DNA of 64,000 nucleotides from Denitromonas ohlonensis. GTDB lineage: Bacteria; Pseudomonadota; Gammaproteobacteria; Burkholderiales; Rhodocyclaceae. The position numbers and the translations under genes were made by a program. How positions within the stretch are numbered: position 1 is the first letter of the stretch; every line of letters begins with the position of its first letter. The stretch spans positions 124,001 through 188,000 of the forward strand of contig NZ_VMNI01000002.1 in NCBI RefSeq assembly GCF_007625205.1, read 5' to 3'. Below the pieces are notes generated by a model. That model was not told the DNA's origin and did no database searches. It saw nothing but the letters and a program-made list of their open reading frames with translations. Below are positions 1-64,000 of this stretch, one piece after another.

Positions 1-2698
1 GGCCCAGCGCGATGTACTTGTTGTAGGTGCTGACGTAATCGCGCTCGACGACCTTCAGGATCGGCATGGTCTTGCCCGGAATCGGCTCGCACTCGCCCAG
101 TTTCCAGTCACGCGCTTCACCCAGCGGCTGCGCCAGTTCCATGGCCGAGTCGTGCTGCATGGGCAGCGCGACCAGATCCTTGGCGTCGGGCAGGTGCTTG
201 GCGGCGAGCTTGGAGAACTCCTTGGACAGTCGCTTGAAGATCTGCCAGTCGGACTTGGACTCCCAGCCCGGCGTGACGGCTTCACCCAGCGGGTGGATGA
301 AGGGGTGCATGTCGGTGGTGTTGAGGTCGTTCTTCTCGTACCAGGTAGCCGTCGGCAGAATGATGTCCGAGTAGGCACCGGTGGAGTTGAGGCGGAAGTT
401 GATGTCCACCATCAGGTCCAGCTTGCCGGTCGGGCCTTCTTCACGCCACTTCACTTCCTTGCAGCCGTTGCCGGCGCCGCCTTCGCTCATCACGCCGTTT
501 TGCGCGCCGAGCAAGTGCTTGAGGAAGTACTCGTGGCCCTTGGCGGACGAACCGATCAGGTTGGCGCGCCAGACGATCAGGTTACGCGGCCAGTTCTCTT
601 CGGCATCCGGATCGGCAAAGGCCATGTCCAGCTTGCCGCTCTTGAGCTGCTCAACCACGTACTTCGACACGCCGGCTTCATCAGTGGCACCGGCGTTTTC
701 GGCTTCGGCGACCAGTTCGACCGGATTACGGTTGAAGTGCGGCATCGACGGCAGCCAGCCCATGCGGGTGGCCTTGACGTTGTAGTCGGCCAGGGTCAAG
801 CCCTTGTTGCGGTTCTTGCCGGCCGGCGACATCAGCGCGTCGGCGTCGATGGTCTCGTAGCGCCACTGGTCGGTGTGGAAATACCAGTAGGACGTGGAGT
901 TCATGTGGCGCGGCGGACGCTGCCAGTCAAGCGCGAAGGCGATCGGTGCCCAGCCGGCTTGCGGGCGCAGTTTTTCCTGGCCCACGTAGTGCGCCCAGCC
1001 ACCGCCAGTCTGACCCACACAGCCGCACATGTGCAGCAGGTTCATGATCGAGCGGTAGGCCAGATCGTTGTGGTACCAGTGGTTGATGGCCGCGCCCATG
1101 ATGATCATGGACTTGCCCTTGGTACGCGAGGCGTTGTCGGCAAACTCGCGACCGGTGCGCTCCATGTCAGCGGCTTTGACGCCGGTGTACTTGGCCGCCC
1201 AGGCCGGCGTGTAGGCCACATCAGCGTCGTCGTAGGACGAGGCCACATTGCCGCCACCGAGGCCACGATCGATACCGTATTGCGCCACTTGCAGGTCGAA
1301 CACCGAGGCGACATACACCGTCTCGCCCGAGGCCAGCGTCAGCTGACGCACCGGCACATTGCGGTACAGCAGTTCGTCTTCACCCGGCGTGAAGTGCGGG
1401 AAACCGACCGACACCACGGCGTCGCGGTTGTCGATGCAGGTCAGCTCCGCTTCGGTCTCGGCTTGATCGGCACCGGATTTCTCGAGCAGGTTCCACTTGC
1501 CCTCTTCGCCCCAGCGGAAACCGATCGAACCGTTCGGCGCGATGAAGCGCTTGCCCTTGCTGTCGAAAACAATGGTTTTCCATTCGGGGTTGTTCGCTTC
1601 ACCCAGGCCGCCATCGAAGTCGGAGGCGCGCAGGTTGCGGTCGCTCACGAAGCCATCTTCATGGGCGCGCAGAATGACCTGCATCGGCAGGTCGGTGTAC
1701 TTGCGGGCGTATTCCTGGAAGTACGGGTCTTGCTTGTCGATGTAGAACTCTTTGAGCGCGACATGGCCCATGGCCAGGAAGGCTGCGCCGTCGGTACCCT
1801 GCTTGACCGGCATCCAAAGATCGGCAAATTTCACGTACTCGGCGTAATCCGGCGCCATGGAGACGATCTTGGTGCCCTTGTAGCGCACCTCGGTAGCGAA
1901 GTGGGCATCCGGCGTGCGGGTCATCGGCAGGTTGGCGCCGGTGATGATCAGGTAGGTCGAGTTGTACCAGTCGGCCGCTTCGGGCACGTCGGTCTGCTCA
2001 CCCCAGGTCTGCGGGCTGGCAGCCGGCAGGTCGCAATACCAGTCGTAGAACGAACCGCAGGCAGCACCGATCAGCGACAGGTAACGCGAACCGGCGGCAT
2101 AGGAAATCATCGACATCGCGGGGATCGGCGAGAAACCGTAGATGCGATCCGGGCCCCACTTCTTGATGGTGTAGACGTTGGCGGCGGCGACGATCTCGCT
2201 CACCTCGTTCCAGCTCGTGCGGACAAAGCCGCCCAGGCCGCGCACACGCACGTATTTGTCGCGCTTCTTCTGGTCTTTCTGGATCGCTTCCCAGGCTTCG
2301 ACGGGGTCCTTGCCGCTCTGACGCTCGGCGCGATACAGCTCGAGCAGGCGGCCGCGGATCATCGGGTGCTTGATGCGGTGCGGCGAGTACAGATACCACG
2401 AGAACGAGGCGCCCCGCTGGCAGCCGCGCGGCTCATGGTTGGGCAGATCCTCGCGGGTACGCGGGTAGTCGGTCTGCTGCATTTCGAACGACACCAGCCC
2501 GTTCTTGACGAAGATCCGCCACGAGCAGCCACCGGTACAGTTCACGCCGTGGGTGGAACGCACCACCTTGTCATGACGCCAGCGGTTGCGGTAAGCGTCT
2601 TCCCAGTTGCGGTCTTCGTCGGTGACGATGCCGTGACCATTGGAGAACGTTTCTTTAATCCGTTCTAAGAACTTCAGTCGATCCAGAAAGTGACTCAC
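1..2698 (-). CDS. narG: Respiratory nitrate reductase alpha subunit NarG (3' end outside window)
   Basis: Catalytic Mo-bis-MGD subunit of the membrane-bound nitrate reductase NarGHI, which reduces nitrate to nitrite with quinol electrons on the cytoplasmic face. The visible 899 codons (family about 1,230-1,260) read M-S-H-F-L-D-R-L and contain the His/Cys [4Fe-4S] ligands H50, C54, C58 (HGVNCTGGCSW) and C93, plus the ADWYNS segment that carries the Mo-ligand Asp in E. coli NarG. The start is a GTG at 2698, with an AGAAGGAG Shine-Dalgarno about 7 bases upstream and no ATG nearby. It lies 64 bp downstream of narK2 on the same strand, the usual narK1-narK2-narG order. The rest of narG and presumably narHJI lie beyond the left edge. 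The family call is secure. Confidence 0.97.
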   Translation of the reverse strand, partial: MSHFLDRLKFLERIKETFSNGHGIVTDEDRNWEDAYRNRWRHDKVVRSTHGVNCTGGCSWRIFVKNGLVSFEMQQTDYPRTREDLPNHEPRGCQRGASFSWYLYSPHRIKHPMIRGRLLELYRAERQSGKDPVEAWEAIQKDQKKRDKYVRVRGLGGFVRTSWNEVSEIVAAANVYTIKKWGPDRIYGFSPIPAMSMISYAAGSRYLSLIGAACGSFYDWYCDLPAASPQTWGEQTDVPEAADWYNSTYLIITGANLPMTRTPDAHFATEVRYKGTKIVSMAPDYAEYVKFADLWMPVKQGTDGAAFLAMGHVALKEFYIDKQDPYFQEYARKYTDLPMQVILRAHEDGFVSDRNLRASDFDGGLGEANNPEWKTIVFDSKGKRFIAPNGSIGFRWGEEGKWNLLEKSGADQAETEAELTCIDNRDAVVSVGFPHFTPGEDELLYRNVPVRQLTLASGETVYVASVFDLQVAQYGIDRGLGGGNVASSYDDADVAYTPAWAAKYTGVKAADMERTGREFADNASRTKGKSMIIMGAAINHWYHNDLAYRSIMNLLHMCGCVGQTGGGWAHYVGQEKLRPQAGWAPIAFALDWQRPPRHMNSTSYWYFHTDQWRYETIDADALMSPAGKNRNKGLTLADYNVKATRMGWLPSMPHFNRNPVELVAEAENAGATDEAGVSKYVVEQLKSGKLDMAFADPDAEENWPRNLIVWRANLIGSSAKGHEYFLKHLLGAQNGVMSEGGAGNGCKEVKWREEGPTGKLDLMVDINFRLNSTGAYSDIILPTATWYEKNDLNTTDMHPFIHPLGEAVTPGWESKSDWQIFKRLSKEFSKLAAKHLPDAKDLVALPMQHDSAMELAQPLGEARDWKLGECEPIPGKTMPILKVVERDYVSTYNKYIALG

Positions 2699-2762
2699 TT
2701 GATGCTCCTTCTAACTTGTGAGGTACAGGGCGACGCCGCCGCGCTGCCGTGGGGCTGCATGC

Positions 2763-4424
2763 TCAGGGGTTTTTTACGTAAGCGTTGGGACGCAGGTAGA
2801 ACCACCAGTTAATAACCAGGCACACCGCGTAAAACACCGCGAAGCCATACATGGCGTTCTCCGGCGTACCGGCGTGGATTTGTCCGCCAATCATGGTCGG
2901 GGCAACAAAAGACCCGTAGGCCGCCACCGCGGACGTCCAACCCAACACGGGGCCGGCCTGTTCGCGGTTGAAGATGTGGCCCACCGAGCGGAAGGTCGAG
3001 CCGTTACCAACGCCCGACGCGAGGAAAAGCGACGAAAAGAGCAGCATGAAGACCAGGAAGTACTGCTCCGGCGTCTCGGAGTGAAAGGCCAGGAACATCA
3101 CGTAGCCCGTGGCGACCGAGGCCACCGCCATCACTGCTGATACCGCCTGCGTCACGATGGAGCCGCCAAGCTTGTCGGAGATCCAGCCGCCAAACGGACG
3201 TGCCGCCGCGCCCACAAAGGGGCCGATCCAGGCGTAGGTCAGCGCGGAGGGCGCGGCCGGGTTCTTGACGTGAGTCCACACTCCCGTCGCCGCATCCAGA
3301 ATGTGCTTGTCACCAAAGATCACTGTGATCGCCAGCGGCAGCGCCAGCGAGAAGCCAATGAAGGAGCCGAAGGTCACGACATAGAGCGCGGTCATGGCCC
3401 AGGTGTGCTTGTTCGAGAAGATCGCGAACTGCTTCGCAACGTTCTCCTTCATTGGGCCGAACGCCGCAAGCTTCATGATCAACAGCGCCATCACGATGTC
3501 GAATGGCACCAGAAACCACGCGTTGATCAGGCCCAGGCCGGTCGGTGCCGGCAGGTAAAGGTAAAGACCGACAATCGCGGGAATGAAGGCCAGCGTGTAG
3601 AGCCAGGTGATCTTGGAGAAGCTGGCGACGACGCCCGTCTGCGGTGAGACCGAACGCAGATTGTTCATGCCAAACCAGGCGGCAATCGACACCGGCACGA
3701 GAATCAGAATGCCCACGAAACCGGCGTTCTGGATGTAGGTGGGCGCGCCCGCCGGAATCTTGCCAAACAACCAGCCCGAGTCCTTGACGAGTGTCATCGG
3801 CTCGCCGCCGATGGCGCCAAACAGGCCAACGGTCATGAACAGCGGAATGAAAATCTGGGTCGCGGTCACACCGAAGTTGCCCAGACCGGCATTCAGCCCC
3901 AGGGCGGTACCCTGCAGCCGCTTGGGAAAGAAGGGGTTGATGTTTGACATGGAGCTGGCGAAGTTGCCACCGCCCACACCGGACCACAGCGCCAGCAGCT
4001 GAAATACCCACAGCGGAAGATCCTGGTGTTGCAGCGCGATACCGGTACCGACGACCGGCGTCAGCAGCATCGCCGTGGTCAGGAAGATGGTGTTGCGCCC
4101 ACCGGCGAGTCGAATGAAGAACGACGAGGGGATACGCATCGTCGCGCCCGACAGACCGGAGATCGCGGTCAGCGTAAACAGCTGCTCCTTGGAGAAGGGG
4201 AAGCCGAGGTTCAGCATCTGCACCGAGATGATTCCCCACATCGCCCACACCGCGAATCCGCAGTACAACGCCGGGATCGAGATCCACAGGTTGCGGTTGG
4301 CGATGCGCTTGCCGGTACTCTCCCAGAACTTCTCGTCCTCGGGATCCCAGTGCGCTACGTCCGCACCACCTTTGTTCTGTGTTGCGAGCGGCACGCGCTC
4401 GACACGGCTGGAATTCACATTCAC
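2763..4424 (-). CDS. narK2: NarK2-type nitrate/nitrite antiporter (MFS)
   Basis: Major facilitator of the nitrate/nitrite porter family, 553 aa. It probably exchanges cytoplasmic nitrite for external nitrate to feed NarGHI. After a hydrophilic N-tail of about 45 residues come about 12 membrane segments. Visible family signatures are the GATMRIPSS segment with a substrate-binding Arg near residue 96, the Gly-rich GLNAGLGNFGVTATQ nitrate signature, and ARPFGGWISDK in the second half, which carries the second binding Arg. It begins 16 bp after the narK1 stop, so the two are co-transcribed, and narG follows. Antiport rather than symport is inferred from similarity to the second member of paired NarK proteins. 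The long N-tail and loops make it longer than E. coli NarK (463 aa). Confidence 0.93.
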   Translation of the reverse strand: MNVNSSRVERVPLATQNKGGADVAHWDPEDEKFWESTGKRIANRNLWISIPALYCGFAVWAMWGIISVQMLNLGFPFSKEQLFTLTAISGLSGATMRIPSSFFIRLAGGRNTIFLTTAMLLTPVVGTGIALQHQDLPLWVFQLLALWSGVGGGNFASSMSNINPFFPKRLQGTALGLNAGLGNFGVTATQIFIPLFMTVGLFGAIGGEPMTLVKDSGWLFGKIPAGAPTYIQNAGFVGILILVPVSIAAWFGMNNLRSVSPQTGVVASFSKITWLYTLAFIPAIVGLYLYLPAPTGLGLINAWFLVPFDIVMALLIMKLAAFGPMKENVAKQFAIFSNKHTWAMTALYVVTFGSFIGFSLALPLAITVIFGDKHILDAATGVWTHVKNPAAPSALTYAWIGPFVGAAARPFGGWISDKLGGSIVTQAVSAVMAVASVATGYVMFLAFHSETPEQYFLVFMLLFSSLFLASGVGNGSTFRSVGHIFNREQAGPVLGWTSAVAAYGSFVAPTMIGGQIHAGTPENAMYGFAVFYAVCLVINWWFYLRPNAYVKNP

Positions 4425-4440
4425 CCCCTCGTTTTTTGAA

Positions 4441-5688
4441 TCAAGACTTTGTCGCCGCCGAGTGCATCACGTCGGTCGCGCGCACCTCGGTCCAGTACAT
4501 CCAGATGAGCGATACCCAGGTCACGCCATAGAGCAACATGAAGCAGCTGGAGCGCACGCCGGTCAGATCGACCATTGCGCCAAACAGGATCGGCAGCAGG
4601 AAGCCACCCAGGCCACCGACGAGACCGACGATGCCGGACACCGCGCCGATGTCATGCGGGAACTCGTCGGAGATGTACTTGAAGACAGAGGCCTTGCCGA
4701 ACGCAAAGGCCACGCCCACGGCGAACAACAACACCGTAAACATCCACGGATTGAGTCCAATATCGAAGGTCTTGGGACCGCTGACTGTCTGAACGGTGAG
4801 ATGCGTCTGCGGGTAAGAGAGCAGGAACAGGCAGATCCACGACACCCACATCACCCACCAGGTGACCTTGTGCGCGCCGAAGCGGTCGGAAAACCAGCCA
4901 CCGAAAGCACGCAGGATGCCGCCCGGCAACGAAAACGCCGCCGCCAGCAAGGCCGCCATCTGCAGCGAAAAGCCGTACTCGGTGACGTAGTACTTGGTCA
5001 TCCACAAGGCGAGCGCCACATAACCGCCAAACACGATGGAGTAGTACTGGCAGTACTTCCATACGCGCGGGTCTTTCAAGGCGCGCAGCTGTTCAGCAAA
5101 GCTCACATGCGAGGCGACGCGATGAGTGGGGTTGTCATAGCTGAAGACCCAGAACGCAAGCGCAGTCACCAACATCGCGATGGCATACACCGTCGGCACC
5201 ATCTCCCAGCCCCAACCGGCGACAATCGCAGGCGCCACGAACTTGGTCAGCGCCGCACCCGAGTTGCCGGCGCCGAAGATGCCCATTGCCAGGCCTTGGC
5301 GACTGCGTTCGAACCAGCGGGCGCAGTAGGCAATGCCGACCGAGAACGAACCGCCGGCCAGGCCGACGAACAAGCCGATCACCAGAAATTGCCAGTACTC
5401 GGTGGCGTGGCCGATGAGATAGATCGGCAGCACCGTGCTAAGCATCAACACGAAGAAGACCAGCCGGCCGCCGTACTTGTCGCCCCACAGACCGAGCGGC
5501 AGACGCACCAGCGCACCGGTGAGCACCGGCATCGAGGCCAGCAGGCCAAACTGGGTTTCGTTAAGGTTGAGCTGGGCCTTGATGGGCACGCCGATGACCG
5601 CGAAGATCATCCACACCGCAAAGCACACCGTGAAGGCCACCGTACTCGACGAGAGCACCGAAATCTGCTGATAACGCAGTGTCGCCAT
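4441..5688 (-). CDS. narK1: NarK1-type nitrate/proton symporter (MFS)
   Basis: Nitrate importer of the NarK/NasA branch of the major facilitator superfamily, 415 aa with about 12 membrane segments. The first half has the nitrate signature FGAGNSGAALTKF and the Arg-containing VRLPLGLWGDKYGG. The second half has RAFGGWFSDRFGAHK. Paired NarK proteins usually divide the work: the first (this type) imports nitrate with protons to start respiration, the second exchanges nitrate for nitrite; that split is inferred here. The start is placed at the ATG at 5688, 10 bases after a perfect AGGAGG. The longer open frame to 5793 has a non-hydrophobic, Cys-rich leader and is unlikely. It is the first gene of the nar operon and lies about 117 bp downstream of a CTAG-type inverted repeat. 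Confidence 0.93.
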   Translation of the reverse strand: MATLRYQQISVLSSSTVAFTVCFAVWMIFAVIGVPIKAQLNLNETQFGLLASMPVLTGALVRLPLGLWGDKYGGRLVFFVLMLSTVLPIYLIGHATEYWQFLVIGLFVGLAGGSFSVGIAYCARWFERSRQGLAMGIFGAGNSGAALTKFVAPAIVAGWGWEMVPTVYAIAMLVTALAFWVFSYDNPTHRVASHVSFAEQLRALKDPRVWKYCQYYSIVFGGYVALALWMTKYYVTEYGFSLQMAALLAAAFSLPGGILRAFGGWFSDRFGAHKVTWWVMWVSWICLFLLSYPQTHLTVQTVSGPKTFDIGLNPWMFTVLLFAVGVAFAFGKASVFKYISDEFPHDIGAVSGIVGLVGGLGGFLLPILFGAMVDLTGVRSSCFMLLYGVTWVSLIWMYWTEVRATDVMHSAATKS

Positions 5689-5796
5689 TGCCGTTTTTCC
5701 TCCTGCCGCGCACGGATGTTTCATTGCCATGCAGCGTATCGGCCAACAGGCAAGCGCAACATTGGTCGTCCGCAGGAGTTGAGCGGTGCACAAGGA

Positions 5797-5814
5797 CTAG
5801 TCAGAAAGGACTAG
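5797..5814. promoter_or_regulatory. CTAG-N10-CTAG inverted repeat upstream of narK1
   Basis: CTAGTCAGAAAGGACTAG, with 6-bp arms CTAGTC/GACTAG around 6 bases. Read on the narK1 strand it is TAGTCCT-TT-CTGACTA, a 7-2-7 arrangement like a NarL double site (TACYYMT-N2-AKRRGTA) but with G instead of C at heptamer position 3. It is centred about 117 bp upstream of the narK1 ATG. A 14/18-identical copy lies upstream of the crp/fnr-like gene. Binding by a NarL-type regulator is inference. Confidence 0.5.
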
Positions 5815-5903
5815 GCGACGGCGCATCCGGCACGGCGCGCGTCAACCGCGACATGCCGGCGCGGCGGGTCGGCCGTGCCGGACAAAAAAACCACGGATGT
5901 GGA

Positions 5904-6638
5904 TCAGGTGTTGAGCAGCGCGCTCAGCCCCTTGTAGTCGAGAATGCGGATGGTGCGCCCACCGCCTTCGATCATGCCGGCATCGCGCAGCTTGCGCAGC
6001 GCGCGGGACAGCGCCTCGCTGCTCATGTTGAGCATGGAGGCAATGGTGTATTTCGGCGCCGCCAGGTGCACCCATCCCGGCTGAACATCGCCGATCCCAT
6101 CCTGCTCAATGAGGTAGGCCGCAACCCGCTTGTAGGCAAGCAAGGGGGCGGTCTGGCTGATCGACTCGATCAAGGCCTGCACTCGGCCGGACACTTCGGA
6201 CAACATGCGCAAGGACAGTTCGTGGTCTTCGCGTACGGCCTGGCGCAAGGCATCGGAGGGCACATGCAGCAGCTCGGTCGATCGCACTGCCTGCGTCCAC
6301 GCCCGATAGCGCGACAACCGAAAAACGCCAATCTCACCGAAAAAACGCTTTTCGGTGAAGAGTTCGATCACTTTTTCGCGCCCGTCGGGCTCCAGGGCGA
6401 GCAGCTTGATGCTGCCTTCGAGCACAAAAAACAAGCCCGTCGGCACCGAGCCACGACGAAACACGATCTCCTCACGCTCATAGCGCAGTCGGGTTGCCTC
6501 CTGCGCCAGCAACTCGAGCGTGCGAGCCTGCAGACCTTTGAGCAAGGGCATCGACCGGAGCACGGAGATGACCTCGGCCTGACCCTCTGCGTGGCCAGCA
6601 GCCAAATGCCGTCGTGCCTGACTGATCCTCATGTCCAT
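5904..6638 (-). CDS. Crp/Fnr-family transcriptional regulator next to the nar genes
   Basis: Transcription factor of 244 aa with an N-terminal cyclic-nucleotide-binding-like beta barrel (EREEIVFRRGSVPTGLFFV and the FFGEIGVF region) and a C-terminal winged helix (YTIASMLNMSSEALSRALR recognition segment). The four-Cys N-terminal motif of oxygen-sensing FNR is absent from the chosen product, so a [4Fe-4S] sensor is unlikely; Dnr-like or other effector sensing remains possible. Start: ATG at 6638 with GAGG upstream. A TTG at 6743 would add 35 residues including two Cys, but has poor support. It is read in the same direction as narK1 and sits 215 bp upstream of it. The gene and narK1 share a CTAG-type inverted repeat, which suggests co-regulation. 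The target genes are unknown. Confidence 0.85.
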   Translation of the reverse strand: MDMRISQARRHLAAGHAEGQAEVISVLRSMPLLKGLQARTLELLAQEATRLRYEREEIVFRRGSVPTGLFFVLEGSIKLLALEPDGREKVIELFTEKRFFGEIGVFRLSRYRAWTQAVRSTELLHVPSDALRQAVREDHELSLRMLSEVSGRVQALIESISQTAPLLAYKRVAAYLIEQDGIGDVQPGWVHLAAPKYTIASMLNMSSEALSRALRKLRDAGMIEGGGRTIRILDYKGLSALLNT

Positions 6639-6780
6639 ACGTACCTCGTCGCGCCGCCAGGGAGGCACATCGGCGGCGACAACAGCGCGCACGGCCGGAG
6701 CCTCTACGGGGGACACAATACGAAGACACGCTGAGCACGACAATCGGCCGGACGACCACCCCCCGAATGACCGAGGCGAT

Positions 6781-6798
6781 CTAGCCCAAAAGAACTAG
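6781..6798. promoter_or_regulatory. CTAG-N10-CTAG inverted repeat upstream of the Crp/Fnr-like gene
   Basis: CTAGCCCAAAAGAACTAG lies between the relA stop and the regulator start. It matches the element at 5797-5814 at 14 of 18 positions, including both CTAG ends and their spacing. On the minus strand it reads TAGTTCT-TT-TGGGCTA, again a 7-2-7 heptamer layout with G at position 3. A shared operator is inferred; no transcription start is known. Confidence 0.5.
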
Positions 6799-6832
6799 GT
6801 CGCCCGCGCTATGCCGCGAGGGCCGATTGCGC

Positions 6833-9034
6833 TCACGTGCGGCGGGCCTGATCGACACCGACGACATCCCCCATCAGCAAGAGCGCGCGCTGGATCTGCT
6901 GCGAGCCATTGACCTCGATGGTGAAGCGCATGCGCGCCTTGCCTTTTCGGGTGAGGGTGTTGACGGCAATGACATTGAGCTTTTCTCGCGAGAGCACATC
7001 CGACAGGTCACGCAGGAGACCTTGACGGTCGCTGGCATCGACAATCACATCCACCGGATAGCGGCTGCCCGGCGCATCCACCCCGTCCCCCCAGGTGGCC
7101 GGAATGGCGCGCTCGGGATGGCGCTTGAGCAAGGCCTGGAAATCGGGGCAATCGACCCGGTGCACCGACACGCCGCGCCCGCGGGTGACGAAGCCTTCCA
7201 CCGCGTCCGGCGGCGCCGGCTTGCAACAGCGCGCCAGCGAGGTCATCAGCTTGCCAACGCCGACCACCAGAATATCGTCATCGTTGCTGCGCTGGTGGCT
7301 GCGCCCAATGACCACGTCGTCAGCGACGGGGGGCGCCGCCTCTTGTGCGTGTGTGGCCAACTGCACCGCGCGCGGCCCCACCTCGCCACGGCCGGCCGCC
7401 ACAAACATGGCTTCGGCATTCTTGAAGCCCAGGCGCTGCGCCAGCGTGTCGTTGTTGAACTGGGTCTGCCCTTCGCGCTGCAACTCACGGTGAATCACGG
7501 CCCGACCGCGATCGAGCAATTCGCCCTGCTCCTGCTGCGCGAAGTATTGCTTGATCTTGCGCCGCGCCTTTCCGGTGGTGACGTAGTTTTGCTGCGGATT
7601 GAGCCAGTCCCGCGACGGGCCGCCCTCCTTGGCGGCGGTGATTTCTACCGTCTGCCCGCTCTCCAGCGGCTTGTTCAGCGGAATCAGATGGCCATCGATC
7701 TTGGCGCCACGGCAACGATGCCCCAGGTCGGAGTGCAGCGCATAGGCGAAATCCACCGCCGTCGCGCCGCGCGGCAAGTCGACCACCCGTCCCTGCGGCG
7801 TCATCACATACAGCGTGTCGTCGAGCGAAGCGTCGCGGTATTTTTCTTCCCAATGGTCGGCATCGGTCACCTCATCGCGCCAGGACAGCAGGTCACGCAA
7901 CAAGGCAATTTTTTCGTCGTAAGTGCCGCCACTGCCACCGCTGCCTTCTTTGTAACGCCAGTGCGCAGCCACGCCAAATTCGGCGTGCTGGTGCATGTCC
8001 TCGGTGCGGATCTGCACTTCGAGCGCACGGCCATCGGCCGCGCGCACGGCGGTGTGCAGCGACTGGTAGTTATTGCCCTTGGGCTTCAGGATGTAGTCGT
8101 CGTATTCCCTCGGGATCGGCGTCCACAACTGATGCACGATGCCGAGCACGGCGTAACAGTCGCGCACCTGCTTGACCAGCACGCGCAGCGCCCGCACGTC
8201 GTACACCTGCTCAAAGTCCAGATCCTTCGACTGCATCTTGTTGTAGATGCTGTAGATGTGCTTGGGTCGGCCATAGACCTCGCCCTTGATGCCCGCGTCG
8301 GCCATCTCCTGGCGCAAACGGGTCACCGCGTCGGTAATGAACTGCTCGCGCTCGACCCGACGCTCATCGAGCATCTTGGCGATCCGCTTGTAAGTGGCCG
8401 GCTCCAGAAAGCGGAAGGACAGGTCCTCCAGCTCCCACTTGAGTTGCCACACCCCCAGCCGATTGGCCAGCGGCGCATAGATGTCCAGGCTTTCGCGTGC
8501 GGCGTCTTGCTGCTCATCCTCGTCCGGATGTTCGGCGTAGTAGCGCAAGGTCTGGGTACGCGAGGCCAGGCGCAGCAACACCACGCGGATGTCCTCGACC
8601 ATGGCCAGCAGCATCTTGCGCAGGGTTTCGGACTGCTGACGCATTTCGGGCGCGCGATTGGTGGCCGTCTTGCGCGTGATTACCCGCAAGCCATTCAGCC
8701 GGTACAGCCCGCCCACCAGCTTGGCCACCCGCGCGCCGAAGTGCTTCTCGAGATACTCGGTGGCGTTATCCATGTGGCTGTGCAGCGCAAACAGCAAGGC
8801 TGCCAAGCGCGCATCGCCATCCATCTTGAGCGACACGCAGATCAGCGCCATCCCCAGCGCATGGCGCAAGGTCGGCTCGCCGGTGCCCAGCGGCTGCTGG
8901 CTGTAGAGCTCGGTGATCAGCGACAGGGCCGCTTCAATGCGCGGCCGGTCGGCCTCGGGCAAGCCTTCGCAGATACGATCGACCGGTGGCGTTTCCGAGT
9001 CGGCGTAGGAAATAGCGTGAGTGACGGATACCAT
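6833..9034 (-). CDS. relA: GTP pyrophosphokinase RelA, (p)ppGpp synthetase
   Basis: Long RelA/SpoT-homologue enzyme, 733 aa, that makes (p)ppGpp from GTP/GDP and ATP in the stringent response. Order: a pseudo-hydrolase region at about 50-190, where the HD motif is replaced by ALHSHMDN; the synthetase domain at about 240-360 with the acidic EYDD variant (RelA type ExDD, not SpoT RxKD) and GNNYQSLHT; TGS at about 400-465 (VMTPQGRVVDLPRGA); the zinc-finger/helical region with RCCKPAPPDAVEGF; and a C-terminal ACT domain. The lost HD residues indicate a synthetase without hydrolase activity, so a separate SpoT must exist elsewhere. The start is ATG at 9034. It is divergent from the EamA gene at 9120, and its stop lies about 35 bp from the upstream CTAG element. 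Confidence 0.95.
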   Translation of the reverse strand: MVSVTHAISYADSETPPVDRICEGLPEADRPRIEAALSLITELYSQQPLGTGEPTLRHALGMALICVSLKMDGDARLAALLFALHSHMDNATEYLEKHFGARVAKLVGGLYRLNGLRVITRKTATNRAPEMRQQSETLRKMLLAMVEDIRVVLLRLASRTQTLRYYAEHPDEDEQQDAARESLDIYAPLANRLGVWQLKWELEDLSFRFLEPATYKRIAKMLDERRVEREQFITDAVTRLRQEMADAGIKGEVYGRPKHIYSIYNKMQSKDLDFEQVYDVRALRVLVKQVRDCYAVLGIVHQLWTPIPREYDDYILKPKGNNYQSLHTAVRAADGRALEVQIRTEDMHQHAEFGVAAHWRYKEGSGGSGGTYDEKIALLRDLLSWRDEVTDADHWEEKYRDASLDDTLYVMTPQGRVVDLPRGATAVDFAYALHSDLGHRCRGAKIDGHLIPLNKPLESGQTVEITAAKEGGPSRDWLNPQQNYVTTGKARRKIKQYFAQQEQGELLDRGRAVIHRELQREGQTQFNNDTLAQRLGFKNAEAMFVAAGRGEVGPRAVQLATHAQEAAPPVADDVVIGRSHQRSNDDDILVVGVGKLMTSLARCCKPAPPDAVEGFVTRGRGVSVHRVDCPDFQALLKRHPERAIPATWGDGVDAPGSRYPVDVIVDASDRQGLLRDLSDVLSREKLNVIAVNTLTRKGKARMRFTIEVNGSQQIQRALLLMGDVVGVDQARRT

Positions 9035-9119
9035 GACTGCAATTATCTCTCATTGAGCAGATTGGATGCCCCGATGATAATCGCGCCGCCTTCCGACTGC
9101 CTTACACCGACCTCTCCCT

Positions 9120-10016
9120 ATGCGCCGCCTGTTTGATCTGCCCTACCTGCTGCTGACCCTGACCACGCTGTTCTGGTCGGGCAACATGGTCATCGGTCGC
9201 GGTATCCGCGCCGACGTGCCGCCCTTCGGTCTGGCCTTCTGGCGCTGGACGCTGGCGCTGTGCCTGATCCTGCCGTTCGCCTGGCCGCATTTGCGCACGC
9301 AATGGCCGCTGGTCAAACGCCACTGGCGGCCCATCGTGCTGCTCGGCGCGCTCGGGGTGGGCGGCTACAACACCTTTGCCTACCTGGCCCTGCAATACAC
9401 CACGGCGATCAACGCCACCATGATCAACTCGCTGATCCCGGTCGCCACGTTATTGCTGGCTGTGTTGCTGCTGCGGCGGCGCTTGCAACGCTTTGAAGTT
9501 TTCGGCGTGGTGTTGTCGCTCATCGGCGTGAGCGTGATCGTCACCCATGGCAACCCGGCCATGATCCTCGACTGGCAATTCAACCCGGGCGACTTCTGGA
9601 TGCTGGTCGCGGTGACGGTCTGGGGGCTGTACACCGTCGGCCTGCACTGGCGCCCCGGCGGTATGCACCCGATGGTGCTGCTCGCCGCCATGACGGTGGT
9701 CGGCATCACCGTGCTCGCACCGGCTTGGGCGTGGGAGTTGTCGCAAGGCCGGCACATCGTGCTGCACACCGGCAGTCTCACCGCCATCGTCTATACCGCC
9801 ATTTTTCCCGGCTTTCTGGGTTACGTGTTCTACAACCGCGGCGTGGCCATGGTCGGCCCCAGTCGCGCCGCGCTGTTCATTCACTTGATGCCGGTGTTTG
9901 GCACGGTGCTGTCAGTGATTTTCCTCGACGAATTGCCCGCCCTCTACCACGGCGCCGGCATCGCGCTCATCCTGTCGGGCATCTGGCTGACCACGCGCCA
10001 GCCTGAAATCCGCTGA
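9120..10016 (+). CDS. EamA/DMT-family transporter
   Basis: Inner-membrane protein of 298 aa with ten predicted membrane segments in two EamA repeats (about 5-140 and 150-290), the architecture of drug/metabolite transporters such as RhaT/YdcZ relatives. The first repeat has the typical FWSGNMVIGRGI start and the second has VYTAIFPGFLGYVFYNRGV near residue 220. The substrate cannot be read from sequence; amino-acid or metabolite export is common in the family. It starts 85 bp from the divergent relA start and stops 1 bp before mtfA, so it is probably co-transcribed with mtfA and the flavodoxin-like gene. Confidence 0.9.
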   Translation: MRRLFDLPYLLLTLTTLFWSGNMVIGRGIRADVPPFGLAFWRWTLALCLILPFAWPHLRTQWPLVKRHWRPIVLLGALGVGGYNTFAYLALQYTTAINATMINSLIPVATLLLAVLLLRRRLQRFEVFGVVLSLIGVSVIVTHGNPAMILDWQFNPGDFWMLVAVTVWGLYTVGLHWRPGGMHPMVLLAAMTVVGITVLAPAWAWELSQGRHIVLHTGSLTAIVYTAIFPGFLGYVFYNRGVAMVGPSRAALFIHLMPVFGTVLSVIFLDELPALYHGAGIALILSGIWLTTRQPEIR

Positions 10017-10017
10017 C

Positions 10018-10809
10018 ATGCTGCGCCGCTTGCAACGCTGGCTGTTTGGCCAGGCAGACCGCCCCGCCGTGACCGAAGAACAATGGGCACGCGTCGAAGC
10101 CGGCCTGCCGTTTCTCGCCTATCTACCCGCAGACGCCCGTTCGCGCCTGCGTACACTCGCGCTCGAATTCCTCGATCAGAAGACCTTCCACGGCGCCCAC
10201 GATCTGGTGCTGACCGACGACATCCTGCTATCCATCGCCCTGCAAGCCTGCCTGCCCATCTACCACACCGGGCTCGACGCCTATCGCCAATGGGTTGGCG
10301 TGGTGGTCTATGCCGGCGACTTTGTCATCCCGCGCGAAGAGATGGACGAAGACGGTGTGGTGCACGAATACGACGAGCCAGTCCTCGGCGAAGCCTGGCC
10401 CGACGGCCCGGTGGTCGTCTCCTGGCAGCCACAGCAACGCACTGACGGCCTGAACGTCGTCATCCATGAATTCGCCCACAAACTCGACATGTGCAATGGT
10501 CAGGCCGACGGCTTCCCGCCGCTACCGGCCGACATGCGCCGCGCCGACTGGGCGCGCATTTTCACCGCGGCCTATGACGATTTCTGTCACCGGGTCGATC
10601 ACGATCTACCCCATGCCATCGACGCCTACGCCGCCGAAAATCCGGCCGAATTCTTTGCCGTGATGAGCGAAGCCTTCTTCGAAGTACCGCTCAGACTGCG
10701 TGCCGCCTACCCCGCCGCCTACGCTCAACTCAAGCGTCTATATGGCCTCGACCCCGCCGCCGGCGCGAACCCCCACCCCACTCACGACTCCAACCCGCAG
10801 GAACACTGA
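10018..10809 (+). CDS. mtfA: MtfA-type zinc-dependent peptidase (M90 family)
   Basis: Soluble 263-aa protein of the MtfA/DgsA anti-repressor family. E. coli MtfA is a zinc aminopeptidase that binds the glucose repressor Mlc and relieves repression of ptsG. The metal motif VIHEFAHKLD is at about residue 149, and downstream YAAENPAEFFAVMSEAFFE supplies the gluzincin-like Glu. Length agrees with E. coli MtfA (265 aa). The start is ATG at 10018, immediately after the EamA stop, which suggests translational coupling. No Mlc homologue or PTS gene is visible nearby, so the regulatory role known from E. coli may not transfer; the peptidase fold is clear. Confidence 0.9.
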   Translation: MLRRLQRWLFGQADRPAVTEEQWARVEAGLPFLAYLPADARSRLRTLALEFLDQKTFHGAHDLVLTDDILLSIALQACLPIYHTGLDAYRQWVGVVVYAGDFVIPREEMDEDGVVHEYDEPVLGEAWPDGPVVVSWQPQQRTDGLNVVIHEFAHKLDMCNGQADGFPPLPADMRRADWARIFTAAYDDFCHRVDHDLPHAIDAYAAENPAEFFAVMSEAFFEVPLRLRAAYPAAYAQLKRLYGLDPAAGANPHPTHDSNPQEH

Positions 10810-10827
10810 AGCGCGCGAGGTTTGCCC

Positions 10828-11283
10828 ATGAAACGCCTGTTGATCGTCTATCACAGCCAGTCCGGCCACACCGCGCAACTGGCCGACGCGGTCAAGGCCG
10901 GCGCCGACACCGCCGACGGCATCGAAGTACGTTGCCTCAAAGCCTTCGACGCCGGCGTAGACGACCTCGCCCACTGCGACGCCCTGCTGCTCGGCACGCC
11001 GGAGAACTTCGGTTATATGTCCGGCGCGCTCAAGGACTTCTTCGACCGCACCTACTACCCGCTCGAAGGCCAGCTCACTGGCCTGCCCTTCGCCATCTTC
11101 ATCAGCGCCGGCAACGACGGGACCAACGCCGTGCGCGAAATCCGCCGCATCGCCACCGGCTACGGCTGGCGCGAAGTGTCCGAAGCCCACATCGCCCGCG
11201 GTGAGGTGCAGCCAGCCGATCTCGACGCCTGCCACGCGCTCGGCGCCGCCATGGCCGAGGGGCTGGCGATGGGCATTTTCTGA
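10828..11283 (+). CDS. Flavodoxin-like NAD(P)H oxidoreductase family protein
   Basis: Small alpha/beta protein of 151 aa with a flavodoxin-type FMN phosphate-binding loop (YHSQSGHTAQLAD, residues 8-20) and the isoalloxazine-contact segment GTPENFGYMSGALKDFFDRTYY, shared with NAD(P)H-dependent FMN reductase/WrbA-like proteins. It probably binds FMN and passes electrons in the cytoplasm; partner and substrate are unknown. ATG at 10828 is chosen because GAGG lies 7 bases upstream; a TTG two codons earlier is less likely. It sits 18 bp after mtfA and is likely the last gene of the EamA-mtfA transcription unit. Confidence 0.82.
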   Translation: MKRLLIVYHSQSGHTAQLADAVKAGADTADGIEVRCLKAFDAGVDDLAHCDALLLGTPENFGYMSGALKDFFDRTYYPLEGQLTGLPFAIFISAGNDGTNAVREIRRIATGYGWREVSEAHIARGEVQPADLDACHALGAAMAEGLAMGIF

Positions 11284-11510
11284 GCACTGCGGTGAATTGT
11301 CACAACCCAAAGTGTCTGACGAACGGTTGATCGCCGCCCGAGCCACGCATGGCACGGCTTTCGCGGTCACGACCAACGGCGCGCCACAAAATTCTGCATC
11401 AAACGCTTTTGAAGTGTTCGCGTGCGCCTTCTACGCTGAGAGTTCTGCGTCCACCGTCTGGACGGATCGGCTGGACGCGGAAGACCCACCACTCTTTCGG
11501 AGGATGTTCT

Positions 11511-11945
11511 ATGGCTATCACCTGGATCCTGGTCGCTAACGCCAGCCTTGCAAAACTCTACGCCAACTATGGCCCCAACAAAGGCCTCAAACTGGTCAAA
11601 GAGTTGATCCACCCGGAAAGCCGACAGAAAAACCAAGACCTCGTCACCGACCGAGCCGGCAGCATTCAATCGACCCACGGCAGTGGCTACGAGTCTCACA
11701 CCCCCCCAAAAACCCAAGCCGCACGCGCCTTTGCACAGGAACTGGCGCAGGAGTTCTACCGAGGCCGCAACAAGCACGCCTTCGGCCGTGCCATTCTCGT
11801 TGCACCACCGGCTTTCATGGGCATGCTCAATGCCGTCATGGACGGCCCCACCGCCCAACTCATCACCGATCGGGTCGAGAAGGACTACACCAAAACCACC
11901 GAACCCGATCTGGCCATGCGACTGGGTGGCAGCATCTGCCTCTGA
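11511..11945 (+). CDS. Host attachment family protein
   Basis: 144-aa protein beginning MAITWILVANASLAKLY, typical of the 'host attachment' family (Host_attach, found in rhizobia and many free-living proteobacteria). The core has AARAFAQELAQEFYRGR and ILVAPPAFMGMLNAVMD, a fold related to archaeal release-factor-like eL30/baeRF domains. The name comes from an early Agrobacterium annotation; actual function is unknown. Start: ATG at 11511 with GGAGG upstream; the open frame continues to 11349 but that part is low-complexity and Arg-rich. It stands alone, 227 bp after the flavodoxin-like gene, and is followed by a strong terminator. Confidence 0.85.
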   Translation: MAITWILVANASLAKLYANYGPNKGLKLVKELIHPESRQKNQDLVTDRAGSIQSTHGSGYESHTPPKTQAARAFAQELAQEFYRGRNKHAFGRAILVAPPAFMGMLNAVMDGPTAQLITDRVEKDYTKTTEPDLAMRLGGSICL

Positions 11946-11967
11946 ACATTTGACTCCCCACCACAAC

Positions 11968-11989
11968 GGGCGCCGCTGGCGCCCTTTTT
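11968..11989 (+). terminator. Intrinsic terminator after host attachment gene
   Basis: GGGCGCC-GCT-GGCGCCC hairpin (7-bp GC-only stem, 3-base loop) followed directly by TTTTT, 22 bp after the stop codon. Confidence 0.9.
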
Positions 11990-12022
11990 GTTGCCCCGGC
12001 AAATTGGCTTCCACGCAGCCAC

Positions 12023-12066
12023 TGGCAACTTACGCCAATATTGCATAGAATAACTGCCACATGGCA
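12023..12066 (+). promoter_or_regulatory. Candidate antitoxin promoter and operator
   Basis: TGGCAA (12023-12028) and TAGAAT (12046-12051), 17 bases apart, resemble a sigma-70 promoter. They overlap or adjoin inverted repeats: TGGC-N7-GCCA at 12023-12037 and TGCCA-CA-TGGCA at 12055-12066, just upstream of the antitoxin's AAGGAG and ATG. Xre antitoxins usually repress their own operons, so an operator here is plausible but inferred. Confidence 0.45.
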
Positions 12067-12080
12067 CACAAGGAGTCCGT

Positions 12081-12536
12081 ATGAGCACCGCTGCTGCAAT
12101 CGCACCCGAACCGCTCTCGGTCGACCGCCTGCTGGGCGGGCGTAAAGTCCTGCACAGCCAGCCGCGCACACCGCTGGACTGGGTCGGCCTGATCCGCCAC
12201 GGCATCTCCTCCACCGCCATCGACGCGCTGTCCAAAACGCTGCGCCTCACCCAGAGCGAACTGGCGGCCGCCCTCGCCATCCCCGAGCGCACGCTGGCGC
12301 GGCGTAAAAAGGAAGGCACGCTCAGCAGCGAAGAGTCCGCCAAGGTCGTGCGCCTGGCCCGTGTGGTCGAGCGCGCCGAAGAAGTCTTCGAAGACCTCGG
12401 CGCCGCCCTCGACTGGCTCAAATCCGACAACGCTGCCCTCGGTGGCGACACCCCGCTGTCGCTGATCGACACCGACATCGGCACGCAGAGCGTGATGGAT
12501 ACGCTGGGGCGGATCGAGCATGGTGTGTTCGCCTGA
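12081..12536 (+). CDS. Xre/MbcA/ParS-type antitoxin (DUF2384)
   Basis: 151-aa antitoxin of the Xre-RES/ParDE-like COG5642 family. The N-terminal half has an Xre-like helix-turn-helix (LTQSELAAALAIPERTLARRKK, about residues 56-77). The C-terminal half has the DUF2384 toxin-binding domain (VERAEEVFED, then ALDWLKSDNAALGGDTPLSL). Members neutralise a RES-domain NAD+-degrading toxin encoded immediately downstream. Here the expected RES gene exists but begins 2.0 kb away, at 14540, beyond repeats and an IS3 element. The start is ATG at 12081 with AAGGAG upstream. The gene looks intact and keeps its own upstream palindromes. Confidence 0.9.
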   Translation: MSTAAAIAPEPLSVDRLLGGRKVLHSQPRTPLDWVGLIRHGISSTAIDALSKTLRLTQSELAAALAIPERTLARRKKEGTLSSEESAKVVRLARVVERAEEVFEDLGAALDWLKSDNAALGGDTPLSLIDTDIGTQSVMDTLGRIEHGVFA

Positions 12537-12613
12537 GCGGATACATTTCGTGACCCGCTCGGCAACAGACGCGATCCCGTTTTCAATACTTCAACCCGCG
12601 ATCGCGCCACCCC

Positions 12614-12690
12614 GTAGGGTGGTCAGCTCGCTGCCCACCAAGTGGTCTATCTCGGGACAAACGATGGTGGGCAACGCGTTGCCCACCCGA
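12614..12690. repeat. Palindromic intergenic repeat, GTAGGGTGG type
   Basis: It begins GTAGGGTGG and contains two GGTGG/CCACC hairpins. The second is a perfect 22-bp palindrome at 12666-12687 (GGTGGGCAACG and its complement). A diverged copy begins at 12794. It resembles the REP-like elements scattered between proteobacterial genes; no coding potential is seen. Confidence 0.7.
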
Positions 12691-12793
12691 CGAAGCCAAA
12701 CACGCGCAGCCCCTATTTCCGCCCGCCCCCTCCTCCGGTTGGCGCGGCAGCGGGCGGGTCAGCTGTGCCCGACTGAACGGCTACGGTGGCTCC

Positions 12794-12842
12794 GTAAGGT
12801 GGTCAGCTTCACTGCCCACCATTCAACACCGGTCGTAAGCCA
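12794..12842. repeat. Left half of a second palindromic repeat, split by the IS
   Basis: GTAAGGTGG followed by GCCCACC is the same element as at 12614. Its right half, GGTGGGC...CCACCCACCCTAC, lies at 14102-14131, beyond the insertion sequence. Joining the two flanks and removing one CCA restores a full repeat of normal arrangement. Confidence 0.65.
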
Positions 12843-12906
12843 TGTAGTGGTCCAATTTCCGCGGACACCTTGATAGGTGGATCATTCACCTGTTGAGGAG
12901 GAATAG

Positions 12907-14090
<1,184 letters not shown>

Positions 14091-14165
14091 CCACTACACC
14101 ACGTTGGTGGGCGGCAAGCCACCCACCCTACAAAACTTCGCCCTCGCCCGCTTGATGGGCACCTC

Positions 14166-14251
14166 GTAGGGCGGATAAGCGAAGCGCATCCGCCGCATGG
14201 CGTATCCGTTAGGCTCGAACGGCGGATGCGCCTGCGGCCTATCCGCCCTGC
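14166..14251. repeat. Palindromic repeat, GTAGGGCGGAT type
   Basis: An inverted pair: GTAGGGCGGATAAGCG... at the left and ...CGGCCTATCCGCCCTGC at the right, each arm holding a GCATCCGCC/GGCGGATGC sub-hairpin. A related element lies at 27383-27469. Like those at 12614 and 12794 it begins GTAGGG, but the internal sequence differs. Confidence 0.65.
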
Positions 14252-14535
14252 GAGAATGCCCTCCGCTGTTGCAGGCAGGCACCCCGTTCCCCTCTGTCGT
14301 GCCGAGCGCAGCGAGTACGGGGCGGAACAAGCGGCTTCGCTGTTTGAGCCCGCAGGGCGAGTTTGCGAAGCTGCCCGCCACGCCCTTGCGGAGGGAGGGA
14401 AGCCCGAAGGGCCACGACAGCGGGGTATGCTTCTTTGCCTAGCTTTCTTGCACAAGCAAGAAAGTAGGTCGCCCGCCGGGGCGAGACCCGGCCAACGAAC
14501 CGTCGAAGCATCAGCCCCCCGCCGCCAAGGCGGCA
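14252..14535. repeat. Non-coding mosaic with hairpins before the RES gene
   Basis: No convincing gene. It holds GC-rich short repeats and a perfect hairpin TTTCTTGC-ACAA-GCAAGAAA at 14444-14463, followed by AGTAGGTCGCCCGCCGGGGCG. The pattern resembles multicopy intergenic repeats of beta- and gammaproteobacteria. It replaces the region where the toxin's native leader would be expected; the RES start codon follows a GCCGCCAAGGCGGC palindrome. Confidence 0.45.
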
Positions 14536-14539
14536 AACC

Positions 14540-15001
14540 ATGACCCCCCTCTGGCGCCTCGTCACTGCCCGCTTCGCCGACACCGCCTTCAGCGGCGAAG
14601 GCGCGCGTTTGTATGGCGGGCGCTGGAATCGCAAGGGCGTGCCGATGGTCTATACCGCCGCCAGCCAGTCACTGGCGATGCTCGAAATCCTGGTACAGGA
14701 CGAACCGCTGCGGGCACGCTACGTGATGATCCCGGCCACGCTGCCGAAGCGCTTCAAGATCGAGACCATCGCCCTCGCCGACTTGCCGGACCAATGGAAT
14801 GCCCCAGCCAATCGTGCGCACCTGCAAAGCCTCGGCAGCGATTGGGTGCGACGCGGCAGCAGCGCGGTGCTGGCGGTGCCGAGCGCGGTGATTCCGGCCG
14901 AGACCAATTACCTGATCAATCCGCTGCACCCCGACTTTGCCAAGATCGAGATCGGCGCACCGCAGGACTTCGTCACCGATCTGCGGCTGATCCGCAAATA
15001 G
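14540..15001 (+). CDS. RES-domain toxin (Xre-RES toxin-antitoxin system)
   Basis: 153-aa RES-family protein. Characterised members degrade NAD+ and arrest growth unless bound by their Xre/DUF2384 antitoxin. Family features: WRLVTARFADTAFSGEGA at the N-terminus, GGRWNRKGVPMVYTA with the conserved Arg and Tyr, the SLAMLEILVQ helix with Glu, and a C-terminal NYLINPLHPDFAKI with the conserved Asn-Pro segment. Length is normal. The cognate antitoxin gene is at 12081, 2.0 kb upstream, instead of adjacent. The ATG at 14540 lacks a strong Shine-Dalgarno, so expression may be reduced. The reading frame is intact. Confidence 0.88.
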   Translation: MTPLWRLVTARFADTAFSGEGARLYGGRWNRKGVPMVYTAASQSLAMLEILVQDEPLRARYVMIPATLPKRFKIETIALADLPDQWNAPANRAHLQSLGSDWVRRGSSAVLAVPSAVIPAETNYLINPLHPDFAKIEIGAPQDFVTDLRLIRK

Positions 15002-15004
15002 GCC

Positions 15005-15697
15005 TCAGCTCAGCGCGTGCCTGACGGCTGCCGCCGCATGAATGGCCGTGGTGTCGTATAGCGGCACAGCCGTGTGTTCGGCCTGCACCAGCAGCGCAAT
15101 CTCGGTGCAACCCAGAATCACCGCCTGGGCGCCCTGTGCCTGCAAACCGGCGATGATCTCGACATAGCGCGCACGTGAGACGTCCGAGACCACGCCACGG
15201 CACAACTCGTCATAGATTACCGCATGCACGACGTCGCGATCTGACGCCTCCGGCACCACCACGTCCATGCCGAAACGCTCGCGCAGACGGCCGACGTAGA
15301 AATCCTGCTCCATCGTAAAACGCGTGCCGAGCAGGCCGACGCGATGCACGCCGTCGGCCTGCAAGACCTCGGCGGTGGCATCGGCGATATGCAGCAACGG
15401 AATCGACAGCGCCGCTTCGATCTGCGGCGCGAGCTTGTGCATGGTGTTGGTGCAGATCAGCAGAAAGTCCGCCCCGCCGGCTTCAACCGACCGCGCCGAC
15501 TCAACCAGCATTTGCGCCGTGGCATCCCAGTCGCCGCGATGCTGGGCGGCTTCGATGGGGGCGAAGTCCACGCTGGCGAGCATCACCCTGGCCGAGTGCA
15601 GCCCGCCGAGCGCGGCATTCACGCCACGGTTGATGGCCTGGTAATAGCTCACGGTGGATTCCCAACTCATGCCGCCGAGCAAGCCGATGGTCTTCAT
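15005..15697 (-). CDS. Aspartate/glutamate racemase family protein
   Basis: 230-aa cofactor-independent racemase-fold protein (Asp/Glu/hydantoin racemase, YgeA/RacX-like). The two catalytic Cys motifs are CTNTMH at about residue 83 and GCTEIALL at about residue 193; the N-terminus MKTIGLLGGMSWEST is typical. It likely interconverts L- and D-aspartate or another amino acid; specificity is not readable, as YgeA itself prefers homoserine. Start: ATG at 15697 with AGGAGG 5 bases upstream, rather than the GTG at 15715. It converges with the RES toxin (3-bp gap) and follows thpR on the minus strand. Confidence 0.9.
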   Translation of the reverse strand: MKTIGLLGGMSWESTVSYYQAINRGVNAALGGLHSARVMLASVDFAPIEAAQHRGDWDATAQMLVESARSVEAGGADFLLICTNTMHKLAPQIEAALSIPLLHIADATAEVLQADGVHRVGLLGTRFTMEQDFYVGRLRERFGMDVVVPEASDRDVVHAVIYDELCRGVVSDVSRARYVEIIAGLQAQGAQAVILGCTEIALLVQAEHTAVPLYDTTAIHAAAAVRHALS

Positions 15698-15711
15698 GCT
15701 GCCTCCTGTCC

Positions 15712-16272
15712 TCACGCCGCCGTCCAGCGCCGGCGAATCTCATAACGCGCGCCGCTGGCGTCCCGGTGCGAGACCGCCAGCACACCGCCTTCGACCGCCC
15801 ATTCAACGGGTTCGATCACTGTCGCGCTTGCCTGCCGGCATCGACGGGCCAACGTGACATGCGGAACAAACGGGCGTGCCGCCAGCGTAATTCCGATGGT
15901 CTGCAAACCCGAGGACAGTTCGCCGGCCAAATTCGCCAATGCGTCCGGCGGCGACTGGCTGCCCGCCCACAGGATCTGGTTGTGTGGCCAATGGCCAAGC
16001 TGATCGAGATGGAGTGTGCAACGCGGCCAGACCAAGCGGTCGCCGATGGCTTCAATCGCTGGGAGGCAATCAAGCGCCACATCGCCGATGAAGGCGAGCG
16101 TCAGATGCAGGGTGTCGACGCGCATGAGGCGCGCGTCGGTTGCAGCCGCCTTGCGCGCGAGTTGATGCAGCCGATTTGCGATGGCCGGGCTCGGCCAGAG
16201 GGCGAAAAACACACGGGTGGTCGGCGCCGCGACCGGCGCATCGTCGCCCGGGCGCGGTGCGTCAGCCGGCAT
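15712..16272 (-). CDS. thpR: RNA 2',3'-cyclic phosphodiesterase (2'-5' RNA ligase family)
   Basis: 186-aa member of the 2H phosphoesterase superfamily, with both HxTx motifs (HLTLAFIG near residue 56, HVTLARR near residue 139). ThpR opens RNA 2',3'-cyclic phosphates and ligates tRNA half-molecules in vitro; the cell role is unclear. ATG at 16272 lies inside the end of ispF (11-bp overlap) after a GGGCGG, and is preferred over the long upstream extension, which is only the ispF region in another frame. It is last in an ispD-ispF-thpR unit. Confidence 0.88.
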
Positions 16273-16756
16273 CCGCCCGGAACAGCAGCGCCACCGCCTG
16301 CGCGGCAATGCCTTCACCGCGGCCGGTGAAACCGAGCTTCTCGGTGGTCTTGCCCTTGATGTTGATGCAATCGGCCGCCACGCCCAGATCGGCGGCGATG
16401 TTGGCGACCATGGCCGGCACATGCGGCAGCAGCCTGGGCGCGCGGGCGATCACCGTGGCGTCGACGTTGCCCACCGTGTAACCGGCCGACCGCACCGCCG
16501 CCATCGCTTCGCGCAGCAGCACACGGCTATCGGCGCCGGCATGCGCCGGATCGGTGTCGGGAAAATGCCGGCCGATGTCGCCCAGCCCCGCCGCGCCGAG
16601 CAGCGCATCGGTGATCGCATGCAACAACACGTCGGCATCCGAATGGCCAAGCAAGCCGCTGGCGAAGGGAATCGTCACGCCGCCGATGATCAACGGCCGG
16701 CCAGCGACCAGCGCATGCACATCAAAGCCCTGGCCGATGCGAAAAGGCACCGTCAT
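16262..16756 (-). CDS. ispF: 2-C-methyl-D-erythritol 2,4-cyclodiphosphate synthase
   Basis: 164-aa enzyme of the MEP isoprenoid pathway, converting CDP-ME 2-phosphate to MEcPP with loss of CMP; a homotrimer in the cytoplasm. Metal ligands are in GFDVHAL (residues 10-16) and the [19 protein letters not shown] signature (about 37-55); the C-terminal [19 protein letters not shown] is conserved. Length is normal. It starts 1 bp after the ispD stop and overlaps thpR, so the three are translated from one message. Confidence 0.97.
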
Positions 16757-16757
16757 C

Positions 16758-17459
16758 TCAACTCTCCCGGTTTTTCAGAATCCACTCGGCCAGATGCAGG
16801 TCGAGCGGATACGTGACTTTCAGATTGGTCGGATCGCCGCGCACCAGACGCGGGCGCAGGCCGGCCGCCTCAATGGCGCTGGCTTCGTCGGTGACGTCGC
16901 GCGCCGATTCGAGCGCGCGGCGCAGCATCATGTAGCGAAACATCTGCGGCGTTTGCGCCTGCCACAGGCTGTCACGCGGCACGGTGGCCACGGCGCGGCC
17001 TTGCGGGTCGGCGCGCTTGAGCGTATCGGCCACCGGCACCGCCAGCAAGCCGCCGACTTCATCGTCGTCCAGCGTATCGATCAGCGCATCCACATGCCAG
17101 GGCGCCAGGCACGGACGCGCGGCGTCGTGCACCAGCACCCAGTCGCCATCGCGCACATCCGGCCGGATGGCACGCAGGCCGTTGAGCACGCTGTCGGCAC
17201 GCGAGGGGCCACCCACGTAAATCGGCTTGAGCTTGTCGCCCAGGTCGGACCAGTCGAAGCCGTTCCAGGTCTGGTCGCCGACCGACAGCACCACATACAC
17301 GCGCTCGATCTGCGGTACCGCACACAGCACACGCAGCGTGTGGCGCAGCAGCGGTTCGCCCATCAGATTCAGGTATTGCTTGGGGGTTTCCCGCCCCATG
17401 CGGGTGCCGCCGCCGGCGGCAGGCACCAGGGCGAAATGGCGATGGGCAATTTTTTGCAT
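16758..17459 (-). CDS. ispD: 2-C-methyl-D-erythritol 4-phosphate cytidylyltransferase
   Basis: 233-aa enzyme of the MEP pathway that couples CTP to MEP. The N-terminal nucleotide loop [13 protein letters not shown] (about 10-22) is followed by TPKQY, and [10 protein letters not shown] (about 107-116) holds the metal-binding Asp. The C-terminal half has [10 protein letters not shown] and [14 protein letters not shown]. Length matches the family. It heads the ispD-ispF-thpR unit and is divergent from the MgtC/DUF4010 gene, with 98 bp between. Function is secure. Confidence 0.97.
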
Positions 17460-17557
17460 GGCGCGATTCTACCTGCGAGCGGCCGCCGCGGCACACTCTG
17501 AACCACCGGCAATGCGGCGTAGAATGGGCGCTCAGGCCCACCTCACAGTCCAAACGA

Positions 17558-18838
17558 ATGGCCCCTGACCTGCCTCTCGATACGCAACAACTCCAGGCCA
17601 TCCTGGTCGCCCTCGGCATCGGACTCATGCTGGGGCTGGAGCGCGAACGCCAATCGGCACCGCGCGCCGGGCTGCGCACCTTCGGCTTGGTCGGGCTGCT
17701 CGGCGCACTCGCCGGACTGCTGGGCGAGCGCTTCGACAGCCTGTGGCCCTTCCTCATCAGCCTCGCGCTGATCGGCATCATGATCATCGCCGCCTACCTG
17801 CAAAACCCCGACCCGCAGGACGCCGGCACCACCTCGGTGGCGGCACTGTTGCTCTGTCATGTGCTCGGTTTCATGGTGTGGGAAGGCGAGGTGCGACTGT
17901 CGATCATGATCGCGGTCGGCACCACCGCCCTGCTCTACTTCAAGACCACCTTGCGCGGCTGGGCCACCCGACTCACCGCGCGCGACTGGAACTCGATTCT
18001 GCAGTTCAGCGTGATCTCGCTGGTGATCCTGCCGGTGCTGCCAAATCAGAATTTCGGCCCCTTCGACGCGCTCAACCCCTACCAGGTCTGGTTGATGGTG
18101 GTGCTCATCTCGGGCGTCAGCCTGGCCGGCTACGCCGCCTTGCAACTGGTGGGCGGGCGCTACGGCGCGCCACTGGTCGGCCTGTTTGGCGGTCTGGTGT
18201 CGAGCACGGCCACCACGCTGGTGTTTGCCCGCGATGCACGCAAGCGCCCTGAGTTCGCGCCGGTGTCGGCGCTGGTGATCGTCATCGCCAATCTGGTCAT
18301 GCTGGCGCGCGTGGCGGTGGTGTGCGCCGTGCTGGCGCCCGGCCTGCTGTGGCAGGTGCTCAGCATCGCGGCGCCCGGTCTGGCCTTGGGCCTTGTCGCG
18401 CTGGGCGTGCAGTGGAAAACCTTGATGACGCACGAAGGCAGCCCGGTGCCCGACACCAAGAACCCGACCGAACTGCGCTCCGCGCTCACCTTCGGCGCGC
18501 TCTACGCCGCAGTCCTGCTGGGCGCCGCGTGGTTGTCCGAGGTCGCCGGCAGCGCGGGGCTGTATCTGGTCGCGCTGGTATCGGGGCTGACCGATGTGGA
18601 CGCCATCACCTTGTCGAGCCTGCGCCTGTTTTCGCTGGACCGCCTCGAATCCATCCCCACCGTCACCGCCATCGGTCTGGCCATGCTGTCCAATCTGGCC
18701 TTCAAGACCACCCTCGCGATCAGCGTGGGCGGGCCCAGCGTGGCCAAACGGGTGCTGGCCGCCATGCTGGCAGTGGGTCTGGGGCTGGGCGGCGGCCTGG
18801 CCTGGGTGGGCTGGGGTGCGGGTGGTGTCGCGGGGTAA
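17558..18838 (+). CDS. MgtC/SapB and DUF4010 integral membrane protein
   Basis: 426-aa membrane protein. The N-terminal 140 residues match MgtC/SapB (ALGIGLMLGLERERQ at about 17-31, then RTFGLVGLLGALAG), and the remainder is a DUF4010 domain with about eight membrane segments (GGLVSSTATTLVFARDARK near 210, SGLTDVDAITLSS near 345). No transport activity is established for this fusion family; magnesium or other ion homeostasis is often suggested. It is a single gene between ispD (divergent) and the channel-GGCT gene (convergent). The start is ATG at 17558. Confidence 0.88.
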   Translation: MAPDLPLDTQQLQAILVALGIGLMLGLERERQSAPRAGLRTFGLVGLLGALAGLLGERFDSLWPFLISLALIGIMIIAAYLQNPDPQDAGTTSVAALLLCHVLGFMVWEGEVRLSIMIAVGTTALLYFKTTLRGWATRLTARDWNSILQFSVISLVILPVLPNQNFGPFDALNPYQVWLMVVLISGVSLAGYAALQLVGGRYGAPLVGLFGGLVSSTATTLVFARDARKRPEFAPVSALVIVIANLVMLARVAVVCAVLAPGLLWQVLSIAAPGLALGLVALGVQWKTLMTHEGSPVPDTKNPTELRSALTFGALYAAVLLGAAWLSEVAGSAGLYLVALVSGLTDVDAITLSSLRLFSLDRLESIPTVTAIGLAMLSNLAFKTTLAISVGGPSVAKRVLAAMLAVGLGLGGGLAWVGWGAGGVAG

Positions 18839-18863
18839 TCAGAACAAACGCCGGGCGGCAGCC

Positions 18864-20429
18864 TCAGCTGGCGCCGACCTCGGGAATACGCACCACTTTC
18901 AATGCCACCAACGCGGCGCCGTCGGGCATCTCGGTGGCCGCCCGGTAGTTGTCGAACGCGGCTTTCCCCCGCGACCGGTAGGCGCATTCGACCTGTGTTT
19001 GATACGCCGTGTTGATCACCAGCGTGCCGGCAGCCCGCCCGGCGTCGAAGCGCGCTTTGGCCTCGGCCAGTCCCTTGAAGGTGAACACCCGCCCATCGAG
19101 TGGCGGATGCGCCATGGCGGCGGTGACATCGACGGCCTCGTAGTTGCGCTCCCGTTGCTTGAGCCGCGCGAACTCCTCCTCGCTGACCGCCACAAGAACC
19201 CCCACGACCTGCTGCGATGCGTCCGGCGCCACATCCAGAAAGCAGACATACACCGCCGGCACGCTGTCGGGCATGTCGGCGCGAACATAGTGCTTGTAGC
19301 CGGGCAGGCTGACGCGATTGTCCATTGCCACGCCCCATACCCGTTTGTGGCCCTTCAAGGTGGCCAGCGGAAAGTCTTCCAGAAGCCACGCATCCCGGCC
19401 AATGGTGCGACTGAACGACGCCGGGTCGACCAAGGAACCAAACCCGAACACATAGATTTTGTCGGCCTGCGTCGCCCAGGGTGGCGCGTTGAGGTGACAC
19501 GCCCGAACGATGTCGCCCGGCGGCGTGAGTCGTCGGAACAAACCCTTGCGCCGCGCATACGGGTAGTCGGAATCGACCGACCGGTGGCGGCCATGAAACA
19601 ACGCCTTTTCAGCCAGGCAGTACCGCAAGGCGCCCTGCACCGGCTGCTCGATGCCCAGCATCACACCGCGGATTTCGGCATAGATCTCTTCAATCGGCAA
19701 CGGCTGCGGATCACGCTCGCTCCGCACGCTCGCCGCGCTCACAAAGCCCTGCGCATCCACGCCGTTGATGGCAATGCCAAGATCATCCAGCGGCGCCCGA
19801 ATGCGCAGCGGAATATATGGCTCGGCCAGCGGCTGGCGCGGCGCTTCGTCGCGCAACACCACGTTGCGAAGCGTGGTGCCGTCGATGCGCGCGCGCGCGA
19901 TGAGGCGCACATGCAGCTGGCTGAGCGTCACCGGCGAGGCGTTGTAGACGCTGAAGATCAGATCGTATCGACCTTCAGCACGATGCAGATTGAGACACGG
20001 CTTGAATTCAAACACCGACTTGGGACGCAGCACCACCGCCGTCACAAAGGCAACAATGGCGGCAAAAAAAAACAAGCCGCACAAAATCTGCACCGCAGCA
20101 ATCGCCTTGTCCAGCCAAGGCACCGGCACCACGCACTGAGTGTTACCGCCCGACAGGGTCACAAACTCAAGAAACGCCCGCTCAACACAAGGCAAAAACG
20201 GCTTGTCGGATACCCCCGGCAGGTTGCGCCAACTCAGTTGATCCAGTGGGCCGGCCGCGTGGTAGAGCATGGCAAACCCGAACACCACGGTCGCCGTGAG
20301 ACACACGATGAGCACGAGGAAATGCCAGAGCGGCTGCTCGTTCCAAAGATTGAAAAAGAAGTTGCGTAGTCGGTGTCGTGCGGTCATGTCGAAAGCCCGG
20401 CCCATCCTCAACTGGGTTTGTTCCGCCAT
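18864..20429 (-). CDS. Predicted Kir-like two-TM protein fused to gamma-glutamylcyclotransferase domain
   Basis: 521 aa with an unusual architecture. Residues 20-30 are an amphipathic stretch, TM1 is about 35-58, a re-entrant pore-helix-like segment is 82-91, and TM2 is about 105-133. The filter position reads TLSGGN (91-96) where K+ channels have TVGYGD. Residues 139-290 have the strand pattern of the cytoplasmic immunoglobulin-like domain of inward-rectifier channels (LIFSVYNASPVTLSQLHVRLI). Residues 325-500 are a gamma-glutamylcyclotransferase domain with VFGFGSLVD (substrate loop) and RERNYEAVDV, supplying the expected catalytic Glu. The soluble parts are probably cytoplasmic. GGCT assignment is good; the channel relationship is inferred from segment order. 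It faces amrB divergently. Confidence 0.72.
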   Translation of the reverse strand: MAEQTQLRMGRAFDMTARHRLRNFFFNLWNEQPLWHFLVLIVCLTATVVFGFAMLYHAAGPLDQLSWRNLPGVSDKPFLPCVERAFLEFVTLSGGNTQCVVPVPWLDKAIAAVQILCGLFFFAAIVAFVTAVVLRPKSVFEFKPCLNLHRAEGRYDLIFSVYNASPVTLSQLHVRLIARARIDGTTLRNVVLRDEAPRQPLAEPYIPLRIRAPLDDLGIAINGVDAQGFVSAASVRSERDPQPLPIEEIYAEIRGVMLGIEQPVQGALRYCLAEKALFHGRHRSVDSDYPYARRKGLFRRLTPPGDIVRACHLNAPPWATQADKIYVFGFGSLVDPASFSRTIGRDAWLLEDFPLATLKGHKRVWGVAMDNRVSLPGYKHYVRADMPDSVPAVYVCFLDVAPDASQQVVGVLVAVSEEEFARLKQRERNYEAVDVTAAMAHPPLDGRVFTFKGLAEAKARFDAGRAAGTLVINTAYQTQVECAYRSRGKAAFDNYRAATEMPDGAALVALKVVRIPEVGAS

Positions 20430-20480
20430 ACCTTAACGACTGCAAAGCCTCACGGCCAGCCTCCGGCCAGGCGCATCGCG

Positions 20481-20508
20481 TTCAAGCGCATCGGGCTCGG
20501 CCTATAAT
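20481..20508 (+). promoter_or_regulatory. Sigma-70-like promoter for the amr operon
   Basis: TTCAAG (20481-20486), a 16-base spacer, then a perfect TATAAT (20503-20508), 35 bp upstream of the amrB ATG. Confidence 0.6.
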
Positions 20509-20543
20509 ACCCACAACAACCTTACGGTCTCCCGGAGACTGAC

Positions 20544-21362
20544 ATGGCCAACGCCTCCATCCGACCCGCCGCTGTTGCCGGCGCGTTTTACCCTGCCGAC
20601 CCACGCGCCCTGCAGATCATGATTGGCGACATGCTGAACGCCGCCATGCCGCTGGAAACCGTGCACTGGCCCAAGGCGCTGATCGTGCCGCACGCCGGCT
20701 ATGTGTATTCCGGCCCGATCGCGGCATCCGCCTACGCCGGGCTGCGCAGCACGCAGGCCTTCTACCGGCGCGTGATCTTGCTCGGCCCCTGCCACCGGGT
20801 GCCGGTGCAAGGCTTCGCCCTGCCCGCCGCGCAATCGCTGGCCACGCCGCTAGGCGAGGTGGCGGTCGACCGGCCCGGCTGGCTGGCGATTCAGGACGAG
20901 CCCGACGTGGTCGTCGACGACGCCCCGCATGCCCTCGAACACGCGCTCGAAGTTCAGCTGCCCTTCCTGCAAACCGTGCTCGACCACTTCACCGTCGTGC
21001 CCATCGTCGTCGGCGACACCACACCCGAGCGCGTCGCCCATCTGCTCGACCGCCTGTGGGGCGACGACGAAACGCTCATCGTCATCTCCTCCGACCTGTC
21101 GCACTACCTGCCCTATCACCAGGCGCGCTGGCGCGACCGCTCGACGGTGGAGCAGATCGAGCGCCTGCAAGGCGGCCTCGCGTTCGATCAGGCCTGCGGC
21201 GCGCTGCCCATCGAAGGCATGCTGCTCGCCGCCCAGCGCCACCATCTCGCACCCACCGTGCTCGATTTACGCAACTCCGGCGACACCGCCGGCGACCGCA
21301 ATCGTGTGGTGGGCTACACCAGCATCGCCTTTACCCCGGCCCAACGCCATGTCGCTCACTGA
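20544..21362 (+). CDS. amrB: AmmeMemoRadiSam system protein B (MEMO1 family)
   Basis: 272-aa MEMO-like protein, related to class II extradiol dioxygenases and to human MEMO1. Conserved segments include RPAAVAGAFYPAD at the N-terminus, VPHAGYVYSG (His, residues 49-58), GPCHRVPVQGF (His), HALEHALEVQLPF (about 130) and SSDLSHYLPY (about 190), which places the usual metal-binding His residues. It belongs to the three-gene MEMO-AMMECR1-radical SAM cluster found across bacteria and archaea; the reaction is unknown. It is the first gene of the operon, and the next gene overlaps it by 14 bp. Confidence 0.93.
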   Translation: MANASIRPAAVAGAFYPADPRALQIMIGDMLNAAMPLETVHWPKALIVPHAGYVYSGPIAASAYAGLRSTQAFYRRVILLGPCHRVPVQGFALPAAQSLATPLGEVAVDRPGWLAIQDEPDVVVDDAPHALEHALEVQLPFLQTVLDHFTVVPIVVGDTTPERVAHLLDRLWGDDETLIVISSDLSHYLPYHQARWRDRSTVEQIERLQGGLAFDQACGALPIEGMLLAAQRHHLAPTVLDLRNSGDTAGDRNRVVGYTSIAFTPAQRHVAH

Positions 21363-21906
21363 ATCCGAACTCGGCACCCGACTCCTCGCCCGCGCCCGCG
21401 CGGCGATTGAGCACGCACTCGATCTCGGCCCCGCGCCCGCCGACGACCCGGACCTGGCCGAGCGCGGCGCCACCTTCGTCACCCTCACCCGCAATGGCCA
21501 GTTGCGCGGCTGCATCGGCAGTCTCAAGCCGCAGCGTGCGCTGGGCGACGACGTGGTCGCCAATGCGCTGTCCGCCGCGCTGCACGACCCGCGCTTCACG
21601 CCGATGACGGCCGACGAGTGGCCCGAAATCCGCGTCGAAGTCTCGCTGCTCGGCCGCGCTGAATTTCTCGACGCCAAATCCGAAGCCGAGGTGCTGGCGC
21701 AACTGCAGCCCGGCAAAGACGGCGTGATCTTCTTCAACGGCTGCCAGCAGGCCACATTTTTGCCGCAAGTGTGGGCGCAGCTGCCCGATCCGCGCGACTT
21801 CCTCACCGAACTCAAAAAGAAAGCCGGCCTCAGCGCCGACTACTGGAGTTCGGCAGTGATGGTCGCCACCTATCCGGTCCAGAAATGGCAGGAGGACGAC
21901 GCCTAA
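21349..21906 (+). CDS. amrA: AmmeMemoRadiSam system protein A (AMMECR1 domain)
   Basis: 185-aa AMMECR1-family protein, homologous to the human protein deleted in a contiguous-gene syndrome. The diagnostic segment GQLRGCIGSLKPQ lies at about residues 53-65, with ALSAALHDPRF and ISLL/VEVSLLG following and FLPQVWAQLPDPRDFLTELKKKAGL near the end. Biochemical function is unknown. ATG at 21349 overlaps the amrB stop by 14 bp, and amrS follows after 17 bp. Conserved linkage with MEMO and a radical SAM enzyme implies a joint pathway, not identified here. Confidence 0.93.
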   Translation: MSLTESELGTRLLARARAAIEHALDLGPAPADDPDLAERGATFVTLTRNGQLRGCIGSLKPQRALGDDVVANALSAALHDPRFTPMTADEWPEIRVEVSLLGRAEFLDAKSEAEVLAQLQPGKDGVIFFNGCQQATFLPQVWAQLPDPRDFLTELKKKAGLSADYWSSAVMVATYPVQKWQEDDA

Positions 21907-21923
21907 ACCGACAGGAGGCGAAC

Positions 21924-23018
21924 ATGCACGACGCAGCATCCCGAGTTCCCGCCCGTTACTGGCACACGCTGGACGACGGCCGCATCGAATGCGACCTGTG
22001 CCCGCGCACCTGCCGCCTGCACGAAGGCCAGCGCGCCGCCTGTTTTGTGCGCCAGCGGGTCGGCGACCACATGGAGCTCACCACCTGGGGGCGCAGCTCC
22101 GGCTTTTGCATCGACCCCATCGAAAAGAAGCCGCTCAACCATTTCTACCCCGGCAACAGCGTGCTGTCCTTTGGCACCGCCGGCTGCAACCTGGCCTGCA
22201 AGTTCTGCCAGAACTGGGACATCAGCAAGTCGCGCGACATGGACCGCCTGATGGACACCGCCACGCCCGAGGCCATCGCCGCCGCGGCCGAGCGCTGGGG
22301 CTGCAAGAGCATCGCCTTCACCTATAACGACCCGGTGATCTTCGCCGAGTACGCCATCGATACCGCCATCGCCTGCCATGCGCGCGGGCTCAAGACCGTG
22401 GCCGTCACCGCCGGCTACATCCACGGCCAGGGGCGCGCAGACTTTTTTGCGCACATGGACGCGGCCAACGTCGACCTCAAGGCCTTCACCAATGACTTCT
22501 ACCGCAAGCTGTGCGGTGCCGAGCTGGCGCCCGTGCTCGACACCCTGATCTGGCTGCGCCACGAGAGTCAGGTGTGGTTCGAGATCACCACCTTGATCAT
22601 CCCCGGCGAGAACGACTCCGACGCCGAAATCACCGCCATGGCCGAGTGGATTCACCGCGAGCTGGGCGACGACGTGCCGCTGCACCTGACCGCCTTCCAC
22701 CCCGATTTCAAGCTCACCGACCGCCACGGCACGCCGCACGCCACGCTCACCCGCCTGCGCCGCTGCGCGCGCGACGCCGGCCTGCGCCATGTGTATCTCG
22801 GCAATATCGCCGACCGCGACGGCGCCAGCACCTACTGCCCCGGCTGCAACGCCCCGGTCATTGTCCGCGTCGGCTACGACATTCTCGACTACCGGCTCGA
22901 CGTGCGCGGCCAGTGCCAGCACTGCGGCGAACGCCTCCCCGGCCACTTCGGGCCCTTCGAACACCCCTTCGGCAATCGGCGCATTCCGGTCGCCATTGGC
23001 TCGACAGCGGCCGAATAG
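21924..23018 (+). CDS. amrS: AmmeMemoRadiSam system radical SAM enzyme
   Basis: 364-aa radical SAM protein (PflA-like branch). The S-adenosylmethionine cluster motif CNLACKFCQNW is near residue 88. An upstream CDLCPRTCRLHEGQRAAC supplies extra Cys, and a C-terminal CPGCNAPV...CQHCGERL zinc-ribbon-like pair lies near residues 306 and 332. It resembles glycyl-radical activases, but no glycyl-radical enzyme is nearby; the real substrate is unknown. ATG at 21924 follows a perfect AGGAGG by 5 bases. It is third in the amrB-amrA-amrS operon, with a hydrolase-fold gene 18 bp behind it. Confidence 0.93.
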   Translation: MHDAASRVPARYWHTLDDGRIECDLCPRTCRLHEGQRAACFVRQRVGDHMELTTWGRSSGFCIDPIEKKPLNHFYPGNSVLSFGTAGCNLACKFCQNWDISKSRDMDRLMDTATPEAIAAAAERWGCKSIAFTYNDPVIFAEYAIDTAIACHARGLKTVAVTAGYIHGQGRADFFAHMDAANVDLKAFTNDFYRKLCGAELAPVLDTLIWLRHESQVWFEITTLIIPGENDSDAEITAMAEWIHRELGDDVPLHLTAFHPDFKLTDRHGTPHATLTRLRRCARDAGLRHVYLGNIADRDGASTYCPGCNAPVIVRVGYDILDYRLDVRGQCQHCGERLPGHFGPFEHPFGNRRIPVAIGSTAAE

Positions 23019-23036
23019 CCGTGCGATGCTCACGCC

Positions 23037-23708
23037 ATGTCGCTCACGCTCCGTCACTCCACCCTCAGCCTGCCCGCCGGTCCCGTCTGGCTGGCCGCCC
23101 GGCTCGCGCATGCGCCGGATGTTCGCGGCCTCGTCATCATCGCCCGCAGCACGCTCGATGACGAAGAAACGGCCCGCGAACGCGCCATCAGCGACGCGCT
23201 GAACCGCGCCGGCTTCGCCACGCTCGGGCTCGATCTGGCCACCCCGCACGAAGACGAACGCGACCCCGACCTGCGCTTCAACACGCCGCTGCTCGCCAAC
23301 CGCGTCGAAGCCGCGCTCGCCTGGATCGACCACCAACCCCCGCTGCACGGCCTGGCGCGCGGCCTCGTGGCAGGCGGCACCGCCAGTGGCGCCGCCATTC
23401 GCGCGGGCAGTCGCTCGGCCGATCGATTGAGCGCGCTGTTCTGTCTCGGCGGCCGCATCGACCTCGCCGGCGCCGGCCCACTCGGCGCGCTGGCGCTGCC
23501 GCTATGCGTCGCCGTCAGCCATGCTGACCCGAGCCGCGCCATGATGCGCAAGGCCTTCGAGCTGATTCACGCCGACACCGCCTGGCAAGATATCGACGAC
23601 ACCGGCCTCAGTTCGCCAGCCGCGCTGGCACGCATTATCCCGACGCTCGTCCGCTGGTTCGAACACCAGCTGCCCAGCACCACCGAAGACACGCCTGACG
23701 GCACTTAA
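23037..23708 (+). CDS. Alpha/beta-hydrolase-fold protein, possibly degenerate
   Basis: 223 aa, resembling the dienelactone-hydrolase-like domains sometimes linked to phosphoribosyltransferases. LPAGPVWLAARLAHAPDVRGLVIIARS and ALNRAGFATLGLDLATPHED fit the first strands and helices. The nucleophile elbow, usually GxSxG, reads VAGGTASGAAIRAG, so Ser is shifted or replaced by Thr and catalysis is uncertain. The expected acid and histidine regions (LCVAVSHADPS, LARIIPTLVRWFEHQL) are present in outline. It lies 18 bp after amrS and is probably co-transcribed, which hints at a role with the AmmeMemoRadiSam system. Confidence 0.65.
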   Translation: MSLTLRHSTLSLPAGPVWLAARLAHAPDVRGLVIIARSTLDDEETARERAISDALNRAGFATLGLDLATPHEDERDPDLRFNTPLLANRVEAALAWIDHQPPLHGLARGLVAGGTASGAAIRAGSRSADRLSALFCLGGRIDLAGAGPLGALALPLCVAVSHADPSRAMMRKAFELIHADTAWQDIDDTGLSSPAALARIIPTLVRWFEHQLPSTTEDTPDGT

Positions 23709-23817
23709 ACCCTTGCCATGCAAGGAAAACACCCCCTGCAACAAAGCCCATCTAACCCTTTTGCATGCTTGAGAAAAGCACTAAAGTGGGGGCGTTGACT
23801 GTTTTAGGGGATATCTC

Positions 23818-24420
23818 ATGATGTCCGTGTCCGCCGCTTCGCCAAGCTACTTTGCCGCGCTTCAACGCGCGCCGGCAGGCGACGCCGCGTCGACAACCAC
23901 CGCACAACCCAAAGCAGAAACCGACAACGCAAACATTGCTGCCAGCAAAACGGACGCCAAGCAAACAGACTCCCACGAAGCGGCTGCCATTGCCGCCGAA
24001 GTCGCTGCGCTCGCCAGCACCGATCGCAAAGTCCGTTCGCACGAGGCAGCACATTTGGCTGCCGCCGGCGGCCTCGCGCAAGGCGGTGCCAGCTTCTCCA
24101 CCGTACGCGGCCCGGACGGGCAGATGTACGCGGTGGGTGGCGAGGTCGGCATTGATGTGTCCCCCGGCCGCACACCGGACGAAACCATCGCCAAGGCGCA
24201 ACAGATCCAGCGCGCAGCGCTGGCCCCGGCAGATCCGTCATCGCAGGACTACCGGGTCGCAGCCATTGCCGCCCAACTGATTCAACAAGCCCAACGGGAA
24301 CTGGCGACTCAGAACGAGCCAACCGTCGGCGCCGATGGCGCCAGCCGTCAGTTGCAGACGGCCTTGTCGCAGATCGAGCCCAATCCGGCCTCGGGCGAAC
24401 AGGTCAATATTTTCGCCTGA
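23818..24420 (+). CDS. SprA-related putative metalloprotease (CJM1_0395 family)
   Basis: 200 aa. A low-complexity Ala/Thr/Lys N-terminal half (to about residue 60) is followed by a conserved domain with the HExxH-like KVRSHEAAHLAAAGG (about 72-86), GGASFSTVRGPDGQMYAVGGEVGID and SPGRTPDETIAKAQQIQRAALAPADPS. This is the SprA-related/CJM1_0395 family of predicted zinc proteases. Protease activity is unproven. No signal peptide is seen. It is monocistronic, 109 bp after the hydrolase gene, and its ATG ATG start follows an AGGGGATAT leader. The role is unknown. Confidence 0.75.
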   Translation: MMSVSAASPSYFAALQRAPAGDAASTTTAQPKAETDNANIAASKTDAKQTDSHEAAAIAAEVAALASTDRKVRSHEAAHLAAAGGLAQGGASFSTVRGPDGQMYAVGGEVGIDVSPGRTPDETIAKAQQIQRAALAPADPSSQDYRVAAIAAQLIQQAQRELATQNEPTVGADGASRQLQTALSQIEPNPASGEQVNIFA

Positions 24421-24441
24421 CGCGCTTAGGCAGTCGCGCGC

Positions 24442-24765
24442 TTAACGGCGGTCGTCGGTCTCGCCGGGTTCATTCACCTCGCGGATCACCTCACCCTCGA
24501 TCACCAAACCTTCCTGAGCCTGCTGCTGCGCCTGCGTCTCGCGCATCTGCTTACGCAAATTGCGCGTCTTCCACCAGAACCAGCCCCACACCGCAGCGCC
24601 CACGGTGAGCACCACCGCAAACACCACCACCGAAAACACCAGCGCCAGCCCAAACAGACCGATCGCCGCCACCGAGCCGACAATCTTCTGCCACGGGCTG
24701 AGCGGACGGCCATTGCGGCGTGCAAAGGCCTCAAAAACGCGTTGTTGGTTCGGATCGATACGCAT
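24442..24765 (-). CDS. Small membrane protein of unknown function
   Basis: 107 aa: a basic N-terminus (QQRVFEAFARRNGRPLSPWQK), one long or two close hydrophobic segments (about 30-65, IVGSVAAIGLFGLALVFSVV... to WGWFWWK), then a charged Gln/Glu-rich tail (LRKQMRETQAQQQAQEGLVIEGEVIREV). The tail probably forms a short coiled coil in the cytoplasm. No family is recognised. It converges with the SprA-related gene. A single ATG at 24765 follows AGGAAGC. Confidence 0.6.
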   Translation of the reverse strand: MRIDPNQQRVFEAFARRNGRPLSPWQKIVGSVAAIGLFGLALVFSVVVFAVVLTVGAAVWGWFWWKTRNLRKQMRETQAQQQAQEGLVIEGEVIREVNEPGETDDRR

Positions 24766-24948
24766 GGTGCTTCCTGTTTACGACATGGGTGCAATGCACA
24801 ACGCTAACACCGATCGAACATCGATGCGCGGCGCATCCACCAAGTGGGGGCATCGGCGCCAATATCAACAATGCCATTCGCACGCAGGCCAACTACCCTG
24901 AAAGAACGGCGCCTCTTCGCGTCGATCAACCCCAGGGAACCTGCGCAC

Positions 24949-26217
24949 ATGGCCTACACGCTCATCAAAGGCAGCTTTCACATCCACTACCCGCACATCC
25001 CGCTCAGCGGCCCCGAGCCCGATGGCGACACCATAAAGTTTCAGCCCGACAACCCGCAGCTGGTCGAGCGCCTGCCCCGCCCCAACCGCATGCCCGGCTT
25101 CAACCAGGCTGGCATCACCAGCATCCGCTTCGAAGGCGTCGACGCGCTCGAAACCCACTTTGACGTCGAAGACACCGAGTTCCACCAGCACCTGCCACTG
25201 GCGCTCGCCGCGCGTGACGCGCTCATGACGCGCATCGGCTTCGGTGCCATCAAGTACTTCGACAGCCACCCCTACAAGGTCGAAACCGTCGAGACCCACC
25301 CGGTGCGCGGCTACATCCTGTCGATGGGGCTCGACACCTACGGCCGCAGCGTGGCCTTTGTGTATACCGGCGAGCACCCCTCCATCGACGGCTCGCGCAT
25401 CTTCATGCAGCCGCACATGCTCGACACCAGCCTCAACGCCTTCATGCTGCACCAGGGCCACGCCTACGGCGCCTTCTACCTCGGCCTGCCGCCCGAGCTG
25501 CGCGAACACCTGCGCCGCAGCGTGCGCCACGCGCGCGACAACCGGCTCGGCTTCTGGGCGCAAGCGCCGTCCATGAGCACCGGCATCACGCTGGATGGCG
25601 TCGACGCCCTGCAAAACGGCATCCTCTGGCCCAAACTGTTTCGCCGCATCGCGCCCTACTTCCAGGCCGGCCACACCAACTTCGACGCCTTCGACGCCTG
25701 GCTGCGCCAGGACACTCGCAACCGCGACGACCGCCTGCTGCTGCCCACCATGGAAGTCGGCAACCTGCATGACATGATCCGCGCCCAAGGCACCACGCTG
25801 CGCCTCATGTTTGCCCCCGAAGACGTCGTGATCGTGCCCGACGACTACATCCTCCCCGCCACCGTTGGCGGCGTGCTGCCCTCCCGCCCGCGCCATCCCA
25901 GCGGCGTGCGCATCATCTGCGCGCTGGTCAACCCCATCGAGCGCCCCGAACACGGCAACGAAACCGTCACCCTGCTCAACGCCAGCAATCAAGACGTCGA
26001 CCTCACCGGCTGGCAAGTCGCCGACGCCAAAGGCAGCCAGACCATCAGCGGCCAAATCGCCCGCGGAGAGACGCTGCGCATCGCACTCACCAGCGCCGTC
26101 AAACTCAACAACGACCGCGACACCATCACCGTGCTCGACCCCAGCGAACAGATCGTCGACCAGGTCGCCTACGAACCCAAAGACCTGCCCGACGAAGGCG
26201 TCAGCGTGACGTTCTGA
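24949..26217 (+). CDS. Nuclease-like protein with C-terminal lamin-tail domain
   Basis: 422 aa. Residues 1-200 resemble a staphylococcal-nuclease/thermonuclease fold (DGDTIKFQPDN near 21, FEGVDALETHF near 60, GRSVAFVYTGEHP near 130). A helical middle follows, and residues 320-420 form a lamin-tail (LTD) immunoglobulin-like domain (NETVTLLNASNQDVDLTGWQVADAKG). LTDs are often attached to bacterial nucleases and surface proteins. No signal peptide is visible, so an intracellular role is likely. Catalytic Arg/Glu residues of SNase cannot be assigned confidently. ATG at 24949 is chosen because the homologous part starts MAYTLIKGSFHIHYPH. It is followed by a terminator serving the opposite strand. 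Confidence 0.72.
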   Translation: MAYTLIKGSFHIHYPHIPLSGPEPDGDTIKFQPDNPQLVERLPRPNRMPGFNQAGITSIRFEGVDALETHFDVEDTEFHQHLPLALAARDALMTRIGFGAIKYFDSHPYKVETVETHPVRGYILSMGLDTYGRSVAFVYTGEHPSIDGSRIFMQPHMLDTSLNAFMLHQGHAYGAFYLGLPPELREHLRRSVRHARDNRLGFWAQAPSMSTGITLDGVDALQNGILWPKLFRRIAPYFQAGHTNFDAFDAWLRQDTRNRDDRLLLPTMEVGNLHDMIRAQGTTLRLMFAPEDVVIVPDDYILPATVGGVLPSRPRHPSGVRIICALVNPIERPEHGNETVTLLNASNQDVDLTGWQVADAKGSQTISGQIARGETLRIALTSAVKLNNDRDTITVLDPSEQIVDQVAYEPKDLPDEGVSVTF

Positions 26218-26239
26218 ACACATTCCTATGACAATAAAA

Positions 26240-26263
26240 AAGCCCCCGACGAATCGGGGGCTT
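26240..26263 (-). terminator. Terminator of the THxN PEP-CTERM gene
   Basis: AAGCCCCCGA-CGAA-TCGGGGGCTT hairpin. On the minus strand it is followed by TTTTTTATT (26231-26240), so it terminates the gene at 26311-27138. The plus strand lacks a good U-tract but the stem may act both ways between the convergent genes. Confidence 0.85.
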
Positions 26264-26310
26264 GTCTGAGATGCGGGCTTCTCGTAACGAGAGTCAAACT
26301 TGCATTTAAC

Positions 26311-27138
26311 TCAAGCCCCGCGCTTGGACAAACCCATGCCCAACAATCCAAGGCCGAGCAGAGCAAGCACGCCTGGCTCTGGCACCGACAGCGGGTTTGT
26401 CGAAATCGTGAACCCGAATGCCAGCGTGGTTGACGCATTTTCGGCCGTTGTAAAACCAATACAACCGAAAGGTTGGCTTGCCGCAGCGCAAACCCCGTTA
26501 TCCAGGGTCGACAACACCCCGCCCGTGGTCGGGAAAATATTCACGAAATACGTCAGCAGACCGTCTCCGTCGCCCGCGTCATACATGAATGATTGATTGA
26601 GCAGACCACTCGTCAGCACAAAAATATCGTTACACGGCGTTGGGCTACCGAGTACCGCACAGGTGCCAGAGTTAGGCGTCTCAGCAAATGCAATATCAAA
26701 ATTGACCACTTGATCCGGCAACGCAGCACCAGCCGGTACCGTCGGCGTCAGCGTGACGGCATTGCGCAAGGTCGCCGACGTCAATGAATTCCCGGTGATC
26801 GGGTTGTTATTGTGAGTCAGAGACGTACTGAAACCAAGATACGGCGCCACAGCCGGGGGGGCACCGCCAATGTAGGTATCGACCGAACTTCCAATAATGC
26901 TTGGGTTATTGATCACCAACGAACTCTGGCCGGAGCCAGTGGACGTCCCCCACGACAAGGATGTCGTTCCCGGAACGGGGTAATTGGTCGTTGTGGGACC
27001 GATGATCGACTGAGTGAAGCCCGACAGAATGTCGTAGCCCCAAGTAGCGACTGCAGCCTGAGCGCTTCCAGCGATCAGAAGGCCCGGTGCAAGCAAGACA
27101 CCAACCAAGGCTCGGCGGGGAAATGTAGTCTTGAACAT
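26311..27138 (-). CDS. THxN-family PEP-CTERM protein
   Basis: 275-aa exported protein. A Sec signal peptide (RRALVGVLLAPGLLIAGSAQA, cleavage near residue 28) is followed by a Thr/Ser/Asn-rich beta domain with the THNNNP motif near residue 107 and four Cys in two close pairs. The C-terminal sorting signal is VPEPGVLALLGLGLLGMGLSKRG, that is VPEP, a hydrophobic helix and a basic end. Exosortase/archaeosortase-like EpsH systems process such signals and anchor the protein to exopolysaccharide-producing envelopes in Rhodocyclales. The exosortase is not in this window. Start: ATG at 27138 with AGGAGA 5 bases upstream. A role in floc or biofilm is inferred only. Confidence 0.9.
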   Translation of the reverse strand: MFKTTFPRRALVGVLLAPGLLIAGSAQAAVATWGYDILSGFTQSIIGPTTTNYPVPGTTSLSWGTSTGSGQSSLVINNPSIIGSSVDTYIGGAPPAVAPYLGFSTSLTHNNNPITGNSLTSATLRNAVTLTPTVPAGAALPDQVVNFDIAFAETPNSGTCAVLGSPTPCNDIFVLTSGLLNQSFMYDAGDGDGLLTYFVNIFPTTGGVLSTLDNGVCAAASQPFGCIGFTTAENASTTLAFGFTISTNPLSVPEPGVLALLGLGLLGMGLSKRGA

Positions 27139-27494
27139 GACTTGTCTCCTATGCCAAAAACGGTTTAAACACCGTCAGTTGATAGCAAGCATAAGTTGTA
27201 CCGCAGTTATTTTTCACAATAAAAACAAGCCACTAAAAAGTCACCACTTAACAGAACGCTCGCAACTGTAAAGTCCCCCGACAACTCCGCCTGAAATCGC
27301 CACAGCCCCGGCACCTCGCCGGCCCTACCATCCCCGACACCAATCTGGTAAAACCCGCGCAAGCGAACACCGCAATACTTTCGTAGGGCGGATCAGCCGC
27401 AGGCGCATCCGCCGGTCTTCCCTTCCATGTGGCACCGATGGCGGAAGGCGCTACGCTTTTCCGCCCTACCCGAACTCAAACCTATCGAGACACC
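27139..27494. other. Intergenic region with AT-rich leader and a palindromic repeat
   Basis: This 356-bp stretch holds no gene. The first 100 bp (27139-27240) are AT-rich compared with the rest of the window and probably contain the promoter of the minus-strand PEP-CTERM gene. The last part is the GTAGGGCGG palindromic repeat. The FAD oxidoreductase starts 26 bp later. Confidence 0.6.
27383..27469. repeat. Palindromic repeat, GTAGGGCGGAT type
   Basis: Starts GTAGGGCGGATCAGCCGCAG and ends TTTTCCGCCCTAC, with an internal GCATCCGCC/GGCGGAAGGC pairing. It shares ends and core with the element at 14166-14251, 13 kb away, next to unrelated genes. Confidence 0.65.
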
Positions 27495-28598
27495 ATGGAC
27501 ACTGTCGACTGCGTCATCATCGGCGCCGGCGTCGTCGGGCTGGCCTGCGCGAAAGCGCTCGCTGAGTCCGGCCGCGAGGTCATCGTGCTCGAGCGCGAAT
27601 CCGCCTTCGGCACCGGCATCAGCTCGCGCAACAGCGAAGTCATCCACGCCGGCCTGTACTACCCGACCGGGTCGCTCAAGGCCCGTCTGTGCGTTGAAGG
27701 CCGCGATCTGCTCTACGCCTACTGCGCTGAGCGCGGCATCGGCCACGCGCGCTGCGGCAAGCTTGTCGTTGCCCCCCGCGCCGAACACGCCGGCGCGCTC
27801 GACCAGATCCGCGCCAAAGCCACCGCCAACGACGTGCACGACCTGCAACGACTCGACCGCGCCCAAATCGCCGAACTCGAACCCGCCCTCGACGCCCACG
27901 CCGCGCTGCTCTCGCCTTCCACCGGCATCATCGACAGCCACGGCCTCATGCTCTCGCTGCTCGGCGACGCTGAAGCCCACGGCGCCATGCTCGCCCTCGG
28001 CAGCCCGGTCATCGATGGCTACGCCGACAATGGCACGTTGGTCTTGCGTGTGGGTGGCGAGCAGGAACTGGAACTGCGCGCAAACTGGGTCATCAACGCC
28101 GCCGGGCTCGACGCCGTCGCCCTCGGCCAGCGCATCACCGGCCCCGCCCAAGCCGCGCTGCCCCAAGCCTGGTTTGCCCGCGGCGTGTACTTCACCCTCA
28201 CCGGCAAAGCCCCCTTCTCGCGGCTGATCTACCCCTTGCCCGAGCCCGGCGGCCTCGGCGTGCACCTCACGCTCGACCTCGGAGGTCAGGCCAAGTTTGG
28301 TCCCGACGTCGAGTGGATAGACACCCCCGACTACCATGTCGACCCCGCCCGCGCCGAGCGCTTCTACCAGGCCATCCGTGCCTGGTGGCCGCAACTCGAG
28401 GACGGCCGCCTGGAGCCCGGCTACGCGGGCGTGCGCCCCAAGATTGTCGCCGCTGGCATGGCCGATGCCGATTTCCGCATCGACGGCCCGACCCAGCATG
28501 GCACGCCCGGGCTCATCCATCTGTTCGGCATCGAATCGCCCGGCCTCACCGCGGCGCTGGCCATCGGCCGACAGGTGGCGGTGATGGCGGCGGGCTGA
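27495..28598 (+). CDS. FAD-dependent oxidoreductase, L-2-hydroxyglutarate dehydrogenase-like
   Basis: 367-aa DAO-family flavoprotein. An N-terminal Rossmann FAD motif ([20 protein letters not shown], residues 5-24, with VLERE 33-37) is followed by [23 protein letters not shown], characteristic of the LhgO/L2HGDH branch. [19 protein letters not shown] and the C-terminal [16 protein letters not shown] complete the fold. It probably oxidises a 2-hydroxy acid and passes electrons to quinone; the exact substrate is inferred from family resemblance. ATG at 27495 is chosen; the frame further upstream lies in a repeat. No partner genes adjoin it. Confidence 0.85.
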
Positions 28599-28867
28599 GC
28601 CGGGTGTGTATCGCCCGTTCGGCGGGCGAGTCTGGCACCTCGGCTCGGCCAGCGGGCGGACGGCACGCTGGCGAATGCGTGGCTGTCGCAGCGCGACCGT
28701 GCGCCAAAATCCTCCCTCTATCCGAGTACCGACCTTGAATGACCGACCGGATGCCCCCATCCCATCAATGACTTGAATCCGGCGTGCCGCCGGCCAGATC
28801 GCGGCATCGCGATCGCAAAACCGCACACCACCACGAACCCAGGGCCCGCTCACAAACTCCAAGCGGC

Positions 28868-29608
28868 ATGACCACCAGCCGCTTCCGCTTCTATGCCGAA
28901 CTGAACGACTTCCTGGCGCCGGACCGACGGCACCGGGAGTTCGCCACGAGCAGCCCGGAGACCGCCTCGGTCAAGCATGTCATCGAAGCCCTCGGTGTGC
29001 CTCACACCGAGGTTGAGCTGGTGCTGATCAATGGCGAGTCTGTCGGCTTCGACCGCCAGCTGGCCGAGGGCGATCGGGTCGCGGTCTATCCGGTCTTCGA
29101 GGCCTTCGACGTCTCATCGCTGTTGCGTGTGCGCAGCGCGCCGCTGCGGCACACCCGCTTCGTCGCCGATGCGCACATGGGCGGTCTTGCCCGGCTGCTG
29201 CGCATGACGGGCTTCGACACGCTGTACGACAACGCCTATGAAGACCGCCAGATCGAACGGCTGGCCGCGCGGGACCATCGCATCGTGCTCACCCGAGACC
29301 GCGATCTGCTCAAACGCCGCAGCATCACCCACGGCTGCTACATCCACGCGAGAAAGCCGTCGAAACAAGTCGAAGAAGTTTTCACGCGCCTCGATCTGGC
29401 GCACAGCGCACGCCCATTCACCCTGTGCCTCGACTGCAACGCGCCGCTGCGCCCGCTCGACCGCGACGAGGCGATCAACCGCGTACCGCCCGACGTGGCC
29501 CGCCGACACCACAATTTCAGCACCTGCGACCACTGCCGGCGCGTGTTCTGGGAGGGTTCGCACTGGCAGCACATGAAGGCCCTCATCGCGCAACTCAGAA
29601 TCGAATGA
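28868..29608 (+). CDS. Mut7-C RNase-domain protein with ubiquitin-like N-terminus
   Basis: 246 aa. The N-terminal domain (about 1-80) is ThiS/MoaD ubiquitin-like (RFRFYAELNDFLAPDRR ... VELVLINGESVGFDRQLAEGDRVAVYPVF). The C-terminal domain (about 95-240) is Mut7-C, a PIN-fold RNase: RFVADAHMGGLARLLRMTGFD with the catalytic-type Asp, RIVLTRDRDLLKR, and a zinc ribbon CLDCN...CDHCRRVFWEGSHW. Family members are predicted tRNA/RNA nucleases; substrate unknown. The ATG at 28868 begins the first conserved strand; no strong Shine-Dalgarno precedes it. Confidence 0.83.
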   Translation: MTTSRFRFYAELNDFLAPDRRHREFATSSPETASVKHVIEALGVPHTEVELVLINGESVGFDRQLAEGDRVAVYPVFEAFDVSSLLRVRSAPLRHTRFVADAHMGGLARLLRMTGFDTLYDNAYEDRQIERLAARDHRIVLTRDRDLLKRRSITHGCYIHARKPSKQVEEVFTRLDLAHSARPFTLCLDCNAPLRPLDRDEAINRVPPDVARRHHNFSTCDHCRRVFWEGSHWQHMKALIAQLRIE

Positions 29609-29966
29609 AGCGCACCGCCATCGCGAACATTGGTGCCCTGCCGCCGGGGGGATCGAGCGGCTGCGCGCCCGAGGCCTCGCACCATCTCGAGTCGCCCTGA
29701 ACCCGCCCTCATGACGCGCCGGGCTCGCCCGTCACTCATTCGCCGCCCCGTTGCAACAGGGCCAATCGACGCCTGCGGCTCGCCCCGCGCCCCCGTCCAA
29801 TTCTGACCGCGACGCCTTCACCGACCTGCCCGGCCGCCACGCCACGTACTACAAAGAATAAGGTGGGGGTTCATTCCTGCACCCTCAGGCACATCGCCGG
29901 CATAAGAACGTTCGCGTTCGACGACCCGTCCGCGACCGCACCGGCGAACACGAGGAGACCGGGCGA
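29609..29966. other. Intergenic region before the TRAP permease
   Basis: 358 bp without a convincing gene. Codon use and lack of a ribosome site argue against the short frames present. An AT-rich patch (TACTACAAAGAATAAGG, 29848-29864) may belong to the permease promoter; no -35/-10 pair is clear. Confidence 0.4.
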
Positions 29967-32567
29967 ATGGCCAAGGCACAAGCTCGACACCATGAACTGA
30001 GCGAAGAAGAACTGAAGCAGATCGTTGCCGAGGCGGACACCGGCGGGCGCAAGCCGACCGGCGTCACCGCCGCGATCATTGCTGCCACCGGCATCGCGTG
30101 GTCGCTGTTCCAGTTGTGGTTCGCCTCCCCGCTGCCCTTCGTGTTCAACATCGGCATCCTCAACGACACCGAGGCGCGCTCGATCCACCTGGCCTTCGCG
30201 GTCTTCCTCGCCTTCATGGCCTACCCGGCCTTCAAGCGCTCGCCGCGCGCTCATGTGCCGGTACTCGACTGGGCGCTGGCACTCACCGGCGCCTTCGTGG
30301 CCGGCTACCTCTTCCTCTTCTATGCCCAACTGGCCGAGCGCCCCGGCCTGCCGATCACCATGGATCTGGTCGCCGCCGTCATCGGCCTGACGCTGCTGCT
30401 CGAAGCGGCGCGTCGCGCGCTGGGGCTGCCGATGGTCATCCTCGCGCTGGTCTTCATCGCCTACATCTTCCTCGGTGCCTACATGCCGGACGTGATCGCG
30501 CACCGCGGCGCCTCGATCAGCAAGGGCATGAACCACCTGTGGCTGTCGACCGAAGGGGTATTCGGGGTCGCGCTGGGCGTGTCGACGAGCTTCATCTTCC
30601 TCTTCGTGCTGTTCGGCGCGCTGCTCGAGACGGCCGGCGCGGGCAACTACTTCATCATGTCGGCGATGTCGATGCTGGGGCACTTCCGCGGCGGGCCGGC
30701 CAAGGCCGCGGTGGTGGCCTCGGCCTCGACCGGCATGATCTCTGGCTCGTCGATCGCCAACGTGGTGACCACCGGCACCTTCACCATCCCGCTGATGAAG
30801 CGCGTCGGCTACGCGCCGAAAAAGGCCGGCGCGGTCGAGGTGGCGGCGTCGGTGGATGGCCAGATCATGCCGCCGGTGATGGGCGCGGCCGCCTTCCTGA
30901 TGGTCGAGTATGTCGGCATCCCCTATGTGCAGGTGCTCAAGCACGCCATCCTGCCGGCACTGATCTCGTACATCGCGCTGTTCTATCTGGTGCATCTCGA
31001 AGCCATGAAGGCCGACATCCGCGGCCTGCCACGGCCGCCCAGCCCGCACAGCTGGCAGACACGGCTGATGCGCACGATCATGACGATCAGCGGCGTGATC
31101 GTCCTCGCCGGCATCGTCTATTGGGGCATGGGCTGGATCAAGGATGTCGCAGGCGACGCCTCGTTCATCGTCGTCGCGGTGCTGATGTTCTTCGCCTATC
31201 TCGCGCTGCTGTGGTTTTCGGCGCAGCAGCCCGAGCTGCACATCGAAGACCCGAACGACGAAATCACCGTACTGCCCGAGGTCGGCCCGACGCTCAAGTC
31301 CGGTCTGCACTTCCTGCTGCCGGTCATTTCCCTGATCTGGAACCTCATGGTCGAGGAACTCTCGCCCGGCCTGTCGGCCTTCTGGGCGACGAGCTTCATG
31401 ATCTTCATTCTCGTCACCCAGCGCCCCATCCTCGCGCTGATGCGCGGCAAGGGCGACACCCTGGCCGAATTGCATCAGGGCTTCCGTGACCTCTACGACG
31501 GCCTGTCGATCGGCGCGCGCAACATGATCGCCATCGGCATCGCCACCGCCGCCGCCGGCATCATCGTCGGCACCGTCACGCTGACCGGCATCGGCCTGGT
31601 GCTCACCGAATTCGTCGAGGCGGTCTCGGGCGGCAACCTGATGGCCATGCTGTTCATGGTCGCGGTGATCTGCCTGATCCTCGGCATGGGCCTGCCGACC
31701 ACCGCCAATTACATCGTGGTGTCGACACTGATGGCACCCGTGGTGGTCGAGCTCGGCGCACAGAGCGGCCTGCTCGTGCCGCTGATCGCGGTGCACCTGT
31801 TCGTCTTCTATTTCGGCCTGATGGCCGACGTCACGCCGCCGGTCGGCCTCGCTTCGTATGCCGCCGCCGGCATCGCCCGCTGCGACCCCATCGCCACCGG
31901 CGTGCAGGCCTTCATCTACTCGATCCGCACCGCAATCCTGCCCTTCATGTTCATCTTCAACACCCAGCTGCTGATGATCGGCATCGACAACCTGTGGGCC
32001 TTCTTCCTCACGGTGAGCAGCGCAATACTCGCCAATCTGATCTTCGCCGCCGCCACCCAGGGCTGGTTCCTCACCCGCAGCCGCTTTTACGAGACTGCAC
32101 TGCTGCTGCTCGTCACCTTCAGCCTGTTCCGGCCCGGCTTCTGGATGGACCAGATCTATCCGCCCTACAACACGGTGCCGGCAACACGCCTCAACGAACT
32201 GGTCGAAGCCACCCCCGCAAACGGCAACCTGCGCGTGTGGATCGAGGGCATCACACTCGAAGGCGACGAAGTCTCCAAAGGCGTGCTGCTACCGCTCGGC
32301 GACACCGCGCAAAACGCCCGAGCGCGCCTCAAGCAGTCGGGCCTGACCGTGATGGCGTTCGGCGACACCACCCAGGTCATGATGGTCGATTTCGGCAGCC
32401 GCGCCGACAAGCTCGGTATCGAACAAGGCTTTAACGTGACCCACATCGAACTGCCCGCCGAACGCCCCGCAAAAGAATGGATTTTCGTGCCGACGCTACT
32501 GGTGCTGGCGCTCGTGGTCATGCTGCAGCGGGGACGGGCACGACGGGCTGCAGCGCGGGCCGACTGA
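29967..32567 (+). CDS. TRAP transporter fused permease (4TM/12TM) with C-terminal DUF3394
   Basis: 866-aa inner-membrane subunit of a TAXI-type TRAP transporter, driven by an ion gradient. The small DctQ-like part (about 30-165) is fused to the large DctM-like part (about 170-690), with SASTGMISGSSIANVVTTGTFTIP and MGLPTTANYIVVSTLMAP, the duplicated substrate/ion-site hairpins, and DVTPPVGLASYAAAGIA. The last 170 residues form DUF3394 (LFRPGFWMDQIYPPYN to the final TM). Such fused permeases normally pair with a periplasmic TAXI binding protein; none is adjacent. The ATG at 29967 has GAGGAG upstream. The substrate is unknown; dicarboxylates or glutamate are common in the family. Confidence 0.93.
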   Translation: MAKAQARHHELSEEELKQIVAEADTGGRKPTGVTAAIIAATGIAWSLFQLWFASPLPFVFNIGILNDTEARSIHLAFAVFLAFMAYPAFKRSPRAHVPVLDWALALTGAFVAGYLFLFYAQLAERPGLPITMDLVAAVIGLTLLLEAARRALGLPMVILALVFIAYIFLGAYMPDVIAHRGASISKGMNHLWLSTEGVFGVALGVSTSFIFLFVLFGALLETAGAGNYFIMSAMSMLGHFRGGPAKAAVVASASTGMISGSSIANVVTTGTFTIPLMKRVGYAPKKAGAVEVAASVDGQIMPPVMGAAAFLMVEYVGIPYVQVLKHAILPALISYIALFYLVHLEAMKADIRGLPRPPSPHSWQTRLMRTIMTISGVIVLAGIVYWGMGWIKDVAGDASFIVVAVLMFFAYLALLWFSAQQPELHIEDPNDEITVLPEVGPTLKSGLHFLLPVISLIWNLMVEELSPGLSAFWATSFMIFILVTQRPILALMRGKGDTLAELHQGFRDLYDGLSIGARNMIAIGIATAAAGIIVGTVTLTGIGLVLTEFVEAVSGGNLMAMLFMVAVICLILGMGLPTTANYIVVSTLMAPVVVELGAQSGLLVPLIAVHLFVFYFGLMADVTPPVGLASYAAAGIARCDPIATGVQAFIYSIRTAILPFMFIFNTQLLMIGIDNLWAFFLTVSSAILANLIFAAATQGWFLTRSRFYETALLLLVTFSLFRPGFWMDQIYPPYNTVPATRLNELVEATPANGNLRVWIEGITLEGDEVSKGVLLPLGDTAQNARARLKQSGLTVMAFGDTTQVMMVDFGSRADKLGIEQGFNVTHIELPAERPAKEWIFVPTLLVLALVVMLQRGRARRAAARAD

Positions 32568-32722
32568 CGCGTGGGTCGCCGGCAGGAGAGTCGCACGCCC
32601 ACCATCGTCGCATCCGATACACCCTCACCGGCCTTGGCCGGCGGGCAGCGACACCAAGAATTTATCGCGCAGGGGCGTCGTATTTCATCACCGACACCGA
32701 GGTGGATTCAAAAAAAGGAAAG

Positions 32723-32741
32723 GGCCGGCATGACCGGCCCC
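32723..32741 (-). terminator. Terminator of the small lipoprotein gene
   Basis: GGGCCGG-CATGA-CCGGCCC hairpin; on the minus strand it is followed by TTTCCTTTTTTT (down to 32711), 24 bp after the stop codon at 32765. Confidence 0.85.
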
Positions 32742-32764
32742 TGTCGATTCGGCTCCGGCGGAGC

Positions 32765-32896
32765 CTACTTCTTCGGCTGCGATGGCGTACTCATACCGCC
32801 AGTGTCGTCCTTGGCCTTGTCTCCTGTGCAAGCGACTGCCGATAGGCTGCCGAAGGCGAAGAGCGCGGTGAGCAACGCGGTAAGGAATCGATTCAT
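32765..32896 (-). CDS. 43-residue secreted or lipoprotein-like peptide
   Basis: A short gene reading MNRFLTALLTALFAFGSLSAVAC, then TGDKAKDDTGGMSTPSQPKK. The first 22 residues make a Sec signal, and Cys23 could be lipidated, although the lipobox (A-V-A-C) is weaker than L-A-G-C. The mature part is only about 20 polar residues, like entericidin-type or other small envelope lipoproteins. Support comes from GGGAGAAGG before the ATG, a signal-peptide codon pattern and a strong terminator 24 bp after TAG. No family is recognised. It is isolated between the convergent TRAP gene and the divergent msrB. Confidence 0.75.
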   Translation of the reverse strand: MNRFLTALLTALFAFGSLSAVACTGDKAKDDTGGMSTPSQPKK

Positions 32897-33144
32897 GCCT
32901 TCTCCCTTCGATTGGGAGATTCCAATTTAGGCCCGGCGCGGTCGGGCGGCAAGCGGCGTCCGTCGAACGGTGAGTCGAACCGCCGGCCAGGGCTGTACAC
33001 AAGCCCCCATGCCGGCGTCTGGCGAATTTTGTAACGACTGGCGTTGTCGAAGATGCAGACGGTAAAAACGCCACAAGCGCTCGCCCAGCCCAGCCACGGG
33101 CAGAGCACGCAACGCGACGGCACACCACTCACAGGAGGTCAGCC

Positions 33145-33642
33145 ATGAACCGACGCCAATCACTCCAGACCCTGATGGGAGCCGCCCTGCTCTCGATCGG
33201 CGGGCATCGCGTCGCCGGGGCGGCCGGCCCCACCTTGATGAAATCCAAAGACGAATGGGCCAAGCTGCTGCCCCGTCCGGCCTACGCCGTACTGTTCGAG
33301 GAAGACACCGAACCCCCCGGCAGCAGCCCGCTGAACAATGAGAAGCGCGACGGCACCTACCTCTGCGCGGCGTGCTATCTGCCTCTGTTCGACAGCGCCA
33401 CCAAATACGACAGCGGCACCGGCTGGCCCAGCTTCTGGCAACCGCTGGCCGGCGCGGTCGGCACCGAGCGCGACTTCAAGCTGCTCTGGCCGCGCATCGA
33501 GTACCACTGCTCGCGCTGCGGCGGGCACCAGGGCCATGTGTTCGACGACGGCCCGCAGCCTACCGGCAAGCGCTACTGCAACAACGGGCTCGCGCTACAG
33601 TTCGTGGTGCGCGGCGACACACTACCGGCGCTACGCACCTGA
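33145..33642 (+). CDS. msrB: Peptide-methionine (R)-S-oxide reductase, exported form
   Basis: 165-aa MsrB that repairs methionine-R-sulfoxide. An N-terminal Arg-Arg signal (MNRRQSLQTLMGAALLSIGG, possibly Tat) suggests a periplasmic enzyme. The zinc site uses CAAC (about 75-78) and CSRC (about 121-124); YDSGTGWPSFWQP and GHVFDDGP are typical, and the catalytic Cys is in GKRYCNNG near residue 149. The second Cys used by thioredoxin-recycled MsrBs is not obvious beyond the zinc cysteines. The start ATG follows AGGAGGTCAGCC. It is monocistronic. Confidence 0.93.
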   Translation: MNRRQSLQTLMGAALLSIGGHRVAGAAGPTLMKSKDEWAKLLPRPAYAVLFEEDTEPPGSSPLNNEKRDGTYLCAACYLPLFDSATKYDSGTGWPSFWQPLAGAVGTERDFKLLWPRIEYHCSRCGGHQGHVFDDGPQPTGKRYCNNGLALQFVVRGDTLPALRT

Positions 33643-33751
33643 ACGCCGGGCACCGCCCGCCACACATCAATTTGGCGGTCTCGCCCAGTTTGTCTGAACC
33701 CTGGTCAACGCCCAGCGCAGGCACCACAAATTCGAGGTACTCAAACGAAAA

Positions 33752-33769
33752 CGCCCTCAGTCGAGGGCG
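33752..33769 (-). terminator. Terminator of the Gly-rich PEP-CTERM gene
   Basis: CGCCCTC-AGTC-GAGGGCG stem-loop; on the minus strand it is followed by TTTTCGTTT (33743-33751). It lies 50 bp after the stop of the gene at 33821. Confidence 0.8.
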
Positions 33770-33820
33770 CCTTCTATAACAGGCCGAGCCAAACACGGCG
33801 GCGCCCGGCCTCCGAATCCT

Positions 33821-35839
33821 TCAAGGCCTGCGCACGCGCCGATGAACCGTCAAGGAAACAACGGCCAGACCCGCGAGCAACATCGCGAACTGGCTTGGCT
33901 CCGGCACCGGCGCAATCGTCGCAGATCCGGCAGCAAGCAGGTAGCTGAACGCGGCACCCTGCGATACATCTGCGGTGAGCGAAAAGTTGATGGCCAGATC
34001 AACTTGCCCCACAAACGAGCCAAGGTTGATCGCATTGTTGACGAAGAAGCCACGGGCATCGGACAAAGTGATGAAACTACGAGAAAACATTGTTTGGCCG
34101 GCGTTCGCTATCGAAAAATCCAGAGCCATCGGATTTAACGCGTCATAACCAGAAAAATCCATCAGCCCAAGCAGTACATCGGTCGCCTGATCGAGAGTGT
34201 ACGAATACTGCGCACTCCCAGTGTAGGTACGTTGCCCAGCTGCAAACTCGCTGTAGTTCGCGCCGATTACACCAGTGCCAATCATGCGGCGCTCCGCGCC
34301 CGCGACAAACGACGCCTTGATTGCATTATGGCCATTGACCAGGCTGTCGAACTGGCCGCTGGACAGCAACCCGTCAGCATAAGAAAACGCTTCAATGCCG
34401 TTGCTGCCGCCGGACAGATTTGGCAGCACTTTCGAGGCACCTCCGGAAAATCCGGTCATGGCAACACTATTGACCTGCTGCGCCACATCAGAGGCATTCG
34501 CCGTATTCTCGCCAACCTGCGCGCTTGCTCCTGCCTTGATCACCGGGTGGATATATCTGCGTGCGGTGCCGCTGCCAACCTCGAAGGAGTGATTGGTCAT
34601 ACTCGACGCATTGGCGTGGCCACCATTCCCTGCCGCATATGCGCTGGCCTCTGCAAAGCCAACACCGCGCGAGCTGGCAGAAGCATCGGCATTGGCCTTA
34701 CCACCTAGGACCCACGGGGTGCTTGGTGAGATGGCCCGGGCGGTTGCCCGCGCAGTCGAACCGAAGTGATCTGTGCCGATGGATATATAGGCGGTTGCGT
34801 TTCCGCTGTTGCCGGCAGCCCCCGTACTCGTGGTTCCGCCTCGCCCACCCGATGCCGTAACAACCCCTGAAACGCTACGCTCACTATAGGGCCAGAAGGT
34901 CTGAACCAGCCGGGATAGCGCATTACCACCATTTCCTGCGAACGCGTTCTCGGAGTAGCCGCCGTCGCCACCTTTGGCAAACTGCGACAACGACAGCGAG
35001 TTATTAGATGACCCTCGCGCACCATCAACAATGCTTGTGTCCGCGCCATTTCCGCCCGATGCACCCGAATAGCCGGATCCACCGTTACCACCGATAGCAT
35101 CAGTCCTGACGCTGAGGTGTCCGGAACCTTGTTGCCCATAGGTTGAGCCAATCGAGGCGACCCCGCCATCGCCCCCTCGACCGCTTCCATAGCTCGCAGT
35201 ACCGCCAGCACCGCCGACAACCTCGTTGATAAGGCTGGCATTCCCAAAGCCAACGAAATGCCCCGACGACGCACCAACGGCACTCCCGCCGTTTCCGCCA
35301 TCGCCAAAGTAGCTGCTGCCCCCCGAACCGCCAACCGCGCGGGCGGTCACACCGTAGTACGACCCGTTTCCACCAGACATACCCCGCGCCTTCGCGCTGG
35401 CATCTCCGCCCTCGCCGCCGTCGTACCCGACCCCTGCCGCCACGCCACCCGCGCCACCTGTCGCCTGGCCAAGAACCGAGGCACTGCCCGACAATACGTT
35501 GGAGCTCCCGTCTGCAGTCGCCGAACCGCCATCGCCACCACTTCCAAGAACACTCGGCTGACCATTGATCACCCCAACGCCCAGATACTTGTCACCGGCC
35601 CACCCGCCTTGACCACCAGTTGCTTTCGCACTACTGGTGTTGTCATTGTTAAGCGGAAGCGTGGCGGTTGCGCTACCACCGTTCGTGCCTCCACTACCAT
35701 TGACACCGTCGCTACCATCTACACCCAACACATCCATTGTCACTGCGTAGGTAGGTAAAGGCGATATGCCAAAGCTGGCCACAAACAAGCCAATAGCCGG
35801 CAAAGATCGGCGAACACTTCCAAATTTTTTGCGATGCAT
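33821..35839 (-). CDS. Large Gly/Ser/Ala-rich PEP-CTERM surface protein
   Basis: 672-aa exported protein. A signal peptide (SLPAIGLFVASFGISPLPTYA, cleavage near residue 32) leads into about 400 residues of irregular Gly-rich repeats of the type GGxGG-(S/A/D), with periodic aromatic residues and Asn. A less repetitive beta domain follows (about 470-640). The C-terminal tripartite signal is VPEPSQFAMLLAGLAVVSLTVHRRVRR. No Cys is seen in the mature protein. It should be an exosortase substrate at the cell envelope; the low-complexity body resembles adhesive or matrix proteins. The start is ATG at 35839. Codon use differs from neighbours, with more A/T in the third position, hinting at relaxed or horizontal history. 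Confidence 0.88.
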   Translation of the reverse strand: MHRKKFGSVRRSLPAIGLFVASFGISPLPTYAVTMDVLGVDGSDGVNGSGGTNGGSATATLPLNNDNTSSAKATGGQGGWAGDKYLGVGVINGQPSVLGSGGDGGSATADGSSNVLSGSASVLGQATGGAGGVAAGVGYDGGEGGDASAKARGMSGGNGSYYGVTARAVGGSGGSSYFGDGGNGGSAVGASSGHFVGFGNASLINEVVGGAGGTASYGSGRGGDGGVASIGSTYGQQGSGHLSVRTDAIGGNGGSGYSGASGGNGADTSIVDGARGSSNNSLSLSQFAKGGDGGYSENAFAGNGGNALSRLVQTFWPYSERSVSGVVTASGGRGGTTSTGAAGNSGNATAYISIGTDHFGSTARATARAISPSTPWVLGGKANADASASSRGVGFAEASAYAAGNGGHANASSMTNHSFEVGSGTARRYIHPVIKAGASAQVGENTANASDVAQQVNSVAMTGFSGGASKVLPNLSGGSNGIEAFSYADGLLSSGQFDSLVNGHNAIKASFVAGAERRMIGTGVIGANYSEFAAGQRTYTGSAQYSYTLDQATDVLLGLMDFSGYDALNPMALDFSIANAGQTMFSRSFITLSDARGFFVNNAINLGSFVGQVDLAINFSLTADVSQGAAFSYLLAAGSATIAPVPEPSQFAMLLAGLAVVSLTVHRRVRRP

Positions 35840-36157
35840 TAATTTCTCCAGACGGCACGTCTATGCTTCGATCGGCCCCTTGAAAACCGATCGCATTATG
35901 CAAGAAAGATGCCCAAAGAAAAATGTCTATTTACTACATACGGTTACCCTTTCGACAAAACATACCTGCATCTACCTCCGTAAAATCTCCCGACATCCCC
36001 TGCCACGCTAACCACGTCCAGCCGACCAGAGTTAGCCGCTACCGTGGCCACGCGCATACCGTTCTCGATTGAGCTCGGTCAACGCCATCGTCCCGGCAAT
36101 CGCTGGGCATCGGCTCCCGTATAATCAACGCCCCGCCTCCAGACGTCTTCGCCCCGC
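35840..36157. other. Divergent intergenic region with mfd promoter candidate
   Basis: 318 bp without a gene. The left third is AT-rich and should carry the promoter of the PEP-CTERM gene. On the plus strand a TATAAT at 36120-36125 lies 33 bp before the mfd ATG; its -35 is weak. No operator-like palindrome was found. Confidence 0.5.
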
Positions 36158-39100
36158 ATGCCCGCCCCTCACCCCCTGCTCCCCTCGCTCACCGCCCTCC
36201 CCACAGCCAAACCCGGCCAACGCGTCGACCTGCCGGCGCTGGCCGGTTCGTCCGACGCGCTGGCGATTTCGGCATTGGGCACGGGCACGATGCAGGTTGT
36301 AGTGGTGGCGAATCCGATTGATGCGCAGCGGCTGCGGGACGAGATTTTGTGGTTCGCGCCGGACTTGCGGGTTTGCGTGCTGCCGGACTGGGAGACGCTG
36401 CCCTACGACGCGCTGTCGCCGCACCAGGATCTGGTATCGGAGCGGCTGGCGACCTTGTATACGGTGACGCGCGGCGAGGCGGATGTGGTGTTGGTGCCGG
36501 CGTCGACGGCGTTGTATCGCATGGCGCCGCCGAGTTTTCTGGCGGCGCATACCTTTTTTGTGAAGCGCGGCGAGCGGATGGATGGGGATGCGTTTCGCGA
36601 GCAAATGACGCTGGCGGGTTATGCGCATGTGACGCAGGTGGTAAGCCCGGGGGAGTACAGCGTGCGCGGGGGCATCATCGATCTGTTTCCGATGGGTTCG
36701 ACGCTGCCTTACCGCATTGATCTGTTCGACGACGATGTTGACACCATCCGCACCTTCGACCCGGACACGCAACGCACGGTGTATCCAGTGGACCAGATTC
36801 GCCTGCTGCCGGCGCGGGAGTTTCCGCTCGACGAGGCGGGCCGCACGCGATTTCGCAGCACGTTCCGCGAGACGTTTGAGGGCGACCCGAGCCGGGCCTC
36901 CATTTACAAAGACGTGTCGAACGGCATCGCCTCAGCCGGTGTGGAATATTTTCTGCCGCTGTTTTTCGAAGACACAGCCACGCTGTTTGATTACCTGCCG
37001 ACGGCGTGCCGGGTGTTGCTGCATGGCGATGTGCCGACGGCGATTGCCGACTTCTGGCGCGATACGCAGTCGCGCTACGACTTGCTCGATGGCGACCGCA
37101 GCCGGCCGGTGATGGCGCCGCGCGCGCTGTTTCTGGATCAGGAGGCCTTCTTCTCGCGGCTGGCCGACCACCCGCGCTTGCAGATTGGCGCACCGCGCGA
37201 GGGCGAGGTGGCGTCGCTACAGGTGCCGACGGTGGCGGTCGAGCGCAAGGCGAATGATCCGCTGCAGGCGCTCAAGCGCTGGCGGGAGGGCTTTGACGGC
37301 CGGGTGCTGGTGCTGGCCGAATCGGCCGGACGGCGCGAGACCATGGCGGAGTATTTTGCCGAGTACGACCTGGCCTACACGCCCTGCGACGACCTGGCCA
37401 GCTTCCTGAGCGGCGACGCGCCGCTGTGCCTGTCGGCCGGGCCGCTGACGCGCGGCTTTATCCTGCCCGAGGCGAAGCTGGCGATCCTCACCGAGACCGA
37501 GCTTTACGCCAACACCGCACGCACCCAGCGCCGCCGCGATGGCGGGCGCAAGGCCACCGTCGAGGGTTGGCTGCGGGATTTGTCGGAGCTGAAGATCGGC
37601 GACCCGGTGGTGCATGTGTCGCACGGCGTGGGGCGCTACCTCGGCCTGGTGCACATGGACCTGGGCGAAGGCGATACCGAGTTTCTGCATCTGGAATATT
37701 CGGGCAGCGACAAACTCTATGTGCCGGTGTCGCAGCTGCATGTGATCACCCGCTACGCGGGGGCCGACCCCGAGGCGGTCGATCTGCACCGGCTGGGTTC
37801 CGGCCAGTGGGACAAGGCCAAGAAGAAGGCCGCCCAGCAGGTGCGCGACACCGCCGCCGAGCTACTGGCGCTGTATGCCCAGCGCGCGGCGCGCACCGGC
37901 CACCAGTTCAGCTTCAAGACGCATGACCTCGACGCCTTTGCCGAGGCCTTCGGCTTTGAAGAAACGGCCGACCAGCAAGCCGCCATCGACGCCGTCATCA
38001 AGGACATGCAGTCCGGCCGGCCGATGGACCGGCTGGTGTGCGGCGATGTGGGCTTTGGCAAAACCGAAGTCGCCCTGCGCGCCGCCTTCATTGCCGTGGC
38101 GGATGGCAAGCAGGTGGTGGTGCTGTGCCCGACCACGCTGCTGGCCGAGCAGCATTACCAGACCTTTGCCGACCGCTTTGCCGACTGGCCGATCAAGATC
38201 GCCGAGTTGTCGCGCTTCAAGAGCGCCAAGGAGCAAGCGCAGGCGCTCAAGGAGCTGGACGAAGGCAAGGTGGACATCATCATCGGCACCCATCGTCTGC
38301 TGCAAAAAGACGTGCAGTACAAGCGCCTGGGGCTGGTGATCATCGACGAAGAGCACCGCTTTGGCGTGCGCCAGAAAGAGTCGCTCAAGCAATTGCGCGC
38401 CGAGGTGGACATCCTCACCCTCACCGCCACGCCGATCCCGCGCACGCTCGGCCTCGCGCTGGAGGGGCTGCGCGAGTTTTCGGTGATCGCCACGGCGCCG
38501 CAGAAGCGGCTGTCGATCAAGACCTTTGTGCAGCGCTGGAGCAAGGGCATCATCCGCGAGGCGGTGCTGCGCGAGTTCAAGCGTGGCGGGCAGGTGTACT
38601 TCCTGCACAACGAAGTGGACACCATCGAGAACGTGCGCGAGTCGCTCACCGAGCTGCTGCCCGAGGCGCGCATCGTGGTCGGCCACGGCCAGCTGCCCGA
38701 GCGCGAGCTGGAGCGCGTGATGCGCGACTTCACCCAGCAGCGCGCCAACCTGCTGCTATGCACCACCATTATTGAAACCGGCATCAACATCCCGACCGCC
38801 AACACCATCATCATGAACCGCGCTGACCGCTTCGGTCTGGCGCAGTTGCACCAGTTGCGCGGCCGGGTCGGGCGCTCGCACCATCAGGCCTACGCCTATC
38901 TGCTGACCGACGCCCACGCCAAGCCGACCGCGCTGGCGCAAAAGCGGCTCGAAGCCATCACGCAAATGGAAGACCTGGGCTCGGGCTTTTTCCTTGCCAT
39001 GCACGATCTGGAGATTCGCGGCGCGGGCGAGGTGCTGGGGGAGAACCAGTCGGGCGAGATCCAGCAGATCGGCTTTTCGCTTTACACCGAGATGCTCAAG

Positions 39101-39589
39101 CGCGCGGTGCGCGACCTGCAGGCCGGCCGCGAGCCGGACCTGACCAAGCCGCTGGACGTGGTGTCGGAAATCAACCTGCACAGCCCCGCCCTGCTGCCCA
39201 GCGCCTACTGCGCCGACGTGCAGGAGCGCCTCACGCTCTACAAGCGCCTCGCCAACACCGACACCGAAGACGAGCTGCGCGAGCTGCAAGAAGAGCTGAT
39301 CGACCGCTTCGGCGAAATGCCGCCGCAAACCTTGGCACTGCTCGAAACCCACCGCCTGCGCGTGATGCTCAAAGACATGGACGTGGTGAAGCTGGATGTG
39401 TCGGAAAGCCAGCTGAGCATTCAGTTTGGCGTAGCCGCGCCGATCGACCCGATGAAGGTCATCGGGCTCATCCAGAAAGACCGCAACATGCGCATGGCCG
39501 GGCAGGATCGCCTGATCTGCAAGATCCTCGCACCAACGGTCAAACAGCGCGCCGCCGCGGTCAAAGAACTGCTGAAGCTGATCACCTGA
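36158..39589 (+). CDS. mfd: Transcription-repair coupling factor Mfd
   Basis: 1,143-aa ATP-dependent translocase that removes RNA polymerase stalled at DNA lesions and recruits UvrA. Domains in order: UvrB-like D1/D2 with degenerate ATPase (about 1-330, SPGEYSVRGGIIDLFPMG), the RNA-polymerase-interacting CarD-like domain (about 470-550, LKIGDPVVHVSHGVGRYLGL), helicase lobe 1 with Walker A CGDVGFGKTEVALRAAF (about 628) and DEEH, lobe 2 with RGRVGRSHHQAYAYLL, the TRG motif region and the C-terminal D7. Length matches the family. Its stop codon abuts the stop of the convergent AraC gene with no spacer. Confidence 0.97.
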   Translation: MPAPHPLLPSLTALPTAKPGQRVDLPALAGSSDALAISALGTGTMQVVVVANPIDAQRLRDEILWFAPDLRVCVLPDWETLPYDALSPHQDLVSERLATLYTVTRGEADVVLVPASTALYRMAPPSFLAAHTFFVKRGERMDGDAFREQMTLAGYAHVTQVVSPGEYSVRGGIIDLFPMGSTLPYRIDLFDDDVDTIRTFDPDTQRTVYPVDQIRLLPAREFPLDEAGRTRFRSTFRETFEGDPSRASIYKDVSNGIASAGVEYFLPLFFEDTATLFDYLPTACRVLLHGDVPTAIADFWRDTQSRYDLLDGDRSRPVMAPRALFLDQEAFFSRLADHPRLQIGAPREGEVASLQVPTVAVERKANDPLQALKRWREGFDGRVLVLAESAGRRETMAEYFAEYDLAYTPCDDLASFLSGDAPLCLSAGPLTRGFILPEAKLAILTETELYANTARTQRRRDGGRKATVEGWLRDLSELKIGDPVVHVSHGVGRYLGLVHMDLGEGDTEFLHLEYSGSDKLYVPVSQLHVITRYAGADPEAVDLHRLGSGQWDKAKKKAAQQVRDTAAELLALYAQRAARTGHQFSFKTHDLDAFAEAFGFEETADQQAAIDAVIKDMQSGRPMDRLVCGDVGFGKTEVALRAAFIAVADGKQVVVLCPTTLLAEQHYQTFADRFADWPIKIAELSRFKSAKEQAQALKELDEGKVDIIIGTHRLLQKDVQYKRLGLVIIDEEHRFGVRQKESLKQLRAEVDILTLTATPIPRTLGLALEGLREFSVIATAPQKRLSIKTFVQRWSKGIIREAVLREFKRGGQVYFLHNEVDTIENVRESLTELLPEARIVVGHGQLPERELERVMRDFTQQRANLLLCTTIIETGINIPTANTIIMNRADRFGLAQLHQLRGRVGRSHHQAYAYLLTDAHAKPTALAQKRLEAITQMEDLGSGFFLAMHDLEIRGAGEVLGENQSGEIQQIGFSLYTEMLKRAVRDLQAGREPDLTKPLDVVSEINLHSPALLPSAYCADVQERLTLYKRLANTDTEDELRELQEELIDRFGEMPPQTLALLETHRLRVMLKDMDVVKLDVSESQLSIQFGVAAPIDPMKVIGLIQKDRNMRMAGQDRLICKILAPTVKQRAAAVKELLKLIT

Positions 39590-40423
39590 TCAGGCGGCGG
39601 ACGGCGTTCCCGACTCGTTGGCCACGCGCGACAAGGCCCGCGACAAGGCCGCCGGGCTCTCGTACCCCGCCGCCTGCGCCGCCCGCTTGAGGCCGCGCCC
39701 GGCGGCAATCTCGCGCCGCGCGATGGTCAGCCGGAAGGCGTTCAGATAGCGCCGCGGGGTGATGCCGAGGTTGTCGCGAAAGCGCTCGGCAAAGGTGGTT
39801 CGCGATACCCCTGCAGTCTCGGCCATGGCCTCTAGTGACCACGGCGCGGCCGGCTGCGAATGCACCGCCACCAGCGCCCGCGCCAGGCCCGGATCAGCCA
39901 AGCCAGCGAGCACGCCGCGCGGCAGAATCTGATTGGACAGCAAATGGCGCAGCAGACCGATCAGCAAAATCTCGCCGGCGCGGCTCAGCAACACGCCCCC
40001 ACCACAACGCGGCGACTCGACTTCCAGCGCGATGAGCCCAATGGTTTGGGTGAGCCCCGGCATCGCCGCCGTCATCGGCAAAAACAGCGGTGCGTCGAAG
40101 GCTTCGAGCAGCAGCGGCGCGGCCGGCCCGTCGAAAAACGCCTCGGCGCAAAACACCCGGCAGGTCACATCATCCACCGGCCGCAGATCATGCGCCTGAT
40201 CATTGCGAAACACCGCAATCGCCGGCGCGGTCAGCGTTTGCGTGCCCTTTGGGCTATCGAACGCCACGCTGCCGGCCACCACCAGACGCAAGTGCAGGCA
40301 ATCGGCGGCGTCGCTGGCCACTGTGGCGGCATCGGTCAGATCGCCCATATGACGGATCTGCATGCGCGGCATCAAGCCGGTCAGGAGCGAAGTCAGGCGA
40401 TCGAGGCGTGGTGCTGTTGGCAT
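39590..40423 (-). CDS. AraC-family transcriptional regulator
   Basis: 277 aa with an N-terminal cupin-like AraC_binding domain (about 1-165) and a C-terminal double helix-turn-helix (about 180-275: WSLEAMAETAGVSRTTFAERFRDNLG and ARREIAAGRGLKRAAQAAGYESPAALSRAL). The ATG at 40423 is chosen because the cupin domain begins there; an upstream GTG would add 63 unrelated residues covering the intergenic region. It is divergent from the peroxiredoxin-like gene, 91 bp away, and may regulate it, as many AraC regulators control the divergent neighbour. The effector is unknown. Confidence 0.9.
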   Translation of the reverse strand: MPTAPRLDRLTSLLTGLMPRMQIRHMGDLTDAATVASDAADCLHLRLVVAGSVAFDSPKGTQTLTAPAIAVFRNDQAHDLRPVDDVTCRVFCAEAFFDGPAAPLLLEAFDAPLFLPMTAAMPGLTQTIGLIALEVESPRCGGGVLLSRAGEILLIGLLRHLLSNQILPRGVLAGLADPGLARALVAVHSQPAAPWSLEAMAETAGVSRTTFAERFRDNLGITPRRYLNAFRLTIARREIAAGRGLKRAAQAAGYESPAALSRALSRVANESGTPSAA

Positions 40424-40514
40424 AATTTTGTACTCGCTGCAAACATTTACGGACAAAGTGTTGCACATCGTACGCAATACTCCAAGCATCGAATCTCTCG
40501 CTGGAGTCCAAAAA

Positions 40515-41051
40515 ATGCTCGTACCCCGCCAGGCCGTCCCCGAACTGAAAGTTGCCACGCTCGCCGGCGTGCCCTTCGATCTGGCCACCGACAACGCCGA
40601 CACCTTCACCATGGTGGCCTTCTATCGTGGGCTGCACTGCCCGATCTGCGCCAAATACCTGATGGAGCTGGAGCGTCTGGCCCCCGAGTTTGCCGAGCGT
40701 GGCGTGAAGACCATCGCCATTTCGAGCGACAACCAGGAGCGCGCCCAAGCCATGGCCGACAAGGTTCAGGCCAAGCACCTGCGCTTTGGCTACGACCTGC
40801 CGCTGGCCGTCGCCCGCGATTGGGGTCTGTACATCTCGGCCAGCCGCGGCAAGACCTCCATCGGCATCGAAGAGCCCAGCCTGTTCAGCGAGCCCGGCCT
40901 GTTCTTTGTGCGCCCGGACGGCACGCTGTACTACGGCGCCGTGCAGACCATGCCCTTCGCCCGGCCGCTGTTTTCCGAGTTGCTGGGCGCGATGGATTTC
41001 GTGCTCAAGAACAACTACCCGGCGCGCGGCGAGTTCGTCGGCGACGTCTGA
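40515..41051 (+). CDS. Peroxiredoxin-like (AhpC/TSA) protein
   Basis: 178-aa thioredoxin-fold protein of the AhpC/TSA superfamily. The active-site segment FYRGLHCPICAKYLMELERLAPEF (about 36-59) has CPIC, where peroxiredoxins have a peroxidatic Cys and thioredoxins CxxC, so peroxidase or disulfide reductase activity is possible. Later segments (AISSDNQERAQAMADK, LFFVRPDGTLYYGAVQTMPF) fit the fold. TGGAG precedes the ATG at 40515. It is divergent from an AraC regulator and may respond to oxidative stress; that link is inference. Confidence 0.85.
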   Translation: MLVPRQAVPELKVATLAGVPFDLATDNADTFTMVAFYRGLHCPICAKYLMELERLAPEFAERGVKTIAISSDNQERAQAMADKVQAKHLRFGYDLPLAVARDWGLYISASRGKTSIGIEEPSLFSEPGLFFVRPDGTLYYGAVQTMPFARPLFSELLGAMDFVLKNNYPARGEFVGDV

Positions 41052-41080
41052 ATCTGCCCCTGCTGCGTCGTTCGAAACGG

Positions 41081-41100
41081 GCCGTCGAAAGACGGTCTTT
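41081..41100 (+). terminator. Terminator after the peroxiredoxin-like gene
   Basis: GCCGTC-GAAA-GACGGT stem (one G-T pair, GNRA loop) followed by CTTTTA, 29 bp after the stop. Short U-tract, so moderate strength. Confidence 0.65.
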
Positions 41101-41238
41101 TACGTTCACGGAGCGATTTTTTGACCGCCGCCGGCGAGCCCTTTGTCGGATGACAAACGCCTTGAGGTTTTCCCATCTGACGAATCGCCCGCAAACGCAG
41201 TAAACTACGCGTTTTTCGCCGCCTGAAAAGAGCGCACC

Positions 41239-42315
41239 ATGACCGTCGCCCAGACAGAAAACCTTAATATCATCGCGCAAGACCACATGCCCTCGCCCGA
41301 AGAGGTGAAGGCCCAGGTGCCGATGACCGACGCGGCTACCGCGACGGTACTCGAAGGCCGCCGCGCCCTGCAGGCCATCCTGGATCGCGAAGACCCCCGC
41401 CTGTTTGTGGTGGTCGGCCCCTGCTCGATTCACGACCCCGTCGCCGGCCTGGATTACGCCCGCCGCCTCAAGGCGCTGGCCGACGAGCTGTCCGACACGC
41501 TGATGCTGGTGATGCGCGTGTATTTCGAGAAACCGCGCACCGCCACGGGCTGGAAGGGGTATATCAACGACCCCTACATGAACGACTCTTTCCGCATCGA
41601 CGAAGGCATGCAGAAAGCCCGCCAGTTTCTGCTCGATGTGAACGAAGTCGGCCTGCCCTGCGCCACCGAAGCGCTCGACCCGATCGCCCCGCAGTACTAC
41701 GGCGACCTGATCGCCTGGACCGCCATCGGCGCCCGCACCGCCGAATCGCAGACTCACCGCGAAATGGCCTCAGGTCTGTCGACGCCGGTGGGCTTCAAGA
41801 ACGGCACCGACGGCTCGCTCGACGCGGCCATCAACGGCATCGTCTCGGCCGCCAACCGCCACAGTTTCCTCGGCATCAACGGCCAGGGTCGCTCGGCCAT
41901 CCTGCGCACCCGCGGCAACCCCTACGGGCATGTGGTGCTACGCGGTGGCGGTGGCCGGCCGAACTACGACACCGTGTCGGTCAACCTGGCCGAGAAGGCG
42001 CTGGCCAAAGCCAAGCTGGCGCAAAACGTGGTGGTCGACTGCTCGCACGCCAACTCGTGGAAGAACCCCGAATACCAGCCGCTGGTGCTGCGCGACGTGG
42101 TGCATCAGATCCGCGAAGGCAACCGCTCGGTGGTTGGCGCGATGATCGAGAGCTTCATCGAAGCCGGCAACCAGTCGATCCCGACCGATCTGTCGCAGCT
42201 CAAATACGGCTGCTCGGTGACCGACGCCTGCGTGAGCTGGGAGACCACGGTCGACATGCTGCGCCACGCCCGCGACATTCTGCGCACCACCTTGCCGACC
42301 CGGACCTCGCCTTGA
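41239..42315 (+). CDS. aroG: 3-deoxy-7-phosphoheptulonate synthase, class I (DAHP synthase)
   Basis: 358-aa first enzyme of the shikimate pathway, condensing phosphoenolpyruvate and erythrose 4-phosphate. Family segments: VVVGPCSIHDP (about 56-66, metal-ligand Cys), RVYFEKPRTATGWKGYINDP (about 93-112), GARTAESQTHREMASGLSTPVGFKNGTDG (about 170-198), and VDCSHANSWK (about 265). This is the AroF/AroG/AroH type, usually feedback inhibited by an aromatic amino acid; which one cannot be told. Its stop overlaps the serB start (TGATG), so the two are translationally coupled. Confidence 0.96.
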   Translation: MTVAQTENLNIIAQDHMPSPEEVKAQVPMTDAATATVLEGRRALQAILDREDPRLFVVVGPCSIHDPVAGLDYARRLKALADELSDTLMLVMRVYFEKPRTATGWKGYINDPYMNDSFRIDEGMQKARQFLLDVNEVGLPCATEALDPIAPQYYGDLIAWTAIGARTAESQTHREMASGLSTPVGFKNGTDGSLDAAINGIVSAANRHSFLGINGQGRSAILRTRGNPYGHVVLRGGGGRPNYDTVSVNLAEKALAKAKLAQNVVVDCSHANSWKNPEYQPLVLRDVVHQIREGNRSVVGAMIESFIEAGNQSIPTDLSQLKYGCSVTDACVSWETTVDMLRHARDILRTTLPTRTSP

Positions 42316-43145
42316 TGAATCTTGTTGTGCTTGGCACCGACATCGAAACGCCGGTGCTGAAAAACCTGGCCCGCCACAGTGGTGCGCGGGCCATCGAACA
42401 AATCGACGCCAGCGCCTTCCGCCTGGTCGACGCGCAGCGCCGCGACGGCGTTGCTGAACTCTGTGACGCGGCCGGCGTGGACTTTGCCTTTGTGCCGGCC
42501 GGTCGGCGCCTGACCGACTTCGGTCTGTTCGTCACCGACATGGATTCGACGCTGATCGACATCGAATGCATCGACGAGATCGCCGACCAGTGCGGCAAGA
42601 AAGACCAGGTCGCCGAGATCACCGAAGCGGCCATGCGCGGCGAGATCGATTTTCGCGAATCGCTGACTCGCCGTGTCGCCCTGCTCGAAGGCCTGGAGGC
42701 CAGTGCACTCGACACGGTGTATCGCGAGCGGCTACGCCTCAACCCCGGTGCGCGCGAGCTGATCAGCGCGCTCAAGGCAGCCGGTATTGTCACCGTGCTG
42801 GTGTCGGGCGGTTTCACCTATTTTACCGAGCGCCTCAAGGCCGAGCTCGGCTTTGACCACGCCTACGCCAACACGCTCGAACGCGCCGACGGCAAGCTCA
42901 CCGGTCGCGTGTGTGGCCCGGTGGTCGACGCCCAGGCCAAGGCCGATCACCTCATCCGCATCCGCAATCAGCTCGACTTGAGCGCCGAGCGCGTGATGGC
43001 TGCCGGCGATGGCGCCAACGACCTGCCCATGTTCCGCGCGGCCGGCTTTGGTGTGGCCTACAAGGCCAAACCGGTGCTGCGCGCCCACGCCGACTGCAGC
43101 CTCAATCACAGCGGTCTGGACGCGGTCCTCAAGCTGTTCGCCTGA
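42315..43145 (+). CDS. serB: Phosphoserine phosphatase
   Basis: 276-aa HAD-superfamily enzyme that makes L-serine from phosphoserine. The HAD core begins with VTDMDSTLIDIECIDEIAD (about 74-92, nucleophile Asp), continues with LVSGGFTYFTERLKAELG (about 162), and ends with MAAGDGANDLPMFRAAGFGVAYKAKP (about 226-251). The first 70 residues form the ACT-like regulatory N-terminal domain of the SerB family. The ATG at 42315 overlaps the aroG stop. It is followed 15 bp later by pabBC, giving an aroG-serB-pabBC cluster. Confidence 0.96.
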   Translation: MNLVVLGTDIETPVLKNLARHSGARAIEQIDASAFRLVDAQRRDGVAELCDAAGVDFAFVPAGRRLTDFGLFVTDMDSTLIDIECIDEIADQCGKKDQVAEITEAAMRGEIDFRESLTRRVALLEGLEASALDTVYRERLRLNPGARELISALKAAGIVTVLVSGGFTYFTERLKAELGFDHAYANTLERADGKLTGRVCGPVVDAQAKADHLIRIRNQLDLSAERVMAAGDGANDLPMFRAAGFGVAYKAKPVLRAHADCSLNHSGLDAVLKLFA

Positions 43146-43160
43146 CCCCGCCCGGTCCGG

Positions 43161-44915
43161 ATGCTTTCCTTCGCCTCCCGTGAGCCGGTCGCGTTGTTCG
43201 ACGACAACCTTGTCGAACAACGCGCCCGCCGGCTGCACGGCCTGATCGACACCATCGTCTGCGACGCCCCGGAAGGACTCAACGCTGCCTTTGCCCGCAT
43301 CGAATCCGCCACTGCGGCCGGCCACTGGGTCGCGCTCGCCGCAGCGTACGAGCTTGGCTACGCGCTCGAACCCCGGCTTGCGCCGCTACGCCCGGCCAGC
43401 CCCACGCCGCTGCTGCGCGCCTGGGTGTTTGCCCAGTGTGCCGAACTCGACGACAACGCCTGCGACGCCTGGCTCGCGACCCACGACGACGGCCAGGCCA
43501 CCGGCCTCATGGACCGCCAGCTCGGGCTCGCAGAGGCCGACTACCTGCGCGCGGTCGACCGCATCAAGCACTACATCCTCGACGGCGACTGCTACCAGAC
43601 CAACTTCACCTTCCCAAGCCACGGCCGCGCCTACGGCAACCCCTGGCGACTCTACCGCAAGCTGCGCCAGGCGCAGCCGGTGCGCTATGGCGCGCTGATC
43701 CTCCATGCCGACGGCGCGCTCATGAGCCGCTCGCCGGAACTGTTCGTCGCCCGCCGCGGCGACACGCTCACCTGCAAGCCCATGAAAGGCACGGCGCCGA
43801 TCGATGCGCCGGCGAGCGCGCTAACTGCGAGCGAAAAGAACCGCGCCGAAAACCTGATGATCGTCGACCTGCTGCGCAACGACCTCGGGCGGCTCGCCCC
43901 GCCGGGCGGCGTGAGCGTGCCGGCGCTGTTCGAAGCCGAGGCCTACCGCACCGTCTGGCAGATGACCTCCACCGTCACCGCCGCACCGGTGCAGGCGGGC
44001 CTCGCCGAGATCTTCCGGGCCCTCTTCCCCTGCGGGTCGGTGACCGGTGCGCCGAAGATCCGCGCCATGCAGATCATCCGGGAGCTCGAACGTAGCCCAC
44101 GCGGCGTGTACTGCGGCGCGATGGGCTGGATCGCCCCGCACGGTGACTTCCAGTTCAACGTGCCGATCCGTACCCTCGACATCGCTGTCGACGGCGCGCT
44201 GCGCAGTCACACTGGCAGCGGCGTCGTCGACGACTCCGTGGCCCGCGACGAGTGGGCCGAATGCCGCCTCAAGCTGGCCTTCCTCGACCGCCTCCCCGTC
44301 GACCTGCGCCTGATCGAAACCCTGCGCTTCGATGGCCAGACCATCCCTTGGCGCGACGATCACCTCGCCCGCCTCGCCCGCTCGGCGGCCGCCCTCGGCA
44401 TGCCCTGCGAGCTCGACACGGTGCGCACCGCGCTCGACGCCGCCACTTCGCCGCTTAGCGGCGAACACCGCTTGCGCCTGAGCCTCGGCCACGCCGGCGA
44501 CCTCGACCTTGCCGCCGAACCGCTGGCACCGCTGGCGGGCCCTCAGACCGTCTGCCTGGCCGACGAAACGCTCGACAGCGGCAACCCGTTGCTGACACAC
44601 AAGACCACCGCCCGCGCGATCTACGACCGGCAGCTCAAGGCGGCGATCGCCCGCGGCCATTTCGATGCACTGTTCTTCAATGAGCACGGCCAGCTGGCAG
44701 AAGGTGCGCGCAGCAGTGTGTTCGTGGAAATCGACGGCCAGATTGTTACGCCGCCACTGGCCGCCGGCCTGCTGGCCGGCGTCTGCCGGCAACGGGCGTT
44801 GCGCGAGGGCTTCGCCCGCGAGCGCCACCTGACCCGGGGCGACCTTGCCCGCGCCACCCGGCTGTGGGTCGGCAATGCCTTGCGGGGCGTGATCGCGGTA
44901 CGTCTGGACGATTGA
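43161..44915 (+). CDS. pabBC: Aminodeoxychorismate synthase component I fused to aminodeoxychorismate lyase
   Basis: 584-aa bifunctional enzyme for 4-aminobenzoate, a folate precursor. Residues 1-380 are PabB: CKPMKGTAPID (catalytic Lys), NRAENLMIVDLLRNDLGR, and PCGSVTGAPKIRAM (about 291-304). Residues 385-584 are PabC, a fold-IV PLP enzyme, with THKTTARAIYDRQ (PLP Lys near 480), ALFFNEHGQLAEGARSSVFVEIDG and TPPLAAGLLAGVCRQ. A glutamine amidotransferase PabA must be supplied elsewhere. Start: ATG at 43161, 15 bp after serB. A decayed segment related to its PabC part lies 1.2 kb downstream. Confidence 0.95.
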   Translation: MLSFASREPVALFDDNLVEQRARRLHGLIDTIVCDAPEGLNAAFARIESATAAGHWVALAAAYELGYALEPRLAPLRPASPTPLLRAWVFAQCAELDDNACDAWLATHDDGQATGLMDRQLGLAEADYLRAVDRIKHYILDGDCYQTNFTFPSHGRAYGNPWRLYRKLRQAQPVRYGALILHADGALMSRSPELFVARRGDTLTCKPMKGTAPIDAPASALTASEKNRAENLMIVDLLRNDLGRLAPPGGVSVPALFEAEAYRTVWQMTSTVTAAPVQAGLAEIFRALFPCGSVTGAPKIRAMQIIRELERSPRGVYCGAMGWIAPHGDFQFNVPIRTLDIAVDGALRSHTGSGVVDDSVARDEWAECRLKLAFLDRLPVDLRLIETLRFDGQTIPWRDDHLARLARSAAALGMPCELDTVRTALDAATSPLSGEHRLRLSLGHAGDLDLAAEPLAPLAGPQTVCLADETLDSGNPLLTHKTTARAIYDRQLKAAIARGHFDALFFNEHGQLAEGARSSVFVEIDGQIVTPPLAAGLLAGVCRQRALREGFARERHLTRGDLARATRLWVGNALRGVIAVRLDD

Positions 44916-44979
44916 GCCCCGCCGACCGGCAGGATCGAGCGTCGGCGCCCGTTGCCTCCGACATGCGCCCCGACGACGC

Positions 44980-46011
44980 CTACATGCTGAACATGAACAC
45001 CACGGTGGCGACATAGGCCACCAGCACGAACACGCTCTCGAAGCCGATGTTCGCCAGACCACGCTTCTCGCGATACAACAGGCCCATCAACAACACGCCG
45101 GCCTGCAGGATCGCCACGCTGACCAGAAAAACCTGTCGGTCGCTGACCGCATGCAAGATAGACCCGGAGCGGTAGAACAGGTCAGAGACGGCCACAAACA
45201 AGGTGTCGAAGACATTCCCGCCGATGATGTCCCCGACCGCCAGCGTGAGTGCCCCCTGTCGCACGGCGGCAATCGCCGTGACGAGCTCAGGCAAGGACGT
45301 GGTCACCGCGGTGAACACGCCACCGATCGCAGACTCGTTGATGCCGGTCTGTCGCCCAAGCGCGATGGCGCTGCCCGCCAGCGCCCAGCCCGCGGTGCCG
45401 ACCAGGCCAGCGAGGAGCGCGAACTCGGCCCACAGGCGTGACATGCCGGCAAAGCGCAGGCGCCGCCCCGGCGTCTCGCAGCGCGTCTCCTCGGTCTGCT
45501 CGGGCAACCACATCGGCCGCTGGTGGGCCGAGGACACCAGCCGCAGCCCATAGACATAGGCCATCGGCAACAGCACCGATACCGGGTGCACACCCCATAG
45601 CGAGATCTCGGGCGTGGTCATCGCCACCAGGATCAGTGCAAGCAGGCTCACCAGCATTGCGGCCTGCATGATGTTGGCTGCCGAGGCGGCGGCATGTTCG
45701 AGGTTGGCGCGCGGATAGGCCAGATCGGCAATGGCCAGGAATGCCGTCTGCGCGGCGATGCCGCCGAGCGCATTGGCCACCGCCACCTCGGCGTGCCCGC
45801 CGGCAGCCGCGGTCATCGACGTGACCGAGCCGGGCAGCGACGTGGCGGCGCCGAGGAAGAGCGCTCCGGTCACGGCCTCGCCAAGACCGGTGCATCGGGC
45901 AATGCGCGCCGCCACATTCGCCAGCCGCCAGCCGCCGATGCCGATCAATACCCCCATGGCCAGAAACACCGCGACATTGATGGCGAGCGGCAGCGCATCG
46001 AAATCGATCAT
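44980..46011 (-). CDS. Sodium/calcium exchanger-family (CaCA) membrane protein
   Basis: 343-aa integral membrane protein with about ten segments and two inverted alpha-repeats of the CaCA superfamily: TGALFLGAATSLPGSVTSM (about 48-66) and GGVFTAVTTSLPELVTAIAAV (about 229-249), each followed by an N-rich second half (VANALGGIAAQTAF; GDIIGGNVFDTLF). The second repeat keeps the ion-binding Glu; the first has Gly-Ser in place of the usual Pro-Glu, so stoichiometry may differ from typical Na+/Ca2+ exchangers. The ion is not predictable. It is transcribed toward pabBC, ending 64 bp from its stop. Confidence 0.85.
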   Translation of the reverse strand: MIDFDALPLAINVAVFLAMGVLIGIGGWRLANVAARIARCTGLGEAVTGALFLGAATSLPGSVTSMTAAAGGHAEVAVANALGGIAAQTAFLAIADLAYPRANLEHAAASAANIMQAAMLVSLLALILVAMTTPEISLWGVHPVSVLLPMAYVYGLRLVSSAHQRPMWLPEQTEETRCETPGRRLRFAGMSRLWAEFALLAGLVGTAGWALAGSAIALGRQTGINESAIGGVFTAVTTSLPELVTAIAAVRQGALTLAVGDIIGGNVFDTLFVAVSDLFYRSGSILHAVSDRQVFLVSVAILQAGVLLMGLLYREKRGLANIGFESVFVLVAYVATVVFMFSM

Positions 46012-46134
46012 GGCTCTCCCTTTTGGCGGCCCGCGCCAGACCCGCGGGCAAGTCCATGCCGGACGCGGACCGGAGCGAGATCATCGTCTCTCAGTGGTCC
46101 ATTAGTCATTGGTGGCCGGTCGCAGTTCAACGCC

Positions 46135-46311
46135 GCCACCGGGGGCCCGCGAGCGGTCTGCCTCGTCGACCAAGCACTCGACAGCACCGCCCCGCGACTG
46201 GCGCACAAGACCGTCGCCCATGCTATCCACGTCCGGCAGTACAAGACGGCAAACGGCCACAATCCGTCCGATGCGCGGGTCTGCAATGCGCGCGACGGGT
46301 CAGTCCGGCGC
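46135..46311 (+). pseudogene. Decayed aminodeoxychorismate-lyase (PabC) fragment
   Basis: Non-coding spacer between the antiporter and fdsA, whose plus-strand translation (GPRAVCLVDQALDSTAPR then LAHKTVAHAIHVRQYK) aligns with PabBC residues 460-493, with 20 of 34 residues identical and the PLP lysine kept. Similarity fades after GHNPSDA. There is no plausible start, the rest of the enzyme is missing and the region overlaps the 3' end of fdsA on the other strand. The simplest reading is a remnant of a second pabC or pabBC copy, with the antiporter gene now between them. Convergent chance similarity is unlikely but not excluded. Confidence 0.6.
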
Positions 46312-49116
46312 GGGCGGGGGCGGCACGCTCAGGCGACAGGCGGCGTATTTGAATTCGGGAATCTTGCCAAAGGGGTCGAGCGCCGGGTTGGTCAGTACAT
46401 TGGCCGCGGCCTCGCTGTAGCAGAACGGCACAAACACCATCCCGTCAGGTAGCGCCGTATCCATCCGCGTGGCCAGCGAAATATGGCCTCGGCGCGTGGT
46501 GATGGTCAGCATCTCGCCTTCGCGCAAGCCCAGCCGCTGTAGTTCGCCTGGCGCGAGCATGGCCACGGCCGAAGGCTCCAGTGCATCGAGCACGCTTGAG
46601 CGGCGCGTCATCGAGCCGGTATGCCAGTGCTCGAGCTGGCGTCCGGTGGTGAGTATCGTGGGGTAGCCATCATCCACCGGTTCATCGGGCGGCAGCGGCG
46701 CGGCCAGAGAGAAGCGGGCGCGGCCGCTGGCGGTCGGAAAACGGTCACCAAACACGACGTCCAGCCCCGGCGCGTCATCGGCCGGGCATGGGTAGGTTAC
46801 CGAGCCCTCACGCTCGAGCCGGTCCCAGTCAATATGCGAGAGCGAGCGCATGCCGCGCTGCATTTCGGCAAACACCTCGCGCGGGTGGGTGTAGCGCCAA
46901 TCCAGTCCGAAGCGACGCGCAATCTCCTGGGTGATCCACCAGTCGGCTTTTGCCTCGCCGGGCAGCGGCACGGCGGCGCGGCCCATCTGCACCTGGCGGT
47001 TGGTGTTGGTGACCGTGCCGTCCTTTTCGGACCAGGCCGAGGCCGGCAGGATCACGTCAGCAAACTGTGCGGTTTCGGTGACGAAGATGTCCTGCACCAC
47101 GAGGTGTTCGAGCGTGGCGAGCGCGGCGCGCGCGTGATCGAGATCGGGGTCAGACATGGCCGGGTTTTCGCCCATGATGTACATGCCGCGGATGGTGCCG
47201 GCGAGAATCGCGTCCATGATCTCGACCACCGTCAGACCAGGCTTGTCGGCCAGCGGGGTGTTCCACAGTTCTTCGAATGCGGCGCGCAATTGCGCGTCGC
47301 CGACGCGCTGGTAGTCAGGCAGCATCATCGGGATCAGGCCCGCGTCGGAGGCGCCCTGCACGTTGTTCTGACCACGCAGCGGGTGCAGGCCGGTGCCCGG
47401 CTTGCCGACCTGCCCGCAGGCCAGCGCCAGCGAAATCAGGCAGCGCACATTGTCGGTGCCGTGGGTGTGTTGCGACACGCCCATGCCCCAGAAGATCATC
47501 GCCCGTTCGGCCGTGGCGTACAGGCGGGCGATCTCGCGAATCTCGTCGGGTGCGACACCACAGGCGGCGGACATGGCCTCGGGCGTCATCGGCGCGACAT
47601 GCGCCTTGAGCGCTTCGAAGCCTTCGGTGTGCTGGGCGATGTAGTCGGTGTCGACCAACTGTTCGGCGACGATCACATTGAGCATCGCGTTGAGCAAGGA
47701 GACATCCGAGCCGAGCGTGAAGCGCACCGCGCGATGGGCGTAGCCGCCGAGCGTCTGGCCGCGCGGGTTGAGACTGATGATCTTGGTGCCGCGCTTGGCA
47801 GCTTGCTTGAAATAAGTGGCGGCGACGGGGTGGTTAGCCTCGGGGTTGCAGCCGATCAGCACCACCACATCGGCCTCAAGCGCCTGCATGAAGGACGCGG
47901 TGACCGCGCCCGAGCCAATGCATTCGATCAGCGCCGCGACGGAACTGGCATGACACAGGCGCGTGCAGTGGTCGACATGATTTGAGCCAAAGCCGGTGCG
48001 CACCAGCTTCTGGAACAGCCACGCCTCTTCATTGGAGCACTTGGCGCTGCCAAAGCCGGCCAGTGCATCCGGACCGTGCGCATCGCGCAGCGCGATCAGG
48101 CCGTTGGCGGCGACATCGAGCGCTTCGTTCCAGCTGGCTTCCCGAAAATGGGTGAGCGGATTGGCCGGGTCGAAGTCCGGGTCCATGCCCTTGGCAACGC
48201 CCGCGCGGCGGATCAACGGGCGTGTGAGCCGCGCGCGGTGATTCGGGTAGTCGAAGCCGAAACGCCCCTTCACGCACAAGCGCCCGGCGTTGGCCGGGCC
48301 GTTGCGGCCTTCGACAAACAGAATCCGCTCATTCTTGACGTGGTATGTCAGCTGACAGCCGACCCCGCAATACGGGCACACCGAGTCCACCTGCCGATCC
48401 GCCGAGGCCGAGTCGCCGCGCCCCTCGGCGTCGATCAGCGTGGCCGGCATCAGGGCGCCCGTCGGGCAAGCCTGCACGCACTCACCGCAGGCCACGCAAG
48501 TGCTGACGCCCATGGCGTCGTCAAAATCGAACACCACCTTGGACGCCGCACCGCGATAGGCCAGGCCGATCACGTCATTGACCTGCACTTCGCGGCAGGC
48601 ACGCACGCACAGATTGCAATCGATGCAGGCGTCCAGATTGACGCGCATGGCGGCATGGGTGGCGTCTTGCCGCGCGGCGTCGGGGGCACGCTGTGGCAAA
48701 CGGGCGCGCACCGAGGCGGCGTCCATGTCGAGCTGATCGACCGTCTTCCAGAAATGACTGGCGCGATCGGGGCTGTGCTCACGGTCGGGCTGATCGGCCA
48801 GCAGCAACGCCATCACCCCCTCGCGCGACACCTGGGCGCGGGACGAGGTGGCACTTTTCACCACCATGCCGGGCCTGGCTTCGCGGATGCAGCTGGCCGC
48901 CAGCGTGCGCTCGCCCTCGATCTCCACCATGCAGGCGCGGCAATTGCCGTCGGCACGATAACCCGGCGCGTCCTTGAAGCACAGGTGCGGAATGCGCTCG
49001 CCGGCGCGTTTGGCGACTTGCCACAAGGTCTCACCGGGTGAGGCCTCGATCATCACGCCGTCGAGGCTCAGTTCAAAGGCAGCGGACGCCGTATCGTCTT
49101 GTGTAGGCTGGCGCAT
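46300..49116 (-). CDS. fdsA: Formate dehydrogenase alpha subunit (Mo, NAD-dependent type)
   Basis: 938-aa catalytic subunit oxidising formate to CO2. N-terminal NuoG-like iron-sulfur section: [2Fe-2S] Cys in CFKDAPGYRADGNCRACMVE (about 46-65), then two ferredoxin [4Fe-4S] motifs CIDCNLCVRAC and CVACGECVQACP (about 163-220). The molybdopterin part starts CPYCGVGCQLTYHV (about 247). The catalytic residue is Cys in DHCTRLCHAS (about 384), not selenocysteine, and the neighbouring His is present. The C-terminal MGD domain ends near 930. Its ATG overlaps the stop of the upstream fused subunit (TGATG). No fdsC (fdhD) or fdsD gene follows. Confidence 0.95.
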   Translation of the reverse strand: MRQPTQDDTASAAFELSLDGVMIEASPGETLWQVAKRAGERIPHLCFKDAPGYRADGNCRACMVEIEGERTLAASCIREARPGMVVKSATSSRAQVSREGVMALLLADQPDREHSPDRASHFWKTVDQLDMDAASVRARLPQRAPDAARQDATHAAMRVNLDACIDCNLCVRACREVQVNDVIGLAYRGAASKVVFDFDDAMGVSTCVACGECVQACPTGALMPATLIDAEGRGDSASADRQVDSVCPYCGVGCQLTYHVKNERILFVEGRNGPANAGRLCVKGRFGFDYPNHRARLTRPLIRRAGVAKGMDPDFDPANPLTHFREASWNEALDVAANGLIALRDAHGPDALAGFGSAKCSNEEAWLFQKLVRTGFGSNHVDHCTRLCHASSVAALIECIGSGAVTASFMQALEADVVVLIGCNPEANHPVAATYFKQAAKRGTKIISLNPRGQTLGGYAHRAVRFTLGSDVSLLNAMLNVIVAEQLVDTDYIAQHTEGFEALKAHVAPMTPEAMSAACGVAPDEIREIARLYATAERAMIFWGMGVSQHTHGTDNVRCLISLALACGQVGKPGTGLHPLRGQNNVQGASDAGLIPMMLPDYQRVGDAQLRAAFEELWNTPLADKPGLTVVEIMDAILAGTIRGMYIMGENPAMSDPDLDHARAALATLEHLVVQDIFVTETAQFADVILPASAWSEKDGTVTNTNRQVQMGRAAVPLPGEAKADWWITQEIARRFGLDWRYTHPREVFAEMQRGMRSLSHIDWDRLEREGSVTYPCPADDAPGLDVVFGDRFPTASGRARFSLAAPLPPDEPVDDGYPTILTTGRQLEHWHTGSMTRRSSVLDALEPSAVAMLAPGELQRLGLREGEMLTITTRRGHISLATRMDTALPDGMVFVPFCYSEAAANVLTNPALDPFGKIPEFKYAACRLSVPPPPAPD

Positions 49117-50834
49117 CAGGCGTCTCCCCCGTCGCGGATCTGCACACCTTGCCGCGCCAGGTCCACCGGAAAATACCTCAGCAAGCTGAGGACCGGGTTA
49201 GGCGCCGCCTGTCCGAGGCCACAGATGGATGAATCCTGCATCACCTGAGCGAGCCGGCGCAGCACCGCTGCATCCCAGGCCTCAGCTTCCAGCAAGGCCA
49301 GCATCTTCTCAGTGCCCACCCGGCAGGGCGTGCACTGGCCACAGGACTCATCCGCAAAAAAGGCCATCAGGTTTTTAGCCACGGCACGCAGATCATCCTG
49401 ATCCGACACCACGATGACCGCCGCCGAGCCAATGAAACAGCCGTGCGGCTGCAAGGTATCAAAGTCCAACGGGAGATCGGCTTTCGACGCGGGCAAAATA
49501 CCGCCCGACGCGCCCCCGGGCAGATAGGCCAGCAAGCTGTGCCCGTCGGCCATGCCACCGCAGTATTCATTCACCAGCTCGTTCAGAGAGATACCCGCCG
49601 GCGCCAGATGCACCCCCGGCTGCTTGACCCGACCCGACACCGAAAAACTGCGCAGGCCTTGCCTACCACGCCGCCCCTGGCTGGCAAACCACGTCGCGCC
49701 CTTTGCATGCAGCGCCGGAATCCAGAAGACCGTCTCGACGTTGTTCACCAGCGTCGGCCGACCAAACAAACCGATCTGTGCCACAAAGGGCGGGCGGTGC
49801 CGCGGCTTACCGGGTTTGCCTTCCAGCGACTCGATCAGCGCCGACTCTTCACCGCATATGTAGGCACCCGCGCCGCGCCGCAGCACGATGAAGCCCGGCG
49901 CCACCAAGCCAGCGCCTTCCAGCTCGGCAATCGCCTCGCGCAACACGCCGCGCAGGCCCGGATACTCGTCACGCAAGTAGATATAGAGCGCGCAGGCTTC
50001 AATCGCCGTCGCGCTGATCAACGCACCTTCGAGAAACTGATGGGGCGCCTGTTCGAGGTGATAACGATCCTTGAACGTGCCCGGCTCGCCTTCATCGGCA
50101 TTGATGACCATGTAGCGCGGCGCCGGCTCGGCGCGGACGAACTGCCATTTTTTGCCGGTCGGGAAACCCGCGCCGCCCAAACCACGCAGGCCCGCACGCT
50201 CAAGCAGATCGCTGAGCGCATCGACCGACACCTCACCCGCACGGAGCGCGGCCAGCAGCGCATAGCCCCCCTCCGCCTGATAGTCCGCCAGACGCGGCCA
50301 GACAATGGGCTCAGGGTGGAGCTCACCCGAGTCGAGCAGCGCCTGAACCGCCGCGACACTGGCCTGGCCAAGGTGCCGGTGCCCCACCTCAAGCACCGGC
50401 GCCACGTCACAACGTCCCATGCAGGGCGCACGAATCACCCGAACGTCGGCCGCATCCAGGCCGCTCGACAGCGCGCTGTGCAGCGCCTGCGCGCCGGCAA
50501 GCTGACATGACAGCGAGTCGCACACGCGCACCGTCTGCGCCGGCGGCGGCGCATCATCCTCACGAATCAGATCGAAATGCGCGTAGAAGCTCGCGGTTTC
50601 GTACACCGCGGCCATGGGCAGGTTCATCCACTCGGCCAGCGCACGCAGATGCGCCATCGAGATATGCCCGAAGTGGTCTTGCAGGCAATGCAGATGCTCG
50701 ATGAGCTGATCGCGGCTGCGCGAGCGCTGGCCAAGCAGCGCCTCGACGGCAGCGAGCGCCTGGGGCGCCACCGCGCGACCGCGCGGGCCTGTACGTGACT
50801 TGCGCCGCAGTGGGGCGGCAGTCGGTTGCGTCAT
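49116..50834 (-). CDS. fdsB: Fused FdsG-FdsB (NuoE-NuoF-like) diaphorase subunit of formate dehydrogenase
   Basis: 572-aa NAD-reducing subunit. Residues 1-165 are NuoE/FdsG-like, with four [2Fe-2S] Cys in VCDSLSCQL and APCMGRCDVA. Residues 190-570 are NuoF/FdsB-like: GLRGLGGAGFPTGKKW (FMN, about 217-232), INADEGEPGTFKDR, GAGAYICGEESALIESLEGKPG (NADH site, about 320-341), and the [4Fe-4S] ligands CGQCTPCRVG plus SICGLGQ. In Cupriavidus and Rhodobacter these are separate fdsG and fdsB genes, so this is a gene fusion. It is followed directly by fdsA. No regulator is seen upstream; the start is ATG at 50834. Confidence 0.93.
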   Translation of the reverse strand: MTQPTAAPLRRKSRTGPRGRAVAPQALAAVEALLGQRSRSRDQLIEHLHCLQDHFGHISMAHLRALAEWMNLPMAAVYETASFYAHFDLIREDDAPPPAQTVRVCDSLSCQLAGAQALHSALSSGLDAADVRVIRAPCMGRCDVAPVLEVGHRHLGQASVAAVQALLDSGELHPEPIVWPRLADYQAEGGYALLAALRAGEVSVDALSDLLERAGLRGLGGAGFPTGKKWQFVRAEPAPRYMVINADEGEPGTFKDRYHLEQAPHQFLEGALISATAIEACALYIYLRDEYPGLRGVLREAIAELEGAGLVAPGFIVLRRGAGAYICGEESALIESLEGKPGKPRHRPPFVAQIGLFGRPTLVNNVETVFWIPALHAKGATWFASQGRRGRQGLRSFSVSGRVKQPGVHLAPAGISLNELVNEYCGGMADGHSLLAYLPGGASGGILPASKADLPLDFDTLQPHGCFIGSAAVIVVSDQDDLRAVAKNLMAFFADESCGQCTPCRVGTEKMLALLEAEAWDAAVLRRLAQVMQDSSICGLGQAAPNPVLSLLRYFPVDLARQGVQIRDGGDA

Positions 50835-51093
50835 GAGATCGGTTTCCGCTTTGGTTGTGCCCTGGGTGCCACTCGGCTGACGTGGCGATACACCCCAGCT
50901 CGCGTCAGACGCGTTCCGACGATCCTAATCGCTCAGTCAGCCAACGTACACACCCGGCAGAATGGATCGCCCGTGCAAGCACACCCAGCGACGGCATCCG
51001 TCTTTTAACGGGCACCCGGCGGCTACCGCGACTAAAGCGCGCGCGCGAAAAATCGAAAGGAAACGTAGGAATACGGACCACAGAAACAATAAA

Positions 51094-51114
51094 GGGCATC
51101 TCTAGGAGATGCCC
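51094..51114 (-). terminator. Terminator of the tRNA-Arg gene
   Basis: GGGCATCTC-TAG-GAGATGCCC perfect 9-bp stem, flanked by AAA and TTTATT, 12 bp after the 3' end of the first tRNA-Arg; on the minus strand TTTATTGTTT follows. Confidence 0.85.
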
Positions 51115-51125
51115 TTTATTAAAAC

Positions 51126-51202
51126 TGGCGCGCTCGGCAGGATTCGAACCCACGACCCCCTGGTTCGTAGCCAGGTACTCTATCCAACTGAGCTACGAGC
51201 GC
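51126..51202 (-). tRNA. tRNA-Arg (anticodon ACG)
   Basis: 77-nt tRNA on the minus strand, with acceptor arms GCGCTCG/CGAGCGC, D-arm AGCTCAGTTGG, anticodon stem CCTGG-CTACGAA-CCAGG and T-loop GTTCGAATCC. CCA is encoded. Anticodon ACG requires TadA deamination to ICG. It is sequence-identical to the copy at 51291. Confidence 0.98.
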
Positions 51203-51244
51203 GTTGCCGGTTTCAGGTGATGACCTTCATTCCGGACTAAAAAA

Positions 51245-51261
51245 GCCGCGCTGGACGCGGC
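51245..51261 (-). terminator. Terminator between the two tRNA-Arg genes
   Basis: GCCGCG-CTGGA-CGCGGC stem with A/T-rich flanks on both sides; on the minus strand TTTTTTAG follows, so the upstream tRNA-Arg transcript can end before the second copy. Confidence 0.8.
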
Positions 51262-51290
51262 CTTTTCGCTTTTTTATTACTTGTTCGATG

Positions 51291-51367
51291 TGGCGCGCTC
51301 GGCAGGATTCGAACCCACGACCCCCTGGTTCGTAGCCAGGTACTCTATCCAACTGAGCTACGAGCGC
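51291..51367 (-). tRNA. tRNA-Arg (anticodon ACG), second copy
   Basis: 77-nt sequence identical to the tRNA at 51126-51202, including encoded CCA. A terminator lies between them, so each copy probably has its own promoter or the terminator is leaky. Confidence 0.98.
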
Positions 51368-51422
51368 AACCGCGAAGCCAGCGATTATACGATGAAGAAT
51401 AAACGCCGTAAAGCACTGTGAG

Positions 51423-51515
51423 TGGCGGAGACGGAGGGATTCGAACCCTCGATACCGCTTTTGACGGTATGCTCCCTTAGCAGGGGAGTGCCTTCGACCT
51501 CTCGGCCACGTCTCC
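51423..51515 (-). tRNA. tRNA-Ser (anticodon GCT)
   Basis: 93-nt tRNA with the long variable arm of class II tRNAs (ATACCG-TCAAAAG-CGGTAT). Acceptor GGAGACG/CGTCTCC, anticodon loop CTGCTAA, T-loop GTTCGAATCC, encoded CCA. It reads AGC/AGT codons. It heads the tRNA cluster on the minus strand. Confidence 0.98.
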
Positions 51516-51948
51516 TCACCACAGGGCCGCGATAATATCGGTTTCAGGCCCTGCGGTCAAACCGCTTTTGCTGCAATTGCGTTACTGCGAAATCGCTTGC
51601 ATTGTGCGTGCGCGACCAGCGGGCGAGACTTCTCGCCAATTCCCACCGAGATCCCGATTCAGGCGGTCGAAATCATCGCGCCATCCCCGCTCGACTCACG
51701 CTTCAGAGGGGTCATTCGGAGGGGCTGCGCCGCAGCAAGCGGCACGCCGGCGCAGTGACGACCTGCCTCACCAGAAGGTCAGCGCGTTCGTCGCGACAAG
51801 CCAGCCAAGCGCACGGGCCATGGCGGCCATATCGAGCCGGAACCGCAGCTGGCACCGCCGCCACCGGATGAGCAATGAAAAACTCGCCCAAGACTGCGAA
51901 TGGCCTTTAAGCGGACCACACAGGCGGCGGGCGAGTATCAGGAAAACA
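51516..51948. other. Intergenic region between tRNA-Ser and the CBS gene terminator
   Basis: About 430 bp. No gene could be supported: the open frames present have Arg/Ser/His-rich compositions typical of non-coding GC-rich sequence and no ribosome site. The first 50 bp likely carry the tRNA-Ser promoter. Confidence 0.5.
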
Positions 51949-51974
51949 CCCTTCCGGGCGTACGCCCGGAAGGG
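51949..51974 (-). terminator. Terminator of the nqr-nqrM-CBS operon
   Basis: CCCTTCCGGGC-GTAC-GCCCGGAAGGG, a perfect 11-bp stem. On the minus strand TGTTTTCCTG follows. It lies 12 bp after the CBS gene stop. Confidence 0.85.
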
Positions 51975-51986
51975 ATCAAGCGAGGC

Positions 51987-52382
51987 CTACCAAAGCCGCT
52001 CAAGCGCGGCCAAGGTGTTGTGACGCGACAATTGCCCAACCAGACGACCATCATCCATCACCGGATAGCAGCGATGGGCTTTGGACACAAACATCTCGGC
52101 GGCATCGGTCAAAGTGGACTCGACGTCGATGGTGATCGCCGGTGACGACATGAACTGACTTACCTGACCGCCAAACTCCTCGTAATAGGTCGCGTTGAGC
52201 GCGGCCTTGAGGCAGTCCTTTTCAGACAGAAAACCCACCACTTTGCCCGCCTCATCAACCACTGGCGCACCACTCAGGTGATGGGTCAGCAATTGATGAA
52301 CGGCCTTCAGCACTTCCATCTGGGGTGAAAACGACAGCGGATCCCGCGTCATGTAATCTTTGACTTTCAACGAACGCAGCAT
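51987..52382 (-). CDS. Tandem CBS-domain protein
   Basis: 131 aa made almost entirely of two CBS motifs: about 8-60 (VKDYMTRDPLSFSPQMEVLKAVHQLLTHH, GAPVVDEAGKVVGFLSEKD) and about 75-130 (VSQFMSSPAITIDVESTLTDAAEMFV, YPVMDDGRLVGQLSRH). CBS pairs bind adenosine nucleotides and regulate partner proteins. It lies 3 bp after nqrM and before the shared terminator, so it is the last gene of the nqr operon. An energy-sensing role toward Na+-NQR is possible but unproven. Confidence 0.9.
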   Translation of the reverse strand: MLRSLKVKDYMTRDPLSFSPQMEVLKAVHQLLTHHLSGAPVVDEAGKVVGFLSEKDCLKAALNATYYEEFGGQVSQFMSSPAITIDVESTLTDAAEMFVSKAHRCYPVMDDGRLVGQLSRHNTLAALERLW

Positions 52383-52385
52383 GCT

Positions 52386-52586
52386 TTATTCCTTTCCTTC
52401 CGCCTGCGCTTTCATGCGAGCGCGTCGCTTCGGACAGGGTTTCGCACAGCCGGCCTCACATTCGAGTCCCACCGCACCCATCCCGCCACAACTTCCACCA
52501 ATCGGCTTGCGACCGGCGATGACACCGATCGCCATCGCCAGCACCACAAAGAGAATGACCGCAAAGGTCACAACGAAAATACTCAT
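52386..52586 (-). CDS. nqrM: Na+-NQR maturation protein NqrM
   Basis: 66 aa: one N-terminal membrane helix (about 3-25, FVVTFAVILFVVLAMAIGVIAG) and a Cys-rich segment SCGGMGAVGLECEAGCAKPC with four Cys, then a basic tail. NqrM (DUF539) is needed to deliver iron to the Cys-bound iron centre between NqrD and NqrE. It sits directly after nqrF, as in other bacteria. Length and motif match the family. Confidence 0.95.
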   Translation of the reverse strand: MSIFVVTFAVILFVVLAMAIGVIAGRKPIGGSCGGMGAVGLECEAGCAKPCPKRRARMKAQAEGKE

Positions 52587-52616
52587 CTCGCGCTCCTCGT
52601 CCGTCTGCCGCCTCGA

Positions 52617-53843
52617 TCAACCACCGAAGTCGTCGAGCATGATGTTTTCGCGCTCGACACCGAGATCGACCAGCATATTGATCACCGCCGAGTTCATCAT
52701 CGGGGGTCCGCACATGTAGAACTCGCAGTCTTCCGGCGCCGGGTGATCCTTGAGATAGTTCTCGTAGAGCACGTTATGGATGAAGCCGGTGTAGCCCGTC
52801 CAGTTGTCTTCGGGTAGCGGATCGGAGAGCGCCAGATGCCAGGTGAAGTTCGGGTTCTCTTCCTGCAGCTTGTTGAACTCATCGACATAGAAGGTCTCGC
52901 GCAGGGAGCGCGCGCCGTACCAGAAGGTGATCTTGCGCGTGCTCTTGAGACGCTTGAGCTGGTCGAAGATATGCGAGCGCATCGGCGCCATGCCGGCACC
53001 ACCACCCACAAACACCATCTCATTGTCGGTCTCGCGGGCGAAGAACTCACCGAACGGGCCGTACACGGTGACCTTGTCGCCCGGCTTCAAGCCGAACACC
53101 CACGACGACATCTGCCCCGGCGGAATGTCATCACGATTCGGCGGCGGCGAGGCCACACGAATGTTGAACTTCACCACGCCCTCTTCTTCCGGATAGTTGG
53201 CCATCGAGTAGGCGCGAATGACGGTTTCGTCCACCTTGGAGACAAAGCGCCACAGGTTGAACTTGTCCCAATCGCCGTGGAAGCGCTCTTCGATGTCGAA
53301 ATCCTTGTAATTCACGACGTGCGGCGGGCATTCGAGTTGCACATAGCCGCCAGCGCGAAAGTCGACACTCTCGCCGTCCGGCAGGCGCAGCGTGAGTTCC
53401 TTGATGAAGGTCGCCACGTTGGGATTGGACTCGACGGTGCACTCCCATTTCTTGACGCCGAAGACCTCTTCCGGCACTTCGACCTTCATATCCTGCTTGA
53501 CCGGGGTCTGGCAGGACAGGCGCCAGCCTTCGCCACGCTGACGCTTGGTGAAGTGCGACTCTTCGGTGGGCAGCATTTCGCCGCCGCCCTCTTCGACGAT
53601 GCACTTGCATTGCGCGCAGGTGCCACCGCCGCCACAGGCGGACGACAGGAAAATGTTGTGATTGGCAAGGGTTTGCAGCAGCTTGCCGCCCGCCGGCACC
53701 GTCAGTTTGTGCTCACCGTTGATATCGATCGTGACATCACCGCTTGAGACCAGCCGTGCGCGCGCCATCAGAATGAAGACGACGAGGGCCAGCACGATCG
53801 CGGTGAACATCCCGATTGCGAGGATGATTTCCAGATTGTTCAT
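52617..53843 (-). CDS. nqrF: Na+-NQR subunit F (NADH:quinone reductase, flavoprotein)
   Basis: 408-aa NADH-oxidising subunit. One N-terminal TM helix (about 5-25) anchors a [2Fe-2S] ferredoxin domain (about 35-125; [14 protein letters not shown], residues 69-82, and later C111). An FAD/NADH reductase domain follows (about 135-408: RAYSMANYP for [16 protein letters not shown] for NADH, and the C-terminal CGPPMM with [10 protein letters not shown]). Electrons go from NADH to FAD and the [2Fe-2S] cluster. It is last of the six structural genes. Confidence 0.97.
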
Positions 53844-53858
53844 TGGGTCTGTCCGTCC

Positions 53859-54467
<609 letters not shown>

Positions 54468-54468
54468 A

Positions 54469-55137
54469 TCAATGCACCTCCTGATTGGCGACTTGGGGCG
54501 CCAGCGTGAATGCCGGCGCTTCGACTTGATTCTTCTTCCAGGTGCGCAAGCCCCAGATGATCAGACCGATCAGGAAGAAGGCTGAGGGCGGCAGCAGCAG
54601 CAGGCCGTTGGGCACATACCAGCCGCCATCTTTGGCCAGCGCCAGCACTTCGAAGCCCAGCAGCTTGCCGGCGCCGAAGAGTTCGCGGATCACGCCGAGC
54701 ACGATCAGCATCACGCTATAGCCGAGGCCGTTGCCGATGCCGTCCATGAAGGACAGCAGCGGCGGGTTCTGCATGGCAAAGGCTTCGGCGCGGCCCATCA
54801 CGATACAGTTGGTGATGATCAGGCCGACGAACACCGACAACTGCTTGGCCAGCCCGAAGGCGTAGGCACGCAGGATCTGGTCAACCACGATCACCAGCGA
54901 GGCGATGATCACCATCTGCACGATCATGCGGATCGAGCTGGGGATCTGCTTGCGGATCATCGAGATGAACAGGTTCGAGAACGCCGTTACCAGCGTGAGC
55001 GCAATCGACATGACCAATGCGGTCTTGAGGTTCGACGTCACCGCCAGCGCCGAACAGATACCGAGGATCTGCAGGCCGATCGGGTTGTTGTTGAAAATCG
55101 GGTTGAGCAGTACTTCCTTGATGGTTTGCTTCGCCAT
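54469..55137 (-). CDS. nqrD: Na+-NQR subunit D
   Basis: 222-aa membrane subunit with six TM helices. The conserved Cys residues are in [10 protein letters not shown] (about 28) and [16 protein letters not shown] (about 112), matching the iron ligands shared with NqrE. The start is ATG at 55137, 2 bp after nqrC. It functions only within the complex. Confidence 0.96.
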
Positions 55138-55139
55138 GA

Positions 55140-55925
55140 TCAGACCCCCTCTGCGCGCAGTTTTGCCAGATACGGGCCAAAGCCCTGCTCACCCAGCCAG
55201 AATTGCAGCAAACGATCGACACCATTGCTGGTCAGCGTGGCACCGGCCAGCGCATCAACCTGATGCACGGCCGATGCACTGGCAGGATCGACGCCGCCCT
55301 TGACGATGCGAATGACCGGCTTGCCGGCGTCGTCAAAGAGCTGCTTGCCCGGCCAGATGCCCTTCCACTTCGGGTTGTCGACTTCGCCACCGAGGCCCGG
55401 TGTTTCGGCATGCTGATAAAAACCGAGGCCAACGACGGTGTTCAGGTCGGCCTTGACGGCGATGAAGCCGTGCAGCGTCGACCACAAGCCATAGCCGCGA
55501 ATCGGCAGGATCAGTGATTCGAGCCTGCCGTCCTGCTCGACGGTATAAACGGTCGTGTACCGCTCGCGCCGTTTGATCAGGGCAATATCTTCGTTGCCCG
55601 CCAGTTCGGCGGACAGCTTCGGATCGCGCGCCGCCTTGAGCGGATCGAAGGTCGTGGGGTCGAATTGATCGACATAGTCGCCGGAGTTCAGATCCACCAC
55701 TTTGGCGGAAATCCGCTCACCGAACAGCTTTTTCACCTCGGCGCCACTGAGCTTGGCCTCACCCAGGCCGGCAATGGCCAGAATGCTGCGCTGCTTGTCG
55801 AGTTGGCGATTCTCAACCTGGATCGGCTTGAGCGATACCGCTGCGCCGGCCACGAAGATTGAGCTCACCAGACTGACCGCCAACGCGACCATCAGCGTGC
55901 GGGAGGTCGTTTCCTTATTAGACAT
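55140..55925 (-). CDS. nqrC: Na+-NQR subunit C (covalent FMN)
   Basis: 261-aa subunit with an N-terminal TM helix (about 10-32) and a periplasmic flavin domain. The covalent FMN attaches to Thr in the [14 protein letters not shown] segment (about residue 227), where the usual S-G-A-T is A-G-A-T. ApbE, which transfers FMN, is not encoded here. ATG at 55925 is preferred over an in-frame GTG 13 codons upstream, because [11 protein letters not shown] fits family N-termini; it overlaps the nqrB end by 8 bp. Confidence 0.95.
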
Positions 55926-57129
55926 TACGGGCCAGCCTCCGCTTGATGTTTGCCTGCACCACAAAATGGTCGATCAGCGGCGCACACAGGTTGCCGAACA
56001 GGATGGCCAGCATCATGCCCTCGGGGAAGGCCGGGTTGACCACGCGGATCATCACCGCCATGCCACCAATGATGGCGCCGAAGATCCACTTGCCGGTATT
56101 GGTCATGGATGCCGACACCGGGTCGGTGGCCATGAACATCATGCCAAAGGCAAAACCGCCAAGCACCAGATGCCAGTACCACGGCATCGCGAGCATCGGG
56201 TTGGTATCGGAACCGATAGCGTTGAACAGCAGGCTGATCACGATCATGCCCAGCATGACGCCCGCCACGATTCGCCAGGCGGCGATCCGCATGATCAGCA
56301 ACGCGATGCCGCCGATCAAAATGGCCAGCGTGCTGGTTTCACCGATCGAGCCTTGCATGAGGCCCAGGAAGGCGTCGGTCCAGGTCAGACCGGCCATCAC
56401 GATCGCATCCACACCGCCGGCCGCACCATTGGCCAGCGCCGTTGCGCTGGTATAGCCGTCAACCGAGGTCCACACCGCATCGCCGGACAATTGCGCCGGG
56501 TAGGCAAAGAACAAGAACGCCCGCCCCGCCAGCGCCGGGTTGAGGAAGTTCTTGCCCGTGCCACCAAACACTTCCTTGCCGATCACCACGCCGAAGCTGA
56601 TACCCAGCGCCACCTGCCACAAGGGAATTGACGGCGGCAGCGTCAGCGCGAACAGCACGCCGGTCACAAAGAAGCCTTCGTTCACCTCGTGGCGACGAAT
56701 CGTGGCGAACAACACCTCCCAGAATCCACCGACCACGAAGGTCACCAGATAAATGGGCAGAAAGTAGGCCGCACCGTGAATGAAGTTGTCCCAGACGCTG
56801 CCGGGATCGAAACCCGCCATCGACTGAATCAGCCCGATGCGCCAGCCCTCCTGGAGGGCCATCAGCTCAGCATTTGCAGCCAGTGCCGTGTTGGCTTGAT
56901 AGCCGACGTTCCACATGCCGAAGAACATGGCCGGAAAGGTACACAACCAGACCGTGATCATCATCCGCTTGAGGTCTAGGCCATCGCGGACATGTGATGT
57001 CGTTCGGGTCACGCTGCCGGGGCGGTAGAAGAAGGTATCGGCCGCTTCAAACAATGCGTACCACTTCTCGTACCTGCCACCCTTTTCGAAATGATGCTCG
57101 ATCGAATCGAGGTATTGACGAAGCCCCAT
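55918..57129 (-). CDS. nqrB: Na+-NQR subunit B (covalent FMN, riboflavin)
   Basis: 403-aa membrane subunit with about ten TM helices, the main Na+ channel candidate. The covalent FMN Thr lies in [14 protein letters not shown] (about residue 228), matching the SATA motif of Vibrio NqrB. N-terminal cytoplasmic helix [20 protein letters not shown] is typical. It lies 2 bp after nqrA and overlaps nqrC. Confidence 0.97.
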
Positions 57130-57131
57130 AA

Positions 57132-58484
57132 TCAGCCTTCCTTCTCGATGCGGGCCAGGATATCCCTCAGGATAGGACCGTATTCATATTTACCGGCACA
57201 GACATACGTGCACAGCGCCAGATCGTCTTCGTCCAGTTCCAGCGCACCGAGCTTCTGCGCCATTTCGGTATCGCCGACCACCAGATAACGCAGCAGCTGC
57301 GTTGGCAGGATGTCCAGCGGCATGACCAGCTCGTAGTTGCCCACCGGCACCATGGCCCGCGGGCTCCCGTTGGTGGTGGTGGTCATATCCAGGCGTTTTT
57401 CGCCCAGCAGCCTGGAGATGAAGATATTGAGTACCGAGTGCTTGTTCACGCCCGCACGCATGAAGTGCATGAACTCGCGGTCATTGCCTTCTTTCAGGCA
57501 AGACACCTGCTGGTGGTATGGCCCGAGATAGGCCAGCGCTTCGCGCCCGGTACGCCCGCCGAACACCGAGCCGGAGATCAGACGGTTCTTTCCCGCGTTC
57601 AACTGCCCTTCGGTCAGTTCGACCAAACTGGCACCAACACGGGTGCGCACCAGACGCGGCTGCTTGACCACGGGCCCTGCCAGCGACACCACCCGGCTCA
57701 CATCAAGCTGACCGGTCGTAAACAGCTTGCCGATCGCGATCACGTCCTGCGCACCGACGTACCATGCTGTGCGGCTTTCGCTCACCGGCGACAGGAAGTG
57801 AATATGCGTCCCCGGCAAACCGGCCGGATGCGGGCCTTCAAAATCGGCGCGCGCAATCTGCGCAGCGCCATCGGGCAGTGCAATCTTCGCACCCGGCGCA
57901 GCGCATACCCAGACCTTGCCCTCGGTCAGACGAGAGAGCACTTTCAAGCCGTTCTGGAAATCATCCGGGTGCTGAGCAATCAGCAGGGACACATCCGCCG
58001 CCAGCGGATGGGTGTCCATCGCCGTGACAAGGATGGCGCTGGGTCGCGTCTGAGGATCGGGCACCTTACTGAACGGGCGGGTTCGCAAGCTGGTCCACAG
58101 ACCTGACGCGCAGAGTTGTTCCACCGCGCGGTCCGTATCCAGCGTCGCGAGACTTGCTGCGTCATGAGTATCGAATGTAACGGCTTCCTCGACCTCATCC
58201 ACCCGGATCACGATCGACAACAAGGCGCGGCGTGCGCCTCGATGAATGGCGACGATTTCGCCCGCCCCCGGGGCGGTGTAACAGACGCCGGGTAGTTTCT
58301 TGTGCTCGAACAACGCTTGACCGCGCTTGACGCGATCTCCCTCGGCAACCCGCATGGTCGCTTTCAGGTCGTTGTAGTCAACACCAACGACCGCGACATG
58401 CTGTACCGGTGCCGCATCATGGATGCGCTGCTCCGGCACCCCGCTGATGGGTAGATCCAAGCCTTTCTGTAGCCTGAAATGCAT
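57132..58484 (-). CDS. nqrA: Na+-NQR subunit A
   Basis: 450-aa peripheral cytoplasmic subunit, containing a RnfC-like barrel and a quinone-site region (Na+-NQR binds ubiquinone near subunits A and B). Recognisable parts are the N-terminal [11 protein letters not shown] (about 6-16), [20 protein letters not shown] (about 68), [25 protein letters not shown] (about 310) and the C-terminal [22 protein letters not shown] at 58484 starts the conserved N-terminus; the open frame upstream to 58568 is unrelated. It is first in nqrABCDEF. Confidence 0.96.
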
Positions 58485-58621
58485 GAAAACGTGCCTATCA
58501 ATAGAGAGTGAGCAACAGAGCCACGCCATCCCGTCATGGGACATCGCAACCCCAGAGCAAAACGCCACGATGTTACCGATTGAAACGCTCTGCTTCCAGT
58601 CTTATAGAAAAACATTGCTGA

Positions 58622-58639
58622 ATCGACCGTTCGGTCGAT
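58622..58639. promoter_or_regulatory. Perfect inverted repeat upstream of nqrA
   Basis: ATCGACCG-TT-CGGTCGAT: two perfect 8-bp arms with a 2-base centre, 138 bp upstream of the nqrA ATG. On the nqrA strand a TAAAAT hexamer (58640-58645 complement) touches its upstream edge, so the repeat would cover a transcription start. The form suits a TetR-family or similar dimeric repressor; the regulator is unknown. Confidence 0.5.
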
Positions 58640-59041
58640 ATTTTATGGCGAGCGATCTTTTCATTTTTTGATCAATGACAAGGCATCTCACCTAATGGGA
58701 TAGGCACGAAATCACGCACCGATCCACGATGCATCGGGCATCACCGACGCGCATGCGTGTGATTTATTCCACGCCGCCGATTTCGCCGACGAACGGCAAA
58801 ATCAGAATGCCATCCGAAATTCACGCCCCCCCCGGCACGCCCAATCCGCATCGCCAGGCCTCCCAAAAAAACCTGACAGCCAGCAACCACGCCGGTTTCG
58901 CCCGTTCCGGGTAGCAACAATCTCAAGGGCAACCCATACCCACGACCACACAAACCCTCGATAGATATTCAAAAGAACTACGCACAAAGTCGAAAATAAT
59001 GCTTGTGTGGTTTCCAGAGAGTTTTCTATACTCCAACCATC

Positions 59042-59090
59042 GTATGACCAAAGTAGTAACGTGAACTCTTGTTCAAGAACTTGGTCATAC
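59042..59090. promoter_or_regulatory. Nested inverted repeats upstream of the Xre gene
   Basis: Outer arms GTATGACCAA (59042-59051) and TTGGTCATAC (59081-59090) are perfect complements. Inside them lies TGAAC-TCTT-GTTCA (59062-59075). The block ends 38 bp before the xre ATG. It may be a double operator for the regulator itself, or an RNA hairpin if transcription starts upstream. Confidence 0.6.
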
Positions 59091-59128
59091 CCCTACAAAA
59101 TACGCAATATTGATGGAGAGCAAAGATC

Positions 59129-59428
59129 ATGAAAGCCAACGACAAGATTGACGTCCGCGAAGTACGTCGCAAGCTCGGTCTCAACCAGTCCCAGTTCTGG
59201 TCGCGCATTGGCGTCACCCAGAGCGGTGGCTCGCGCTATGAAAGCGGCCGTAACATCCCCCGCCCGGTTCAAGCGCTGCTGCGTCTGGTCCACATCGAAC
59301 AGGTCGACATCGAGAAGGTGCGACGTGACGACATGGAAATGGCCGACTACCTGAAAAAATCCAACCCCGAGCTGTACAAGACGCTCAAGAAAGAAGCCCG
59401 CGCGGCACGCAAACCAAAGAAGGCGTGA
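59129..59428 (+). CDS. Small Xre/HTH DNA-binding protein
   Basis: 99 aa. The N-terminal half is a helix-turn-helix (DVREVRRKLGLNQSQFWSRIGVTQSGGSRYE, about 8-38). Unlike most Xre proteins, the recognition region is followed by SGRNIPRPVQALLRLVHIEQVDIEKV, and then a Lys/Arg-rich tail. It resembles short helix-turn-helix proteins of Rhodocyclales of unknown role. The ATG follows GGAGAGCAAAGATC (about 10 bases). Because of the palindromes upstream, autoregulation is likely; other targets are unknown. It converges with the radical SAM gene via a shared terminator. Confidence 0.85.
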   Translation: MKANDKIDVREVRRKLGLNQSQFWSRIGVTQSGGSRYESGRNIPRPVQALLRLVHIEQVDIEKVRRDDMEMADYLKKSNPELYKTLKKEARAARKPKKA

Positions 59429-59446
59429 CCGGCCTTACGCCGGACA

Positions 59447-60286
59447 TCAAGGGCTGACGCGAACCGTCAGCCCTTTTTCTTTGATGCGCTCGGCAATCAG
59501 CATCAGGCCCGCTTCATCCAGCGCGCTCACCCGCACGGCCTCCGGCTGCATCGACGCGCGCACCACGCCATAGAGAAGAACACCTTCGAGCGCATCCAGC
59601 CCGGCCACCTCAAGCGTATTCAGATAGCCTGCCAGCGCCGCCTCACTGGGCACCTCGCCATCCCAGGCAAACATGCAGGTCTGCACCCAGGTCGGACACA
59701 ATTCGGCAGACTTTGCCAGCGCACGCGAGACCGACGCCGGGTCCAGATCCACGCCGTTGATACGCGCAATATCCTCACGACGCCCGCCGTCGACCTTGAA
59801 CCACACCTCACCACCGCCCGCCGCCAACCGGCGCAACCCGTCCTGCACCGCGCGTCGCCTGACCAAAGAGCCGTTGGTGATGAGCCGCACGGGCACCGCC
59901 GTCAATCCTGCCGCATCGCGTATCGCCAGCACGTCACTGACGATGTCGGCGAAGTCGCCCGCGCTGGTGGGCTCGCCGTTGCCCGAAAATGCGATGTCCT
60001 TGATCGTTCGCAAGCCCTCCGGCACATGCTGCTGCATGTAGTCACCTTCGACCAAAGCGGTCAGAAAACCCGACAACTCCTGGCGCAACTGCGCACGGTC
60101 GATCACCGGCGCGGCCCCGCGCACGAGGTTTGGCACCTGGCAATACACACAATGCCAATTGCACGCGTTGTTCGGATTCAGGTTGATGCCAACCGACACG
60201 CCGCCCGCGCGACGTGACAACACCGGATAGACATAGGTCATACCCGCAAAATCGCGGCTGTGATCTGAGACGTTCAAAAGCGTCAT
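59447..60286 (-). CDS. Radical SAM protein, COG0731-like
   Basis: 279-aa radical SAM enzyme with cluster motif CNWHCVYCQVPN (CxxxCxxC, about residue 42), preceded by YVYPVLSRRAGGVSVGINLNP, which matches the start of the COG0731 branch (wybutosine-like/unassigned). FSGNGEPTSAGDF (about 98) is the GGE-like SAM segment and VRLITNGSLVRR follows. The reaction is unknown. It is divergent from queD (80 bp), but it does not look like QueE, which is shorter. The start is ATG at 60286. Confidence 0.83.
   Translation of the reverse strand: MTLLNVSDHSRDFAGMTYVYPVLSRRAGGVSVGINLNPNNACNWHCVYCQVPNLVRGAAPVIDRAQLRQELSGFLTALVEGDYMQQHVPEGLRTIKDIAFSGNGEPTSAGDFADIVSDVLAIRDAAGLTAVPVRLITNGSLVRRRAVQDGLRRLAAGGGEVWFKVDGGRREDIARINGVDLDPASVSRALAKSAELCPTWVQTCMFAWDGEVPSEAALAGYLNTLEVAGLDALEGVLLYGVVRASMQPEAVRVSALDEAGLMLIAERIKEKGLTVRVSP
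59449..59475 (+). terminator. Terminator after the Xre gene
   Basis: AAGGGCTGAC-GCGAACC-GTCAGCCCTT followed by TTTCTTTG, 20 bp after the xre stop. The stem overlaps the last codons of the convergent radical SAM gene and could serve both. Confidence 0.85.
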
Positions 60287-60366
60287 GACGGTGGTCCTTG
60301 CCTGCTGAAAAGCGCGATGGGGAGCCTCAATGATATAGAATTGCGCCCCTGACCAAGGGGAAACGC

Positions 60367-60822
60367 ATGCGCATCACTCGCCGACTTGAGTTCGACGCCG
60401 GCCACCGAATTCCTGACCACGCCAGCCAGTGCAAACACCTGCACGGGCATCGTTACGTCATCGAGATCACCCTCACCGGCGACATCATCCAGGCCGATGG
60501 CAACCCCGCCAACGGCATGGTGATGGACTTCGGCGACATCAAACGCATCGCAAAAACGCATCTGGTCGATCAGTGGGACCATGCTTTCCTGGCCTACCGT
60601 GGCGACGCGCCCATCGTCGACTTCCTCGCCAGTCTGCCCGATCACAAGACCGTATTGCTGGACGCCGTTCCGACCGCCGAGAACCTCGTCGTCATTGCCT
60701 TCCGTATTCTTGACGCGCAGTACAAGGACAGCTTCGGCAACCACCTCCGCCTCGAGCGCGTGCGCCTATACGAAACCCCCAACTGTTGGGCCGACGCCAC
60801 GCGCGACATGGTTCAGGCCTAG
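60367..60822 (+). CDS. queD: 6-carboxytetrahydropterin synthase QueD family
   Basis: 151-aa enzyme of the 6-pyruvoyl-tetrahydropterin synthase family, converting 7,8-dihydroneopterin triphosphate to 6-carboxytetrahydropterin for queuosine tRNA modification. Zinc-binding His are in FDAGHRIPD (about 13) and HLHGHRYVIEI (about 25-30). The catalytic Cys is in SQCKHLHGH; MDFGDIKRI, WDHAFL and PTAENLVVIAF complete the set. Length is slightly over the E. coli enzyme. QueC/E/F are not in the window. Confidence 0.92.
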   Translation: MRITRRLEFDAGHRIPDHASQCKHLHGHRYVIEITLTGDIIQADGNPANGMVMDFGDIKRIAKTHLVDQWDHAFLAYRGDAPIVDFLASLPDHKTVLLDAVPTAENLVVIAFRILDAQYKDSFGNHLRLERVRLYETPNCWADATRDMVQA

Positions 60823-60851
60823 TCGCTACCGCGTCTGCCTGACCTCAAAAT

Positions 60852-60866
60852 GCACCACAACGGTGC
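60852..60866. promoter_or_regulatory. NtrC-like binding site
   Basis: GCACCACAACGGTGC is one change away from the NtrC consensus GCACCA-N3-TGGTGC (11 of 12 defined bases). It is centred 86 bp upstream of the sigma-54-like element. Confidence 0.45.
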
Positions 60867-60937
60867 GCCACTAACATCTCACGCCACGCCAGCGGGCGGA
60901 ATCTGCGCCGTCCGCCGTGTTTAACCCGGAATACGCT

Positions 60938-60953
60938 TGGCACGAAGTGTGCA
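60938..60953 (+). promoter_or_regulatory. Sigma-54-type -24/-12 promoter candidate
   Basis: TGGCACG-AAGT-GTGCA matches TGGCACG-N4-TTGCA except one T. The invariant GG (60939-60940) and GC (60951-60952) are exactly 12 bp apart. A start near 60964 would give a leader of about 225 nt before the transglutaminase gene. Confidence 0.5.
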
Positions 60954-61188
60954 CACACTGCACCGTAGCCACTCGAACAAAGCGCGTGTCACGCATGCAT
61001 CCATCGCACCCCGCAGCCGACCCCGCGCCCTGGCATCCGTTTCCACCCCGGTACAGCACGTCCGCGCGACCACATACCGACATGCAGAAATCCTTGTTAT
61101 GCTGGTTTGCAAAGCACTCAGGTGATTCCCGCGCACCTGCACTGCCTGCCGTGGCGATTCTCGATTTTCCGTCTACAGGAGTTTGCCT

Positions 61189-64000
61189 GTGTCGATTCAC
61201 GTTGCCCTGAACCATGTGACCGAGTACCACTATGACCGCCCGGTCGAGCTCGGTCCGCAAGTCATTCGCCTGCGCCCCTGCGCTCACTCGCGTACGCCGA
61301 TTCACGCCTATAGCCTGAAAGTCACGCCCGACAACTACTTCATCAACTGGCAGCAAGACCCGCAAGCCAACTGGCTGGCCCGGCTGGTCTTCCCCGAGCC
61401 GACCACGAGCTTTCGCGTTGAGGTCGATCTGGTCGCCGAAATGTCGGTCATCAACCCCTTCGACTTCTTCCTTGAGCCCCACGCGGAGGAGATCCCGTTC
61501 AAGTACGAGCCGTGGCAACGCCATGAGCTCGCGCCCTATCTGTACTGCCTGGACCTGAACAAAGACAACGCGCCCTTGTTCGCCCAGTACGTCGCCGACG
61601 TCGATCTCACCCCCCTGCGCAGTGTCGACTTTCTCGTCGCCATCAACACGCGCATCCAGAACGACATCGACTACACGATTCGCATGGAGCCTGGCGTCCA
61701 GACGCCGGAAGAAACCCTCGAGAAGCGACTCGGCTCCTGCCGCGACTCGGCCTGGTTGCTGGTGCAGGTGTTGCGCCACCTCGGTCTGGCCGCCCGTTTT
61801 GTCTCAGGCTATCTGATTCAGCTCACGCCCGACGTCAAAAGCCTGGACGGCCCGCAAGGCACCGAAGTCGACTTCACCGACCTGCACGCATGGTGCGAGG
61901 TTTACCTCCCCGGCGCGGGCTGGATCGGCCTCGACCCGACCTCGGGCCTGTTCGCCGGCGAGGGGCACATTCCCCTGTCCTGCACGCCCGAGCCCTCCTC
62001 AGCTGCGCCCATCACCGGCGCCGTCACCAAGAGCGAGGTTGAATTCTCCCACTCGATGGAAGTCACCCGGGTACACGAAGCGCCGCGCGTCACCAAGCCC
62101 TACACCGACGAACAGTGGTCAGCCATCGAATCGCTCGGCCACCGCATCGACGAAGCCCTGGTCGCGCAGGATGTCCGCCTGACCATGGGTGGCGAGCCCA
62201 CCTTTGTATCCATCGACGACCCCGATGGCGACGAATGGAACACCGCCGCGCTCGGGCCCACCAAGCGCCTGCTGGCGGCCGAAGTGTTCCAGCACATGCG
62301 TGAAAAATACGCCCCCAAGGGCCTGACCCACTTTGGCCAGGGCAAGTGGTACCCCGGCGAGCAACTGCCACGCTGGAGCCTGAACTGCTACTGGCGCGAA
62401 GACGGCGAGCCCTTGTGGCACAACCCGGCCCTGCTCGCCGATGAAAAGAAAGACTACGGCGTCACCACCAAAACGACCGAGCAATTCCTGCGCAAGGTCG
62501 CTGAAAACCTGGGGCTCGCGCCAAAGCATGTCTTCCCGGTCTTTGAGGATGTCTACTATTACCTGTGGCGCGAGCGCACGCTGCCAGTCAACGTCGACCC
62601 CTTCGATGCACGCCTCAAAGATCCATTGGAGCGAGAGCGCCTCCGCAAGGTCTTCGACAAAGGCCTCGACGCCGCCGTCGGCCATGTGCTGCCGATCGAC
62701 AAGGACGCGACCGAACACTGGAAGAGCAGCGACTGGTACATGCGCACCGGCCGCTGCCACCTGGTGCCCGGCGACTCGCCCATCGGCTATCGCCTGCCGA
62801 TCGACTCGCAGCCCTGGATCAAGGAAAGCGATTACCCGCACGTCCTGCCGCCCGACCCGATGCAGCCCGTCGCGCCACTGCCGGCGCGCGCGCACATCGC
62901 CGCGCAACTGAGTCGCCGACGCCAGGCCGCCTCCGCCGCTGCCAGTGCACCGGCCGCGCAGACGCAGACCAGGGTCGCACCCGCGCACGGCGAATCGGCC
63001 GACGAAATCAGCCGTCTGGCCATGTGCGCCGAGCCGCGCGACGGCCGACTGTATATCTTCATGCCGCCGACCCGCAGCCTTGAGGACTACGTCGAACTGC
63101 TGGTTGCCATTGAAGACGCCGCCGACGCCATGTCGCTGCCGGTCATTCTCGAGGGCTACGAGCCGCCGAAAGATCCGCGCGTCACGGTGTTCCGCGTCAC
63201 CCCCGACCCCGGCGTCATCGAAGTCAACGTGCACCCGGCCAAATCCTGGGACGAGCTGGTCGATCGCAGCGTGCACCTCTATGAAGCCGCCCGCATCAGC
63301 CGCCTCAGCACCGAAAAGTTCATGGTCGACGGCCGCCACACCGGCACCGGCGGAGGCAATCACTTTGTGCTCGGCGGCGCCACACCGGCCGACTCGCCCT
63401 TCCTGCGCCGCCCCGACCTGCTCGCCAGTCTGATCGCCTATTGGCACAACCACCCGAGCCTGTCCTATCTGTTCTCCGGCCTGTTCATCGGCCCGAGCAG
63501 CCAGGCGCCGCGGGTGGATGAGGCGCGCAACGACAGCCTCTACGAACTCGAACTGGCCTTCAAGCAGATGCCTGACGCCGGCAAGGAATCCCTGCCCTGG
63601 CAGGTGGACCGACTGCTGCGCAACCTGCTGATCGACGTCACCGGCAACACCCACCGGGCCGAGTTCTGCATCGACAAGCTCTACTCACCCGACGGCGCCA
63701 CCGGCCGCCTCGGCCTGCTCGAGTTGCGCGCTTTCGAAATGCCGCCGCACGCGCAGATGAGTCTCGCCCAGCAATTGCTGCTGCGCGCCCTGGTCGCCCG
63801 TTTCTGGAAAACGCCTTACCAGCCGGATCGCCTCGCCCGCTGGGGCACCGAGCTGCACGACCGCTTCATGCTCCCGCACTTCATCGCGCAAGACTTGAAG
63901 GACGTGATCGAAGAGACCCGCGATGCCGGCTTCCCGCTCGAATTCGAGTGGTTCGCCCCGCACCTCGAGTTCCGCTTCCCGCGTCACGGCGATGTCACCG
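61189..64000 (+). CDS. Transglutaminase-like protein with DUF2126 (3' end outside window)
   Basis: At least 937 aa. N-terminal immunoglobulin-like strand region (NHVTEYHYDRPVELGPQVIRLRP, about 6-28), then a bacterial transglutaminase core: catalytic Cys in LGSCRDSAWLLVQVLRHLG (about 184), catalytic His in DLHAWCEVYLPGAGWIGLDP (about 234). From about residue 325 the DUF2126 domain follows (TMGGEPTFVSIDDPDGDEWN and FGQGKWYPGEQLPRW; later TGGGNHFVLGGATPADSPFLRRP). Such proteins are usually encoded with a circularly permuted ATP-grasp protein and an alpha-E protein and are thought to make and cleave peptide-like amide bonds. GTG at 61189 is chosen, with AGGAG 9 bases upstream. The right edge truncates it. 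Confidence 0.92.
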   Translation, partial: MSIHVALNHVTEYHYDRPVELGPQVIRLRPCAHSRTPIHAYSLKVTPDNYFINWQQDPQANWLARLVFPEPTTSFRVEVDLVAEMSVINPFDFFLEPHAEEIPFKYEPWQRHELAPYLYCLDLNKDNAPLFAQYVADVDLTPLRSVDFLVAINTRIQNDIDYTIRMEPGVQTPEETLEKRLGSCRDSAWLLVQVLRHLGLAARFVSGYLIQLTPDVKSLDGPQGTEVDFTDLHAWCEVYLPGAGWIGLDPTSGLFAGEGHIPLSCTPEPSSAAPITGAVTKSEVEFSHSMEVTRVHEAPRVTKPYTDEQWSAIESLGHRIDEALVAQDVRLTMGGEPTFVSIDDPDGDEWNTAALGPTKRLLAAEVFQHMREKYAPKGLTHFGQGKWYPGEQLPRWSLNCYWREDGEPLWHNPALLADEKKDYGVTTKTTEQFLRKVAENLGLAPKHVFPVFEDVYYYLWRERTLPVNVDPFDARLKDPLERERLRKVFDKGLDAAVGHVLPIDKDATEHWKSSDWYMRTGRCHLVPGDSPIGYRLPIDSQPWIKESDYPHVLPPDPMQPVAPLPARAHIAAQLSRRRQAASAAASAPAAQTQTRVAPAHGESADEISRLAMCAEPRDGRLYIFMPPTRSLEDYVELLVAIEDAADAMSLPVILEGYEPPKDPRVTVFRVTPDPGVIEVNVHPAKSWDELVDRSVHLYEAARISRLSTEKFMVDGRHTGTGGGNHFVLGGATPADSPFLRRPDLLASLIAYWHNHPSLSYLFSGLFIGPSSQAPRVDEARNDSLYELELAFKQMPDAGKESLPWQVDRLLRNLLIDVTGNTHRAEFCIDKLYSPDGATGRLGLLELRAFEMPPHAQMSLAQQLLLRALVARFWKTPYQPDRLARWGTELHDRFMLPHFIAQDLKDVIEETRDAGFPLEFEWFAPHLEFRFPRHGDVT

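Follow-up and report, generated by a model that had tools for sequence, protein, structure and literature searches.

A Kir-like membrane domain joined to a GGCT-like domain in Denitromonas ohlonensis, a candidate bacterial chanzyme

What could a bacterium gain from a single protein in which a pore-like membrane domain is joined to a domain resembling γ-glutamylcyclotransferases (GGCTs)? The question arises from an open reading frame (ORF) of Denitromonas ohlonensis within a 64,000-nucleotide stretch of contig NZ_VMNI01000002.1, the whole of which is called the window here. No description of a Kir-GGCT fusion was found among the papers listed in searches of open-licence PMC articles, which agrees with an original prediction, made from the bare sequence, that no described system has this architecture. 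The fusion protein is considered below as a gene, as two domains, and as a candidate bacterial 'chanzyme'.

The fusion gene, its distribution and its locus

18864–20429, minus strand: whole ORF, Kir-like pore domain fused to a GGCT-like domain; 521 aa from the first ATG, with a likely start at 20387 that gives 507 aa

This ORF is very probably a real gene. Three relatives from the genus are 96, 90 and 71% identical to the window protein, and a homologue in a genome of another family of the same class (G135) is 46% identical. Translation probably begins at residue 15 (20387; residues are numbered from the first ATG), because the three genus relatives (G005, G007 and G009) have no ATG, GTG or TTG earlier in the open frame and begin at this residue. 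Within the genus, dN/dS is 0.077–0.142 for the N-terminal half and 0.092–0.218 for the C-terminal half; the ratios of pairs with G007 are rough as their dS exceeds 1, and comparisons with G135, which are saturated or nearly so, were left out. By these sequence comparisons the fusion gene is under purifying selection within the genus. An antisense ORF of 591 codons lies opposite the gene (18594–20369, plus strand) and is probably a by-product of codon usage, since few stops interrupt the corresponding antisense frame in any of the five homologues (1, 1, 3, 1 and 1).

The fusion is present in five sequences from two families, at 46–96% identity to the window protein, and the two-transmembrane (TM) domain is kept together with the GGCT part in all of them, as expected if the two-domain architecture originally predicted is genuine. 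A whole-protein search of 101 relatives gave five matches, of which one (G051) covers the C-terminal domain only and four are full-length, all in the genus (four of its ten genomes, the window's own included). A profile of the N-terminal half matched two of 369 class genomes, the window's own and G135. Clear matches were confined to the window's own genome among 399 order genomes and among 398 phylum genomes, and to this genome and G005 among 219 family genomes. In the family of G135 the fusion occurs in one of six genomes (G135 alone). A close-relative scan of GTDB contigs returned two genus members and four actinobacterial loci, the latter with the C-terminal part only. As the class, order, phylum and family searches are samples that share genomes, their counts hold for the searched genomes; within these the Kir-GGCT fusion appears rare, yet it reaches across family borders with both domains. 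Plasmids searched for relatives of the fusion gave no match, and viral contigs held no relative of the fusion protein. Borderline profile matches (E 0.004–0.009) were rejected as family members: those in G475 and G1204 carry internal stops, and those in G997, G984 and G1083 are ORFs with K+-channel-type pores, which by eye read TLGFGD or TVGYGD.

The site of the gene differs between genomes. The gap between an MgtC/DUF4010 membrane protein gene and a Memo-AMMECR1-radical SAM cluster is variable in the genus (window 18838–20544; L043:870–2900; L047:830–2840): it holds the Kir-GGCT gene in three species (the window, G005 and G009), a LysR-type regulator with an EamA transporter in two (G006 and G001) and nothing in three (G002, G003 and G008), where the flanking genes are directly adjacent. 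The LysR/EamA assignment rests on Pfam for the G006 pair and on likeness to that pair for G001. In G004 and G007 the fetched stretch has no DUF4010 match and the gene is not there; in G007 and G135 the fusion gene lies elsewhere in the genome. The gene acts like a unit of its own, at a chromosomal site that varies, and no functional partner was found among neighbouring genes at the fusion loci. PADLOC models for anti-phage defence matched the window protein in none of their families at E up to 0.1.

Several features of the surroundings were noted in passing. In the window, Memo, AMMECR1 and radical SAM genes lie side by side by Pfam matches (20544–23018) and form an AmmeMemoRadiSam-type cluster. 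Memo of G001 (L047:1–830) is matched in two pieces, perhaps through a frameshift or assembly error. An ORF at window 13200–14090, only a few kilobases away from the fusion gene, looks by eye like an IS3-type transposase. Also by eye, the fusion gene of G007 (L014:3362–11064) is downstream of PQQ-synthesis-like genes and upstream of an MsrA-like gene, and that of G135 (L018:7062–10326) adjoins a gene for a PAS-type methyl-accepting chemotaxis protein.

The Kir-like half and its filter loop

20337–20381, minus strand: amphipathic 'slide' helix, residues 17–31 (AlphaFold helix 3–17 when numbered from residue 15; pLDDT about 45)
20256–20330, minus strand: TM1, residues 34–58 (AlphaFold models)
20157–20198, minus strand: predicted pore helix, residues 78–91, FLPCVERAFLEFVT (AlphaFold models; pLDDT about 45)
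20028–20120, minus strand: TM2, residues 104–134, followed by a Kir-like RPK motif at 135–137 (AlphaFold model, homologue alignment, pore-segment match)
19590–20006, minus strand: beta-rich cytoplasmic Kir-like domain, residues 142–280 (AlphaFold and Foldseek)

Over its first ~280 residues the protein has the predicted layout of an inward rectifier (Kir/KirBac). AlphaFold, run on five-row alignments, gives a slide helix, TM1, pore helix, TM2 and about ten β strands, the order read in the original prediction, at low confidence (mean pLDDT 48.6 for the full length and 51.3 for the N half). Foldseek comparison of these models with the PDB returned Kir-family chains throughout the best 50 of 1062 matches (E up to 10) for the full-length model (best E 1.7e-5) and the best 50 of 1339 (E up to 10) for the N-half model (best E 4.7e-6). 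PDB entries named no more precisely than 'potassium channel from Magnetospirillum/Burkholderia' were counted as KirBac. For both models the TM-scores are about 0.2–0.4 and the rmsd 8–15 Å, values that would be expected if domain placement in the models is unreliable.

Direct sequence comparison also gave matches to Kir. All six sequences found by phmmer in the PDB at E up to 10 are Kir7.1, with E-values (0.086–0.84) that are not significant alone, and a profile search of the PDB gave seven matches, six to Kir7.1 and one to a uridylate kinase. These weak phmmer alignments lend support to the likeness to Kir first noticed in LIFSVYNASPVTLSQLHV, and ALFHGRHRSVDS may, as was also proposed, resemble the last conserved Kir strand. 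The KirBac yardsticks were four proteins with intact frames (L024–L027), two of which (L024 and L025) match Pfam IRK and IRK_C; L028 was left out for an internal stop and a score below the cut-off. Against these four, hhalign gave P 1.3e-4 and a probability of 54% over 220 columns, with 24% identity in aligned columns. A rerun scored 38.6, with reversed controls at 17.0 and 17.3, and none of 100 block shuffles reached that score. Part of the hhalign signal is hydrophobic pattern, because the best shuffle (34.8) fell on the same diagonal. Scores from hmmsearch between the window protein family and KirBac-type proteins were weak.

An ungapped 55-residue KirBac pore segment peaked once per homologue, always at the same aligned position (29.2, 29.2, 29.2, 16.0 and 15.8 over the five rows), with the next best position at −7.8 or lower and reversed maxima of −14.0 to −4.2. 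True K+-channel-type pores scored 18.8–80.2, so that the fourth and fifth rows fall just below the weakest of them, and four other membrane proteins, two named by eye, scored −16.2 to 4.5. The pore helix and TM2 are conserved, with ERAF, FVTL and LFFFAA invariant in the five homologues. Together, Foldseek, hhalign and the pore register in five rows support the Kir-like plan originally claimed.

Family models did not recognise the protein. Pfam IRK (PF01007) and IRK_C (PF17655) gave no match to it at E up to 10, and scans with Pfam, NCBIfam and PADLOC matched no channel model. Over 150 order genomes IRK matched five, from which the four KirBac yardsticks and L028 come, the window's own not among them; IRK_C matched none of 143 class genomes but no control genome either, which makes this negative uninformative; and PF13772 had no match in the window's own genome. 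The window protein thus has in common with KirBac and Kir channels a predicted slide helix, TM1, pore helix, TM2, RPK motif and beta cytoplasmic domain, and differs from them in the missing TxGYG, the missing IRK/IRK_C match and the enzyme-like domain at its C-terminus.

20133–20150, minus strand: likely filter position GGNTQC, residues 94–99, aligned with KirBac TVGYGD in the ungapped register
20142–20159, minus strand: TLSGGN, residues 91–96, the filter of the original prediction, kept by some gapped alignments
20187–20189, minus strand: Cys81, close to the N-terminus of the predicted pore helix, invariant in five homologues
20133–20135, minus strand: Cys99, on the outer side of the filter loop, invariant in five homologues

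The absence of a normal K+ signature was rightly foreseen: neither TxGYG nor GYG occurs in any of the five homologues, in either register. The filter had been read as TLSGGN. These letters are present, but the filter is probably shifted by three residues to GGNTQC, the position favoured here from the alignments. Among 20 ungapped offsets, +3 stands out (score 23.9; next best −26.5) and lays TVGYGD over GGNTQC. The gapped alignments are split: four of the six HMMER alignments covering the filter take +3 (L021, L023, L025 and L026), while those of L022 and L024, together with hhalign, place the K+ signature over TLSGGN. The pore-helix-plus-filter part alone makes no choice between offsets 0 and +3 (−1.1 and −1.3), and the end of the predicted pore helix at T91 does not decide the register. 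A NaK/CNG-like reading of TLSGGN was dropped because the ungapped register favoured GGNTQC. Nor is TLSGGN a conserved site, as it is kept in three of five homologues and replaced by TLSGGS in G009 and TLGEVD in G135. At the favoured position the window protein and G005 read GGNTQC, G009 GGSTQC, G007 GGNAQC and G135 EVDGQC, and the Q and C that end the loop are invariant in all five.

Cys81 and Cys99 possibly form a disulfide pair. In Kir2.1 two conserved cysteines around the pore loop, C130 and C162, are described as forming a disulfide that folding requires (PMC9273215). The cysteines around the window protein's filter loop recall this pair, a likeness that is suggestive only, and the spacing differs, with 18 residues between C81 and C99 and 32 in Kir2.1 (PMC9273215).

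The closest published counterparts of this half are the NirBacs of Anaeromyxobacter and Gemmatimonas, which are reported to have the Kir fold with unrelated filter loops, to be activated by POPG and to conduct monovalent cations without selectivity (PMC4607889). The window protein shares their Kir architecture, here by prediction, and the replacement of the K+ filter by another loop. The NirBac loop differs even between the close relatives NirBac1.1 and NirBac1.2 (PMC4607889). NirBacs are ~35% identical to KirBac1.1, whereas the KirBac similarity of the window protein is visible only to profile, register and fold tests; the latter also carries a fused GGCT domain, and the cited passages on NirBacs mention no enzyme domain (PMC4607889). 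The pore half is a divergent NirBac-like variant and, a Kir-fold channel with a replaced filter having been published already (PMC4607889), is not new in kind.

The GGCT-like half

18867–19457, minus strand: GGCT-fold, AIG2/GGACT-like domain, residues 325–521 (PF06094; alignment of relatives)
19431–19442, minus strand: FGSL loop, residues 330–333, at the position of the GGCT YGSL loop (alignment; motif as given in PMC7022552)
19149–19151, minus strand: Glu427 of RERNY, at the catalytic-Glu position, invariant in all eight aligned sequences

By alignment, a GGCT-fold (AIG2/GGACT-like) domain makes up the last ~195 residues. The GGCT originally proposed for this half holds as a domain type; its affinity is with AIG2/GGACT (PF06094) rather than ChaC, and it falls below the PF06094 cut-off (17.2 bits, E 0.0081, against 22.8). 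Pfam ChaC gave no match to the window protein at E up to 10. The fused homologues at L014 and L017 match no Pfam family at E up to 1. All four stand-alone relatives that were scanned (L009, L010, L011 and L005) pass the PF06094 cut-off, and L009, L010 and L011 are 44, 39 and 37% identical to the window GGCT domain. Among the listed ORFs neighbouring the stand-alone actinobacterial loci (L008–L011), no channel was recognised by eye.

The motif residues are well kept. The GFGSL loop and the Glu at the catalytic position (E427), both pointed out originally, are confirmed by alignment, and the [FY]GSL loop, an Arg, Glu427 and Tyr430 occur in all eight aligned sequences. In the window protein, G005 and G009, Phe replaces the first Tyr of YGSL. 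Two plant AIG2-like structures, weakly matched by profile (E 0.17 and 0.28), have the Glu of their EGN-Y segment aligned with Glu427. YGSL and the Glu are given as common features of GGCT-fold enzymes (PMC7022552). The domain therefore resembles AIG2-like/GGACT proteins in its loop, invariant Arg, catalytic-position Glu and following Tyr, and departs from them in its fusion to a membrane domain, the Phe of its loop and its sub-threshold score against the Pfam model. The window's genome also encodes a glutathione (GSH) synthetase (PF02951).

A possible link between cation movement and γ-glutamyl chemistry

The best explanation, a tentative one of slightly less than even confidence, is a NirBac-type membrane protein of Kir fold with a GGCT-fold domain: a cation pore carrying an enzyme or sensor for a γ-glutamyl metabolite, whose turnover or occupancy would gate the pore. 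The Kir-fold pore, expected to be a tetramer, would have a GGCT-fold domain fused at the cytoplasmic end of each chain, with four such domains below the cytoplasmic beta domains. Because the K+ filter is swapped for a divergent loop (GGNTQC), the pore, if it conducts, would most likely pass monovalent cations with little selectivity. Each GGCT domain could bind a γ-glutamyl compound and cyclise it to 5-oxoproline, candidate substrates being a γ-glutamylamine, a γ-glutamyl dipeptide or a glutathione derivative. In the most likely logic, occupancy or turnover of the GGCT site would move the cytoplasmic ring and gate the pore, and γ-glutamyl (redox or electrophile) status would thereby be coupled to cation leak.

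Partial parallels exist in other systems. The eukaryotic chanzymes TRPM2 and TRPM7 have a channel and an enzyme-like domain in a single chain, as does the window protein; they are six-TM TRP channels with NUDT9-like or kinase domains. Kef has a transporter fold unrelated to Kir and is not known to carry a cyclotransferase domain. Glutathione is described as keeping Kef closed and a glutathione adduct as activating it (PMC3412212), so that cation efflux under the control of glutathione state has a precedent among Gram-negative bacteria (PMC10224563, PMC3412212). ChaC is reported to have first come to notice in the cha operon, alongside the ChaA antiporter. In E. coli chaA-chaB-chaC a γ-glutamyl cyclotransferase is genetically tied to cation transport, as it may be here; the operon differs in having separate proteins, an antiporter instead of a channel, and a ChaC that is not AIG2-like (PMC12756093). 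From NirBac, TbIRK, the cha operon and Kef, as described in the cited sources, we infer a cation pore coupled to γ-glutamyl chemistry.

A possible alternative, clearly less probable than a metabolite-gated cation pore, is that the Kir-like part conducts nothing and serves as a scaffold, either a membrane anchor or a lipid/ion-sensing regulator for a membrane-tethered GGCT enzyme. In its favour, GYG is absent from all five homologues, the filter loop varies, as it would in a dead pore too, and the enzyme domain retains its motif residues. Against this, the pore helix and TM2 are conserved, including the invariant ERAF, FVTL and LFFFAA, and every homologue retains the Q-C that closes the loop. 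NirBacs with unrelated loops are moreover reported to conduct (PMC4607889).

Slightly more doubtful again is a specific form of the favoured cation pore, a bacterial chanzyme whose filter-swapped Kir pore is gated by its own GGCT. A γ-glutamyl/glutathione-derived metabolite would open or close the non-selective cation channel, and cyclisation of this ligand would end the signal.

A K+-selective channel with an unorthodox filter, regulated by its GGCT domain, is improbable. Lack of the signature would still allow moderate K+ selectivity, because TbIRK, a Kir homologue without it, is reported to be moderately K+ selective (PMC5429665), but the loop varies between homologues, and the kind of constraint that typifies a K+ filter is not visible in it. 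Least probable is that the N-terminal domain has a different two-TM, beta-domain fold merely resembling Kir, a view to which the missing Pfam channel match, the hhalign probability of only 54% and the low pLDDT lend something, but against which the Foldseek result, the profile comparison, the pore register of all five rows and the phmmer search of the PDB agree, and three borderline matches of the phylum search are, by eye, ORFs with K+-channel-type pores.

The cellular role of bacterial Kir-domain channels is described as unclear (PMC4607889). When a channel is fused to a metabolic domain, the fusion points to the ligand or pathway served and offers a direct assay. If the preferred reading of a pore coupled to its GGCT-fold domain is true, the NirBac theme of filter replacement would extend to a far more divergent lineage. 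The protein would also join γ-glutamyl chemistry to cation movement within one chain, a connection so far hinted at by chaA-chaC and Kef.
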